From assembly GCA_029565535.1 (NCBI GenBank), contig JAKQNZ010000008.1:1-49911 (forward strand): a stretch of DNA of 49,911 bases. Reading direction: 5' to 3'. The translations under genes and the position numbers were made by a program. The notes under the pieces were generated by a model. The model was given only the letters and a program-made list of their open reading frames with translations, did not search any database and was not told the DNA's origin. The DNA is from Candidatus Cloacimonadota bacterium (GTDB lineage Bacteria; Cloacimonadota; Cloacimonadia; Cloacimonadales; Cloacimonadaceae). How positions within the stretch are numbered: position 1 is the stretch's first letter; every line of letters begins with the position of its first letter. This document shows positions 1 to 49,911 of this stretch, one piece after another.

Positions 1-156
1 TTTTTGGCCGAACAGCAGGTTCTTTCGATTTACGAAGCTTATAGCTACTCCCACCAAAAGGAAGCGCTGGACTGGATAAACGATGCAAAGAAAGCGGAAA
101 CCCGGAGTAAGCGAATCGAGAAACTTGCGCAGAAACTGAAATCTGAGTTTCAGTAG
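1..156 (+). CDS. YdeI/OmdA-like protein, C-terminal fragment
   Basis: Only the last 51 codons are inside the window; the frame is open from base 1 to a TAG at 154-156. The residues YSYSHQKEALDWINDAKK followed by ETRSKRIEKLAQKL match the C-terminal helical motif of the YdeI/OmdA family (usually SHRKEYxxWIxxAKxxETRxRRIxKxxxML). These are small proteins named bacteriocin-protection or OmpD-associated; their molecular role is poorly defined. The gene runs convergently towards the ABC transporter operon and is separated from it by a hairpin. The assignment rests on recall of this short motif, so the N-terminal part outside the window is needed to confirm it. Confidence 0.6.
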   Translation, partial: FLAEQQVLSIYEAYSYSHQKEALDWINDAKKAETRSKRIEKLAQKLKSEFQ

Positions 157-180
157 TATCCCCTAAACCGACATTAATAG

Positions 181-245
181 AGCAACCCCGAAAGATACTG
201 GCACTTGAGATGAGTACCTATCTATCGGGGTTGTTGCTTGTTTTG
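181..245 (+). terminator. Hairpin between convergent genes, probable terminator
   Basis: CAACCCCGA at 183-191 pairs with TCGGGGTTG at 225-233 (9 bp). An inner AGATA/TATCT pair extends the stem. TTGCTTGTTTT follows on the plus strand. It lies between the YdeI-like stop (156) and the ABC ATPase stop (261), so it could serve both directions. The loop is long and the T-run broken, so it is not a textbook terminator. Confidence 0.45.
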
Positions 246-260
246 GGTTATATCGTCTGT

Positions 261-1016
261 TCAGGGATTACCTTGGATCAGCATTTGCTGAATCTCTGTT
301 CTCAATTCCACCTTTTCGGTTTGTCCCATCCTGTCTTTGGCGGGCAGGGTAAAACTGCGGATAAAAGTTCCGGGGGAAATGCTCATCAAGTCGATCCGGT
401 CTGAAAGAAGGATGGCTTCTTCGATGTCGTGCGTGACCAAAATCACAGTGAGATTCAGTTTTTCCACCAAATTCTGCAGCCAAGTTTGCATCTGCAAGCG
501 CGTAATGGCGTCCAGTTTGGCAAAGGGTTCGTCCAAAAGAAACAACCTGGAGTCAGTCATATAAGTTCTCAATAGTGCTACACGCTGCCTTAGACCTCCA
601 GAAAGCTGGGCTGGCAGATGAAACAGGTGGTTCTCCAGGCCAAAGAGAGGAACCAGTTCTTCAGCACGGTGTTTGGCTGATTCAAGCTTTCCGCCTTTCA
701 CATTTATGGGCAGCAGGATATTTTGCATCACATTCAGCCAGGGGAAGAGCAGGTCATCCTGGGGCATGTAACCCAGAATGCCGGTTTTGCCGGTTATCTC
801 TTTCCCTGAGAAATAGATGTTGCCTTTATCCGGGAGGCTTACCCCGCATAGCAATTCCAGAAAAGTGCTCTTGCCGCATCCGCTGGGGCCAACAATGCTG
901 ATGAACTGACCTTCGCTCTGGCAGAAATCAAGTTTCTCCAGAACAACTGAAAGCGCTCCGCGATATAGAAAACTCTTGCGGATGTCTTTGGCTTCCAGTA
1001 AACAGGTATGCTGCAT
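261..1016 (-). CDS. ABC transporter ATPase, nitrate/sulfonate/thiamine-precursor type (ThiZ-like)
   Basis: Cytoplasmic ATPase that would energise uptake of the ligand bound by the adjacent ThiY-like lipoprotein. In the 251-residue product the Walker A is GPSGCGKST (43-51), Q-loop Gln 86, signature LSGGLRQRVALLR (138-150), Walker B LFLLDEP (158-164) and H-loop His 196 in VTHDIEEA, so all catalytic parts are present. The sequence resembles the SsuB/TauB/ThiZ group. I chose the ATG at 1016-1014 because it overlaps the upstream TGA by one base (TGATG), a usual coupling arrangement; a GTG at 1019 would add one residue. It is the last gene of the minus-strand operon. No permease follows: the next gene is convergent. 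The substrate is inferred only from the partner. Confidence 0.85.
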   Translation of the reverse strand: MQHTCLLEAKDIRKSFLYRGALSVVLEKLDFCQSEGQFISIVGPSGCGKSTFLELLCGVSLPDKGNIYFSGKEITGKTGILGYMPQDDLLFPWLNVMQNILLPINVKGGKLESAKHRAEELVPLFGLENHLFHLPAQLSGGLRQRVALLRTYMTDSRLFLLDEPFAKLDAITRLQMQTWLQNLVEKLNLTVILVTHDIEEAILLSDRIDLMSISPGTFIRSFTLPAKDRMGQTEKVELRTEIQQMLIQGNP

Positions 1017-1999
1017 CACTTGCTGGGTAGATACTCGTTTGTGAAGGCTTTGCTCGTTTCCACGCTGATCGGGATCAAGCGTTCTTTATACATCCAATCA
1101 ATAAAGCGTTGCCAAACTTCAGCTTTTTGAATTCCCCATTGGGAGGCTTCTGCCTGGTATTCCCTGGCCAGGTAATTCATGCTTATTTTTACCTGTTCGG
1201 CGTTCAATTCAGGAACGTGTTTCATGAGGATATCCGCGGCCGGAATGGGATTTGCTATTGAGTATTCGTAGCCTTTGGACAGCGCTGCCATTAGCTTCTT
1301 TGCCGTCTCAGGGTGTTTGGCCAGATAATTCTCACTGCTGATGATCACCGGAGTATAGTAGTCAAACACCGGATCAAGGTCTTTCAGGGGAAGGTAGTTT
1401 AGCTTAATCCCCCGTCTTTCGGCTTCCACGCCATCCCAACCATAGTATATCCACTCAAAATCGGCTTCTTTGCCAATAGTAGAAAAAAAGTCGTACACTC
1501 CGGAGATTATCTTCACTGAACTGAAGTCAGCCTTGGCTTTACTCATGATGGTTTTCAGAATTGCCTGCTCAGAAGGCGAATCCCAGGAACCATAACGCTT
1601 TCCCATGAAGTCATTCGGGCTGGTTATTCCTGCTTCAGCCAGCGATGCAAAACCAGATGTGTTGTGCTGAATAACGGCCGCGATGGATACCAGAGGAATA
1701 TTCTCGCTTCGGGCGCGGATAACGTTTTCCTGATAACTCACTCCGAATTCGCTCTTTCCGGTGCCGACAATCTGGTCGGTGACACTTTGACCTGGCTGTT
1801 GAATAACCACATCCAGGCCTTGCTCGGTAAAGTATCCAAGTTCTTTGGCTACGTATATACCAGTGTGATTGGTGTTGGGAGTCCAGTCCAGGGTTATACT
1901 CAGCTTTTCCAGTTCAGGTGTGGGTTCCGCTTTTTTCTGACAAGCGCTGATTAGTCCCGCCACTATCATCAGTGCCACTAGTATCCTAATAGTCTTCAT
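1016..1999 (-). CDS. ABC substrate-binding lipoprotein, ThiY/NMT1 family
   Basis: Periplasmic or membrane-anchored solute-binding protein of the NMT1/THI5-like fold. The N-terminus is a lipoprotein signal with lipobox LISAC, so the mature protein should start at Cys 20. The mature start SITLDWTPNTNHTGIYVAKE is the hallmark of ThiY-type proteins, which in bacilli bind formylaminopyrimidine, a thiamine breakdown product used for salvage. At 327 residues it has the family length. AGGAGA sits upstream of the ATG at 1999, and the gene lies 42 bp after xerD. No thiamine riboswitch fits in that gap. Pyrimidine salvage is inferred from family resemblance; taurine or nitrate transport is less likely given the LDWTPNTNH motif. 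Confidence 0.8.
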   Translation of the reverse strand: MKTIRILVALMIVAGLISACQKKAEPTPELEKLSITLDWTPNTNHTGIYVAKELGYFTEQGLDVVIQQPGQSVTDQIVGTGKSEFGVSYQENVIRARSENIPLVSIAAVIQHNTSGFASLAEAGITSPNDFMGKRYGSWDSPSEQAILKTIMSKAKADFSSVKIISGVYDFFSTIGKEADFEWIYYGWDGVEAERRGIKLNYLPLKDLDPVFDYYTPVIISSENYLAKHPETAKKLMAALSKGYEYSIANPIPAADILMKHVPELNAEQVKISMNYLAREYQAEASQWGIQKAEVWQRFIDWMYKERLIPISVETSKAFTNEYLPSK

Positions 2000-2041
2000 T
2001 ACTTTCTCCTGTATTTTTTTATTTTGAGATTAAATGGTAAA

Positions 2042-2986
2042 TCAGGCCCGGGGATGGTAAAGCGTGTGTGTTTCGATCAGACGCCGCATATCCACGTGCG
2101 TATAAATCTGCGTGGTGTCGATGCTGGAGTGTCCCAAGAGGGCTTGAACGATACGAAGGTTTACACCTCCTTCCAGCAAATGTGTGGCGAAGCTGTGTCG
2201 AAATGTGTGAGGGGTAACGTCTTTGTTTATTTTCGCTTCGATCACAGCCTTACGCAGGATTTTCCAAAAGCCCATCCTGCTCATCTTTCCGCCGCGGTTG
2301 TTTAGGAAAAGTAATTCGGATTGTTTCAGCTTTAGCAGAATGGGCCGGGCAAGATTGAGATACTTGTCAAATAGTTCATCCAGGCTTTCCACAAAAGGTA
2401 CATAGCGTTGTTTGCTACCTTTGCCGTGCACGAGGATTACCCGTTCTGACAGCTTCAAGTCGTGCAGGGTTAGTCCCAGGAGTTCTGAAATGCGCATCCC
2501 TGTAGCATATAGCAGTTCCATCATCAGTCTATTGCGGATTTCAAGAGCAGATCCCTGTGGCAGGGAACCCAGCAGAGTAAACATCTCGTCCACACTGAGG
2601 AAGTCTGGTAGATGAACCCCCAGCTTGATGCGCGGAACCAGATCCATATCTACTTTTACGGGAATATCGTTATCTTTAAGGAATCCAAAGAATTGTCCAA
2701 GGGCTACCCGTTTGCGGGCCAGGCTGGTGTTTACCAGGCCAAGCTCTTGCAGGGCAAGCAGATAATTGACTAGGTCGTTAGTCTCATATTGACCGATCTC
2801 TTTTGGTTCGAAAAGCAGGAAATCCCTAAGGTCCTGCCGGTAGCTATCGATGCTGTTCTTAGCCATTCCCCGTTCCACTTTCAGATGGTATACAAAGCTG
2901 GAAAGCAGGCTGAAAAGCTGGGGATTGAGCTGCTTATCAGTCGCCGCTGTAGTAGTTCGGCGTTTCTTTGGTGATCCTGATGTCAT
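2042..2986 (-). CDS. xerD: Tyrosine recombinase XerC/XerD
   Basis: Site-specific recombinase that resolves chromosome dimers at dif with FtsK. The 314-residue product has an N-terminal SAM-like core-binding domain (about 24-110) and a C-terminal catalytic domain with the full set of active residues: Arg 165 (TGMRISEL), Lys 189 (HGKGSKQR), His 260 and Arg 263 (HTFRHSFATHLL), His 286 (LLGHSS) and nucleophile Tyr 295 (TTQIYTHV). The start at 2986 overlaps the guaB end by 50 bp, an unusually long overlap. A later start would remove part of the core-binding domain, so I keep this one or a nearby non-ATG start. Whether it is XerC or XerD cannot be settled from one copy. Confidence 0.88.
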   Translation of the reverse strand: MTSGSPKKRRTTTAATDKQLNPQLFSLLSSFVYHLKVERGMAKNSIDSYRQDLRDFLLFEPKEIGQYETNDLVNYLLALQELGLVNTSLARKRVALGQFFGFLKDNDIPVKVDMDLVPRIKLGVHLPDFLSVDEMFTLLGSLPQGSALEIRNRLMMELLYATGMRISELLGLTLHDLKLSERVILVHGKGSKQRYVPFVESLDELFDKYLNLARPILLKLKQSELLFLNNRGGKMSRMGFWKILRKAVIEAKINKDVTPHTFRHSFATHLLEGGVNLRIVQALLGHSSIDTTQIYTHVDMRRLIETHTLYHPRA

Positions 2987-4400
2987 GCGGATGGCTTTCT
3001 TTCAGTCCGGCTGAACTGATCTCCACGAATCGGGCATTGGCTTGCAATTCTGGAAGCTTGGCTGCACCGCAATAACCCATTCCGGAGCGTAGACCTCCCA
3101 TTAATTGATACAAGAAATCCTTCACTGGCCCCTTGTAGGGAACCATACCTTCAATTCCTTCGGCCACCAGCTTGCTTTCCTCTTCCTGGCCGCTTTGGAA
3201 ATAGCGGTCTTTGCTTCCTCTGCTCATAGCTCCGATGCTGCCCATTCCGCGATAACTTTTGAAGCGCCGTCCATTGTAGATGATGGCTTCGCCTGGGCTC
3301 TCGTCGCAACCGGCGAATAGGGAGCCAATCATCACGGCAGCTGCACCTCCAGCCAGGGCTTTTACGATATCGCCACTATATTTCAAGCCGCCATCGGCGA
3401 TTATTGGAATCTGGCTCTTGGCTGCTTCTTCTGCACAGGCAAAGATAGCACTGAGCTGGGGAACGCCAATTCCAGCCACCACCCTGGTCGTGCAGATTGA
3501 GCCAGGACCGATTCCAACTTTTATGGCATCTGCACCATTATCGATCAGATAGCGGCAGGCTTCGGCTGTGGCAACATTCCCGGCTATCACTTCGCAGTTC
3601 AGATGTTTTTTCAGGTTATTCAGGGCTTGCTGGCTATGGATGTGATGTCCATGCGCGGTATCCATCACGATTATGTCTGCTCCGGCTTTTACCAGTTCGG
3701 TGCCACGCTCCAGATAATCGCCGGTTACGCCGATCGCCGCTCCCACCAATAGGCGGTTTTTGGCGTCCTGAACCGCTTCCGGATAGGCCATACGCTTCAT
3801 AATGTCGCGCACCGTTATCATTCCGTCCAGACTGCCATCCTCTTTGATAAGCAGCAGCTTCTCGATCCGGTTTTTTTGCAGCAAAAGGATTGCGTCTTCC
3901 ACGGCTATCCCGGTTCTGGCGGTTATCAGTTTGTCTTGCGGGGTCATCAGGTTTTTCACCAAGGTGTTTGGGTCAGAAGCAAAACGGATATCCCGGTTGG
4001 TAAGCAGACCTACTACTATGCCATTTTCCAAAACGGGAAAACCGCCAATCCGATGCGCTTTTTTTAGCTCAAAAACCCTGGCCAGCGTGTCATCCGGGGC
4101 AAGGGTATAGGGGTGAGTAATGACTCCGCTTTCGGCGCGCTTTACGAGGCTAACCTGCTTAGCTTGCTCTGCGATGTCCATATTCTTGTGGATAATCCCA
4201 ATTCCGCCTTCCCTGGCCAATGCGATTGCCATGGCTGATTCAGTTACGGTATCCATGGCTGCGCTGAGCACAGGGATTTTCAAGCTTAGCCGGGAAGTGA
4301 GTCTGGTTTCCAGATTCACAGTTCCGGGCAATACTTCAGAATGCCTGGGTAATAGCAGAACGTCGTCGAAGGTGTAAGCTTTGGTAATGCTGTGTGGCAT
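2937..4400 (-). CDS. guaB: Inosine-5'-monophosphate dehydrogenase
   Basis: Oxidises IMP to XMP with NAD, the committed step of GMP synthesis. The product has 487 residues, the normal bacterial length. The barrel starts at [16 protein letters not shown] (8-23), two CBS repeats are inserted at about 95-205, and the catalytic Cys 303 lies in [26 protein letters not shown] marks the mobile flap. AAAGGA lies just upstream of the ATG at 4400. It sits 12 bp downstream of the TPR gene and overlaps xerD at its end, so it is in the middle of a minus-strand operon. No sign of damage. Confidence 0.97.
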
Positions 4401-4412
4401 ATGGCAATCCTT

Positions 4413-6167
4413 TTATAGATTTGGCCGGTTTGCGGAAAGCCGGCTGATGATTTGTCTGAAGCCTGGAGAAAAGATGCTGTTGGGTTTGTTTTTCAAAAAC
4501 TCCCTTGCCAGAAACTGCTCTTCAGCTTTGTTTTCTACCAGGGCAAGCTTCAATAGAGAGGCGTACTCAGAGGCAATTGTATCGGTAAAATCATGTTCCA
4601 AGATAGCTTTGGCACGCTGGAACTCACTAAGCCCGATTGCCCATTCTGCCGCCAGTAAGCGTAGCTCTTCATCCTCATTGTGGCTGATCACCATTTCCAG
4701 CGTGTCCAAACCAGCCTTGCGATTCAGTTGCAAAAGCCGTATTGCAGAGTAAAAACTTGGCAAATCAGTGGGCTTCAAGCCCAAACTAAGCATCATCAGA
4801 TAAATGGCGTCGTTGGTATAAACGCTTCCAGGATATCGGATTACAAAGGTATTCATTAGTGAATCGGCCAGGTTCTGTTCACCCGCCAGCAATGATGAAA
4901 GGAACTCCAGATATTCCTTGCCTTCCTGTAGTTTAGGCTGAGAAATGGTTCGTAGAATCTCCTGCGCCCGGATCCTGTTGTTGCTCATTATCTGCAGCCT
5001 TGCGATTTCCAAATCCATTTCCTGCCTTTCCAATTGGTCGCGGCCAAAGTTTTTGGCATCTTCCAGCCATTTCATGGCGCTGTCTGCAGGTTCGCCCAAA
5101 GCCAGGCTGAGCTCAGAACGCAGCTTGCGAAGCTTTACTCCGATACCAGTCCGATTTGATAGGCTGCGGTCCTTCCACAGTGGGAAACTAAGGGTGCTGT
5201 CCACTATGGCAAGTGTTGTCTGGTAATCAGCCTCTTGATATTTAATGCCTGCCATTCGGTAGCGCAGATCGACCTTTCGCAGAGCATCTGTTTCCACAGA
5301 GTCCAGGTAGGCATAGGCTTGGAAGGCTATTATTGCGTTTCCTGCAGCGGCTTGTTCATCTGCGAAGCGGGACATTTTTTGCGTATCCAGTTGTTTATAA
5401 ATCTGCAGGGCGGTTGTATAGTCCCTTTGAATAAGAAGTGCGCTTGCATAGGCTTCTTTTATTGCTTGATTCGAGCTGGAATCGGCAATGGCGGCAATGA
5501 TGGCAATTTGCGTGGAATCTTCCTGCAAGATAGTTTTTAGCTGGTTATTGGTAAAAAATAGATTCACGGGGTTCTTCATCAGAAAAGCCAGATATTCGTA
5601 CACGGCAGTGGAGAACTGACGATAATTCATGCTGGTATTGGCAATTTCCAGACGGAAAAGCTCTGGGTTTTTCAGCTTGGTTCTGGCTTGTTGATAAAGC
5701 TCCAATACTTTGTCGTAAAACGCTTTACGTTCGAAAAATGAAGCCAGACGGCGATACTTGAATTCGTCGTGGCCATACAAATCCAAAAAACTCTGGCTGG
5801 CTTGCCAGGCTTCATTTACCTTAGCCTGCATTACCAATAGCTGGATCCGCTGTTCGGAGTAGGTAGTTTCGGGTATCTGACGCTGATACTGGTTCAGCAG
5901 TTCTTCGGCTTTGTCGGTTTGGCTAAGGCTGAAATAGATGTTTAGCAATTGCAGGATAGAGTTCAGATCACCTGGATACTTGTCCAGAATCACTTTAAAT
6001 AGTTGTTCCGCCTGAGCGTATTGCCGTTGTGCCATAAGCTGATTGGCCTGTTGATTCAGGATTTCCCGTTCGTTATATTGGCCAAACAAAGGTAGCAGGC
6101 CCAGCAGCAGTATGGCAAGTAGACTGAAACTGATGGCTAACTTCAGGTATCCGGAGTTCGGGCTCAA
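4413..6167 (-). CDS. Membrane-anchored TPR-repeat protein of unknown function
   Basis: A 584-residue protein with one N-terminal hydrophobic segment (about 9-29, LAISFSLLAILLLGLLPLF), probably a signal anchor or uncleaved signal peptide. The rest is alpha-helical. TPR-like units are visible near the start: ANQLMAQRQYAQAEQLFKVI, then a unit with LLNIYFSLSQTDKAEELLNQ. Further helical repeats run to the C-terminus. TPR arrays bind other proteins; no catalytic motif is seen. Its start overlaps the stop of the upstream DUF4175-like gene by 4 bp (ATGA), so the two are translationally coupled and probably act together at the inner membrane with the helical part in the periplasm. The link to guaB downstream looks like operon placement only. 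Confidence 0.75.
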   Translation of the reverse strand: MSPNSGYLKLAISFSLLAILLLGLLPLFGQYNEREILNQQANQLMAQRQYAQAEQLFKVILDKYPGDLNSILQLLNIYFSLSQTDKAEELLNQYQRQIPETTYSEQRIQLLVMQAKVNEAWQASQSFLDLYGHDEFKYRRLASFFERKAFYDKVLELYQQARTKLKNPELFRLEIANTSMNYRQFSTAVYEYLAFLMKNPVNLFFTNNQLKTILQEDSTQIAIIAAIADSSSNQAIKEAYASALLIQRDYTTALQIYKQLDTQKMSRFADEQAAAGNAIIAFQAYAYLDSVETDALRKVDLRYRMAGIKYQEADYQTTLAIVDSTLSFPLWKDRSLSNRTGIGVKLRKLRSELSLALGEPADSAMKWLEDAKNFGRDQLERQEMDLEIARLQIMSNNRIRAQEILRTISQPKLQEGKEYLEFLSSLLAGEQNLADSLMNTFVIRYPGSVYTNDAIYLMMLSLGLKPTDLPSFYSAIRLLQLNRKAGLDTLEMVISHNEDEELRLLAAEWAIGLSEFQRAKAILEHDFTDTIASEYASLLKLALVENKAEEQFLAREFLKNKPNSIFSPGFRQIISRLSANRPNL

Positions 6168-9100
6168 TTCTCCACCTCGCTCAGTTTCTTCAGGTATTGC
6201 AGGATTACCTGTTGATACTCTTTGGGATAGCTGCGATAGCTGTCCTCGTTTAGGCTGCCTTTTTTCAGGCTGTTCAAGTCGATCTGCGGCAGTTTGTTTC
6301 CTGAGATTTGATCGGCGGTTTCGGCCTTGCGTTTTTCGCTGAACTCTCGTTTATTGATGGAGCGTTGGGCATCCAGCATTTTACTTATTATTCGTTCTTG
6401 CTTCTCCAGTAAATCGGGAGAAAGCTGGTTGTTTTTCAACTGCCTGGTGATGGCGTCCATTTCTTCTGTGATTTGCTTGATGGCATTGCCTTGCTTCTGG
6501 GCTTCGGGGCTGTTTTGCAAAGCTCGTTTCAGGTTCTCGGCCAGGCGTTCCTGGTCCTGAGCCAGTTTTTGGATTTGCTGTTGCATAGCGCCGTCCATGC
6601 GTCCACCTTGTTGCTGCATCTGCATCATGAGCTGTTCGGTGAGCATGTTCATGGCCATTTGTTCCTGGCTCATCTGCTCCAGCATCTGCATCAGGGATTG
6701 CATTCCGCCACCACCTCCTCCGCCAGAGGAGGAATTCTGCAGGGCTTGCATAAGGTCGTAAACCATCAGGTTTATCCCTTTCTGGATGTTGGTGAGTTCG
6801 GTTGGCAGGGTGTAAAGGGTATTTTCGCCGATCAGGTTGAAAGCATTGCGGTAGGCATTGTTTGTGTCGGTGAGGTCGATAAAGAACTTCGGAGGCACTA
6901 TCATCAACACTTGAGCTTCAGAGAACAGCTTGTTCAGTGAAATCTGGATGCCTTCGGAATGGGCGATCAGGTCGTGAACTATCTGATACGGGTCGTTCCG
7001 GTATCTGGCTGAGGTAGCTTCGTGCTTCTTGGAGAAGATCAGAAGTTCACGGATGGCCGTTTGAATGGCTTGCATGGTTTGCTGTTGGTTTCCGCTACTC
7101 ATCGAGCTTTTCATCTGACTAAGCTTCAGGGTGAATCTTCTAAGCTTTTCCAAGGCTTTTGCCTGGTTTTGCATGCTCTGGTTGCGCTGCTCACTTTGCA
7201 GGGCGTTTTGGCTGCTTTTCATATCCTGTTTGGCGTCGCTGTTTTTCATGTCCTGCTGCAGTTCGCTGAGTTGCTGTTTGCTTTGAGAATCTTTGGGAGA
7301 GGATAGCATATCGTCTATTTTGTTCAGTTCATCCTGCAGTTTATCATAGTTCTCGGCTATTTTTTTCTGATCTTCGGCCAGTTCCTTGCTGTCTTGTTTG
7401 GGGTCTGCGGTTCTGTCTTTCAGGTTGCTCTGCATTTTTTCTGTTTCTTCGGCAATTTGCAGGGCTTTTTGAACCGCCTGTTCCTTTTTAACGCTTTCCA
7501 GAAGTTGCAGGGTTTGTTCGATTTTTTTGGCGAAGTCCTCCATGCTGAATTTGAAGTTCTCCATGGCTTTTTTGAGGTCTTCTGGCTTGATGTTCTGCAG
7601 GGCATTTTCGAACTTTTTCATTGCTTTCTGCAGTTGCTCGTTATTGATTTCCTGCATCAATTCCTGAATTTTCTGCATTTTCTGCAGTGTTTCGGGAGAA
7701 AGTGCTTCATTGGCCTGCATTTTCTCGATCAGGTTCTGATAATTATCGGCAACGTTTTGAACTTGTTCGCTCAGCTTTTCCTGTTCTGAGAGCAGTTTTT
7801 CAAGCTGTTTCTGGTCTTCCCATTTTGGCTGATCCTGCTTCAGCAATTCGCGGCGTTTATCCTCAAATTCCTTCAGCAGGTCTTTAGACTTGTCCAAAGC
7901 CTGTTCCAAATCGTCCTTACGCGCATTTTCCTGGCGTTCTATTTCTTTGTATATTTCCTCGATTGAGGGGAAACGTGCTTTGAACTTTGTACTTTCTGTT
8001 TTTTGTTGCTCTGGTGAATTATCATATACCATTGCCCAATAGGTTATTACATCGCCCGGGAAGAGATTGGCGTCTTTGAAATCCAGCAGAAAGTCTGTAG
8101 AGAACATCTTTCCGGGAATCACGCTTTGCACATTCAGGATATTCACTTCTCCAGCCTGGATTTGATAGTGCAGAGTAAGATTTTTCAGGCCATAATCATC
8201 GTCGGCGTTTATAATAAGTGGTAAAAGCATATTCTGATTCAGGGTGACATCTTCGCCCGGAAAACTGATTCGAATTTCAGGAGGATTATCATCGATTATC
8301 CTGATGTTCTTCTCCTCAGGCCTGCTTTTACGCCCGAGAGCGTCGGTAAGTTCCAGATACCAGGTGCCGGGCTTATTAACCACAAACTGGGTAATATAAT
8401 TCTGCTTATCGAGTGGCTGCAGCTCGATCCGGCTGGCATCCGGGAAAACCATCGCAGCTCTCTCAACAGGTATGTTTGTAGAGATAGACAGCTTTACCTT
8501 GCTGTGTTTCAGGGCTTCGATGTTGCCGTAGCTGAGCGTGTCAGTCCAGGCCGGCAGAGCAGTGTAGGCAGGGGGATAACGCTGCAGGTACCATTTCTGG
8601 ACGATCGGTTCATCGAGTACGCTAATCTTAAAGATGGCCGACTTGCATACTGGATTCTCCACGTAGTATTCGATGCTGTTTTCCAGCTTTGTAAAAATGT
8701 AGCTGTTGTTGGCCAACCCCAGTTCCCGCCATTCTTTGCCGGTGCGATAATATAACCTGTGAGGCAGCCGGGTTTCAGGATTGATAATCCTGATCTCCAC
8801 GCTCTGATTTCGGCCAATGCTGAGATTGCCGGGCTGTAGCTCGATCGTTTCCTTATAGACTATCTTTTCGGCTTTGTTTGTATAAAACTGCCTAAAAGCG
8901 AGGTAAAAGTCCGGATACTCCATTGCCCAGATGCTGGCCATTCCCAGGATCAGAAAGAGCATTGAAAATACAATCCAGGAAGGGTAAAGGCTCGGGATGC
9001 CATACTTATTTTCGGTTAATCTTCTTTGCGCAGAAACAGCCAAGGCTTCGACAATCGGGCTATTCTGCTGCTTGGTTCCCAATTCCAGGGTATTCTGATA

Positions 9101-9394
9101 CAAATCGTCGCCAAAATCCTTTTGTCGGTCCAAGAACCGGGCTACCAGATAGTTTGACCAAAAACCACGGTATGCTGTCCAAACAAAGTACAGAATCACC
9201 AGTCCGAGGCTGATCCTGATTCCCAGATTGGCATAAAGCAAAGCCGGAGAGGCAGAACCCAGATTTTGCCACAGCAAAAAGTAAAGGTGCAAAGCCAAGG
9301 CAAATCCCAAAAGGCTCTTCAGAAAAGCCTGAAGCGCAAAACGGGTATTTATCCGGCGCCGGAAATGGCTTAGTATTCTTTGCAGTTCACTCAT
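6164..9394 (-). CDS. DUF4175-like large membrane coiled-coil protein
   Basis: A 1076-residue protein with three predicted membrane segments in the first 165 residues (about 22-42, 57-76 and 143-161). These are followed by a beta-rich region of about 300 residues with Ig-like character (for example DDNPPEIRISFPGEDV), then a long charged Gln/Lys/Glu-rich coiled coil (about 470-760). A run of seven glycines near 890 is followed by a Met/Gln-rich helix and a second coiled coil. The C-terminus YPKEYQQVILQYLKKLSE is typical of DUF4175-type proteins of Bacteroidetes and proteobacteria, often found near MoxR/Bat genes. Function is unknown; a scaffold spanning the envelope is plausible. The gene is first in its operon and is preceded by CAAAGAGGAG. 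Confidence 0.75.
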   Translation of the reverse strand: MSELQRILSHFRRRINTRFALQAFLKSLLGFALALHLYFLLWQNLGSASPALLYANLGIRISLGLVILYFVWTAYRGFWSNYLVARFLDRQKDFGDDLYQNTLELGTKQQNSPIVEALAVSAQRRLTENKYGIPSLYPSWIVFSMLFLILGMASIWAMEYPDFYLAFRQFYTNKAEKIVYKETIELQPGNLSIGRNQSVEIRIINPETRLPHRLYYRTGKEWRELGLANNSYIFTKLENSIEYYVENPVCKSAIFKISVLDEPIVQKWYLQRYPPAYTALPAWTDTLSYGNIEALKHSKVKLSISTNIPVERAAMVFPDASRIELQPLDKQNYITQFVVNKPGTWYLELTDALGRKSRPEEKNIRIIDDNPPEIRISFPGEDVTLNQNMLLPLIINADDDYGLKNLTLHYQIQAGEVNILNVQSVIPGKMFSTDFLLDFKDANLFPGDVITYWAMVYDNSPEQQKTESTKFKARFPSIEEIYKEIERQENARKDDLEQALDKSKDLLKEFEDKRRELLKQDQPKWEDQKQLEKLLSEQEKLSEQVQNVADNYQNLIEKMQANEALSPETLQKMQKIQELMQEINNEQLQKAMKKFENALQNIKPEDLKKAMENFKFSMEDFAKKIEQTLQLLESVKKEQAVQKALQIAEETEKMQSNLKDRTADPKQDSKELAEDQKKIAENYDKLQDELNKIDDMLSSPKDSQSKQQLSELQQDMKNSDAKQDMKSSQNALQSEQRNQSMQNQAKALEKLRRFTLKLSQMKSSMSSGNQQQTMQAIQTAIRELLIFSKKHEATSARYRNDPYQIVHDLIAHSEGIQISLNKLFSEAQVLMIVPPKFFIDLTDTNNAYRNAFNLIGENTLYTLPTELTNIQKGINLMVYDLMQALQNSSSGGGGGGGMQSLMQMLEQMSQEQMAMNMLTEQLMMQMQQQGGRMDGAMQQQIQKLAQDQERLAENLKRALQNSPEAQKQGNAIKQITEEMDAITRQLKNNQLSPDLLEKQERIISKMLDAQRSINKREFSEKRKAETADQISGNKLPQIDLNSLKKGSLNEDSYRSYPKEYQQVILQYLKKLSEVEN

Positions 9395-9421
9395 GTTTTT
9401 GCATTCTCCTCTTTGGGGAAA

Positions 9422-9452
9422 GTTATGTTCTGAAAAGGCCTGTTTGTGTCAA
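9422..9452 (-). promoter_or_regulatory. Candidate promoter of the DUF4175-TPR-guaB-xerD operon
   Basis: TTGACA at 9452-9447 (minus strand) matches a -35 box perfectly. CATAAC at 9427-9422 is a weak -10 after 19 nt. The box ends 52 nt before the ATG at 9394. The -35 is the supporting part; the -10 is a guess. Confidence 0.4.
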
Positions 9453-9469
9453 GCAGAGATTTGCTTTCC

Positions 9470-9592
9470 TCTGGCTTGCTTGCTGCCCTCCGCTGTGCCT
9501 CGCGGATTCCACCCGAATGCCACCCGAACGGGGTATGCGAGGGATTCGGGTGGCTTTCGGGAAGCACAGCGGGAACGAGCAGGGATGCTGTA
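9470..9592. repeat. Large imperfect palindrome, copy 1 of a dispersed element
   Basis: An inner stem GCCACCCGAA (9519-9528) pairs perfectly with TTCGGGTGGC (9545-9554). An outer stem CCGCTGTGC (9490-9498) pairs with GCACAGCGG (9564-9572). The right half (about 9538-9588) aligns in the same orientation with 35253-35303 at roughly four positions in five, sharing a CGGGTGG core, an ACAGCGG core and the GGATG end. The element sits between two divergent operons. It is GC-rich compared with the flanking spacer and codes for nothing recognisable. Confidence 0.65.
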
Positions 9593-9600
9593 AAAATAAC

Positions 9601-9627
9601 TTGACCAAAATGGGGTTGCCATAGATT
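9601..9627 (+). promoter_or_regulatory. Candidate promoter of the pyr operon
   Basis: TTGACC at 9601-9606 is a near-consensus -35. TAGATT at 9622-9627 is a possible -10 after only 15 nt, so that part is weak. It lies just after the palindrome and 67 nt before the pyrB start. No PyrR-type attenuator was seen between it and pyrB. Confidence 0.35.
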
Positions 9628-9673
9628 TGCACAAAACCTTTAATCTCAGCCAGTGAGCTGGAAAGGAGAAAGA

Positions 9674-10612
9674 ATGACCCCTACACCCCAATTCCTCGGA
9701 CGCAATATGTTCGACCTTTATGACTATTCCCGTGAAGAAATCATGTATATCCTGGAAGCCGCCAAAGGCATGAAAGAGATAAACTTACGGGAATACAAAA
9801 AAATCCCCACCCTTCGCGGGAAAACAATCTGTACCCTCTTTATCGAGAATAGCACTCGCACCCGTATGAGCTTTGAGCTGGCCGCCAATCGCCTCAGCGC
9901 TGACGTGGTTAGCTTTCAGGCCAGCATCTCCGCACTGCAGAAAGGCGAGAGCTTGCAGGACACGGTTTACACTCTGGACGCCATGGGAATTGACCTGTAT
10001 TGCATCAGGCACAGCAGCCCTGGCAGCCCGCAACTGGTTCACAAGCATTCCGGCAAACCAGTGATCAATGGGGGAGACGGACGTCATGCCCATCCGACCC
10101 AGGCGCTGTTGGACATCTTTTCCATCTGGGAAAAGCTCGGAGACCTCAAAGGCCTGAAGATCACTATTGTCGGCGATATCCTGAATAGCCGCGTGGTGCG
10201 CAGCAACTTGATCGGAATGCAGAAACTGGGAGCCAAAGTAACGGTCTGCGGCCCCAAAACCCTGATGCCCGGAAACATGGAAAGCGTTTATGGTTGCAAG
10301 GTGGAATACGACCTGGCACGAGCTTTGAAGGACGCCGATGTGGTGATGGGGCTAAGGATGCAGTTGGAACGGATGACCGAAGGGCTTTTCCCTTCTCTGG
10401 AAGAGTATAGCAAGCATTACGTGCTTTCCAAAGACACTTTGAAATATGCCAAAAGGCACGCTCTGATCATGCACCCCGGTCCCATGAACCGCGGTGTGGA
10501 AATCCTTCCTGAAATAGCCGACAGCAGCCAGAGCGTAATCGTGGAACAGGTGGCCAATGGCGTAGCGGTGCGTATGGCATTAATGTTTTTGATCCTGGGC
10601 GGAAAGGCATGA
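9674..10612 (+). CDS. pyrB: Aspartate carbamoyltransferase catalytic chain
   Basis: Joins carbamoyl phosphate and aspartate to give carbamoyl aspartate, the second step of UMP synthesis. The 312-residue chain carries the carbamoyl-phosphate motif STRTR (60-64), then HPTQALLDI in the first domain. GLRMQLERM and the C-terminal HPGPMNRGVEI belong to the aspartate domain. I start at the ATG at 9674 because AAGGAGAA lies 3 nt upstream; an upstream in-frame GTG at 9653 has no ribosome site. No pyrI regulatory chain is adjacent, as in the unregulated or PyrR-type enzymes of many bacteria. It is first of four pyr genes. Confidence 0.95.
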   Translation: MTPTPQFLGRNMFDLYDYSREEIMYILEAAKGMKEINLREYKKIPTLRGKTICTLFIENSTRTRMSFELAANRLSADVVSFQASISALQKGESLQDTVYTLDAMGIDLYCIRHSSPGSPQLVHKHSGKPVINGGDGRHAHPTQALLDIFSIWEKLGDLKGLKITIVGDILNSRVVRSNLIGMQKLGAKVTVCGPKTLMPGNMESVYGCKVEYDLARALKDADVVMGLRMQLERMTEGLFPSLEEYSKHYVLSKDTLKYAKRHALIMHPGPMNRGVEILPEIADSSQSVIVEQVANGVAVRMALMFLILGGKA

Positions 10613-10668
10613 TGAAGGTGTCAGGGATCAGGCTTAAAGATTAGGTAACTAAAAGAGAGAGGAATAGC

Positions 10669-11949
10669 ATGAAAATCTACATAAAAAACGCTAACATATA
10701 TCAGAACGGTAAGTTAAAAAAAAGCGAAATCCTGATCGACCGCAAGAAGATAGTGAAAATCGGTACCAAGCTGAACGCCAGCGCTGAAAAAATAATCGAC
10801 GCCCAAGGAGCATGTGTTTTTCCCGGGTTCATCGATCTGCACGTACACCTCAGAGACCCAGGCCACACCTATAAGGAAGACATCGTTACCGGTACCAAGG
10901 CCGCTGCCCATGGCGGTTTTACAGCGGTATGCTGTATGCCAAATACCGAGCCGGTTACCGACAATATCGCCTCTGTGGAATACATCCAACTGCGGGCTAA
11001 GGAGCATGGCTCCGCCAAGGTTTACGTAATAGGAGCGATTACCAAAGGGAGTAATGGCGAAGAAATCAGCGAAATGGCCACCATGAAAAACGGTGGAATA
11101 GTTGCTGTCAGCGACGACGGCAAATGCGTTCAAAACGCTCGTTTGATGCTGGCCTGCATGAAGTATGCCAGTAATTTTGACATTCCGCTGATCATCCACG
11201 CCGAGGACTACGCTTTGGCTGGGAAAGGACAGATTCACAGCGGAAAAATATGCACTCAGCTTGGCTTCAGCGGGCTTCCAGCCTTGGCCGAAGAGGTTAT
11301 CATCGCTCGCGACATTATGCTTGCCGAAAGCAGTGGGGCCAGGCTGCACATAGCCCATATCTCTACCGCCAAATCCCTGGAGTTGGTAAGTCAGGCTAAA
11401 CACAAGGGATTGCCAGTTACCTGTGAAGTTACCCCCCATCACCTTGTTTTGAATGAAGAAGCGGTATTGGGTTTTGATACCAATACGAAGATGAAACCAC
11501 CCTTGCGCAGCGAAAAAGACCGTCTGGCCTGCGTTGAGGCTCTGAAAAGCGGTCTTATCGACTGTATTGCCACTGATCATGCTCCCCATGCGGATTTTGA
11601 GAAAGAAAAGGAGTTTGATCATGCACCATTTGGTATAATCGGCTTGGAAACCGCCTTCCCGGTGCTGTATAAGCAGCTTGTTCTCAGCGGCCAACTAAGC
11701 CTTGAAAGATTGGTGGAAGCCTTTAGCAGTGCTCCCGCAAAAGTGCTTGGCCTGCCTGGCGGCAGCCTGGATGAAGGCAAAGCAGCCGACCTTACAATCA
11801 TCGATCTGAATAAGGAAACTCTCTTCAGCCCCGAAAACATCCTTTCCAAAAGTAAGAATACCCCCTGGCTGAACCATAGCCTGCCGGGCAGGGTTATGTG
11901 GACAATCTGCAATGGCAATATCAGCTATCAGGATTTTCAAAATGAATGA
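10669..11949 (+). CDS. pyrC: Dihydroorotase (class I type)
   Basis: Cyclises carbamoyl aspartate to dihydroorotate. The 426-residue protein is an amidohydrolase with the metal-binding DLHVHLRDPG motif (His 58 and His 60), CCMPNTEPVTD, VSDDG (the bridging Asp of the Aquifex-like type, which has no carboxylated lysine), HAED, HIAHISTAKS and the catalytic ATDHAPH. It therefore looks active rather than a pseudo-dihydroorotase. AGAGAGGAA precedes the ATG at 10669. It lies 56 bp after pyrB and its stop overlaps the pyrK start by 8 bp. Confidence 0.95.
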   Translation: MKIYIKNANIYQNGKLKKSEILIDRKKIVKIGTKLNASAEKIIDAQGACVFPGFIDLHVHLRDPGHTYKEDIVTGTKAAAHGGFTAVCCMPNTEPVTDNIASVEYIQLRAKEHGSAKVYVIGAITKGSNGEEISEMATMKNGGIVAVSDDGKCVQNARLMLACMKYASNFDIPLIIHAEDYALAGKGQIHSGKICTQLGFSGLPALAEEVIIARDIMLAESSGARLHIAHISTAKSLELVSQAKHKGLPVTCEVTPHHLVLNEEAVLGFDTNTKMKPPLRSEKDRLACVEALKSGLIDCIATDHAPHADFEKEKEFDHAPFGIIGLETAFPVLYKQLVLSGQLSLERLVEAFSSAPAKVLGLPGGSLDEGKAADLTIIDLNKETLFSPENILSKSKNTPWLNHSLPGRVMWTICNGNISYQDFQNE

Positions 11950-12733
11950 AATCAAACCCGGATTGCTGCAAAGAGCAATCTACTCAAGAGAAGAACTGTC
12001 CGGTGATTACTTCATCCTCTGGATATGGGATGAGGCTTTGGGCAAGCTATGCCGACCTGGGCAGTTCTTTGAAATAAGGGCTCATGCAAGTTTGGGCGAT
12101 GCGGAAGACAGCCGCTGTTTGCCAAAGCTTTTCAAGCCTATTTCCATTTATGAAAACGCTGGCGGTAGAATCGGTTTCTTTATCAAAAAAGTTGGTTCGG
12201 GAACCGCTTCCCTGGCCAAGCTGAAAGCCGGCGATACCCTGGAACTGATCGGACCGCTTGGCAATGGATTTCCTGTGGTAAGTGGCCGACGTATCCTGCT
12301 GGTTAGTGGTGGAATAGGTTATCCACCTTTGTGGTATCTGCAAAAAGAACTGATCAATCACAATCTGATCTTTTGGCTGCATGGCGGAGCAGGACAAAGC
12401 GACGTTTTTCCCTGTGACGAGGTTTGGACAATGGATGGCAGTTTTGGTAAACAGGGGATGGTGACAGAAGGAATAGCCAACCTTTTAAATGACAAAAAGA
12501 TAGACCTTGTTTTCAGTTGTGGCCCCATGCCGATGCTTGCTCAGTGTGCAGCTATTTGCACAAACCTGAGAATCGAGCATTATGCCTCTCTGGAAGCATA
12601 CATGGCTTGCGGTATTGGCGTTTGCCACGGTTGTGCCGTTCCAATCGGAAACCCGGATAAATGGGATTACCTGCGGGTTTGTAAAGAAGGGCCTGTGTTC
12701 AAGGCTGAGGAGGTTTTATGGAACCTGATGTAA
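11942..12733 (+). CDS. pyrK: Dihydroorotate dehydrogenase electron-transfer subunit
   Basis: FAD and [2Fe-2S] subunit that passes electrons from PyrD to NAD in class 1B dihydroorotate dehydrogenases. The 263-residue product has RPGQFFEIRA and LFKPISIYE for FAD (the usual Arg before PIS is Lys here), SGGIGYPPLWYL for the nucleotide and CGPMPMLAQCA. The Fe-S ligands are in MACGIGVCHGCAVP with a fourth Cys in LRVCKEGPV. The ATG at 11942 has AGGA 8 nt upstream and overlaps the pyrC stop, which makes it better than an in-frame ATG 30 bp earlier inside pyrC. Its end overlaps pyrD by 16 bp. Confidence 0.92.
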   Translation: MNEIKPGLLQRAIYSREELSGDYFILWIWDEALGKLCRPGQFFEIRAHASLGDAEDSRCLPKLFKPISIYENAGGRIGFFIKKVGSGTASLAKLKAGDTLELIGPLGNGFPVVSGRRILLVSGGIGYPPLWYLQKELINHNLIFWLHGGAGQSDVFPCDEVWTMDGSFGKQGMVTEGIANLLNDKKIDLVFSCGPMPMLAQCAAICTNLRIEHYASLEAYMACGIGVCHGCAVPIGNPDKWDYLRVCKEGPVFKAEEVLWNLM

Positions 12734-13632
12734 GAATGCAAACCGATTTGGGCAGGCAGAAGCTGTATAGCCCAATCACAGTTGCTTCTGGCACCTTCGA
12801 TCTGGAGAATCTCGATTTCTTTGACCAGGAATTTCTTGGCGCTTTTGTAAGTAAAACCATCACCAAGCAACCGAAAGTTGGGAATCCACCTCCCCGTCTG
12901 TATGAAACGGAAGCAGGATTGATAAACTCGATCGGGCTACAAAACCCTGGCCTGGATAGCTTTATCTCAGTTCATTTACCTCGCTTGCGCCAGCAGCTAA
13001 AGGTGCCGCTAATAGTAAGCTTCTCAGGAACCAGTATCGCAGAATTCCAGGAAATCCTGGAGCAATTGGAAGACCAGGAAGGCATAGCCGGATATGAGAT
13101 AAACGTTTCCTGCCCCAATGTGGAAAACGAAGGCATAGCCTTTGGCGTGGATCCCAAAGTGGTTTATGAACTCAGCTCTGCCCTTGCTCCCCACACTCAA
13201 AGAGAACTAATTATCAAGCTAAGTCCCAATGTTACTGACATCGCCAAAATTGCACTAGCGGCAGAAGAAGGTGGAGCTACGGCGATAGCTCTGATCAATA
13301 CGATCTGGGGGATGGCAATAGATCATCGAAACGGCAAATCCCGGATTAAAAAAGGGATTGGGGGTTATAGCGGGATCGGAATCAAGCCCTTGGCACTGGC
13401 ATTGACCTACAAAGCTGCCCAATCTGTTAAAGTACCGATTCTGGCAATGGGCGGAATATATGGCTGGCAGGATGCGCTGGAATTCTTTTGGGCAGGAGCT
13501 TCGATGGTCGCTTTAGGAACCGCTAATTTCATCGATCCTCTTTCGGTCCCAAAGGTTTATAAGGGCGTTCAAGGCTTCCTGGCGGAGAGGGATTTATACC
13601 TTGGTGAGTTGATCGGTAAATGTGAATTATGA
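12718..13632 (+). CDS. pyrD: Dihydroorotate dehydrogenase catalytic subunit, class 1B
   Basis: FMN barrel enzyme that oxidises dihydroorotate to orotate, working with PyrK so that NAD is the acceptor; this suits an anaerobe. In 304 residues it shows the N-terminal SPITVASGTFDLE, FVSKTITKQPKVGNPPPR, the substrate loop NSIGLQNPG, the base Cys (about 132) in NVSCPNVENEG, IKLSPNVTDI, and GYSGIGIKPLAL with AMGGI for FMN phosphate. A GAGGAGG site overlaps the pyrK end just before the ATG. pyrE and pyrF are not in the window. Confidence 0.95.
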   Translation: MEPDVRMQTDLGRQKLYSPITVASGTFDLENLDFFDQEFLGAFVSKTITKQPKVGNPPPRLYETEAGLINSIGLQNPGLDSFISVHLPRLRQQLKVPLIVSFSGTSIAEFQEILEQLEDQEGIAGYEINVSCPNVENEGIAFGVDPKVVYELSSALAPHTQRELIIKLSPNVTDIAKIALAAEEGGATAIALINTIWGMAIDHRNGKSRIKKGIGGYSGIGIKPLALALTYKAAQSVKVPILAMGGIYGWQDALEFFWAGASMVALGTANFIDPLSVPKVYKGVQGFLAERDLYLGELIGKCEL

Positions 13633-13663
13633 TGGGAGATTTTGAGTCTCGATGAAGTGGCTT

Positions 13664-13727
13664 CCAGTGTCCCACTGGCACAAAAAACCCGGCGTCAAGC
13701 TGGATAATCATTCAGTCCAGATGACGG
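13664..13727. other. Two hairpins downstream of pyrD
   Basis: CCAGTG (13664-13669) pairs with CACTGG (13673-13678) around a 3-nt loop. A second imperfect hairpin runs from about 13693 to 13726, pairing CGTCA with TGACG and CTGGA with TCCAG. No T-run follows either on the plus strand. They may slow or process the pyr message, or be a decayed repeat. Confidence 0.3.
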
Positions 13728-13750
13728 AACTTCATGTAGCATAAAAAGAA

Positions 13751-13756
13751 TTGACC
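13751..13756 (+). promoter_or_regulatory. TTGACC box, candidate -35 for the EF-G-like gene
   Basis: A near-consensus -35 hexamer 77 nt before the ATG at 13834, in the only gap that could hold a promoter for this gene. No convincing -10 is visible at the expected distance. Confidence 0.3.
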
Positions 13757-13833
13757 AAATCAGCCATTTGAAAATCATGGCACGACAAAGCAAAAACGTG
13801 GTTTAAAACAAAGATAAATGGACGAGGAATAAC

Positions 13834-15891
13834 ATGAAAGAATACGACATGAAGAAGATACGCAATCTTCTGTTCATAGGTGCCAGTGGCGCCGGCAAGA
13901 CGATTCTGGCCGAGCAGATTTTTCATCTGACCCACAGCACAACCCGCATGGGCAAGATCGACGAAGGCAACACGGTGATGGATTTTGATCCAGAAGAAGC
14001 TGCCAAAAAGATGTCGCTTGGCCTTTCTATCGGGTTTGTGAATCATAAAGACCATAAGATCAATATCCTGGATGCTCCTGGCTCCCCAGATTTTATCGGC
14101 GACGCCATAGTGGCAATTCCCGCTGTGGAGAACGCCCTGATCGTGGCTAACGCTGCAGGCGGGTTTGAAGTGGGTATGGAACTGGCTATCGAGCAGATCG
14201 AACATCGTAAAATGGGCAAGGTGATCCTGGTGAACCGCATGGACAATGAGCATGCCGATTATGACAAAACCCTCGAAGCCATAGCTGAAAACACAGGTAT
14301 CAAACCGATAAAGCTGCATATCCCGATTGGCAAGGAAGGCTCTTTTGAAGGTGTGGTGGATGTCATTCGCCAAAAAGCCATCCGCCCCGCTGGAGAAGCC
14401 GAAGTGCCCGCCAATCTGGCCGATGCCGTGGAAGAAGCCAGAATGCATCTGATGGAAGCAGTTGCCGAAACCGATGAAGAACTTCTGAACGAATTTTTAG
14501 AAAATATGGAATTGCCGGAAGATAAGCTGATTGCTGGCCTCAAGAAAGGTATCGCCACAGGCGAAGTAAGCCCCGCTTTCGTATGTTCAGCCGGTACCGG
14601 AGTAGGAGTTTTGGCCTTTTTAGACGGCGTGATAAACTACCTTCCTTCACCCTTTGAAGCGTCCGAAATCGAAGTTCTGGCCAATGATGAAAAGCAGAGT
14701 TTTGTATGTAAACCAGACGGTGAATTATTGGGCTATATCTTTAAACTCTATGCAGACCCCAGCATGGGCGACTTCGCCTACGTCCGCATGTTCTCTGGCA
14801 GTTTGAAAACCGGAACTGAATTTTACATCCCTGAAAAAGACGCCAAAGATAAATGCGGCAACATGTATTTCCTACTTGGCAAGAACCGCAACGACTGCAA
14901 CGAAATAAAAGCAGGCGACGTGGGTGCCCTTGTGAAACTGAAAAATGCCAAAGTCATGAACAGCATTGTAGCTTTGGGAAGTAAAATGGCCATTGTTCCT
15001 GTCGAGCTGCCTACCGCCACTTCCTGGCAGGCCCTGAAAGCGGTAAACCAGAGCGATGAAGATAAGATAGGAACTGCCTTGCAGAAAGTGATCGGTGAAG
15101 ATCCCACCATCCGCTACGAACTGAATCTGGAAACCCACGAGAACGTGCTTTCCGGCATGGGTGAACAACAACTGCAATTGGTGTTGAAGAAGCTGAAAAA
15201 CCGTTATAAAGTTGATGCAGTTATGAAAGAACCGCGCATTCCCTACAAGGAAACCATTATGGGTGCTGCGGAATCCAATTATAAACATAAGAAGCAATCA
15301 GGTGGACGCGGTCAATATGGTGACGTGTATTTCCGCATCAAACCAACCGAGCGCGGCGAAGGCTTCCAGTTTATCAATGCCATCGTGGGTGGAGTGATTC
15401 CTTCTAACTTTATACCAGCCATCGAAAAAGGCTTGGTGGAAACAATGGAGAAAGGCATCATAGCCGGATATCAGGTGGTGGACGTATCCGTGGAAGTGTA
15501 CTACGGTAGTTACCACGATGTGGATAGCTCGGAAATGGCTTTCAAAATCGCATCTTCAATGGCGCTGAAGGAAGGCTTCAAAAAATGCAAGCCTATCCTG
15601 CTGGAACCCATTCACGAAGTGGTTATCATAGTTCCCAGTGAGTATATGGGCGACGTGATGGGAGATATCTCCACTCGCAGAGGCCGGATTATGGGAATGG
15701 AACAACGTGGGAAAAAGCAATACCTCACTGCCCAGATGCCAGTGGCCGAGATGTTTAGCTATTATCCTGCCCTGAAGTCATTTACTCAGGGAAGGGGACG
15801 ATTTGTTCAAAAATTCTCACACTATGAGAAAGTTCCGGACGATATTACGCAAAAAGTTGTCGCCGCCTGGCAGGATTCTGAGTCGAACTAA
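13834..15891 (+). CDS. Elongation factor G-like GTPase (EF-G2 type)
   Basis: A 685-residue translational GTPase with full EF-G domain layout. G1 is GASGAGKT (about 16-23), G3 is DAPGSPDF (from residue 80) and G4 is NRMD. Domains II to V follow; KKQSGGRGQYGDV and the C-terminal RRGRIMGMEQRGKKQYL mark domains IV and V. In canonical EF-G the G3 motif is DTPGHVDF with a catalytic His; here that position is Ser 84, and NKMD has become NRMD. Such changes are typical of EF-G-like paralogues whose role (ribosome recycling, stress or regulation) is unsettled. A second, canonical fusA is expected elsewhere. GAGGAA precedes the ATG. The gene ends before a strong terminator. Confidence 0.88.
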   Translation: MKEYDMKKIRNLLFIGASGAGKTILAEQIFHLTHSTTRMGKIDEGNTVMDFDPEEAAKKMSLGLSIGFVNHKDHKINILDAPGSPDFIGDAIVAIPAVENALIVANAAGGFEVGMELAIEQIEHRKMGKVILVNRMDNEHADYDKTLEAIAENTGIKPIKLHIPIGKEGSFEGVVDVIRQKAIRPAGEAEVPANLADAVEEARMHLMEAVAETDEELLNEFLENMELPEDKLIAGLKKGIATGEVSPAFVCSAGTGVGVLAFLDGVINYLPSPFEASEIEVLANDEKQSFVCKPDGELLGYIFKLYADPSMGDFAYVRMFSGSLKTGTEFYIPEKDAKDKCGNMYFLLGKNRNDCNEIKAGDVGALVKLKNAKVMNSIVALGSKMAIVPVELPTATSWQALKAVNQSDEDKIGTALQKVIGEDPTIRYELNLETHENVLSGMGEQQLQLVLKKLKNRYKVDAVMKEPRIPYKETIMGAAESNYKHKKQSGGRGQYGDVYFRIKPTERGEGFQFINAIVGGVIPSNFIPAIEKGLVETMEKGIIAGYQVVDVSVEVYYGSYHDVDSSEMAFKIASSMALKEGFKKCKPILLEPIHEVVIIVPSEYMGDVMGDISTRRGRIMGMEQRGKKQYLTAQMPVAEMFSYYPALKSFTQGRGRFVQKFSHYEKVPDDITQKVVAAWQDSESN

Positions 15892-15918
15892 TAGATACAA
15901 TATTCAGAAGAGATATAC

Positions 15919-15953
15919 GGGAGGCGGTGAAAACAGAACCGCTTCCCTTTTTT
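15919..15953 (+). terminator. Rho-independent terminator after the EF-G-like gene
   Basis: GGGAGGCGGT (15919-15928) pairs with ACCGCTTCCC (15938-15947), 10 bp with one G-T wobble and a 9-nt loop, followed directly by six T. It closes the pyr/EF-G-like unit. Confidence 0.95.
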
Positions 15954-15954
15954 C

Positions 15955-15984
15955 TTGACAGCAAAGCCTGTGATCTACTTTTAT
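15955..15984 (+). promoter_or_regulatory. Candidate promoter of the yebC-ruv-nqr operon
   Basis: TTGACA at 15955-15960 is a perfect -35 placed immediately after the terminator. TTTTAT at 15979-15984 is a possible -10 after 18 nt. The yebC ATG follows 37 nt later. This is the best-supported promoter in the window because of its position. Confidence 0.55.
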
Positions 15985-16021
15985 GAAACTATATAGATGA
16001 ATAACAAACACAGAGGTTTAT

Positions 16022-16771
16022 ATGTCCGGACACAATAAGTGGAGCTCGATTAAACACAAGAAAGGGGCGACAGATGCCAAACGCGGGAAAATCTTTACCC
16101 GCATCGTGAAAGAAATAATCCTGGCTGCCAAAGCTGGCGGTGGCGACCCCGAAATGAATCCCAGACTCAGAACAGCCGTGAATACCGCTAAAGAAAACAA
16201 CATGCCCAAAGATAATATAGACCGGGCGATCAAGCGCGGCACCGGTGAAATCGAAGGCGCAGCCTACGAAGAAGTAATCTACGAAGGCTATGGACACAAT
16301 GGCGTAGGCATCGTAGTGGAAGTAACCACAGACAACAAGAACCGCAGCGTGGCAGAAATCCGGCATGCTTTCTCCAAATACGGCGGAAACATGGCGGAGA
16401 ATGGAGCGGTGTCCTGGAACTTTGAACAGAAAGGCTTTTTCACCGTCCCTGCAGCCGGCCTCGATGAAGACGAATTTATGATGCAAGCCCTGGAAGCCGG
16501 AGCTGCAGACGTGGAAAGAAACGACGATAACTTTGATATTTACACTTCTCCCAGCGATTTTCACACCGTGATCGGGAATATGGAAAAAGCGGGCTTTCCA
16601 GTGCATAATGCCGAGCTTACCCGCGTTCCCAAAAATACCGTGAATGCCGACGATGTAGCTACCAAACTGATGAGACTGATCGACTTTTTGGAAGACCTGG
16701 ACGACGTGCAAAAGGTATATGCAAATTTCGAGCTCTCCGACGAAGTGCTGGAGCAACTGGAAAAAGAATAA
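16022..16771 (+). CDS. yebC: YebC/PmpR family protein
   Basis: A 249-residue cytoplasmic protein of the YebC (TACO1) family, with the invariant start MSGHNKWSSIKHKKGATDAKRG shortened here to its key features: Gly3-His4-Asn5-Lys6-Trp7 and the KRGK basic patch. NMPKDNIDRAIKRGTG and the C-terminal DLDDVQKVYANFE are also family signatures. Members were described as transcriptional regulators, and more recent work ties them to ribosome function at difficult peptide sequences. Synteny with ruvC and ruvA is common in bacteria and supports the call. CAGAGGTTTAT precedes the ATG. Confidence 0.95.
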   Translation: MSGHNKWSSIKHKKGATDAKRGKIFTRIVKEIILAAKAGGGDPEMNPRLRTAVNTAKENNMPKDNIDRAIKRGTGEIEGAAYEEVIYEGYGHNGVGIVVEVTTDNKNRSVAEIRHAFSKYGGNMAENGAVSWNFEQKGFFTVPAAGLDEDEFMMQALEAGAADVERNDDNFDIYTSPSDFHTVIGNMEKAGFPVHNAELTRVPKNTVNADDVATKLMRLIDFLEDLDDVQKVYANFELSDEVLEQLEKE

Positions 16772-16779
16772 ACCAAGCT

Positions 16780-17259
16780 GTGATCATCATCGGGATTGAC
16801 CCAGGTAGCCGTTATTGCGGCTATGGACTGCTTGAAATGGAAAACCGGAGAGTGATTGCGGCAGGCTGCGAAACAATTGACGTTAGCAGGCAACCCAGTT
16901 TGGGCGATCGCCTTAAAGCTCTTTATGACAGCATCTTGCAGGTAATTTGTGAGTACAGCCCTGAGGTCGCAGCGGTGGAAAGCATGTTTTTCCACAGACA
17001 AATCAGGAGTATTTTTACTCTGGGCCAGGCCAGGGGAGTAATCCTGCTTGCCCTAGCCAAGGAAGGAATACCTTTGGTCGAGTATAGTCCCCGTGAGATC
17101 AAGAAATCGGTGGTCGGCAATGGTAACGCCACCAAGCAACAGGTTCGCTATATGATTAACCAACTTTACAGCTTGCAAAACAAACCCCATCACGACGATG
17201 CCTATGATGCCCTGGCTATTGCCACCTGTCACTTTAACCGGATGAAGTGGGCGAAATGA
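16780..17259 (+). CDS. ruvC: Holliday junction endonuclease RuvC
   Basis: Cuts Holliday junctions in the RuvABC pathway. The 159-residue protein has the four acidic catalytic residues: Asp in GIDPGSRYCGYG, Glu in AAVESMFFH, and two Asp in HHDDAYDALAIA. The start is GTG at 16780 (GTG ATC ATC ATC), 8 bp after the yebC stop, with no strong ribosome site; coupling to yebC is likely. The stop overlaps the ruvA ATG. No ruvB is present in the operon. Confidence 0.95.
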   Translation: MIIIGIDPGSRYCGYGLLEMENRRVIAAGCETIDVSRQPSLGDRLKALYDSILQVICEYSPEVAAVESMFFHRQIRSIFTLGQARGVILLALAKEGIPLVEYSPREIKKSVVGNGNATKQQVRYMINQLYSLQNKPHHDDAYDALAIATCHFNRMKWAK

Positions 17260-17849
17260 TTCAGTATATAAATGGCCTGCTTGCTTTTAAAAGCCCGGTA
17301 ATGGCCGTCGTAGAGGCTATGGGGATTGGTTGGGAACTTAAGATTCCTATCAGCACTTATGAAGCTTTGCCTGTGGTTGGCAAGCAGTGTAAACTACTTA
17401 GCTATCTGCATATATCCCAAGATGATATAAGAATGTATGGCTTTGCCTCCGAGGCTGAACGGGAGCTCTTTCAAATGCTAACCAAGGTAAGCGGAATAGG
17501 ACCCAGGATAGCGCTTTCCATCCTTTCAACGCTTAGTATTTCGGCCTTTGTGCGCGCAATTGGTTCAGGCGAGGAGGGGTTGTTGACCAAAGTTCCCGGC
17601 GTAGGTAAAAAAAGCGCACAACGTCTGATCGTGGAACTTAAGGATTCCGTGCATCGCCTTATGGATTATGTCCAGCATAAAGAACCTGATAATAGCAGTC
17701 TGGAAGTGGAAAACGCATTGCTTTCTCTGGGATTTAATATGAATCAGATTCGAAAGGAACTCAGCTTGATGGACGCCTCTACCTTGGCTATGGACACTGA
17801 AAACCTGATAAAAGAGACCATAAAGCGCATTTACCAGAGAAATAGATGA
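17256..17849 (+). CDS. ruvA: Holliday junction DNA helicase subunit RuvA
   Basis: Tetrameric junction-binding protein that loads the RuvB motor. The 197-residue product starts MIQYINGLLAF (OB-fold), has the helix-hairpin-helix segments KVSGIGPRIALSIL and KVPGVGKKSAQRLIVEL, and ends in a small domain III. I place the start at the ATG at 17256, which overlaps the ruvC stop in ATGA and gives the usual family N-terminus; an in-frame GTG 9 bp earlier is less likely. The stop overlaps rsmB in ATGA. RuvB must be encoded elsewhere. Confidence 0.93.
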   Translation: MIQYINGLLAFKSPVMAVVEAMGIGWELKIPISTYEALPVVGKQCKLLSYLHISQDDIRMYGFASEAERELFQMLTKVSGIGPRIALSILSTLSISAFVRAIGSGEEGLLTKVPGVGKKSAQRLIVELKDSVHRLMDYVQHKEPDNSSLEVENALLSLGFNMNQIRKELSLMDASTLAMDTENLIKETIKRIYQRNR

Positions 17850-19162
17850 ACTTCCGCCAAGAAGCATACTCCATCATCTACAAGGTCTTGAAAGACAAGG
17901 ATTACTCCGATGTCTTGCTGCACCAAAAAGCTAAGAAGCTAAAAGCTGCAGGTGAAGACCCAGCGCTGTTTTATACCCTGGTAAAAGGCGTGATCAAGAT
18001 GGCGTTGAAGCTGGACTACATTCTTCAGCAACATACCGACGCCAAAAAGTATGCCTCAACTGATATTAAGATAAAAAGCATTCTTTATATAGGCTTATAC
18101 CAGATTTTGTACCTTGATTCAATCCCCGAACATGCCGCGGTCAACGAGAGCGTAGAACTGGCCAAAACCCTGTTTAATCCGCAGATAGCGGATTTTGTAA
18201 ACGCTGTGTTGCGAAGTTATCTGCGAAATCCAGAGGTGATTTACCCTGAAGAGCCTGAACTGCGTATTGCCTACGAGTATTCATTTCCGCCAGAATTGGT
18301 TAGCCAATGGCTAAGGCTTTGGGACGCAGAAGCTACAGAGTATATGGCGATGTTTTTTAACGAAAACCCGGAATTACACATCAGGGTGAACAGCACGGCT
18401 ACCAGCCCAGCAAAGCTGCAAGCCTATTTTGCCAAACGGGGGATTGTTATCACTCCTTCAGAAGCCAGCAAAATGATGTTTCATACCTCGCAGGTAGCTG
18501 AGCTTCTGGATGATGTGGCCTTTTCAGAAGGTTATTTTTCGGTGCAGGACACCTCTGCTGCACTGGTTGTGGAACTGCTTGATCCCCAAAAGGACGAGAG
18601 CATTCTCGACCTTTTCGCAGCTCCAGGCGGAAAATGCACCTATATTGCGGAAAAACTGGATAATACCGGCGAAGTGATTGCCGTAGACAAGATTCCAAAC
18701 AAGATGAAGCTCCTGAAGCAGGCAGCCGATCGGCTTCAACTAAGCAACATAAAGCTGGTGGTAACCGATGCTTTCAAGTACGGGCCTATCGCACCGGCGT
18801 TTCAGCGGGTTCTGGTGGATGCTCCCTGCTCGGGTTGGGGCGTTTTCAGCCGTAAAGCTGATCTGCGCTGGCAGGCACACAATAGCATCCCAGAGCTTAT
18901 AAAATTGCAGGAAAAAGCCTTGGATTACGCCGCCAACTTTGTTGAACCGGAAGGTTTTTTGGTTTATTCAACCTGCACGATGAATCCCCAGGAAAACGAA
19001 TCTCAGATCGAAGCTTTTTTAGCCCGAAACAAGAGATTTGAGTTAGTGCAGGCATCGCTGATTATACCGCAGGATTATTGCAGCGGTGCATACCTGAAAA
19101 CGATCCCTTTCAAACACCATATGGATGGTGCTTTTGCAGCCAAACTGCAAAGGAGAAAATGA
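17846..19162 (+). CDS. rsmB: 16S rRNA (cytosine-5) methyltransferase RsmB
   Basis: Methylates a 16S rRNA cytosine (C967 in E. coli) with S-adenosylmethionine. The 438-residue protein has an N-terminal NusB-like RNA-binding domain (about 1-140, with LDSIPEHAAVNESVELAK) and a C-terminal Rossmann methyltransferase with the SAM loop DLFAAPGGKCTYIAEKL. The two working cysteines are Cys 328 (DAPCSGWG) and Cys 377 (YSTCTMNPQEN). It overlaps ruvA and the PASTA gene by 4 bp at each end. NKxN-type differences from other RsmF/NOP2 enzymes were not assessed. Confidence 0.93.
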   Translation: MNFRQEAYSIIYKVLKDKDYSDVLLHQKAKKLKAAGEDPALFYTLVKGVIKMALKLDYILQQHTDAKKYASTDIKIKSILYIGLYQILYLDSIPEHAAVNESVELAKTLFNPQIADFVNAVLRSYLRNPEVIYPEEPELRIAYEYSFPPELVSQWLRLWDAEATEYMAMFFNENPELHIRVNSTATSPAKLQAYFAKRGIVITPSEASKMMFHTSQVAELLDDVAFSEGYFSVQDTSAALVVELLDPQKDESILDLFAAPGGKCTYIAEKLDNTGEVIAVDKIPNKMKLLKQAADRLQLSNIKLVVTDAFKYGPIAPAFQRVLVDAPCSGWGVFSRKADLRWQAHNSIPELIKLQEKALDYAANFVEPEGFLVYSTCTMNPQENESQIEAFLARNKRFELVQASLIIPQDYCSGAYLKTIPFKHHMDGAFAAKLQRRK

Positions 19163-19746
19163 GAAATAGCATGAAACAGACAGACTATCAGAAGCTTGGA
19201 TATCTGCTGGGCATTGGGCTGGGGATTATCATCGTTACGGCCTTCATTTTCAGCCAGTTGATCTTCCCACTTGTCCTGGGGCGAACTCCGAAGGTAGAAA
19301 CGCCTGATGTGACGGGTCTGAACCTGGTTCAGGCCAAGCGAAAACTGCAGGCTGAGAAGCTCCATGTGGTGGTAAAAGACTCGCTTTTTAGCGAAAGTGC
19401 GCCGATGGAAAGCGTCCTGGAGCAGAGCCCTGGTGCTGGAGAAAAGATCCGCCAGGAGGGAACCGTATATTTAGTAATCAGCAAAGGCTCGGCTACGGTT
19501 ACCTTGCCGTCCTTCATAGGACGTCCATTCCAGGAAGTCTTTATCGCTCTGAGGAATATGGAGCTTCATTCGGCGGTCATCGATTCCAGTTACTCGGATA
19601 TATATCCGGTAAACACAGTGATGCGCACCATACCGTCTTCGGGGGATAAGGTGCTGAAGAAATCCACAGTCAAATTGATCCTCAGTCGCGGGTCAGAGCC
19701 ATTGCCCGACAGTCTGGGGGCAGATTTTCCAGTTTACCCCTATTAA
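19159..19746 (+). CDS. Membrane-anchored PASTA-domain protein
   Basis: A 195-residue protein with one N-terminal transmembrane helix (about 17-39, LGIGLGIIIVTAFIFSQLIF). Two extracytoplasmic PASTA repeats follow: TPDVTGLNLVQAKRKLQ to VYLVISKG, and TLPSFIGRPFQEVFIALRN to VKLILSRG. PASTA repeats bind peptidoglycan fragments or serve as spacers in PknB kinases and some PBPs; here there is no kinase or PBP domain, so it is a stand-alone form. AAGGAG lies 3 nt before the ATG at 19159, which overlaps the rsmB stop; the ATG at 19171 is an alternative. Coupling to rsmB is seen in several phyla with similar genes. The precise role is unknown. Confidence 0.8.
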   Translation: MRNSMKQTDYQKLGYLLGIGLGIIIVTAFIFSQLIFPLVLGRTPKVETPDVTGLNLVQAKRKLQAEKLHVVVKDSLFSESAPMESVLEQSPGAGEKIRQEGTVYLVISKGSATVTLPSFIGRPFQEVFIALRNMELHSAVIDSSYSDIYPVNTVMRTIPSSGDKVLKKSTVKLILSRGSEPLPDSLGADFPVYPY

Positions 19747-19764
19747 CAAAGAATGAGGATGCCC

Positions 19765-20694
19765 ATGTTTGATCGCATTCTAAAACAGACCATAATGAAC
19801 CGGGTTCTTTACAGCTTGATTCCGGTTATGTGCTTTGCCATCTACCTGTTTGGTTGGCGAGCTTTGGCAGTAGTGGTTGTAGCCAATCTGGCCGGATACC
19901 TCACCGAATATCTCTTTATCCGGAACAAAAAGGGCGGTAAGGTCAGCATGGCCTGCTTCGTTACCTCGAGTCTGGTAGCGCTTACTTTACCACCAAGCAT
20001 ACCCTTGTGGATTGCAGCTGTTAGCGCCATAATCTCCATTGCGTTCGGAAAGATGGTGTTTGGAGGGTTTGGCACCAATCCCTTCAATCCTGCTATCCTG
20101 GGGCGCACTTTCGTATACATCACTTTCCCAAACCAGATGACGGTTTCCTGGACAAATCCTTTTCAAGGCTTTCCTGGGGGGCTGCTGCAATGGAGTGGGG
20201 GAAAAGTCATGGAAACCGGCGCTACCATTCTGAATCAATTGCGCTTGGGCAAAGAGATCAGCTTTGGCATGCTGGATACCTTTCTCGGAACAGAAACAGG
20301 TTCATTGGGTGAAACATCCGCATTATTGATCATCCTGGCAGCGATCTACCTGATTGTCAGTAAAACAGCCAAATGGCAGCCTATGCTGGGTACGGCTCTC
20401 AGTGTTTTGATTTTCAATTTTATCTTCTATCCTGGTTCCAATCCCTTGTTCTTCTTGCTTAGCGGCGGAGCCTTGTTTGGGATAGTGTACATGACCACAG
20501 ATCCTGTCTCGCAGCCCAAAGGCAAGCTGGCATTGTGGATATATGCTGTGCTGGTGGGGTTCTTAACAGTCTTTATCAGGCGTTTTTCGCTGTTTGCCGA
20601 AGGTTTCATGTTTGCCCTGCTATTGGCCAATTCTGTGATGCCCTTGATCGAATACGGCTTGGAACGAATTCAGAGCAAGGGGGTTAAGGCATGA
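19765..20694 (+). CDS. nqrB: Na+-translocating NADH:quinone reductase subunit B (NqrB/RnfD family)
   Basis: Integral membrane subunit that carries covalent FMN and probably the sodium path. About 309 residues with many hydrophobic segments. FGGFGTNPFNPAILGRT and GSLGETSALLIIL are family motifs, and Thr 154 in METGAT is the likely FMN-linked residue. At 309 residues it is shorter than Vibrio NqrB (about 410) and nearer RnfD in length, but the operon partners are Nqr-type. The ATG at 19765 has GAGGA 5 nt upstream; ATG codons at 19753 and 19759 are alternatives. No nqrA precedes it: the upstream gene is the PASTA protein. Its end overlaps nqrC by 4 bp. Confidence 0.88.
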   Translation: MFDRILKQTIMNRVLYSLIPVMCFAIYLFGWRALAVVVVANLAGYLTEYLFIRNKKGGKVSMACFVTSSLVALTLPPSIPLWIAAVSAIISIAFGKMVFGGFGTNPFNPAILGRTFVYITFPNQMTVSWTNPFQGFPGGLLQWSGGKVMETGATILNQLRLGKEISFGMLDTFLGTETGSLGETSALLIILAAIYLIVSKTAKWQPMLGTALSVLIFNFIFYPGSNPLFFLLSGGALFGIVYMTTDPVSQPKGKLALWIYAVLVGFLTVFIRRFSLFAEGFMFALLLANSVMPLIEYGLERIQSKGVKA

Positions 20695-21362
20695 GTAATA
20701 CTCCCTTCAAGGAAACGGTGTTTTACCCGGTAGTCTTTATGTTGCTTATCTGCATTGTGTTTGTTGGAGTGCTGGCTGTGATGTTTCGCAGCAGCGAACC
20801 CAAGATCAAGGCATACCAGAAGGACAGCTATCAAAGGATGATTCTGGAGCTATTTGCTCCTGATCTGGCAAGCCTGTCTTCCGACACTCCTGAAACGATT
20901 CTGGCTTCCTATCCGGAAAGTTATAATTCTTACATCAAGGCTATTCAGCTTCCTGGGATCGAGAGACAAAGCTTTCAAGCCGCTTATGGGGACAGCTTGC
21001 TTGGCTATTGCTTTGATATCGGAGGAAAGGGATTATGGGGCAGTATGCGAGCTTTGGTTGCACTAACCCCAGACCTGAAGAAAATGAAGGGGATGCTGAT
21101 TTACGACCAGATGGAAACCCCTGGTCTGGGTGCGAGAATCTCTGAGGCATGGTTCTTAGACCAATTCAAAAACCTGCCTGTGATAGATCTTAACACAGGG
21201 CAGGTGCAGCGTTTCGAGCTGATACCCGAAGGCAAAAAATCCGAAAGCAACCACCAGATTATGCAGGTGACGGGCGCTACCATAACTACCAATAGCGTCA
21301 TTAAAATGATCTCCGACGAAATAAACTACATTCATAATCCTTCTGCGGGAGTGCGGCCATGA
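20691..21362 (+). CDS. nqrC: Na+-NQR subunit C
   Basis: Periplasmic FMN-binding subunit with one N-terminal membrane helix (about 12-32). The segment GKGLWGSMRALVALTPD and MLIYDQMETPGLGARISE follow the NqrC pattern (GKGLW rather than the GYxGPI of RnfG). Thr 197 in VTGATITTNSV is the FMN attachment site by family rule. It has 223 residues and overlaps nqrB and nqrD by 4 bp each. Confidence 0.92.
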   Translation: MSNTPFKETVFYPVVFMLLICIVFVGVLAVMFRSSEPKIKAYQKDSYQRMILELFAPDLASLSSDTPETILASYPESYNSYIKAIQLPGIERQSFQAAYGDSLLGYCFDIGGKGLWGSMRALVALTPDLKKMKGMLIYDQMETPGLGARISEAWFLDQFKNLPVIDLNTGQVQRFELIPEGKKSESNHQIMQVTGATITTNSVIKMISDEINYIHNPSAGVRP

Positions 21363-21955
21363 CAAAGAAGCAGATTTTTATCACCAGCGCTTTCACCGAA
21401 AACTCCGTATGGCGCCAGATACTAGGTATCTGTTCTGCTCTGGCGGTTACGAATCTGATGATGAATTCGCTGATCATGGGTTTGGGCGTTACATTCTCGC
21501 TGGCTTTATCAGGCTTTACCATTTCTCTGATCAGAAACTGGACTCCACGCAGCGTTAGAATGATGGTGCAAACCCTCATCATAGCGGCGTATGTGATTAT
21601 TGTGGATATCTTTCTAAAGGCAAACATGCCTGATATCAGCAAGCAATTGGGGCCTTACGTAGGGCTTATCATTACAAACTGCATCCTGATGGGACGGGCA
21701 GAGGCCTTCGCTTCGCAGAATACACCACTTGATTCAATGATCGATGGCATCGGAGCCGGGGTGGGATATTCGCTGGTATTGCTGCTTATCGGCTTTATCA
21801 GAGAGCTCTTTGGCTTTGGCAGCATCTTTGGGATTAAGGTGTTGGGTGCCTGGTGGACTCCCTGGTCGATCATGGTAATGGCTCCTAGCGCTTTCTTTAT
21901 TCTGGCAATGCTGATCTGGATCATCAACATTAAGTATTACAAATCAAAGGGGTGA
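21359..21955 (+). CDS. nqrD: Na+-NQR subunit D
   Basis: Small membrane subunit, 198 residues with about six hydrophobic helices. LGICSALAVTNLMMNSLIMG, SGFTISLIRNWTPRSVRMMV and GLIITNCILMGRAEAFA are diagnostic for the NqrD/RnfE pair; the Cys in NCILMGRAE is a ligand of the intramembrane Fe centre shared with NqrE. Overall it is closest to NqrD. It is coupled to nqrC by ATGA. Confidence 0.94.
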   Translation: MTKKQIFITSAFTENSVWRQILGICSALAVTNLMMNSLIMGLGVTFSLALSGFTISLIRNWTPRSVRMMVQTLIIAAYVIIVDIFLKANMPDISKQLGPYVGLIITNCILMGRAEAFASQNTPLDSMIDGIGAGVGYSLVLLLIGFIRELFGFGSIFGIKVLGAWWTPWSIMVMAPSAFFILAMLIWIINIKYYKSKG

Positions 21956-21959
21956 TAAG

Positions 21960-22547
21960 ATGGATATCAGCGCATTTGTACTATTTTGGGCTGCGATCTT
22001 CACCAGCAACATACTACTAACCAACTTTCTGGGTATGTGCAGCTATCTGTCGGTTTCCCGAGAGGTGGAGAGTTCTTTTGGCCTGGGAGTGGCGGTGATC
22101 TTTGTGCTAACGGTTACTGCCGGTTTGAACTGGCTGGTGTATCACCTCATTCTGGTGCCCTATAATATCGTTTATCTGCAATATATTGTTTTCATCATCG
22201 TGATTGCCGCCTTCGTGCAGTTCTTGGAGCTGGTGATCGAGCGTTATGCTCCAGCCCTGTATTACACTTTGGGAATCTTTCTGCCGTTGATTACGGTAAA
22301 CTGTGCTATTTTTGGGGTAAGCCTGTTCCTGGTAATCCGTAATTATAGCTTTCTGCAATCCATTTCTTTTGGAGCCGGGAGTGGTATTGGCTGGTTGCTG
22401 GCAATCCTGATGCTGGCAGCAATTCGTCGTAAGCTGAAGGAAAAGCTGGTTCCCCAAGGTCTGCAGGGAGTGGGGATCAGCTTAATCATCACAGGTATCA
22501 TGGCTCTGGCTTTTGTAGGCTTTTCGGGAATCGTGCAGATTCAATAG
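21960..22547 (+). CDS. nqrE: Na+-NQR subunit E
   Basis: Pseudo-symmetric partner of NqrD, 195 residues with about six helices. TNFLGMCSYLSVSREVESSFGLG and LGIFLPLITVNCAIFG carry the conserved cysteines that share the Fe site with NqrD. AAGGGG precedes the ATG at 21960. The gene ends in TAG, showing that TAG is an ordinary stop in this genome, which matters for the nqrF call. Confidence 0.94.
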   Translation: MDISAFVLFWAAIFTSNILLTNFLGMCSYLSVSREVESSFGLGVAVIFVLTVTAGLNWLVYHLILVPYNIVYLQYIVFIIVIAAFVQFLELVIERYAPALYYTLGIFLPLITVNCAIFGVSLFLVIRNYSFLQSISFGAGSGIGWLLAILMLAAIRRKLKEKLVPQGLQGVGISLIITGIMALAFVGFSGIVQIQ

Positions 22548-22556
22548 GGGACGGGA

Positions 22557-22892
22557 ATGTTAACAACTATACTGACAGACATTGCTTTGCTTAGCGCCAT
22601 CAGCGGAGTTTTGGCCATAGTAATGGTAATCGCTGAAAAATGGCTGAGTAATTATGGTGATTGCAAGATAGACATCAATGGCAAGCGCAAGCTTACCGTG
22701 AAAGGCGGAAACAGCCTGCTTTCCTCGCTTACCGAGAAGCAGATTTTCCTGCCCTCAGCTTGTGGGGGAAGAGGCACCTGCGGAGCCTGCAAATGCAAGG
22801 TTCTGAGCGGGGGAGGGCCTCTTCTGCCGACGGAAAGGCCTTTGCTTAGCGCTACCGAACTGAAAGAGGGCAACATCCGGCTGGCTTGCTAG
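22557..22892 (+). CDS. nqrF: NqrF N-terminal part: membrane helix and [2Fe-2S] domain, ends at in-frame TAG
   Basis: First 111 codons of NqrF, the NADH-oxidising subunit. A membrane helix (about 5-27) is followed by a ferredoxin domain with ligands Cys 69, 75 and 78 (ACGGRGTCGACK) and Cys 111 in RLAC. The next codon is TAG (22890-22892), where homologues carry Gln (LACQVxVK). The frame then continues with no gap as VKVKSEINIEIP, the normal NqrF junction. So one CAG to TAG change, a readthrough codon or an assembly error splits one gene. A GGGGACGGGA ribosome site precedes the ATG. The fragment keeps all Fe-S ligands but lacks the flavin and NADH domains. Confidence 0.9.
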   Translation: MLTTILTDIALLSAISGVLAIVMVIAEKWLSNYGDCKIDINGKRKLTVKGGNSLLSSLTEKQIFLPSACGGRGTCGACKCKVLSGGGPLLPTERPLLSATELKEGNIRLAC

Positions 22893-23663
22893 GTGAAAGT
22901 GAAAAGCGAGATAAATATCGAGATCCCGGCTTCCATATTCAATATCCGGCGCTTTGAGGCCACGGTGGCTGAGATTATCGACTACACCTACGATATAAAA
23001 GGAATCCTGTTCAAACTGGCCGATGGCGAATCGATCGACTTTATGGCCGGACAATACGTTCAGCTTGAAACTTCACCTTACGACAAAGTGAAACAAAAGG
23101 TTAGCCGGGCCTACTCCATCTCTTCCAAACCGGAACTGCAGAATGCCTTGCAACTGATCATCCGTTATGTACCCGAAGGAATCTGCACTACTTGGGTACA
23201 TCAGCATTTGAAGCTGGGAGACAAGGTGTTTTTCACTGGCCCTTACGGAGATTTTTTCCTGCGTGATACAGAGGCCGACATCATTTATGTCGCTGGCGGT
23301 TCTGGGAAAGCGCCGATCAAGAGCATGCTGGAACACCTTGCTGAATCCGGCTGTAGACGAAAAATGACCTATTTCTTCGGTGCACGCACCAAGAAAGATC
23401 TCTATTTAACAGATGAAATGACGGCCTTCGAAAATGTCTTCCCGGATTTCAAATACGTTCCTGTACTTTCTGCTCCTGAACCAGGCTGCGACTGGACTGG
23501 GAAAACCGGATTCGTAATGCCATATTTTAAAGATGCTATTCGCGACCCCAAAAACACAGAGGCCTACCTTTGCGGTAGTCCAGGTATGATAAACGCCGTA
23601 ACCAAAGCACTTATGGAAAACGGCATTCCCAAGGAAAAAATATATTACGACAGTTTTGGATGA
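22893..23663 (+). CDS. nqrF: NqrF C-terminal part: FAD and NADH-binding domains
   Basis: Continuation of NqrF in the same frame, 256 codons beginning at GTG directly after the TAG. It contains the FAD motif RAYSISS, the NADH loop GGSGKAPIKSMLEHL, and the C-terminal YLCGSPGMINAVTKALMENG with IYYDSFG, matching the ferredoxin-NADP reductase-like half of NqrF. No Shine-Dalgarno sequence lies at the right distance before the GTG; an AGAGGG is about 24 nt away. Separate translation would need termination-reinitiation. All key motifs are intact, with no second stop or frameshift, so any inactivation is very recent or absent. Confidence 0.88.
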   Translation: MKVKSEINIEIPASIFNIRRFEATVAEIIDYTYDIKGILFKLADGESIDFMAGQYVQLETSPYDKVKQKVSRAYSISSKPELQNALQLIIRYVPEGICTTWVHQHLKLGDKVFFTGPYGDFFLRDTEADIIYVAGGSGKAPIKSMLEHLAESGCRRKMTYFFGARTKKDLYLTDEMTAFENVFPDFKYVPVLSAPEPGCDWTGKTGFVMPYFKDAIRDPKNTEAYLCGSPGMINAVTKALMENGIPKEKIYYDSFG

Positions 23664-23667
23664 GGAA

Positions 23668-24123
23668 ATGAAAGAAACACCTAAAGAGAAACGTATCCGA
23701 GCCCGCATGATGCCCGGGGTGATCACTCTTGCAGGTTTTGTAGGCAAAGACAAACGCAGCTTGAGTGAGATCATCGCTGCCGACGAAAAAGAACTGGAGA
23801 CCCTGGGACGCACCGCCGAGGAAATTGCCCAGCGGATGCAAGCCTTCACCGATGCAACCTTCGACGTCTTCGACGCAAGAACCGTGATCGAAGAAAACTA
23901 CGAAGTGGAAACAGAGGTTATCCGGGGTAAACTGCCCTGTCCCTATGCCCATGGAGGTCTGATCCGAAAACTGGTAACCACTCTAACCAACCGCAGGCAG
24001 AACATCACTGTGAAGTGGACTGCCTTGAATATTCACCTCATTAAAGAACACCATTTCTTTGAAGGAAAAGGCTCAAGCTTTAGAATCGAACCGGCTGTCC
24101 TGGTAAAAGCTCTGTTCGATTAA
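23668..24123 (+). CDS. Conserved protein of unknown function, last gene of the nqr operon
   Basis: A soluble protein of 151 residues from the ATG at 23668 (GAGGAA directly abuts it; a TTG at 23656 inside nqrF is an alternative start). No signal peptide or membrane helix. Notable segments are RARMMPGVITLAGFVG near the start, a charged helix DEKELETLGRTAEEIAQRMQ, then RGKLPCPYAHGG and a C-terminal part KWTALNIHLIKEHHFFEGKG. The cysteine and clustered histidines (PCPYAHGG, HLIKEHHFF) could bind a metal, but this is a guess. I recognise it only as a hypothetical type seen in anaerobes. It lies 4 bp after nqrF, so it is co-transcribed, and it is followed by a terminator. Confidence 0.65.
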   Translation: MKETPKEKRIRARMMPGVITLAGFVGKDKRSLSEIIAADEKELETLGRTAEEIAQRMQAFTDATFDVFDARTVIEENYEVETEVIRGKLPCPYAHGGLIRKLVTTLTNRRQNITVKWTALNIHLIKEHHFFEGKGSSFRIEPAVLVKALFD

Positions 24124-24142
24124 AATCCCCAATCAAAAAAAG

Positions 24143-24202
24143 CACCGGAACCAGTTTGGCCAGTTTCTGAGGCTTAACCTGGCTCCGGTGTTCTCATTTT
24201 TT
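24143..24202 (+). terminator. Rho-independent terminator of the yebC-nqr operon
   Basis: CACCGGAACCAG (24143-24154) pairs with CTGGCTCCGGTG (24179-24190), 12 bp with one mismatch, followed by TTCTC and six T. It lies 19 bp after the last stop of the operon. Confidence 0.85.
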
Positions 24203-24344
24203 CGGCTTGATTTCACAGATAATTCTGCATCGGCTCCAGGGATCACATTCTTTTCCCATCCAATAAACATAGGTTAAGATAAAGATGAGTAAAGGATTAA
24301 TAATCCAGGAAAGGGTCGCATCGGCTTGATGATGCAACAAAGAA

Positions 24345-24367
24345 TCAGCCAGCATAAGGCTGGCTGA
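24345..24367 (-). terminator. Hairpin downstream of the prepilin peptidase gene
   Basis: A perfect 9-bp stem, TCAGCCAGC and GCTGGCTGA, with a 5-nt loop. On the minus strand it follows the peptidase stop by about 42 nt and is followed by TTCTTTGTTG, a weak T-rich tail. The spacer between it and the plus-strand terminator (24203-24344) shows no gene. Confidence 0.55.
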
Positions 24368-24409
24368 AAATATTGGGTGGAGATTGTTAATTTTGAAAGT
24401 GCTGTATCT

Positions 24410-25171
24410 TTAAAGGTACGGGATCAGGTCCAGAATTGTTTGCTCTCCCACAATTGCCCAAACTACCGCTGCCACTGCGATGAAGGTTCCGAAGGCAAAA
24501 GGCTTGTTTGAATCCCTCACGAAGATCAGGAAATAGATGATTCCAAGCAGGGCAGAAAGCAAAAAGATATATGGTATTCCCGTTATTCCGAAGAAAGCTG
24601 TGATGCCGGTTAAAAGCCAGATATCACCGCCTCCCAGACCTTCATAACCCCGCAGTTTCTGATATCCCCAGGCAAGTAGCAGCAGGAAACAGAAAACAAA
24701 AAGCGAAGTTAACAACGCATTTAAAACCCCGATGTCATTGCCGGGGATCAGCGCAAGAGAGAACCCAACAACGATCAGAGGTATGGACAGCACATGTGGA
24801 ATTATCTGCTGAAAGGCGTCGATGAAAAAGATGGGGATCAGAAAGCCCAGAAGGATGGAATATTTGTAGAACAGAAAGTCAGTTAGTCCATAGCGAAAAA
24901 ACAAGGCAACAAAGAGGATGGGCGTAATAATCTCGACCAATAAATGATGCCAGTGTATCTTAGCGCCGCATTTGGAACACTTTCCTCGCAGTATAATATA
25001 ACTGACAATGGGGATATTCTCATAAAAGGGAATGCGTCTTTTGCAGGATGCGCAATGAGAGGCAGGGATAACAATCGATTGCTTCAGGGGAATACGATGG
25101 ATCAGGACATTGAAAAAGCTGCCCAAGGAGGCTCCCAAGGCAGCTATGATAATGGCAACTATGGTAGTCAG
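24410..25171 (-). CDS. Prepilin peptidase (A24 aspartic protease), probable CTG start
   Basis: Polytopic membrane enzyme that cleaves and may N-methylate type IV pilin-like leaders. Cys 40, 43, 65 and 68 (CASC and CSKC) form the family zinc site. The catalytic aspartates are Asp 118 (FFIDAFQQIIP) and Asp 183 (GLGGGDIW), followed by more membrane helices. I extend the gene to a CTG at 25171-25169. AAGGAG lies exactly 8 nt upstream, and the added residues LTTIVAIIIAAL complete the first membrane helix that a TTG start at 25138 would cut off; a stop lies just beyond. It follows the small secreted protein by 12 bp. No pilin or PilB/PilC genes are in the window. Confidence 0.85.
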   Translation of the reverse strand: MTTIVAIIIAALGASLGSFFNVLIHRIPLKQSIVIPASHCASCKRRIPFYENIPIVSYIILRGKCSKCGAKIHWHHLLVEIITPILFVALFFRYGLTDFLFYKYSILLGFLIPIFFIDAFQQIIPHVLSIPLIVVGFSLALIPGNDIGVLNALLTSLFVFCFLLLLAWGYQKLRGYEGLGGGDIWLLTGITAFFGITGIPYIFLLSALLGIIYFLIFVRDSNKPFAFGTFIAVAAVVWAIVGEQTILDLIPYL

Positions 25172-25183
25172 GGTAGTTTCTCC

Positions 25184-25630
25184 TTACCAGGGATAGCTGG
25201 ATAGCGAATTGCGATAGGCCCGATGAAGCCCGCCTTGCACCATCTGCACTTGGATCAGAACGCTGTCCGAGGGTTTGTAGCGCAGCGAGAATTCCGGAAT
25301 TACCTGCGAATCGTTGTCTTTATTCAGCTCAAAGCGCTGGCTGGTATTCAGACTTCCGAAGTTCACAAAATTCAAGTCAAGATCCAGTTCCAGCTTTGGG
25401 TTGAATTTATATTTAAGATGATTGGTATAGCGCGACAAGTAGTATCCAACACCTTCGGAACTGGTTCCCGCCTCGAATCCCATCGAATGCCTCATGGAGA
25501 GGTTATTCATGGACAAGAGCGAAGAGCCGGAATTGGTGTAGGGACTGAAATTCGGACGCGGCAAATCAACTTGCGCAAAAAGTGGCAAGAGCAGCAGCAT
25601 CAGGCTAAGGGAGATAAGCGGCTTTTTCAT
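25184..25630 (-). CDS. Small secreted protein of unknown function
   Basis: 148 residues with a clear cleavable signal peptide (MKKPLISLSLMLLLLPLFAQ, likely cut after FAQ or nearby). The mature part is rich in Ser, Asn and aromatic residues. Alternating hydrophobic stretches (KYKFNPKLELDLDLNFVNF, PEFSLRYKPSDSVLIQVQM) suggest beta strands, as in a small outer-membrane or surface protein. I do not recognise a family. It is preceded by AAAGGAGAATGA and its own promoter-like box, and followed closely by the prepilin peptidase, so the two form an operon. Confidence 0.65.
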   Translation of the reverse strand: MKKPLISLSLMLLLLPLFAQVDLPRPNFSPYTNSGSSLLSMNNLSMRHSMGFEAGTSSEGVGYYLSRYTNHLKYKFNPKLELDLDLNFVNFGSLNTSQRFELNKDNDSQVIPEFSLRYKPSDSVLIQVQMVQGGLHRAYRNSLSSYPW

Positions 25631-25653
25631 TCATTCTCCTTTGGTAGCTAAAC

Positions 25654-25667
25654 CTTGTACATACAAG
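25654..25667. promoter_or_regulatory. Inverted repeat CTTGTA-CA-TACAAG, possible operator
   Basis: Two perfect 6-bp arms around a 2-bp centre lie 24 nt upstream of the ATG at 25630. They overlap the region where the -10 and transcription start of the secreted-protein gene should be. This is a size and position typical of a repressor site; no regulator gene is nearby. Confidence 0.3.
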
Positions 25668-25692
25668 ATAAGGGGAACCGTGGTTTTGTCAA
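25665..25692 (-). promoter_or_regulatory. Candidate promoter of the secreted protein-prepilin peptidase operon
   Basis: TTGACA at 25692-25687 overlaps the stop of the aminotransferase gene. TATCTT at 25670-25665 follows after 16 nt. The ATG at 25630 is 34 nt further on. Confidence 0.45.
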
Positions 25693-26903
25693 GCTTTAAT
25701 GGTCTTGAGCAGACCGCCCAGGCGTTTGATTCCTGTTTCAATCTGCTCGAGAGTGGAATAGGTGAAGTTCAAACGCAGACAATTATACTTTTCCTGACCT
25801 TCAGGATAAAACTTGCTCCCAGGAATAAAGGTAACCAGGTGGTCTTTAGCCTGGTAGAAAAGACTGTCGGCATTCACTTCTTCAGGTAGCCAAACCCACA
25901 AGAAGATTCCGCCAGATGGCTTTGTCCAGCTTACGGTTTTCGGCATTTCTTCGCTCAGGCAATTTAACATCTTTTCCAGATAAGGCTTGTAAAACTCACA
26001 AATCCACTTGATGTGTGGTTCCATATAGCCCCCTGCGAAAAACCTGGCAGCTACCCGCTGGGTAACACAGTCGGGGCTAACGGTTACCTTTTGTTGCCAG
26101 GAAACCATTTTATGGATCAACTCTTTATCGCCTTTTGCATAAGCTACCCGCATACCTGGACCTAGAATCTTGGAAAACGATACTATCTCGGTTACTAACG
26201 AAACATCGTTCATTTCGTTTAATGCAATGTTAAAGAGGGTTGGCAGCGGTTCACCCGATAAACGCAGCCGGGAATATGGATTATCTTCCAAAATTAAGAG
26301 ATTCTGTGCTTTGCAGTAATTCAGCAGCTCACGGCGGCGTGCCAGACTCATGCTGATTCCCGCAGGATTTTGAAAATCGGGGATAGTATATACAAACTTC
26401 AGGTTTTTTCCCATGGCTCGAAGCTGCTTTACTTTGGCGGACAAGGCATTCAGATCTATGCCTTCGCTATCCATCGGTATGCTTTGTACGTCTGCCTGCA
26501 GAGCATCAAATACAACCAGAGTTCCCAAAAAAGTAGGCGCTTCGCAGAAGATCACATCTCCCGGGTTTATCAAAGCGCGGCCCATGTAGTATATTGCATT
26601 GGTTGCGCCCACGGCCGTCATCAGGTTATCATGATTCAGTTGAGAATAGCCTTCCCATTTCAACAATTCATCCTTCAGCATGCCATCGCCTTCACTGGCT
26701 CCATACTGCAAGACGTCCCTGCCATCCTCGACTACCACTTCAGAATAGAGTCTGCTTAGCGTTTCCTTGGGAAAAGTGGCTGGAGAAGGAAAACCTCCGG
26801 CAAAGGAGATCAATCCTGGCACATTTTTCGTGGCCGCTACCAACTCTCTGATCAGAGAAGATTTCATTACTTTGGTGGTATCGGAAAAGTAGTTTGATAT
26901 CAT
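25689..26903 (-). CDS. PLP-dependent aminotransferase, class I/II (2-aminoadipate/LysN-like)
   Basis: Fold-type I aminotransferase of 404 residues. The PLP lysine is Lys 245 in SFSKILGPGMRVAY, with Asp 207 (EDNPYSRLR) contacting the ring nitrogen. FAGGFPSPATFP and QYGASEGDGMLKDEL near the N-terminus and PDFQNPAGISMS are typical of the LysN/aromatic aminotransferase II/MocR-related group, which acts on 2-aminoadipate, branched-chain or aromatic amino acids. There is no N-terminal DNA-binding domain, so it is an enzyme and not a MocR regulator. It lies 40 bp after asnS in a minus-strand operon with a threonine dehydrogenase, hinting at amino-acid fermentation. Substrate cannot be read from sequence. 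Confidence 0.88.
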   Translation of the reverse strand: MISNYFSDTTKVMKSSLIRELVAATKNVPGLISFAGGFPSPATFPKETLSRLYSEVVVEDGRDVLQYGASEGDGMLKDELLKWEGYSQLNHDNLMTAVGATNAIYYMGRALINPGDVIFCEAPTFLGTLVVFDALQADVQSIPMDSEGIDLNALSAKVKQLRAMGKNLKFVYTIPDFQNPAGISMSLARRRELLNYCKAQNLLILEDNPYSRLRLSGEPLPTLFNIALNEMNDVSLVTEIVSFSKILGPGMRVAYAKGDKELIHKMVSWQQKVTVSPDCVTQRVAARFFAGGYMEPHIKWICEFYKPYLEKMLNCLSEEMPKTVSWTKPSGGIFLWVWLPEEVNADSLFYQAKDHLVTFIPGSKFYPEGQEKYNCLRLNFTYSTLEQIETGIKRLGGLLKTIKA

Positions 26904-26943
26904 GTATAACCTCAGTTAATGTATTGTTCGATCTTCGAACCAG

Positions 26944-28239
26944 TTAGGGGTATATCCGGTAAATCATTCTGGGGAAAGGTATTGTTTCGCGGATATGGTG
27001 AATTCCGCTCATCCAGGTTACCAGGCGTTCGAGGCCGATGCCGAATCCGCTATGCGGCACAGAGCCATATTTGCGCAAATCGAGGAACCATTGATAGTCT
27101 TCGATTGGCATCTTCTCGGCTTGCATCCTGGCCAGTAGCAGATCGTGGTCATCCTCACGCTGGCTACCGCCGATAATCTCGCCAAAGCCCTCTGGGGCAA
27201 TCAGATCATCACCCAAAACCACATCTGGGTTTTCGGGATCACGCTTCATGTAGAACGCTTTTATCTCTTTGGGCCAGCGTTCGATAAAGATCGGCACTGG
27301 CGAACCTTCGGTCAGCATCACTTCATCCTGAGCTCCCAGGTCGCTGCCATGGTCTATTTCGCTACCTTTGGATTTAAGATACTCCACCGCTTCATAGTGG
27401 GTCATCCGTTTAAACGGCGCATCGGCTGCTTGCAGGGCTTCTTTATCCCGCTCCAGAATAGTTAGTTCCCGGTCGCATTTGGTAAGCACGGTTCTGATAA
27501 CATGGCGGATCAGGCCTTCCTGTATCTGCATGTTTTCTTCGTGTTCCACATAGGCAGCTTCGGCGTCCATCATCCAAAATTCCGTTAGGTGTTTGCGGGT
27601 TTTGGAGCGTTCGGCGCGAAACACCGGTCCAAAGTCGTAAACTCGTCCCAGGCTCATTATGCCGGTCTCCAGATAAAGTTGGCCACTTTGAGAAAGATAG
27701 GCTTTTCCCTCGTCGAAGTAATCCAGTTCAAACAGGGTAGTGGTTCCTTCGCAGGCGTTGGGAGTAAGAATAGGGCTGTCGAACCGGAAAAAATCGTTGT
27801 CATTCAGGTATTCGCAGATTGCGTAGTAAACTGTGTGGCGGATACGCAGAACCGCCCACTGCTTCGGCGAACGAATCCAGAGATGGCGATTGGAAAGAAG
27901 AAAATCTGGTCCGTGTTCTTTTTTGCTTATGGGATATTCCTCAGCGATCTGGACTGGCTGGACGCTTTTTATATCCAGCTCATATACTCCCTCTTGTTTG
28001 GGATGCTGCTTTGGTACTCCTGTAATGATCACCGAAGATTCCAGGCTGAGGCGTTTGGCGGTTTCGAAGGCTTCTTCTCCGAGATCTGGTTTAAAGGCTA
28101 TGGTCTGCATTTCGCCGCTGCCATCTCTCAGAATGATAAACACCAGTTTTCCGCTCTGGCGGATATTGCGTACCCAGCCTTTCAAGCAAATTTCCTGCCC
28201 AAGATAGGTGGCAATGTCTTTAATAAGAATGTGTTGCAT
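26944..28239 (-). CDS. asnS: Asparaginyl-tRNA synthetase
   Basis: Class II synthetase of 431 residues with an N-terminal OB anticodon domain (CLKGWVRNIRQSGKLVF). Motif 2 is FRAERSKTRKHLTEF and motif 3 is GFGIGLERLVTWM. The sequence TPNACEGTTTLFELDYF separates AsnRS from AspRS. The catalytic core is complete. It lies between the aminotransferase (40 bp) and the Gfo/Idh/MocA gene (12 bp), the ordinary placement of a housekeeping gene in a mixed operon. Confidence 0.95.
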   Translation of the reverse strand: MQHILIKDIATYLGQEICLKGWVRNIRQSGKLVFIILRDGSGEMQTIAFKPDLGEEAFETAKRLSLESSVIITGVPKQHPKQEGVYELDIKSVQPVQIAEEYPISKKEHGPDFLLSNRHLWIRSPKQWAVLRIRHTVYYAICEYLNDNDFFRFDSPILTPNACEGTTTLFELDYFDEGKAYLSQSGQLYLETGIMSLGRVYDFGPVFRAERSKTRKHLTEFWMMDAEAAYVEHEENMQIQEGLIRHVIRTVLTKCDRELTILERDKEALQAADAPFKRMTHYEAVEYLKSKGSEIDHGSDLGAQDEVMLTEGSPVPIFIERWPKEIKAFYMKRDPENPDVVLGDDLIAPEGFGEIIGGSQREDDHDLLLARMQAEKMPIEDYQWFLDLRKYGSVPHSGFGIGLERLVTWMSGIHHIRETIPFPRMIYRIYP

Positions 28240-28251
28240 ATTGAATACCTG

Positions 28252-29241
28252 TTATGAAAGTTTCTGATTGGTGGTTTGAATCTGCTTGATAATCTTCAGG
28301 GCAATATCCAAAGCCCGGGTTCCCGCGATGCCGTCAACTATCGGTTTTTTATCGTTCACAATGCAATCCACAAATGACTCCAACTCCATGGTCAGGGCGT
28401 CTTTAGGGCTGTCGCTAACGTCGAATTGTTGCATATCAACCAGTTGTTCAGGCTTTATCTCAGTAGAGCCCATCAGAATCTGGGGCAGCAGTTGCATTAT
28501 GTTGCCGCTTTTCTTCAGCACTCGCACCTGCTTGGCCTGAAAGTCCATTGTTATGTAGGCGTCTCTTTGGAAAAAGCGCAGCTTGCGTTCCTGTTTCATA
28601 GAAACGCGCGACGAAGTGACATTGGCAATAGCGCCGTTGGCAAATTCGATGCGGGCATTGGCGATATCAATGCTGGGGGTAAGGATACCAACTCCGCTAG
28701 CTCTGATTTCCGTTACCGGGCTATTCACAAAGCTTAGGATAAGGTCGATGTCGTGAATCATCAAATCCAGCACTACGGGGACGTCCGTACCGCGATGATG
28801 GAAAGTGGAGAGCCGGTGCGATTCGATAAACATCGGCTCCCCAATCTCGTGTTCAATCTTCAGGATTACGGGATTGAAGCGTTCAATATGCCCCACTTGG
28901 ATTTTCAATCCTTTCTGCTCTGCCAGAGCCAGCAGTTCTTCAGCCTGAGCAAGTTCGCTGGTGATTGGCTTTTCCAGAAAGATGTGTTTGCCGGCCAGCA
29001 GTGCGGGTTTGGCAAGCTCATAATGTGCTGTGGTGGTGGCGGCGATATCTATGGCGTCAGTGGCATCCAGCAGGGCTTGGTAGCTTTCGAAGGCTTGTGT
29101 TTCCAGTTTTTCAGCAATTTCATGGGCACGCTGGGGATTACGGTCATAAATTCCGGCCAGGCAGGCACCTTCGATTGCCTGAAATTTGCGCGCATGATGC
29201 TGTCCCAGGTGGCCAACGCCGACTACTCCAATCCGTATCAT
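28252..29241 (-). CDS. Gfo/Idh/MocA family NAD(P)-dependent oxidoreductase
   Basis: 329 residues with an N-terminal Rossmann domain (GVVGVGHLGQHHARKF, glycines at about 7-12), the family EKP motif in HIFLEKPITSELAQA and a C-terminal alpha/beta substrate domain containing VVLDLMIHDIDLILSF, where the His in MIHD is the usual catalytic residue. The start GVGHLGQHHA resembles the sugar-nucleotide 3-dehydrogenases found with lipid A genes (GnnA type), but no partner aminotransferase gnnB or lpx gene is adjacent. Substrate is therefore open. It lies 8 bp after the threonine dehydrogenase gene. Confidence 0.82.
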   Translation of the reverse strand: MIRIGVVGVGHLGQHHARKFQAIEGACLAGIYDRNPQRAHEIAEKLETQAFESYQALLDATDAIDIAATTTAHYELAKPALLAGKHIFLEKPITSELAQAEELLALAEQKGLKIQVGHIERFNPVILKIEHEIGEPMFIESHRLSTFHHRGTDVPVVLDLMIHDIDLILSFVNSPVTEIRASGVGILTPSIDIANARIEFANGAIANVTSSRVSMKQERKLRFFQRDAYITMDFQAKQVRVLKKSGNIMQLLPQILMGSTEIKPEQLVDMQQFDVSDSPKDALTMELESFVDCIVNDKKPIVDGIAGTRALDIALKIIKQIQTTNQKLS

Positions 29242-29249
29242 CTTGGCTC

Positions 29250-30200
29250 TTACTTCAGTTTGGCTGATAAGACTTTCAGCATGTCTTCAGTCATGCTTTT
29301 CAGGTTAAATTCCGGCTTCCAGCCCCATTCTTCCTTGGCGGCGCTTTGATCCATGGAGTTTGGCCAGCTATTGGCGATGGCTTGTTTGATGGGGTCGACC
29401 TTGTATTCCAAGCGGAAATCGGGGATATGTTTCTTGATTTCGGCGGCGATCATTTCGGGATCGAAGCTCATGGCCGTTACGTTGAAGCAATTGCGGTGTT
29501 TAAGCTTGCTGGGATCAGCTTCCATCACTTCTACACAAGCTCTCAGGGCATCGGGCATATACATCATGTCCAGGAAGGTTCCAGCGCTGAGGTTGCAGGT
29601 GTAGCTCTTGTTTTTGATGGCTTCGTAGTAAATTTCCACAGCATAGTCCGTAGTTCCGCCGCCAGGCAGAGTAACGTTGGAGATTATGCCGGGATAGCGC
29701 AGACCACGGGCGTCTACACCAAATTTCAGGTAATAGTAATCGCCTAAAAGTTCCGAAGCTACCTTGGATATGCCATAAACCGTGGTGGGGCGCATCAGAG
29801 TGTCCTGAGGAGTATTGTCCATGGGAGTACTGGGGCCGAAAGCGCCAATCGAGGAAGGAGTAAATACCGCGCCTTTCACTTCACGCATCACTTCCAGGGC
29901 ATTTATATGGCTGTCCATATTGATCTTCCAGGCCAGGGGTGGATTACCTTCACCTTTGGCAGAGAGCACAGCTACCAGATTGATAATGCTGTCGATCTTG
30001 TATTTCTTCACCACTTCATGCATGCGATTGGCTTCCAGGGCATCCATGTTTTCGCAGGGTCCACCTTCCATGATTTCACTGGGAAGCGGGGTGCTACGAT
30101 AGGCAGCGACAACTGCTGAACTGCCGTAAATGTTTCTGAGATAAGGAACAAGCTCCGAACCGATCTGTCCGGCAGCTCCAAGGACCAGGATGTTTTTCAT
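29250..30200 (-). CDS. SDR-type L-threonine 3-dehydrogenase (epimerase family)
   Basis: 316 residues of the extended SDR fold: GAAGQIG (8-14) for NAD, Tyr 142 and Lys 146 in TVYGISK, and Ser in TPSSIGAFGP. RYPGIIS followed by GGGTTDYAVEIYYEA and the later CNLSAGTFLDMMYMPDA are characteristic of the UDP-galactose epimerase-like threonine dehydrogenases, which convert threonine to 2-amino-3-ketobutyrate, rather than of sugar epimerases. Kbl, the usual partner, is not in the window. It is first in an operon with the oxidoreductase, asnS and aminotransferase. GGAG lies 6 nt before the ATG. Confidence 0.87.
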   Translation of the reverse strand: MKNILVLGAAGQIGSELVPYLRNIYGSSAVVAAYRSTPLPSEIMEGGPCENMDALEANRMHEVVKKYKIDSIINLVAVLSAKGEGNPPLAWKINMDSHINALEVMREVKGAVFTPSSIGAFGPSTPMDNTPQDTLMRPTTVYGISKVASELLGDYYYLKFGVDARGLRYPGIISNVTLPGGGTTDYAVEIYYEAIKNKSYTCNLSAGTFLDMMYMPDALRACVEVMEADPSKLKHRNCFNVTAMSFDPEMIAAEIKKHIPDFRLEYKVDPIKQAIANSWPNSMDQSAAKEEWGWKPEFNLKSMTEDMLKVLSAKLK

Positions 30201-30264
30201 TGAGGACTCCGTTGTATAATAGTATTATTTCAGTTTTTAACCCTTTTTCAGACATGGCCTGCTT

Positions 30265-30270
30265 TGTCAA
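30265..30270 (-). promoter_or_regulatory. TTGACA box, candidate -35 of the threonine dehydrogenase-asnS operon
   Basis: Perfect hexamer on the minus strand, 64 nt before the ATG at 30200. No clear -10 stands out in the A-rich stretch that follows. Confidence 0.35.
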
Positions 30271-30351
30271 TGCTTTTGTTTGGGCTTCATTACCTGAGCT
30301 TCAGCGATTCGATGATCCGATTTGTCAGAACGGGTATTCCTCAGGTAACGA

Positions 30352-30380
30352 TAACAGCCCTGGAATTTCCAGGGCTGTTA
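30352..30380 (-). terminator. Perfect hairpin downstream of the C25 peptidase gene
   Basis: TAACAGCCCTGGAA (30352-30365) and TTCCAGGGCTGTTA (30367-30380) are exact reverse complements around one T; in practice the innermost bases form the loop. It lies 38 bp past the peptidase stop. No T-run follows on the minus strand, so it may terminate with help or protect the mRNA end. Confidence 0.5.
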
Positions 30381-30418
30381 ATCGAATCTATTCTTCAGTT
30401 AGGCTTGTTTACTCCTGC

Positions 30419-33400
30419 TTATTTCATCATGAGCATTTTTTGGGTTTTCTTATAGCCATTCATTTCCAAACGATAGAAGAACAGACCTGAACTCACGGCA
30501 TTGCCCTGGTTGTCTGTTCCGTTCCATTCCAGTCTATTATCACCAGCGCTGAGGTAGCCATTTACCAGGGTTTTCACTAATTGTCCCTTCAGGTTATATA
30601 TCTCCAGCTTGGCTTTGCCGGGTTTGGCTGCGTTGAAGGCGATAGTGGTGCTGGGATTGAAAGGATTTGGATAATTGCGCAGGTTGCTAACCGGATGGGG
30701 GCTTACCAAATCTTGATTTGCCACATAGCTGTCGGGTGCTGTGGTCGTGAATTTCACAGCCAGGCCTGCGCTCAAAAGCGGAGCAGTGGCGGGATAGGTG
30801 TTTCCATGAGTGAAGGTCAAACCTCTCAATTGGGTGTGGTCTTCGATGCCCACAGTGCTATAGTTGGTGGTAGTGCCGGGATTATCAACGGTGTGATATT
30901 GGATTACGATATCGCCATCCTGTCCGTTGCGAGGATAAAGGATTATCTGGAATTTTTCCAGAGAGGCGTTCTCCATCAGGTCTATTGTATATTGGTTATA
31001 GGCTTTATTCCATTCCACGATGTAGCGATTATTAGCGGTGTCGTGCCAGTAGATCATGCGGATATCGTTGAAGATGCCATTACCTTCGTTATCCACACCG
31101 GTTTTCATTCCTTTCAGATCGTCCCAGTATCCGGCAATCATGGCATAAGGTCCCAGGGCAGCAGGAATGTAGCAATTGTAGAAATCCACCATATCGGTAG
31201 GGACAAAGGAAAGCCAGCCATTTGAACAGATGCTTACGCTGTTGTAATCCCGTCCATAAAAACGGAAATTGAAAGGCAGATTTACAGTCCTGGTTCCGTC
31301 GTCCTTGGTTAGAAACACATCGCCCAGAGGTGTTCCACCTTCGGGATCAAGCTCTATCCAGTTGTATACCGGAGCCTGTTCGTAAGCCGTGTCGGTGGAA
31401 TCATACGCATAATAGCCGTATTCGCAGGGGCCGGTGGGATCATTAGTGCCGGGATTTCCAGCGGTAGCGCTATAGAAGCAGAAATAACTATACCCGCTTT
31501 CATTTGTGGCATCGAAGCGGAAAGGCAGATTTCGGCCTTCCCAGGTATCGGAAGCCAATGTGATGCTGGCATTAAACTGCTTTTCTTCACCAGCAGCCAG
31601 ATTACCAATGTTGATCGGAGCGCTTTGTGCAGAAGCGGCTGTACTGAGAGATTGCACATGGATATTGATGTTATTCATGTCCACATTTCCGGCATTGCAA
31701 ACCGTAAAGCTAATGTTATTGGCCTGGCCGAGGGCAAAGGTACCTGTGTGATTGTAAACTATGATCTTGGCACCGCCGGCTTTTAGTTGAAACACCTTGG
31801 TCGTAGCAGGATTGGTAGTGGTGATGATAAAATCAAGGATTTCGCCGGGATAGATAGCTCCGGAGGTGCTGAAGGCAAAGCTGAGGTTGGCCGTGGCTCC
31901 AGCAGCCAGACTGGCCATATTCTGGGTATTTTGTGTAATATTCACGGCCGGATGCGAGCAACTGAGAGTAAGCGCTGTGTTGCTGAAAGCGGCAGTGGAG
32001 AAGTTCTTTACCTGCAGGTTAAGTTCGTAATTGCTGGCAGGATTGATGTAAGCTTCATTCAGGCTGTTATCCACAATCCCAAGAGTTGCATCTTCGCTGG
32101 GGCTTAGCTGAGCTACCAGAGGAACGAAGTTTGGTTTGGTAATTGTGATGGTCAGGTTTCCGCTTTGCTCGGGATCAAGAGGCAGGATAGCATAGCCATT
32201 CTGTACTGTGGCATACAGATAGTCGGTTCCATTTTTGGTGCCGGAAACCATTGCCCCATCCAGGTTGGCCGCTTCGATGCGGATATGGCTGTCGCTTTGG
32301 GCATATTCCAGTCCGCCCTGAATTACAGAACTGGGGATGGTATTGGGAGTAAGAACCCACATATTCAGGCTGGGATCGCTGAGGATATTATAAACGTGAT
32401 AATAGAAAGGTACGTATTGGCCAGCAGCGATATCATTGGGGAAATTCTTGTAAAGCTCAATCTTTCCGAGCAAAACGCTGGTTCCAAAACCTCGCACGCC
32501 TTGATCGAGGATACTTCGGAAAGCACCACTTGAGATGGAGTTGTTCAATCTGGTTTTGGTATGCAGGTCGCTGGGTCCTACGAAAGCAATACAGCCGCCA
32601 GGAGTGGACATGGTTCCCATGCGCATCCATTTTTCACCAAAACTGGGATTCACGGAATTGGCAAAGTCGCCGGTATTACAAACAATGGAGAAAACAATTG
32701 GCATCTTAGCGCCGTTGAAGGTAGAATTCAAGTCGGGAATATGGAAGGATGGATAGTGCCATCCGTTGGCGTCACCCCAGCCCCGGTAGCTGATGAACTG
32801 AACCCCTTGGTTGATAGCTTGCAAAATACTGGAGGTTCCGGGATAACTGGGCGGGTAAAATACACTGTCTACTTGAGTATATCCATGACCCAACATTTTA
32901 TCGCGGAGCCAACGCGACATATAAACGGGGGTAGTGGGGCGTAACCCGCCTTCAGCATAATTACCGGCCACTACGAGGGCTTTCTTCATCCAGTTGGTGT
33001 CGGTCATCGAAGGGGTTTTCTCGTAGCTTATGGTTTTGTTCGTCATGGTGATGAATTCACTGGCATCGGCAAAGGAAAAACGGCCAACTACCATTTCCGG
33101 GAAATAATCTTCTCCGTCCAAAGTGGCGAAGTAGTTATCGTCAGCATCGTTTTCGGCATATTCAGGGGAGGGATAGAAATTTGTGGGTATGGCAAAAGTA
33201 CCATTCACATCACCCCACAGGAAAAGATAATCGCACTGATACTGCTGATAGTGCGCCAGGATGGCAGCTTTGATGTCCTGTAGGGAACTGCCCAGGTCAG
33301 AGCGGTTCAGAACGTAAACATCATAACCTTGGGAGCGTTTCCATTTCAGATATTCGGTTTGATAAGCTGCCAATTGGCTGTGGCTGATGATCAGCATCTT

Positions 33401-33943
33401 AGGCCGGTTGAGGGGAAGAGTGCGTAGGTATGAGTAGTCAAAATTATCTGCCAGAGCTTTATAAGCCTCAACAAAAGCGGGGGAGAGCCCGTTTGGTATG
33501 GCCACTGGCTGGCTGCCAAGCAATTCAAAGTTGATCTCAGCCAGGGTCTTGATTTGCTCGCCGGCTTCCTTTTGGGTGCTTATCTTCACCGTCCAACCCT
33601 GCATTTCACGAAAAGTGAAACCATGCACCAGAGTGACCGCCTCAGTATCGCGGGTATTTTCACTATACAGGAAATTACCCTGGCGGTCATACACATTCCA
33701 TAACATGCCAATCAGGTTGATTTCCGCATTTGCATAGGGAAAGGCAAAAGTGCGGGTGATAACCGGCAGACTGGGCTGGACATCACCTTCATCCAGGTTT
33801 GCTTCTGCGTTGGGGATGGGTGCCAATTGCAATTGCTGCAGACGGGCTGTCAGAACGTTGCCGTTTGTACGGTATTGCTGCAAACTGGTAGCTCCCAGCA
33901 AAGCGCAGCAAAGCAGCATCAGGATCACTATATACTGTTTCAT
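30419..33943 (-). CDS. Secreted C25 (gingipain-type) cysteine peptidase with Por-secretion/FlgD-like tail
   Basis: 1174 residues. A signal peptide (about 1-20) is followed by a propeptide-like region, then a C25 domain (about 180-570) with YLFLWGDVNG, VVGRFSFADASEF, VQFISYRGWGDANGWHYP, the nucleophile Cys 422 in SIVCNTGDF, and ILSDPSL. In gingipains the His precedes this in a GHG motif; here the motif is GWG with Trp 389, and the nearest His is 396. Several Ig-like beta domains follow (570-1080). The last 85 residues, from NYPNPFNPSTTI to KKTQKMLMMK, are the type A sorting or FlgD-like tail that directs surface export. GGGAGGAATA precedes the ATG at 33943. Adhesin or degradative protease; catalysis is uncertain. 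Confidence 0.85.
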   Translation of the reverse strand: MKQYIVILMLLCCALLGATSLQQYRTNGNVLTARLQQLQLAPIPNAEANLDEGDVQPSLPVITRTFAFPYANAEINLIGMLWNVYDRQGNFLYSENTRDTEAVTLVHGFTFREMQGWTVKISTQKEAGEQIKTLAEINFELLGSQPVAIPNGLSPAFVEAYKALADNFDYSYLRTLPLNRPKMLIISHSQLAAYQTEYLKWKRSQGYDVYVLNRSDLGSSLQDIKAAILAHYQQYQCDYLFLWGDVNGTFAIPTNFYPSPEYAENDADDNYFATLDGEDYFPEMVVGRFSFADASEFITMTNKTISYEKTPSMTDTNWMKKALVVAGNYAEGGLRPTTPVYMSRWLRDKMLGHGYTQVDSVFYPPSYPGTSSILQAINQGVQFISYRGWGDANGWHYPSFHIPDLNSTFNGAKMPIVFSIVCNTGDFANSVNPSFGEKWMRMGTMSTPGGCIAFVGPSDLHTKTRLNNSISSGAFRSILDQGVRGFGTSVLLGKIELYKNFPNDIAAGQYVPFYYHVYNILSDPSLNMWVLTPNTIPSSVIQGGLEYAQSDSHIRIEAANLDGAMVSGTKNGTDYLYATVQNGYAILPLDPEQSGNLTITITKPNFVPLVAQLSPSEDATLGIVDNSLNEAYINPASNYELNLQVKNFSTAAFSNTALTLSCSHPAVNITQNTQNMASLAAGATANLSFAFSTSGAIYPGEILDFIITTTNPATTKVFQLKAGGAKIIVYNHTGTFALGQANNISFTVCNAGNVDMNNINIHVQSLSTAASAQSAPINIGNLAAGEEKQFNASITLASDTWEGRNLPFRFDATNESGYSYFCFYSATAGNPGTNDPTGPCEYGYYAYDSTDTAYEQAPVYNWIELDPEGGTPLGDVFLTKDDGTRTVNLPFNFRFYGRDYNSVSICSNGWLSFVPTDMVDFYNCYIPAALGPYAMIAGYWDDLKGMKTGVDNEGNGIFNDIRMIYWHDTANNRYIVEWNKAYNQYTIDLMENASLEKFQIILYPRNGQDGDIVIQYHTVDNPGTTTNYSTVGIEDHTQLRGLTFTHGNTYPATAPLLSAGLAVKFTTTAPDSYVANQDLVSPHPVSNLRNYPNPFNPSTTIAFNAAKPGKAKLEIYNLKGQLVKTLVNGYLSAGDNRLEWNGTDNQGNAVSSGLFFYRLEMNGYKKTQKMLMMK

Positions 33944-34074
33944 TATTCCTCCCATTTTTGGTTGATTTCTCTGATATGCAATTAGCTTTCCAAATCCGCC
34001 ATGGATTCATGGACTCAGTTTTTTTCTGCGTTTTGGCTTCAACTTTGCATATTTTACTTGCCTGTTTGGTTAGC

Positions 34075-34090
34075 TTGACAGCTTTTGACA
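34075..34090 (+). promoter_or_regulatory. Twin TTGACA boxes upstream of the EEP lipoprotein gene
   Basis: TTGACA occurs at 34075-34080 and again at 34085-34090, one helical turn apart, 53 and 43 nt before the ATG at 34134. Either could be a -35; no good -10 is seen. The gap also serves the divergent C25 gene, for which no clear box was found. Confidence 0.35.
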
Positions 34091-34133
34091 CACCTTCCGA
34101 AACAAACACACTAACGGATTATAAGGAAATAAG

Positions 34134-35057
34134 ATGCGTAATACAATAAAAATGCTGTTTCTGCTAAGCTTGCTTGGCTTCTTATTCTCCTGTGGCAAGA
34201 ATGATATTCTTACCCCGGATGAAAAGCCAGGGATTCAGTTTGGCACTATAAACACACTGGATATCGTAACCTGGAATCTGAAGCTTTTTCCCGAGGAGAC
34301 TGATTTAGTTTCCCTGAAACAGATGATTCCGGCTATTGGTGCAGACGTGATAGCCTTTCAGGAGATTATGGACTATACAGCCTTCATGCAGATGGCGGAA
34401 GACATACCATATTATGACGCTTTTGTATATGATGCTACTTCTGATTACCGGCTGGCCTACCTTTATGATACCAGAACCATTACTATTATCGATCAATATA
34501 CTATATACAATAACGACAGCAATCCTTTTCCCCGGCCTCCTTATGTATTGGAAATCGAGTGGCAGGGAACGCCATATTACATTATAAACAACCACCTGAA
34601 GGCTTATGGCGACAATTTCATCGACGAAACCGCCGACAACGACGAGGAAGTACGGCGGCGTCTGGCATGTCAGAAACTTGACCTGTACATTACTGCCAAT
34701 CTTCCCGACAGCAGGGTAGTGGTATTGGGAGATCTGAACGACCAGATTGCCGAACCCAGGGAGTATAACGTCTTCCTTAGTTTTATCGACAAACCTCAGC
34801 ATTATCTCTTTGCAGATATGGATATCGCTCTGGCTCCCAGCTACAACACTGTCTCATATCCCAGTTCTCTGAGCCATATCGATCACATCCTGATTACCAA
34901 CGAGCTTTTTGCGGATTTTATCGGCACCGGATCATATTGTAAAACAATCCTGGCCGAAAGCTGGATGCTAAATTGGGCAAACTACTCGTCCAGTATCTCT
35001 GATCACCGGCCAGTTGGTATCAGGCTCGCTCCACCTGCATCTTTTCCAGGCAGTTAA
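34134..35057 (+). CDS. Endonuclease/exonuclease/phosphatase family lipoprotein
   Basis: 307 residues with a lipoprotein signal (lipobox LFSC, Cys about 20), so it is anchored outside the cytoplasm. The EEP fold motifs are in order: VTWNLKLFPEE, DVIAFQEIMD (metal Glu), YIINNHLKA, VVVLGDLND (catalytic Asp and Asn), LSHIDHILI and the C-terminal SDHRPVGIRL (catalytic His). All metal and catalytic residues of the DNase I/phosphodiesterase family are present. A secreted nuclease for DNA scavenging, or a phosphodiesterase, is likely. AAGGAA lies 5 nt before the ATG. It stands alone, divergent from the C25 gene. Confidence 0.87.
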   Translation: MRNTIKMLFLLSLLGFLFSCGKNDILTPDEKPGIQFGTINTLDIVTWNLKLFPEETDLVSLKQMIPAIGADVIAFQEIMDYTAFMQMAEDIPYYDAFVYDATSDYRLAYLYDTRTITIIDQYTIYNNDSNPFPRPPYVLEIEWQGTPYYIINNHLKAYGDNFIDETADNDEEVRRRLACQKLDLYITANLPDSRVVVLGDLNDQIAEPREYNVFLSFIDKPQHYLFADMDIALAPSYNTVSYPSSLSHIDHILITNELFADFIGTGSYCKTILAESWMLNWANYSSSISDHRPVGIRLAPPASFPGS

Positions 35058-35185
35058 CCAGGAACCAGCTTTATCGTCACCACATGTAAAATCAGATAGG
35101 CAGATCCGGCTGGGATTTTAGTCACAGCTAACTGCTTTGCTCCAACTGGAAGGCGGAACTGCTTTTTCTCCTTCCGGAAGACGGT

Positions 35186-35310
35186 ACTCCCATCCTTGCT
35201 GGACAGGCGAATGGCACTCGGATGCCTTCCGAAGTCCTCCCTAATCCCATACGGGAGGGATACGGGTGGATATCGGGTGGAACAGCGGAGGCAAGCAAGG
35301 ATGGCCTGAG
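35186..35310. repeat. Large imperfect palindrome, copy 2 of the dispersed element
   Basis: CCATCCTTGCT (35190-35200) pairs with AGCAAGGATGG (35294-35304), an 11-bp perfect outer stem. CCTCCC (35236-35241) pairs with GGGAGG (35253-35258) at the centre. The right half (35253-35303) matches 9538-9588 in the same orientation. It fills most of the 291-bp gap between the EEP gene and the convergent YitT gene; the rest of that gap (35058-35185 and 35311-35348) shows nothing recognisable. It may also act as a terminator for either gene. Confidence 0.65.
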
Positions 35311-35348
35311 CCTCAGCACAATCCTGATTTAGAAATAGTCTGTATTCT

Positions 35349-36305
35349 TTAGCCCTCTGCTAAATCTATCTTGCGGCTCTTGAAGCCATAACCTAAAACG
35401 TCATACACATCGGTAAGAATCATGAAGGCATCCGGATCGGTGTCCTTTACAATATCGGTAAGAAGTGGTACCTGACGGCGGTTCAGAACAACGAAGAGCA
35501 CCTTTATGTCCCTTTTGTTGTATCCACTTACGCCATTCAGATAGGTGACCCCGCGATCCAGTTTTTCAAATATCTCGTTGCGGATTTCATCCACTTCATC
35601 CGAGATTATGTATGCGCCTTTGATGTATGGGAGACCTTCGCTCGCCAGATCGGTGATCTTCGTGGTTATGAAGAGGTTTATATAGCCCCAGATAAGCAGT
35701 TTAGGATCTCTTAAGACGATAGCCACCAAGAGAATGATGCCGGTTTCTACGATGTAGTAGCCGGTTCCTATGGATAGATTGGCTTTTTGCTTGATGAGAG
35801 CCACCGGAATATCGGTTCCCCCTGTGGAACCCCTAAACCTGAAAATCAGTCCCAGACCAATCCCCAAAAGGACTGATCCGGCAATGGCGGAAAGCAAGAT
35901 ATCCTGTGGGCCCAGCATGGCATGGATCACTCTACCGTTTACAATATGAGTATAGGCTGCGAGGTCCTTAATGATACCCAACCGATGTAAAACTGGAAAG
36001 CTAAGCAAATCGGTCATCAGAGAACAGACCAGCATGCCATAGATGCTTTTGCTGCCAAATGATTTGCCGATAAATAGAAAACTGACCACAAACAAAGGCA
36101 GATTGATCAGAATCATGGAAATTCCGTTTGGGATGCCGAAGAAATAGTTTATCACCTGCGACAATCCGCCTACTCCACCGGGAGCCATATTGTAAGGCAG
36201 CAAAAACCAGGAATAGCCCATGGCAAAGAAAAGGCTGGCGAAAACTATGCCCCACAACCTGATTATCTCTCTGGTAAGCCGCTGCTTGCGATTCTGTTTT
36301 GTCAT
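35349..36305 (-). CDS. YitT family membrane protein (DUF161/DUF2179)
   Basis: 318 residues. About five to six membrane helices occupy the first 220 residues, with the family pattern NMAPGGVGGLSQVINYFFGIPNG and FRGSTGGTDIPVALI. The C-terminal soluble DUF2179 domain (about 225-310) begins AYIISDEVDEI and includes LDRGVTYLNGVSGY and DPDAFMILTDVYDVLGYGF. The family is widespread and its function is unproven, although the soluble domain resembles PII/ACT-like ligand-binding folds. The gene is divergent from the nucleoside kinase operon, with 81 bp between the two starts. Confidence 0.9.
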   Translation of the reverse strand: MTKQNRKQRLTREIIRLWGIVFASLFFAMGYSWFLLPYNMAPGGVGGLSQVINYFFGIPNGISMILINLPLFVVSFLFIGKSFGSKSIYGMLVCSLMTDLLSFPVLHRLGIIKDLAAYTHIVNGRVIHAMLGPQDILLSAIAGSVLLGIGLGLIFRFRGSTGGTDIPVALIKQKANLSIGTGYYIVETGIILLVAIVLRDPKLLIWGYINLFITTKITDLASEGLPYIKGAYIISDEVDEIRNEIFEKLDRGVTYLNGVSGYNKRDIKVLFVVLNRRQVPLLTDIVKDTDPDAFMILTDVYDVLGYGFKSRKIDLAEG

Positions 36306-36326
36306 CTTGCGTATTCTCCTATTGTC

Positions 36327-36358
36327 TTGACTAAATATGGCCTTTTTTAATCTTGACT
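36327..36358 (+). promoter_or_regulatory. Two TTGACT boxes upstream of the kinase-mutL operon
   Basis: TTGACT at 36327-36332 and 36353-36358, the second ending 28 nt and the first 54 nt before the ATG at 36387. Neither has a well-spaced -10; TATAAA at 36364-36369 is too close to the second box. Confidence 0.3.
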
Positions 36359-36386
36359 TCCTCTATAAACCGACAAAGGATGGATC

Positions 36387-38048
36387 ATGATAATAGATCT
36401 CAGATTAAATGGCATCAAACACAGTCTGCTGGAACTGGATAAGCCGGCTTCGATCGCCCGGATTATCAAAAACTCGGATATTGACCGCACAACTGTGTTA
36501 TCCTATAAAATAAATCACCGCGAATATGTCAATGAGGAATACACTCCCGATCGGGAAACTCTGATTAATTGCATTACCTATCAGCACCCCGAAGGTTATC
36601 GCATATATCAGGACTCCGCCATCTTTATCATGGCCAAGGCCCTGAATACTCTACTGGGAAACGAACACTCCCTGGTGGTGGAACATTCTATCGGAGATGG
36701 GGTGTTTTGCGAGGTGTTTAACACCGATCATTGGACGGAACAGGATTGCGCCCGTTTGCAAACGGAAATGATGCAGATTGTGGCCAGCGACCTGCCCATC
36801 GACAGAATAGAAGTGAGAACCGACGAAGCTCTGGACATCTTCAGCGCGATGGGACGCAAGGATGTAATCAAGAATCTGAAGTATAACTATCAGGACAGTG
36901 TTTCCGTTTATCGCTGCGGCAAATATTACGATCGCTTCATTCGTCCCCTGGCCGACCGCACCAGCATGATCAGTAATTTCCAGATAATATATCACGCACC
37001 TGGATTCATTCTTCGCTTTCCAAATCAGGAAAAACCCGATAACATGCCACCCTTTGTTTTGCCCAAAAAGGTCTTTGCCTTACATCAGGAACACGACAAA
37101 TGGCTGGATATCCTGCGGGTTCACAACATAATAGACATCAATAAACTGACCGACGAATACGAAATCTCCGAATTCATCCTGGTGGAAGAAGCCTTACATG
37201 AGAAAAAAATCGCGGAAATCGCCGCGGACATAGTAACCAAAAAGGATGTGAAGATAGTTCTGATCGCAGGCCCCTCCTCATCTGGCAAGACCACTTTTGC
37301 CAAACGCCTGGGCGTGCAGCTCCAGGCCTGCAAGGCAAAGCCCATAGTGATCGGAATGGACGATTATTTCCTCTCGCGGGACAAAACCCCTCGCAAGGCT
37401 AATGGAGATTACGATTTTGAATCCATATATTCCATGGATCTTGAATTTTTGAATTTGCAGTTAACTCAGCTTCTGGAAGGGGAACAGATCGAGCTACCCC
37501 GCTACGATTTTACTCGTGGAGTACGTCGCAGAAGCAATAAATACGTGAAACTCGGCAAAGACAATATCATCATCATGGAGGGGATTCACGGACTGAACGA
37601 TACACTTACTTCAGAGATCCCTGCAAACCGTAAGGTGAAGGTATACATCTCTGCGCTTAATCAACTGAATATCGATAATCACAATCGAATCCCCACAACT
37701 GATTGCCGGTTGTTGCGCAGAATAATCCGCGACCACCAGTATCGAGGCTATAGCGCCGAAGAAACCATGCTTCGCTGGAAAGACGTGAGAGAGGGCGAAG
37801 AGCAAAACATCTTTCCTTATCAGGAGAATGCAGACTATATGTTCAACAGCAGTTTGACCTATGAACTGGGAGTTCTGCGCAAGCATGCCTGGAAGCTTTT
37901 GCACCATGTTTCTCCGGGCTCATCGGCCTACACTGAGGCGCAGCGATTGATAAACATGATCTGTCATTGCAAGGATATCTCCGATGCCTTGGTGCCCTAC
38001 AATTCGATAATCAGGGAATTCACTAACGGAAGCATTTTCCGCTACTAA
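36387..38048 (+). CDS. Nucleoside (uridine-type) kinase with ThrRS-like N-terminal region
   Basis: 553 residues in two halves. Residues 1-60 resemble a TGS domain and about 65-230 a tRNA-synthetase second additional domain. This can be aligned with ThrRS in this same window (for example WTEQDCARLQTEMMQIVASD against FTEEELKQIEQRMQDLSSQ). The zinc and editing residues of ThrRS are gone: HSTAH is DSAIF, and CRGPH is IRPLA. The C-terminal half is a uridine kinase/phosphoribulokinase P-loop domain with Walker A GPSSSGKTTF (from about 295), MDDYFLSRDKTPR and IIMEGIHGLN. The fusion is known in other bacteria (for example Thermotoga). It probably phosphorylates a nucleoside; the purpose of the N-terminal half is unknown. 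First gene of a seven-gene operon. Confidence 0.85.
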   Translation: MIIDLRLNGIKHSLLELDKPASIARIIKNSDIDRTTVLSYKINHREYVNEEYTPDRETLINCITYQHPEGYRIYQDSAIFIMAKALNTLLGNEHSLVVEHSIGDGVFCEVFNTDHWTEQDCARLQTEMMQIVASDLPIDRIEVRTDEALDIFSAMGRKDVIKNLKYNYQDSVSVYRCGKYYDRFIRPLADRTSMISNFQIIYHAPGFILRFPNQEKPDNMPPFVLPKKVFALHQEHDKWLDILRVHNIIDINKLTDEYEISEFILVEEALHEKKIAEIAADIVTKKDVKIVLIAGPSSSGKTTFAKRLGVQLQACKAKPIVIGMDDYFLSRDKTPRKANGDYDFESIYSMDLEFLNLQLTQLLEGEQIELPRYDFTRGVRRRSNKYVKLGKDNIIIMEGIHGLNDTLTSEIPANRKVKVYISALNQLNIDNHNRIPTTDCRLLRRIIRDHQYRGYSAEETMLRWKDVREGEEQNIFPYQENADYMFNSSLTYELGVLRKHAWKLLHHVSPGSSAYTEAQRLINMICHCKDISDALVPYNSIIREFTNGSIFRY

Positions 38049-38058
38049 GGACGAGGAT

Positions 38059-39942
38059 ATGACGAAAATAAACATCCTGGCCGAAGATGTCCGCAATAAA
38101 ATCGCGGCTGGAGAAGTGATCGAACGTCCCGCCTCGGTAGTGAAAGAACTGGTGGAGAACTCTCTTGATGCGGGCGCATCTAGCATAATTGTAGTGGTGG
38201 AAAATGGGGGGAAAGACCTGATCAGAGTGATCGATAATGGTTTTGGGATGAGCTACGATGATACGCTGCTGGCTTTTGAAAGGCATGCCACCAGCAAAAT
38301 CCGCACTGTGGAAGATATTATCCATATTGGCTCCCTGGGATTCAGAGGTGAAGCGCTGCCGTCCATCGCTTCCGTGTCGAATCTGCACCTTCTTACCCGC
38401 ACTGCTGAAGATGAGATGGCAACCGTGCTGGAGTATTCCTCAGGAAGGTTGCTAAATGTGAGCAAGACTTCGGCGAACCAAGGCACGGCAATCACCGTTA
38501 GAGGTCTTTTTAAGAGCCTGCCAGCCCGTAGGAAGTTTCTAAGAACCGCAGCCGTCGAACTGCGCTACATATTGAAGTATTTACATTATCAGGCGATTCT
38601 GTATCCAGAAGTAAGCTTCAAGCTGGTAGTTGACGGCCGGGATAAACTGGCTTACATAGCCACGGAAGACCGTGATCAGCGCATGATGGAGGTTTTTGGC
38701 CAGAATTTCTTCTCCGAAGATGTGATCAAGATTCATGGCACCCGGGGTGAATACATTGCCGAGGGCTATATTTTTGGTCTGGAAGATAAGCAGGAAAGCC
38801 TGATTGATGCGCAATACGTGTTTATCAATGGCCGCTTCATAAACGACAAAACAGTGCGGCACAGCATCAAAGCTGCATATGAACCCTTTATTTTGAAAAC
38901 CCGCGCCTGGCAAAAGGGGATTACGCCGCCCTATATCCTCTTCATCAAGGTTCCTCCAGATCAGATTGACGTGAACGTACATCCGGCAAAAAACGAAGTG
39001 CGTTTCCGCGAGAATAATCTGGTTCACAGCCTGGTTTTGGAAACGGTTACCATGGGGCTGAAGGATTATGAGGAAGCAAAGTTTGCCTCTGCCCGCAGCA
39101 AGTTTTTGCAGCTACCCAATCAACCCAAAGTCAGCTCTGCCGAGCGGGATATTTTCGTAAGCAATGTGGAATTGCCCCGCTACTCGGAGTACAAAAAGGA
39201 GTTTGGCAATCTCTACCAGGCAGATTTTCTCCGTCCCGACTCTCGGCCCCTGGATATTCCCATATACAATCCCGCCAAGCCAGGTACAGACCAACTGGAA
39301 GTCTTGCCCGACCTGCCTAACGACAAACTGAAGTTTGATATCCTTTTAAAGAACGAAGAGGACTACATCAACCCCTGGCAGCTGCATAATACCTATATCT
39401 TTATCCAGGTCGAGGATGGCTTGGTGATCATAGATCAGCATGCAGCTCATGAGAGGATTATCTACGAAAAGTTGATCCATCGCAGTGGCGGTGCCCCAGC
39501 CACCCGGCAAAAGCTGATAATCCCTCTGGTTATAGATATCCCGCCTTATATCGCAGCCGAGATTAAAGACCAGGTGGAAGCCAATTTGGAATTGCTGCAA
39601 AAGATCGGTTTTGTGCTAAAAAAATTCAGTGGCGACTCACTGGTAATTGAGGAAATTCCCGCTGAGTTGGGTGATTTTGAAGGCGGGAAAGTGTTTATCG
39701 AGATTTTAAAGCAATTGGAAGAGGAAATGGAGATTTCCACCGATTTTCGCGACAGCCTGGCCAAATCCATTGCCTGCAAAGCAGCAATAAAAGCCAATCA
39801 TAAGCTTACCCGCAGAGAAATGCTGAACCTGATTAACGAGCTCTTTGCATGTAAGGTGCCATATTTTTGCCCGCATGGACGCCCCTTGATCTTGAAAATG
39901 CCGATAACTGACTTCGAAAAGAAATTCAAACGCACCTTATGA
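38059..39942 (+). CDS. mutL: DNA mismatch repair protein MutL
   Basis: 627 residues. The GHKL ATPase has EVIERPASVVKELVENSLDAGA (shortened: Glu near 36, Asn near 40), DNGFGM, and GFRGEALPSIAS. A variable linker spans about 330-430. The C-terminal dimer domain carries DQHAAHERIIYE, which fits the DQHA(X)2E(X)4E endonuclease motif, plus ACKAAIKAN and CPHGRP. It is therefore the nicking type of MutL, as in organisms lacking MutH. AAGGACGAG precedes the ATG. The stop overlaps miaA by 4 bp. mutS is not in the window. Confidence 0.95.
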   Translation: MTKINILAEDVRNKIAAGEVIERPASVVKELVENSLDAGASSIIVVVENGGKDLIRVIDNGFGMSYDDTLLAFERHATSKIRTVEDIIHIGSLGFRGEALPSIASVSNLHLLTRTAEDEMATVLEYSSGRLLNVSKTSANQGTAITVRGLFKSLPARRKFLRTAAVELRYILKYLHYQAILYPEVSFKLVVDGRDKLAYIATEDRDQRMMEVFGQNFFSEDVIKIHGTRGEYIAEGYIFGLEDKQESLIDAQYVFINGRFINDKTVRHSIKAAYEPFILKTRAWQKGITPPYILFIKVPPDQIDVNVHPAKNEVRFRENNLVHSLVLETVTMGLKDYEEAKFASARSKFLQLPNQPKVSSAERDIFVSNVELPRYSEYKKEFGNLYQADFLRPDSRPLDIPIYNPAKPGTDQLEVLPDLPNDKLKFDILLKNEEDYINPWQLHNTYIFIQVEDGLVIIDQHAAHERIIYEKLIHRSGGAPATRQKLIIPLVIDIPPYIAAEIKDQVEANLELLQKIGFVLKKFSGDSLVIEEIPAELGDFEGGKVFIEILKQLEEEMEISTDFRDSLAKSIACKAAIKANHKLTRREMLNLINELFACKVPYFCPHGRPLILKMPITDFEKKFKRTL

Positions 39943-40883
39943 TAAATGTCATAACGATAGAAGGCCCCACCGCTTCCGGAAAATCAGCTCTTGCTCTGGC
40001 TCTGGCTGAAAATCTTGGTTCTCAGATTATATCTGCAGATTCCAGACAGGTTTATCGTTATTTGAATATTGGCACTGCAAAGCCAAATCTGGAAGAACAA
40101 CGGCGAGTAAGGCATCATCTAATTGATATCATCGACCCCAGCCAAAGCTATAACGCGGGAGCTTTTACCAAAGACGCCCGAATTATAATCGAGAATCTGA
40201 ACCAGAAGGGAATTGTTCCGATAGTCTGTGGGGGCACAGGACTCTATATCAGAGCTCTGTTGCAAGGTTTGTTTGAACTGCCTGAGCAAGATCCCGCTCT
40301 GCGTGAATATCTGCAGAACCGGCTCAAAACAGAAGGACTAAACTCACTTTTTGCTGAACTCCAGCAGCTAGATCCGGATTTTGCCATGAAGATCAGCCCA
40401 AACGATCCTCAGAGAATACTACGAGGTCTGGAAGTGGCCTTGGGAACCGGAATTCCTCTCAGTGAACATTGGCGCCGACAAAATCGTGCAACGCGTTTGA
40501 CTGCGTTTCGCATTTTGATCGATCCACTCCGAGCCTGGCTTTATAAAAGAATTGACCAGCGAATGCGGCTGATGATTGAAAATGGTTTGCTGGATGAGAT
40601 TACTGAGCTATTGAAAATGGGATATGATTTTCATTCTCCAGGTCTTAACAGCTTGGGTTACAAGGAGTTTATCCCAGCTTTTGAAAACCGGGCATCCTTG
40701 CAGGACTGCACAGATCTCGCAGCCCAGCATCATCGTAATTATTCCAAAAGGCAGGTTACCTGGTACCGAAAATGCAGTTTTGATTTGACATTAGACTCCA
40801 GTGCGATTACCATATCAGAAATGATACGACGATTTGAGGTTGAATACTCCGAGGCAAAAAAATGCAAATTGTGGCCAAAGTAA
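39939..40883 (+). CDS. miaA: tRNA dimethylallyltransferase MiaA
   Basis: Adds a dimethylallyl group to A37 of tRNAs that read codons starting with U. 314 residues with the P-loop GPTASGKSALALALA, the substrate motif DSRQVYRYLNIGTAKP, HHLIDIIDPSQSYNAGAF, VCGGTGLYIRALLQGL, and the C-terminal GYKEFIPAF and RRNYSKRQ-like RNYSKRQVTWYRK. The mutL-miaA pairing is common in bacteria and the two overlap in ATGA. It overlaps the parvulin gene by 22 bp. Confidence 0.95.
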   Translation: MINVITIEGPTASGKSALALALAENLGSQIISADSRQVYRYLNIGTAKPNLEEQRRVRHHLIDIIDPSQSYNAGAFTKDARIIIENLNQKGIVPIVCGGTGLYIRALLQGLFELPEQDPALREYLQNRLKTEGLNSLFAELQQLDPDFAMKISPNDPQRILRGLEVALGTGIPLSEHWRRQNRATRLTAFRILIDPLRAWLYKRIDQRMRLMIENGLLDEITELLKMGYDFHSPGLNSLGYKEFIPAFENRASLQDCTDLAAQHHRNYSKRQVTWYRKCSFDLTLDSSAITISEMIRRFEVEYSEAKKCKLWPK

Positions 40884-41710
40884 TCGAATTTGAAATCAGC
40901 AGGCGCGATCTGGAAAGAGAATGTGCCAAGCTGAATCTTCCAGATAACCAGCAAAGCTTGATGCAAGCGTTGGAACGCTTGATAGACAGATGTTTACTGC
41001 TATCTCAGGCGAACCAACTGGGAATCGAGATCAGCGATGAAGAGTACGACGCAGCACTATTGGAACTAATCGAAGAAGATGAGCCGTTTGGCTTGAAAGG
41101 CTCGGATCTGCAGGTTTTGACCGCTCAAGAACTGGAAATCTTGCTCCGTCGCCGGTTGACCATAAAAAAATACGTGCAGGTACTGTGTCCTGATTCACTT
41201 CCTCTGACGACAGACAAACTGAGAGAATTCTACAACGAGAACAAAGAATTCTTCGTTAAGCCTCAACAAGTCCACTGCGCCCACATCCTGATTCGTGGCT
41301 TGGGCGTTTCTGCGAAACAAAAGGCCGAAACCATTAGGTCAGAGATCAAAAACGAGCGTGATTTTGCAGATTATTGCATGGAATGCTCTGAATGCCCAAG
41401 CAGCTCAGACTGCGGAGATCTGGGCTGGTTTGAACGTGGCAAGATGCTCCCGGAAATCGACAAGATTGCCTTCAGCTTACAGCTTGGCGAGATCAGCCAG
41501 CCTTTCACATCCCAATACGGATATCATATCCTGATGCTGTTGGATAAAAGGGAGCCTGAGTACGTACCCTTCGAAGAGATCAAGGATAGCCTGTATGCCC
41601 GCTTGCAGCAGATCGAAAAGGAGTATTTGCTTAGCAAGCATGTTTCTGAGCTGCGCAGCAAATTCGCCCAGGCCATCGTGATCTTCAGGGACGCTCTGGA
41701 ACAAGCCTGA
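40862..41710 (+). CDS. Cytoplasmic parvulin-type peptidyl-prolyl isomerase with cysteine cluster
   Basis: 282 residues with no signal peptide, unlike SurA or PrsA. The N-terminal half is a SurA/NifM-like helical chaperone region. A parvulin domain at about 138-232 has QVHCAHILIRG, GDLGWFERGKM, AFSLQLGEISQPF and YGYHILML. Within it, YCMECSECPSSSDCGDLGW contains a CX2CX2CX5C cluster. Only the Cys in SECPS is usual in the family, so a bound metal or redox switching is possible. It starts inside miaA (22 bp overlap) and is followed 132 bp later by thioredoxin reductase. Folding factor in the cytoplasm is the family-based role. Confidence 0.85.
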   Translation: MQIVAKVIEFEISRRDLERECAKLNLPDNQQSLMQALERLIDRCLLLSQANQLGIEISDEEYDAALLELIEEDEPFGLKGSDLQVLTAQELEILLRRRLTIKKYVQVLCPDSLPLTTDKLREFYNENKEFFVKPQQVHCAHILIRGLGVSAKQKAETIRSEIKNERDFADYCMECSECPSSSDCGDLGWFERGKMLPEIDKIAFSLQLGEISQPFTSQYGYHILMLLDKREPEYVPFEEIKDSLYARLQQIEKEYLLSKHVSELRSKFAQAIVIFRDALEQA

Positions 41711-41842
41711 GCTTGTAGTAATCTACCCCGGATGGCACTTACATAGGAGCAATGCATCAGCATGGATGTTTACCACAATCTCCATCGCCTTGTATAACAT
41801 GGCAGCTATGGAGTAGTTTAGATTAAGAACTGAGAGGAAACC

Positions 41843-42775
41843 ATGAAATACGACGTTATAATAGTTGGTGCAGGCCCTGCTGGGCTTAGTGCAGCCATTT
41901 ACAGTGCCCGGGGCGGTCTAAAGACAGCGATCTTCGAAAAAGCCATGATTGGAGGTCAAATAAACGTAACCGATGAAGTGGAGAACTATCCTGGTTTCGA
42001 GGAACCGCTCGCCGGATTTGACCTGACTGAAAAAATGCATCTCCAGGCTGAGCGATTTGGAGCAGAATTCATCGAGGAAGAAATAACCGCTATTGGCCTT
42101 GAAGGGCTTTGTAAAATCGTGGAAACGGCAGAGGGCAAATACCGCGCAAAATCTGTGATTATCTGTACTGGAGCGCATCCCCGTCGTCTAAACGTTCCTG
42201 GTGAAGAGCAGTTTACCGGTCGGGGTGTATCTTATTGTGCCACTTGTGATGGAGCACTTTACCGTGATAAGGTTGTAGCTGTGGTCGGTGGCGGCGACTC
42301 GGCTATAGAGGAAGGTCTGTTCCTAACCCGCTTTGCCAAGAAAGTACATGTGATTCATCGCCGGGACAGCCTCAGGGCTCAAAAGATAATCCAGGAACGC
42401 GCTTTCAAGAACCCAAAGATGGAGTTTATATGGGATAGCGTGGTGCAGGAAATCCGAGGTGAAGACAAGGTGCGAGAACTTGAGATTTATAATCGTAAAA
42501 CCAACCAGATCACCCATCTGCCAGTGGATGGCATCTTTATCTATGTGGGAATCCTGCCCAACAACGAGCTTCTGGAATCACGCCTGGCATTGGATAGCGC
42601 GGGATTCGTGCTTACCGATGAGAATATGCATACCAATGTCCCAGGAATCTACGCAGCTGGCGATATCAGGCACACAGTTTTGCGACAAGTTGTAACGGCT
42701 ACCAGCGATGGGGCTATCGCTGCCTGGAGCGCTGAAAAATGGATTATTGAAAACTACGACTCTCTGGAAGATTAA
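41843..42775 (+). CDS. trxB: Thioredoxin reductase
   Basis: NADPH-dependent flavoenzyme that reduces thioredoxin. 310 residues with the FAD motif GAGPAGLSAAIYSARGG, the redox pair in SYCATCDGALYRD, the NADPH motif VGGGDSAIEEGLFL with HRRDSLRAQ, and the C-terminal AAGDIRHTVLRQVVTATSDGAIAA. This is the low-molecular-weight bacterial type, complete. GAGAGGAAACC precedes the ATG. The 132-bp gap upstream might hold its own promoter, though no clear box was seen. alaS begins 3 bp after its stop. Confidence 0.96.
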   Translation: MKYDVIIVGAGPAGLSAAIYSARGGLKTAIFEKAMIGGQINVTDEVENYPGFEEPLAGFDLTEKMHLQAERFGAEFIEEEITAIGLEGLCKIVETAEGKYRAKSVIICTGAHPRRLNVPGEEQFTGRGVSYCATCDGALYRDKVVAVVGGGDSAIEEGLFLTRFAKKVHVIHRRDSLRAQKIIQERAFKNPKMEFIWDSVVQEIRGEDKVRELEIYNRKTNQITHLPVDGIFIYVGILPNNELLESRLALDSAGFVLTDENMHTNVPGIYAAGDIRHTVLRQVVTATSDGAIAAWSAEKWIIENYDSLED

Positions 42776-42778
42776 AAC

Positions 42779-45379
42779 ATGCCCACTAGCAAAGAAATCC
42801 GCAACTCATTCATCAGTTTCTTTTTGGAAAAAGGGCACAGCTTTGTGCCTTCTTCTCCAGTAATACCTGTCGACGACCCCACCTTGCTATTTGCTAATGC
42901 GGGGATGAACCAATTTAAGAGTATTTTTTTGGGACAGCGTGAAATCACTTATCCCAGAGCGGTGAATAGCCAGAAATGCATCCGGGCTGGCGGTAAGCAC
43001 AACGACCTCGAAGAAGTGGGAAAAGATGGCTATCATCATACGTTCTTTGAAATGCTGGGGAATTGGAGCTTTGGTGATTATTATAAGCCCGAAGCCATTT
43101 CGTGGGCTTGGGAACTTCTAACTTCAGTTTGGCATCTCCCCAAACAGAATCTCTACGCCACAGTGCACGATTCTGACCAGGAAGCTTTCGAGCTCTGGAA
43201 ACAGCTCACAGATATCGCTGAAGATCACATTAGCTATCATGGGGATAAAGACAATTTTTGGGAAATGGGGGAGACTGGACCTTGCGGACCCTGCTCAGAA
43301 ATACATATAGACCGGGGAGCACAACACTGCGACAAGCAGCATATAGAAGGACACGTTTGCAGGGTAAATGGCGACTGTGCACGCTATATAGAGTTATGGA
43401 ACCTGGTTTTCATCCAATACAACCGCGAAGAAGACAAGTCTCTTACGCCGTTGAAGCACAAGTTCGTAGATACTGGAGCTGGACTGGAACGCGTAACCCA
43501 AGTTCTGCAGGATAAGGGCAGCAACTACGAGACAGACCTCTTCATGCCTATCATCGAGCGCTTGGTTCAGCTTTCAGGAGTAGCTTATTCCCAGGAAACT
43601 GGAATGTCGCACCGGGTTATCGCTGATCACCTGCGCTGCCTGTGTTTTGCCCTGGCTGACGGAGGTTTTCCCTCCAATGAAGGACGTGGTTACGTTCTTC
43701 GCAGGATACTGAGACGAGCAGCCCGGCATGGGCGATTGCTAGGTTTTGCCGAACCGTTTTTGCACACTCTGGTTGACTCAGTAGTCGGCCTGATGGGTCA
43801 TCATTTCACCGAATTGAACGGCAAAGAAGATTATATCAAGATGGTATTGAAAGCTGAGGAAGAAAGGTTCAATAAAACTCTGGACACTGGTCTGGAGATT
43901 TTCAATGATTTGTGCGCGAAACTGGATGGCAAATTAATCAGCGGTGCAGATGCCTTTTTGTTGTATGATACCTATGGCTTCCCCTTGGATTTAACAATGC
44001 TGCTGGCCGAAGAGAAGGGTATGAGCGTAGACCAGGCTGGTTTTAACCAGGAAATGGATGCTCAACGCCAACGAGCCCGCAATGCCAGCAAGTTTGGTAG
44101 GCAAAACACCCTTGATAACTGGATTGAATTTAGCTCTCTGAGCCCTACCGAATTTGCCGGATACCAGGAAACCAGCTTGGATACCCAGATTCAACGCTGG
44201 ACTCTGGATGATCAGGGCAAAGTAGTTGTACAACTGGCCAAAACCCCATTCTACGCCGAATCGGGAGGACAGGTTGCCGATACGGGGATTATTGTCTCAT
44301 CCAGCTTTGAAATCGAGATAAGCGAAGTAAGGAAGGTGGACGACTATATTCTGCATTATGGTACTTTGTTAAAAGGGGGAATCGAAGCCAAACCTGTGCG
44401 GGCTGAAATCAACAGCCACCGCAGAGCCAATACAGCTCGAAATCACACGGCTACTCACCTGTTGCACAAGGCCTTGCGGCAAGTGCTGGGTGATCATGTG
44501 CAGCAAAAGGGATCATACGTACATCCGGATTATCTGCGTTTTGATTTTACCCATCTTCAGGCCGTGAATCATGAGCAATTGCAGCTTGTGGAAAGAATCG
44601 TGAACGAAGCAATTCGCAATAACCTGCCTGTTGATACCAGCATTCAGGATATCGAAACTGCCCGCAAAGAAGGCGCCATGGCTCTTTTCGGAGAAAAGTA
44701 TGGAGAGGAAGTGCGGGTTGTTAAAATCGGCGTGTTTTCCTCAGAGCTTTGCGGAGGAACGCATGTAAGAGCAACTGGTGATATTGGGTTTTTTAAGGTT
44801 TTGTCCGAAAGCTCCACAGCTGCGGGAATCAGGAGAATTGAAGCTATTACAGGTTCAGCAGCGGAATCCTGGGTGGAAAGCCTGCAAGAAACCCTTACCC
44901 GCCTGGCAAACAAACTGCATAGTCCGATGAATAACCTGGAAGCGAAGCTCGAAATGATTTTGGAACAGCAAAGAAGCCTGGAAAATACCATTGCAGGTCT
45001 GCAAGCCAAAGCCGGAGAGGCATTGGTACAGGATCTTATCTCCACTGGCCAGCTTCGGGACAACTATCATCTGATTAACCAACAGATTTCCCTGGATAAC
45101 CCAGATGCTCTGAAAGCCCTGGCCGAAAGCCTAAAGGCAAAGTTGAATGCTACCCTTGCCCTGCTTTTTAATGTTTATGAAAACCGTCTGAATATCGTTT
45201 GTATAGTCAGCTCTGACTTACTTGGCCGTTTTCATGCCGGCAAGCTTGTAGCGGCCCTGGCTGCCAGGCTTGATGGTAAAGGTGGCGGAAAGCCGGATCT
45301 AGCAATGGCTGGCGGCAAAGCTATCGACAAGCTTAGCGAGGTTATGGCCCAGGTTCCTGAGCTGCTTGAAACCCTGTAA
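42779..45379 (+). CDS. alaS: Alanyl-tRNA synthetase
   Basis: Full-length class II synthetase, 866 residues. The catalytic core starts SKEIRNSFISFFLEKGH with NAGMNQFKSIFLG and GPCGPCSEIHIDRG. The editing domain carries HTATHLLHKAL and CGGTHVRATGDIG with the zinc-binding His and Cys. The C-Ala domain ends in HAGKLVAALAARLDGKGGGKPDLAMAGG. All functional motifs are in place. It sits 3 bp after trxB, and its stop is directly followed by the next ATG with no gap. Confidence 0.97.
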   Translation: MPTSKEIRNSFISFFLEKGHSFVPSSPVIPVDDPTLLFANAGMNQFKSIFLGQREITYPRAVNSQKCIRAGGKHNDLEEVGKDGYHHTFFEMLGNWSFGDYYKPEAISWAWELLTSVWHLPKQNLYATVHDSDQEAFELWKQLTDIAEDHISYHGDKDNFWEMGETGPCGPCSEIHIDRGAQHCDKQHIEGHVCRVNGDCARYIELWNLVFIQYNREEDKSLTPLKHKFVDTGAGLERVTQVLQDKGSNYETDLFMPIIERLVQLSGVAYSQETGMSHRVIADHLRCLCFALADGGFPSNEGRGYVLRRILRRAARHGRLLGFAEPFLHTLVDSVVGLMGHHFTELNGKEDYIKMVLKAEEERFNKTLDTGLEIFNDLCAKLDGKLISGADAFLLYDTYGFPLDLTMLLAEEKGMSVDQAGFNQEMDAQRQRARNASKFGRQNTLDNWIEFSSLSPTEFAGYQETSLDTQIQRWTLDDQGKVVVQLAKTPFYAESGGQVADTGIIVSSSFEIEISEVRKVDDYILHYGTLLKGGIEAKPVRAEINSHRRANTARNHTATHLLHKALRQVLGDHVQQKGSYVHPDYLRFDFTHLQAVNHEQLQLVERIVNEAIRNNLPVDTSIQDIETARKEGAMALFGEKYGEEVRVVKIGVFSSELCGGTHVRATGDIGFFKVLSESSTAAGIRRIEAITGSAAESWVESLQETLTRLANKLHSPMNNLEAKLEMILEQQRSLENTIAGLQAKAGEALVQDLISTGQLRDNYHLINQQISLDNPDALKALAESLKAKLNATLALLFNVYENRLNIVCIVSSDLLGRFHAGKLVAALAARLDGKGGGKPDLAMAGGKAIDKLSEVMAQVPELLETL

Positions 45380-46336
45380 ATGAAGATTCTGATTATCAGG
45401 CTTAGTTCTCTGGGCGACATCATCCTAACTCAGCCGCTTTGCGCTCTTCTGCACAAGCACTATCCAGAAGCTGAGTTACACTATCTTTGCAAGCCGGAAT
45501 ACGCTGCCTTGGTGGCTTGTTTCGGCTTGCCGATCAACACAATCGAGTATTCCAAAAGCTTATCCTGGCATTTGTCATTGCTCAGGTTGCGTTATGACCT
45601 AGTGCTTGATTTGCATGGAAAGTTCAATTCTTATCTGGCTGCTAATCTGGTGAGGGCAAAGCAAAAATCACTTTACGATAAAAAACGGAACCTTAGAAAA
45701 GCGATTGTTTCGCATAAAACATCAACCGCCATTGATAGTACGGTTTCACTGTACTGCACTGCTCTGAAAAAGCTTGGGATCAGAGATGCTTGGGATAATC
45801 CAGCTCTGATCCCTACACGACAGCGAAAACCCAAAACCCAGGGGCAAGCCCCCAAGATAGCATGTTTTCCAGGGGCTACTCACTATACCAAGCGTTGGCC
45901 AATTGAGTATTGGAGAGCTCTGATAGCCAGTATGCCAGAATGCAGTTTCACCTTGTTGGGTGGAGGGGGTGATAAGGTTCTGGCCAAGGGGATTTGTGCA
46001 AATGGGACGGTAAACTGCTCAGACCAAACTGCCAAATTCAATTTGTCTGAATTGGTCGACGAGTTACAAGATTATGATATTGTGCTTAGTGGTGATACAG
46101 GCCCGATGCACATGGCGGCCGCATTGGCGTTACCTCAGATTGCCTTATTTGGGGGTACTCATCCCCGCCTGGGTTTCAAACCCCTAAATCCCAAAGCACA
46201 AATATTATCTGCTGATCTAGACTGTCAGCCCTGTTCTCTGCATGGCCTGAAAGCTTGTCCCCAAGGGCATTTTAAATGTATGCAATCCCTTAGCCCCCAG
46301 ATTCTATCAAGGCAGATTGAAGAGCTGCTCTCCTGA
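45380..46336 (+). CDS. Glycosyltransferase family 9 (heptosyltransferase-like)
   Basis: 318 residues of the ADP-heptose:LPS heptosyltransferase superfamily. The N-terminal domain has MKILIIRLSSLGDIILTQPL and the C-terminal domain has ACFPGATHYTKRWPIEYWRAL, the nucleotide-sugar motif SGDTGPMHMAAALALPQIALFGGTHPRLG and a Cys-rich end (CQPCSLHGLKACPQGHFKCM) found in many WaaF/WaaC/WaaQ-type enzymes. It would add heptose to lipid A-Kdo core at the inner face of the inner membrane. It fits with kdsD, which follows convergently. The ATG abuts the alaS stop. No terminator with a T-run was seen in the 109-bp gap beyond it. Confidence 0.88.
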   Translation: MKILIIRLSSLGDIILTQPLCALLHKHYPEAELHYLCKPEYAALVACFGLPINTIEYSKSLSWHLSLLRLRYDLVLDLHGKFNSYLAANLVRAKQKSLYDKKRNLRKAIVSHKTSTAIDSTVSLYCTALKKLGIRDAWDNPALIPTRQRKPKTQGQAPKIACFPGATHYTKRWPIEYWRALIASMPECSFTLLGGGGDKVLAKGICANGTVNCSDQTAKFNLSELVDELQDYDIVLSGDTGPMHMAAALALPQIALFGGTHPRLGFKPLNPKAQILSADLDCQPCSLHGLKACPQGHFKCMQSLSPQILSRQIEELLS

Positions 46337-46445
46337 CTTCCTGACTATAAAATCCTTGGCCACTTTTTTCCATCTAGAGCAAGACAAGTACTGCCTTGTA
46401 TCAGCCTAATCAGCCTTATTACGCATAACCATTCAGGACCTTTTA

Positions 46446-47414
46446 TTATAAAACTCCAGCTCTTATCAAATCATGCATGTGCAGCATGCCAACTGGATAA
46501 AGGTTTTCATCGACTACCGGTAACATGGTTATCTTATGGCTCTCCATCAAGTTTAAGGCATCAATGGCCAGTATTTCAGGCCTGAGGTGCTTGGGATTGG
46601 AAGTCATACACTGACTGGCTGAATAGCTCAGCAGAGAATCACCCTTGCTTTGCAGTTGCCTTCGCAGATCACCGTCCGTTATCATCCCTGTCAATACTCC
46701 ATCGTTATCGGTAACCGCCGTGCAGCCAAGCTTTTTTCCTGTCATTTCCATAATCACTTCAGACATCTTGGCTGATTCGTTTACCAAAGGTAATTCATCG
46801 TTGGAATGCATCAAATCAGACACCCTTAACAACAGTTTTTTGCCGATTGTACCGCCAGGATGGTAGCGGGCAAAATCCATTAACTGGAAATTTTTATGCC
46901 GTAAAAGCGCTATTGCCAGAGCATCCCCCACGGCCAAGGCCACGGTGGTGGAAGAAGTGGGCACCAGTCCCAGGGGTTCGTATTCCTTTGGAACATTGCA
47001 GTTCAGCACCACCTCGGAGTTTTGTGCCAATTGTGAATCCACTTCACCCGTTAAAGCGATGATCGGAATCTGGCTGAACTTCAAGTAGGGGATAATGCTG
47101 ATCAGTTCTTGGGTGTTACCGCTATTGGAAACCGCGATCACCACATCGCCTTTGTCGATCATACCCAGGTCGCCGTGGATGCCTTCCGCGGCATGCAAAA
47201 AGATGGAAGTGGTGCCTGTAGAAGCCAGGGTTGCGCTGATTTTACGGGCTATGATCCCCGCTTTGCCCATGCCGGTCAGCACTACCTTGCCTTTACAAGC
47301 GCTGAGCAGTTTGAAAGCATGTTCAACGCTTGGCTCAGAAAGCTGCTCAGCCACCCTGAGGATGGCTGAGGCTTCTTTCTTTACTTCTTCTATGATAGTG
47401 CTATATACGTTCAT
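46446..47414 (-). CDS. kdsD: Arabinose-5-phosphate isomerase (KdsD/KpsF) with CBS pair
   Basis: Converts ribulose 5-phosphate to arabinose 5-phosphate, the first step towards Kdo for LPS. From the ATG at 47414 the product has 322 residues. The SIS domain has LTGMGKAGIIARKISATLASTG, LHAAEGIHGDLGMI and AVSNSGNTQELI, followed by VALAVGDALAIALL and DFARYHPGGTIGKKLL. Two CBS repeats form the last 120 residues. A longer reading frame upstream lies inside thrS and lacks similarity, so I start at the ATG that overlaps the thrS stop in ATGA. GutQ-type sugar isomerases are the only close alternative. Confidence 0.92.
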   Translation of the reverse strand: MNVYSTIIEEVKKEASAILRVAEQLSEPSVEHAFKLLSACKGKVVLTGMGKAGIIARKISATLASTGTTSIFLHAAEGIHGDLGMIDKGDVVIAVSNSGNTQELISIIPYLKFSQIPIIALTGEVDSQLAQNSEVVLNCNVPKEYEPLGLVPTSSTTVALAVGDALAIALLRHKNFQLMDFARYHPGGTIGKKLLLRVSDLMHSNDELPLVNESAKMSEVIMEMTGKKLGCTAVTDNDGVLTGMITDGDLRRQLQSKGDSLLSYSASQCMTSNPKHLRPEILAIDALNLMESHKITMLPVVDENLYPVGMLHMHDLIRAGVL

Positions 47415-49312
47415 GAGTGTTGCCGAAGGGCTTCCATGGCTGCTTCCAGGCTCATTGAGCCCAGGTCGCCAACCGTGTGCTGACGCAGGGTTACCTTGCC
47501 TTCTGCAGCTTCGTTCTTGCCGATGATGCACATATAGGGAATCTTCTTCATCTCCGCTTCCCTGATTTTGTAGCCCATCTTTTCGCTGCGGGCATCAAGT
47601 TCACATCTGAAACCGGCTGCGTTGAGCTTTTCTTCCACTTCTCTGGCATAGTCTAGCTGGGCGTCGGTGATCGGAATCAGCATAACCTGCACAGGTGCCA
47701 GCCACAAAGGCAGATTTCCGCCATGATACTCCAGCAACGTGGCAAAGAATCGCTCTACCGAGCCCAAAACCGCACGATGGATCATATACGGTCTGTGAGC
47801 GGTGTTGTCTGCCCCGATGTAGGTCATGTCAAAGCGTTCTGGCAGGTTGAAGTCAAACTGGATCGTGGTGCATTGCCAGGCTCTGCCAATCGCATCCTTG
47901 ATTTTGATGTCGATCTTGGGTCCATAAAATGCGCCGCCGCCCTGGTCAACACTGTATTCCAAGCCAAGCTTGGTCAGCGAGGCCGCCAGGGATTCCGTGG
48001 CTTTGTCCCAATCTTCTTTTTCGCCTACGCTGCCTTCTGGCTGGGTAGACAGATAGATCAGAAAATCCTTGAAACCAAAGTGTTTAAGCATATCAAGAGA
48101 AAAGACGATCAGCTTCTCAACTTCGCTGTCCATCTGCTCATGCGTACAAATAATATGCGCATCGTCCTGCGTAAAGCCACGAACCCGCATCAGGCCATGC
48201 AAAACGCCGCTGCGCTCATAACGGTAAACCGTTCCCAGTTCGGCCAGGCGGATGGGAAGTTCACGATAACTGTGCAGATTGGCGTTGTAGATGCTGATGT
48301 GGAAGGGGCAATTCATCGGTTTGATGTAATAATCCTGGCCTTCCACGTCCATGGCGCTATACATGTTTTCTTTGTAAAAACCGAGGTGTCCGCTGGTCTG
48401 CCAAAGGTTGCTGCGTCCCACATGCGGACTGTAAACCAGTTTGTAGCCGCGTCTGAGGTGCTCGTCCTTCCAGTATGCTTCGATCTGATGGCGGATCATG
48501 GCTCCGTTTGGATGCCAGAGTACCAAGCCGGGGCCAACTTCATCGCTGATCGAAAAGAGGTCGAGGTCTTTGCCCAGTTTGCGATGATCGCGTTTGGCGG
48601 CTTCTTCCAGAAAGGCAAGATACTCGTTCAGCTCTTTATTGGTGGGGAAGCTGATACCGTAGATGCGTTTCAGCATCTTGTTCTTTTCGTCGCCGCGCCA
48701 ATATGCGCCTGAGCTTTTCAGCAGCTTGATGGCTTTGATCTTGCCGGTATGCTGAATGTGCGGACCGCGGCAAAGATCGATAAAATCGCCCTGACGGTAG
48801 CTGCTGATGATCTCGCCGTCGGGGATCTCGTTCAAAATCTCCAGCTTATAGCTTTCGCCCATTTCTCCGAAAAGCTTCATTGCATTTGCTTTGCTCAGCT
48901 CTGTGCGGGAATAGGGGAGAGCCTGTGAGCTCAAATCCTGCATGCGCTGCTCGATCTGCTTCAGTTCTTCCTCGGTGAAGGGGGTATCGCGGTCAAAATC
49001 GTAGTAAAAACCTTGCTCGATGGCAGGCCCGATCGTTACCTTCACATCTGGCCAAAGCTGCTTAACGGCTTGCGCCATCAGGTGAGCCGTGCTGTGCCAG
49101 TATATCTCTTTGCCCTTTTCGCTGCTGAAAGTATGCAGCACCAAAGCGGCATCATGATCTATAATTCTATCCAGGTCAACCAGTTTGCCATCCAGTTCAG
49201 CGCAGATGGATGCCTCTGCCAAACGCGGACTGATCCCTTTGGCTACCTCATAAGCGCTTACCGGCTGGTCATATTGCTTGTTACTGCCATCTGGCAGGGT
49301 GATCGTAATCAT
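47411..49312 (-). CDS. thrS: Threonyl-tRNA synthetase
   Basis: 633 residues with the full bacterial layout: N-terminal TGS domain (ITLPDGSNKQYDQPVSAYEVA), editing domain with HSTAHLMAQAVKQLWP and the zinc or editing pair in DLCRGPH, catalytic core with YIKPMNCPFHISIY (zinc Cys), YRYERSGVLHGLMRVRGFTQDD (motif 2 region) and VLGSVERFFATLLE (motif 3), and an anticodon domain from PLWLAPVQVMLIPI. No T-box leader is apparent in the short upstream region. It overlaps kdsD by 4 bp. Its editing domain is the intact counterpart of the decayed one in the nucleoside kinase gene. Confidence 0.97.
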   Translation of the reverse strand: MITITLPDGSNKQYDQPVSAYEVAKGISPRLAEASICAELDGKLVDLDRIIDHDAALVLHTFSSEKGKEIYWHSTAHLMAQAVKQLWPDVKVTIGPAIEQGFYYDFDRDTPFTEEELKQIEQRMQDLSSQALPYSRTELSKANAMKLFGEMGESYKLEILNEIPDGEIISSYRQGDFIDLCRGPHIQHTGKIKAIKLLKSSGAYWRGDEKNKMLKRIYGISFPTNKELNEYLAFLEEAAKRDHRKLGKDLDLFSISDEVGPGLVLWHPNGAMIRHQIEAYWKDEHLRRGYKLVYSPHVGRSNLWQTSGHLGFYKENMYSAMDVEGQDYYIKPMNCPFHISIYNANLHSYRELPIRLAELGTVYRYERSGVLHGLMRVRGFTQDDAHIICTHEQMDSEVEKLIVFSLDMLKHFGFKDFLIYLSTQPEGSVGEKEDWDKATESLAASLTKLGLEYSVDQGGGAFYGPKIDIKIKDAIGRAWQCTTIQFDFNLPERFDMTYIGADNTAHRPYMIHRAVLGSVERFFATLLEYHGGNLPLWLAPVQVMLIPITDAQLDYAREVEEKLNAAGFRCELDARSEKMGYKIREAEMKKIPYMCIIGKNEAAEGKVTLRQHTVGDLGSMSLEAAMEALRQHS

Positions 49313-49374
49313 ATATTTCTCCGTTTTTTATCGAATATTTTGCATCAAATACCTATTCTCAGAAGCGCTAAATT

Positions 49375-49380
49375 TGTCAA
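49375..49380 (-). promoter_or_regulatory. TTGACA box, candidate -35 of thrS
   Basis: Perfect hexamer on the minus strand 62 nt before the thrS ATG. A TAGGTA after 19 nt is a poor -10. Between this box and the tandem repeats (49381-49534) nothing else is recognisable. Confidence 0.38.
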
Positions 49381-49534
49381 GAGGGAACGAAAGTTAGCAA
49401 AGCAATGGTTGTAGCCAGTGCTACCAGCTTGTGCAATTGACTTTATTAGCATAGGGTTTTCAATAATCGGATGATACGTAAAAAAACAATTGAAACTAGC
49501 TATGTTTTCCAAACTATGCTCTTGCAGTCATACA

Positions 49535-49911
49535 AGCCCACAGGGCGAAAGATCATAGCGATGGGTTCGGAGCATTAGCGGAGACCCTCGAGATGTATCG
49601 GGTATAATATCTTAGCCCCTTCGGACGTCAGAACCCCAAGCCCACAGGGCGAAAGATCATAGCGATGGGCTCGGAGCATTAGCGGAGACCCTCGAGATGT
49701 ATCGGGTATAATATCTTAGCCCCTTCGGACGTCAGAACCCCAAGCCCACAAGGCGAAAGATCATAGCGATGGGTTTGAAGCGAAGCGGAGACCCTCGAAA
49801 GGTAAGGTGTAGTAGAAGATAGCCCCTTCGGTCGACAGAAATCCCAGCCCACAGGGCGAAAGATCATAGCGATGGGTTCGAAGCGAAGCGGAGACCCTCG
49901 AAAGGTAAGGT
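49535..49911. repeat. Tandem array of 103-104 bp units, running off the window
   Basis: Units begin at 49535, 49639, 49743 and 49846 (periods 104, 104, 103), each with AGCCCACAGGGCGAAAGATC or a one-base variant, followed by ATAGCGATGGG. Units 1 and 2 differ at one base. Unit 3 and the partial unit 4 are a second subtype, with CGAAGCGAAGCGG or a close form in place of CGGAGCATTAGCGG and a different middle (GAAAGGTAAGGTG). GCGGAGACCCTCGA is common to all, and TAGCCCCTTCGG to units 1-3. There are no unique spacers, so it is not CRISPR. Period 104 is not a multiple of three, so it is not a coding repeat. Confidence 0.95.

Follow-up and report, generated by a model that had tools for sequence, protein, structure and literature searches.

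A lone in-frame TAG in nqrF of a Cloacimonadota genome is very probably a lineage-private nonsense substitution

Introduction

The window, a stretch of 49,911 nucleotides from a Cloacimonadota genome, carries an nqrF gene whose reading frame contains a TAG codon directly 3' of Cys111, the fourth Fe-S cysteine. Does this codon mark a recent null mutation, a wrong base in the assembly, a stop that is suppressed or read through, or the junction between two subunits? All four options were raised by the initial annotation, and relatives of the host organism allow them to be weighed. The source MAG comprises 2.6 Mb in 234 contigs. The comparison set consists of 61 genomes of the same order, in which the genus is represented by nine species genomes, one per species, and the host species by a single genome.

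Results

Translation of the nqrF frame (22557-23663, plus strand) yields 111 amino acids, the TAG at codon 112 and 256 further open codons, closed by TGA at 23661-23663. The TAG at 22890-22892 is the sole internal stop among 368 codons, and 256 open codons would follow it by chance with p of about 1e-6. Both pieces align to consecutive parts of NqrF in the TIGR01941 profile, the first to positions 3-108 and the second up to 404. They likewise match consecutive parts of the V. cholerae protein (8a1t_F), which reads RLACQV at the site of the TAG. Taken together, the pieces contain the transmembrane helix and the ferredoxin, FAD and NAD domains, interrupted by the TAG; the translation and these matches bear out the original description of one stop within a complete NqrF. 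The features of the locus are as follows.

19753-20694, plus strand: nqrB (rnfD-like, 313 amino acids)
20691-21362, plus strand: nqrC (FMN-binding)
21359-21955, plus strand: nqrD
21960-22547, plus strand: nqrE, ending in TAG
22557-22889, plus strand: nqrF codons 1-111, transmembrane helix and the larger part of the [2Fe-2S] ferredoxin domain, with all four cluster cysteines but without the last strand
22890-22892, plus strand: private in-frame TAG, codon 112; Gln (CAG/CAA) in relatives
22893-23663, plus strand: nqrF codons 113-368 and stop, remainder of the ferredoxin domain with the FAD- and NAD-binding domains; in frame and conserved, beginning with GTG (Val), no Shine-Dalgarno
23668-24123, plus strand: conserved 151-amino-acid gene immediately downstream of nqrF, without a known family

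None of the 38 other NqrF homologues that cover codon 112 in the genomes of the order has an internal stop. The codon itself was read in 29 relatives, among them the closest species and the three same-genus species that have the region. It is CAG in 25 and CAA in 4, in keeping with the glutamine that had been expected for the family. Spirochaete and Desulfobacteraceae homologues have CAG wherever the codon is readable, and L109, C111, Q112, V113 and K114 are invariant in an alignment of 22 sequences from four groups. The TAG is private to one genome. Since the relatives carry CAG or CAA in intact genes, it is either erroneous or a private mutation, the outcome that the initial annotation had attached to such a finding in sister genomes.

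The break had been placed on the boundary between the ferredoxin and flavin domains, and here the evidence points elsewhere. At residue 111 the Fer2 match has reached only position 72 of 77. In plant-type ferredoxins the fourth cysteine is followed by a strand of the sheet. In the predicted model of the read-through protein, whose ferredoxin part is less confident (block pLDDT 54-86), residues 119-122 form a strand, and the flavin barrel opens with its first strand at residue 131. The TAG thus interrupts the ferredoxin domain itself instead of falling on its border, an argument against two stable subunits.

Upstream of nqrF lie nqrB, nqrC, nqrD and nqrE, in that order and in one operon, which is intact apart from the TAG. 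By profile score, NqrD passes one NqrD cut-off, NqrE falls just below its cut-off, and NqrB and NqrC fall well below theirs; NqrB also matches RnfD. No nqrA match exceeds the cut-off in the 61 genomes of the order or in ten additional genomes that have related operons. A weak NqrA match in the host genome sits on the contig of the Rnf-type paralogue, and two of the ten additional genomes, a Desulfobacteraceae genome (G070, 1.4e-76) and a spirochaete (G067, 1.5e-30), have NqrA-like matches below the cut-off. The NqrA-less nqrBCDEF operon is an already known arrangement, having been reported in Clostridium ultunense, Pseudothermotoga lettingae and P. thermarum (PMC5924567). In another MAG of the genus (G005), nqrB is frameshifted near residue 185 (L120:1501-2404), through decay or assembly error.

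Three genomes of the same genus, each 99% complete, have neither nqrB nor nqrF (G001, G002 and G008). At the corresponding loci (L162, L163 and L164), the series efG-yebC-ruvC-ruvA-rsmB-PASTA is followed immediately by the 151-amino-acid gene (orf155), and nqrBCDEF is cleanly missing. Because the three species group together as one clade (support 1.0) and the nqr operon occupies the same place in the outgroup G033, the most economical reading is a single clean deletion in this clade. Seven of the nine same-genus genomes, including all three that lack the operon, have an RnfD-like paralogue on a separate contig; it was not seen in G003 and G006, which are 59% and 80% complete. In the host genome, the contig of this paralogue also bears an RnfC-like match. 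Thus, with three sister species lacking nqrBCDEF yet keeping Rnf, loss of Nqr is tolerable in this genus.

On the branch leading to the host genome, dN for the part of nqrF after the TAG is 0.053-0.065, as against 0.041-0.052 for the sister G007; synonymous sites are saturated, so that dN alone is compared, with no dN/dS. On neither side of the TAG is dN clearly raised, and the other genes of the operon behave alike. A long-standing pseudogene is rejected on these values. The lack of decay around the TAG suggests that the change is very young, or that the base is wrong, or that the protein is still made.

A hexamer-based scan of 402 kb, about 15% of the genome, revealed one more convincing lone in-frame stop; a codon-usage detector had missed the TAG of nqrF. 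The second stop is a TAA in the gene for a secreted protein (L143:2421-2423, minus strand, contig C212), and the homologues of this protein in the genus are without it. Because this stop is TAA, the lone nonsense lesions in the assembly, which occur at a low rate and are of more than one stop type, are not amber-specific.

Discussion

Rather than a conserved split, recoding or a programmed event, the TAG of nqrF is very probably a lone, lineage-private nonsense substitution. A single substitution in codon 112 would have converted the conserved glutamine codon to TAG, and RF1 would end translation after residue 111. The product would be anchored in the membrane and carry an incomplete ferredoxin domain but no FAD/NADH domain, and the complex would then be unable to take electrons from NADH, with presumed loss of enzyme activity. 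The TAG may thus represent a null allele of very recent origin, in an operon that this genus can lose, or a wrong consensus base in a metagenome assembly. That the null mutation is real and recent seems to us probable, as a matter of judgement and not of computation. In its sequence, the gene resembles a young nonsense pseudogene: the lesion is private, the relatives are intact and there is little decay. The host genome appears to have no second NqrF, the operon is otherwise intact and no further lesion is present, a combination that fits a young null or an error and would equally fit an expressed gene.

A consensus or base-calling error, with nqrF intact in the organism, is a sub-case of the same explanation; we judge it possible, although we do not expect it. 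The change involves a single base, with no other decay and strong conservation on both sides, and the assembly is a MAG of 234 contigs. The frameshift in nqrB of G005, in the same operon, could likewise be error or decay. However, ten genes around the TAG align to their relatives without a frameshift or other stop, so the contig looks accurate, and the site lies in mid-contig, outside any homopolymer. It is far less likely that amber readthrough or suppression supplies full-length NqrF at some level, even though the frame after the TAG is fully conserved and no second NqrF was found. The search for an amber suppressor that had been proposed for this locus found no CTA anticodon among 45 tRNAs of the 97% complete assembly, whose tRNA set is itself incomplete (Ile-GAT, for instance, was not found). 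The glutamine tRNAs are TTG and CTG. No PylS scores above the cut-off in the host genome, where a single match is weak and far below it, and an amber suppressor or pyrrolysine is rejected as far as the recovered sequence goes, although a suppressor in the missing part of the assembly is conceivable. RF1 is present above its cut-off, which rules out its loss. TAG terminates 82 of 332 coding-like frames in the 402-kb sample, including nqrE (22545-22547); it is an ordinary stop in this genome, and wholesale recoding is as unlikely as had been supposed. Nor is the RNA in the 100 nucleotides from the TAG better structured than shuffles (z 0.21), and a structured readthrough signal is rejected. The TAG, moreover, is not conserved in relatives. 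With the TAG private and no readthrough machinery found, a young change or a wrong base is favored over a protein that is still made.

The proposal of a new, two-subunit NqrF, in which Cys111 would close a ferredoxin subunit and reinitiation at GTG 22893 would yield a flavin subunit, draws on the GTG that directly follows the TAG and on the retention of known motifs in both pieces. That GTG is, however, a conserved valine codon. Codon 113 encodes the Val of LxCQVKVK and is GTA, GTC or GTG in intact relatives. Shine-Dalgarno pairing before GTG 22893 amounts to -3.5 kcal/mol, which is the background average; the values for nqrC, nqrD, nqrE and nqrF are -12.2, -6.9, -13.3 and -6.4 kcal/mol. Thus no Shine-Dalgarno start signal precedes the second part of nqrF, and neither a terminator nor a promoter was found between the halves. 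Reinitiation without a Shine-Dalgarno is conceivable, but the conserved valine codon and the lack of this signal led us to reject a restart at the GTG. A conserved split is rejected as well, with all 38 relatives intact, and the last strand of the ferredoxin would land on the other subunit. We therefore give the two-subunit enzyme almost no credence. There is only a slight chance that one species alone tolerates UAG readthrough at an otherwise invariant glutamine or makes the halves as separate subunits. Of the four options raised for this locus, null mutation and assembly error stand, given the intact genes with CAG or CAA in relatives; suppression or readthrough is unlikely, and a two-subunit enzyme is not supported.

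A private nonsense substitution thus remains the preferred reading, and its setting can be compared with known systems. NqrF of this locus shares with its counterpart in the Na+-NQR of V. cholerae the transmembrane helix, the [2Fe-2S] ferredoxin, FAD and NAD domains, their order and the RLACQV motif; the putative pump described here differs from that of V. cholerae in the TAG after the fourth cysteine, the lack of nqrA and a shorter NqrB. The operons of C. ultunense, P. lettingae and P. thermarum show the same nqrBCDEF order with no nqrA in the genome, and C. ultunense and P. lettingae have a separate Rnf operon (PMC5924567), similar to the situation here. In contrast to those operons, nqrF here has a stop. 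An ordinary young bacterial pseudogene would show the same private lesion, intact remaining gene and dispensability of function in relatives, but the TAG of nqrF differs in that it may be an assembly error.

The striking position of the break, right after a cluster cysteine, loses its meaning on comparison with sister genomes, and the TAG is of little importance by itself. If the mutation is real, the host species would have independently lost a pump that was cleanly deleted in a sister clade, in line with the notion of the NqrA-less Nqr as a spare next to Rnf in the genus.

A more promising lead than the TAG is the uncharacterized conserved protein encoded beside these NqrA-less operons. Its gene, of 151 amino acids, comes after nqrF in each of the 30 loci inspected in the order, and it is also found after nqrF in KSB1, in Spirochaetaceae and in the cultured Ilyobacter polytropus. 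It is a feature of the Cloacimonadota operon with respect to the known systems, a comparison made on the Cloacimonadota side only. Because the gene survives in the three sister species that lost nqrBCDEF, the protein is not simply an Nqr subunit. Neither Pfam nor NCBIfam has a family for it, and a search of the PDB with its predicted model gave no significant fold match. The fold is nonetheless predicted with confidence (pLDDT 93), and Cys91, His123 and His128 are invariant.
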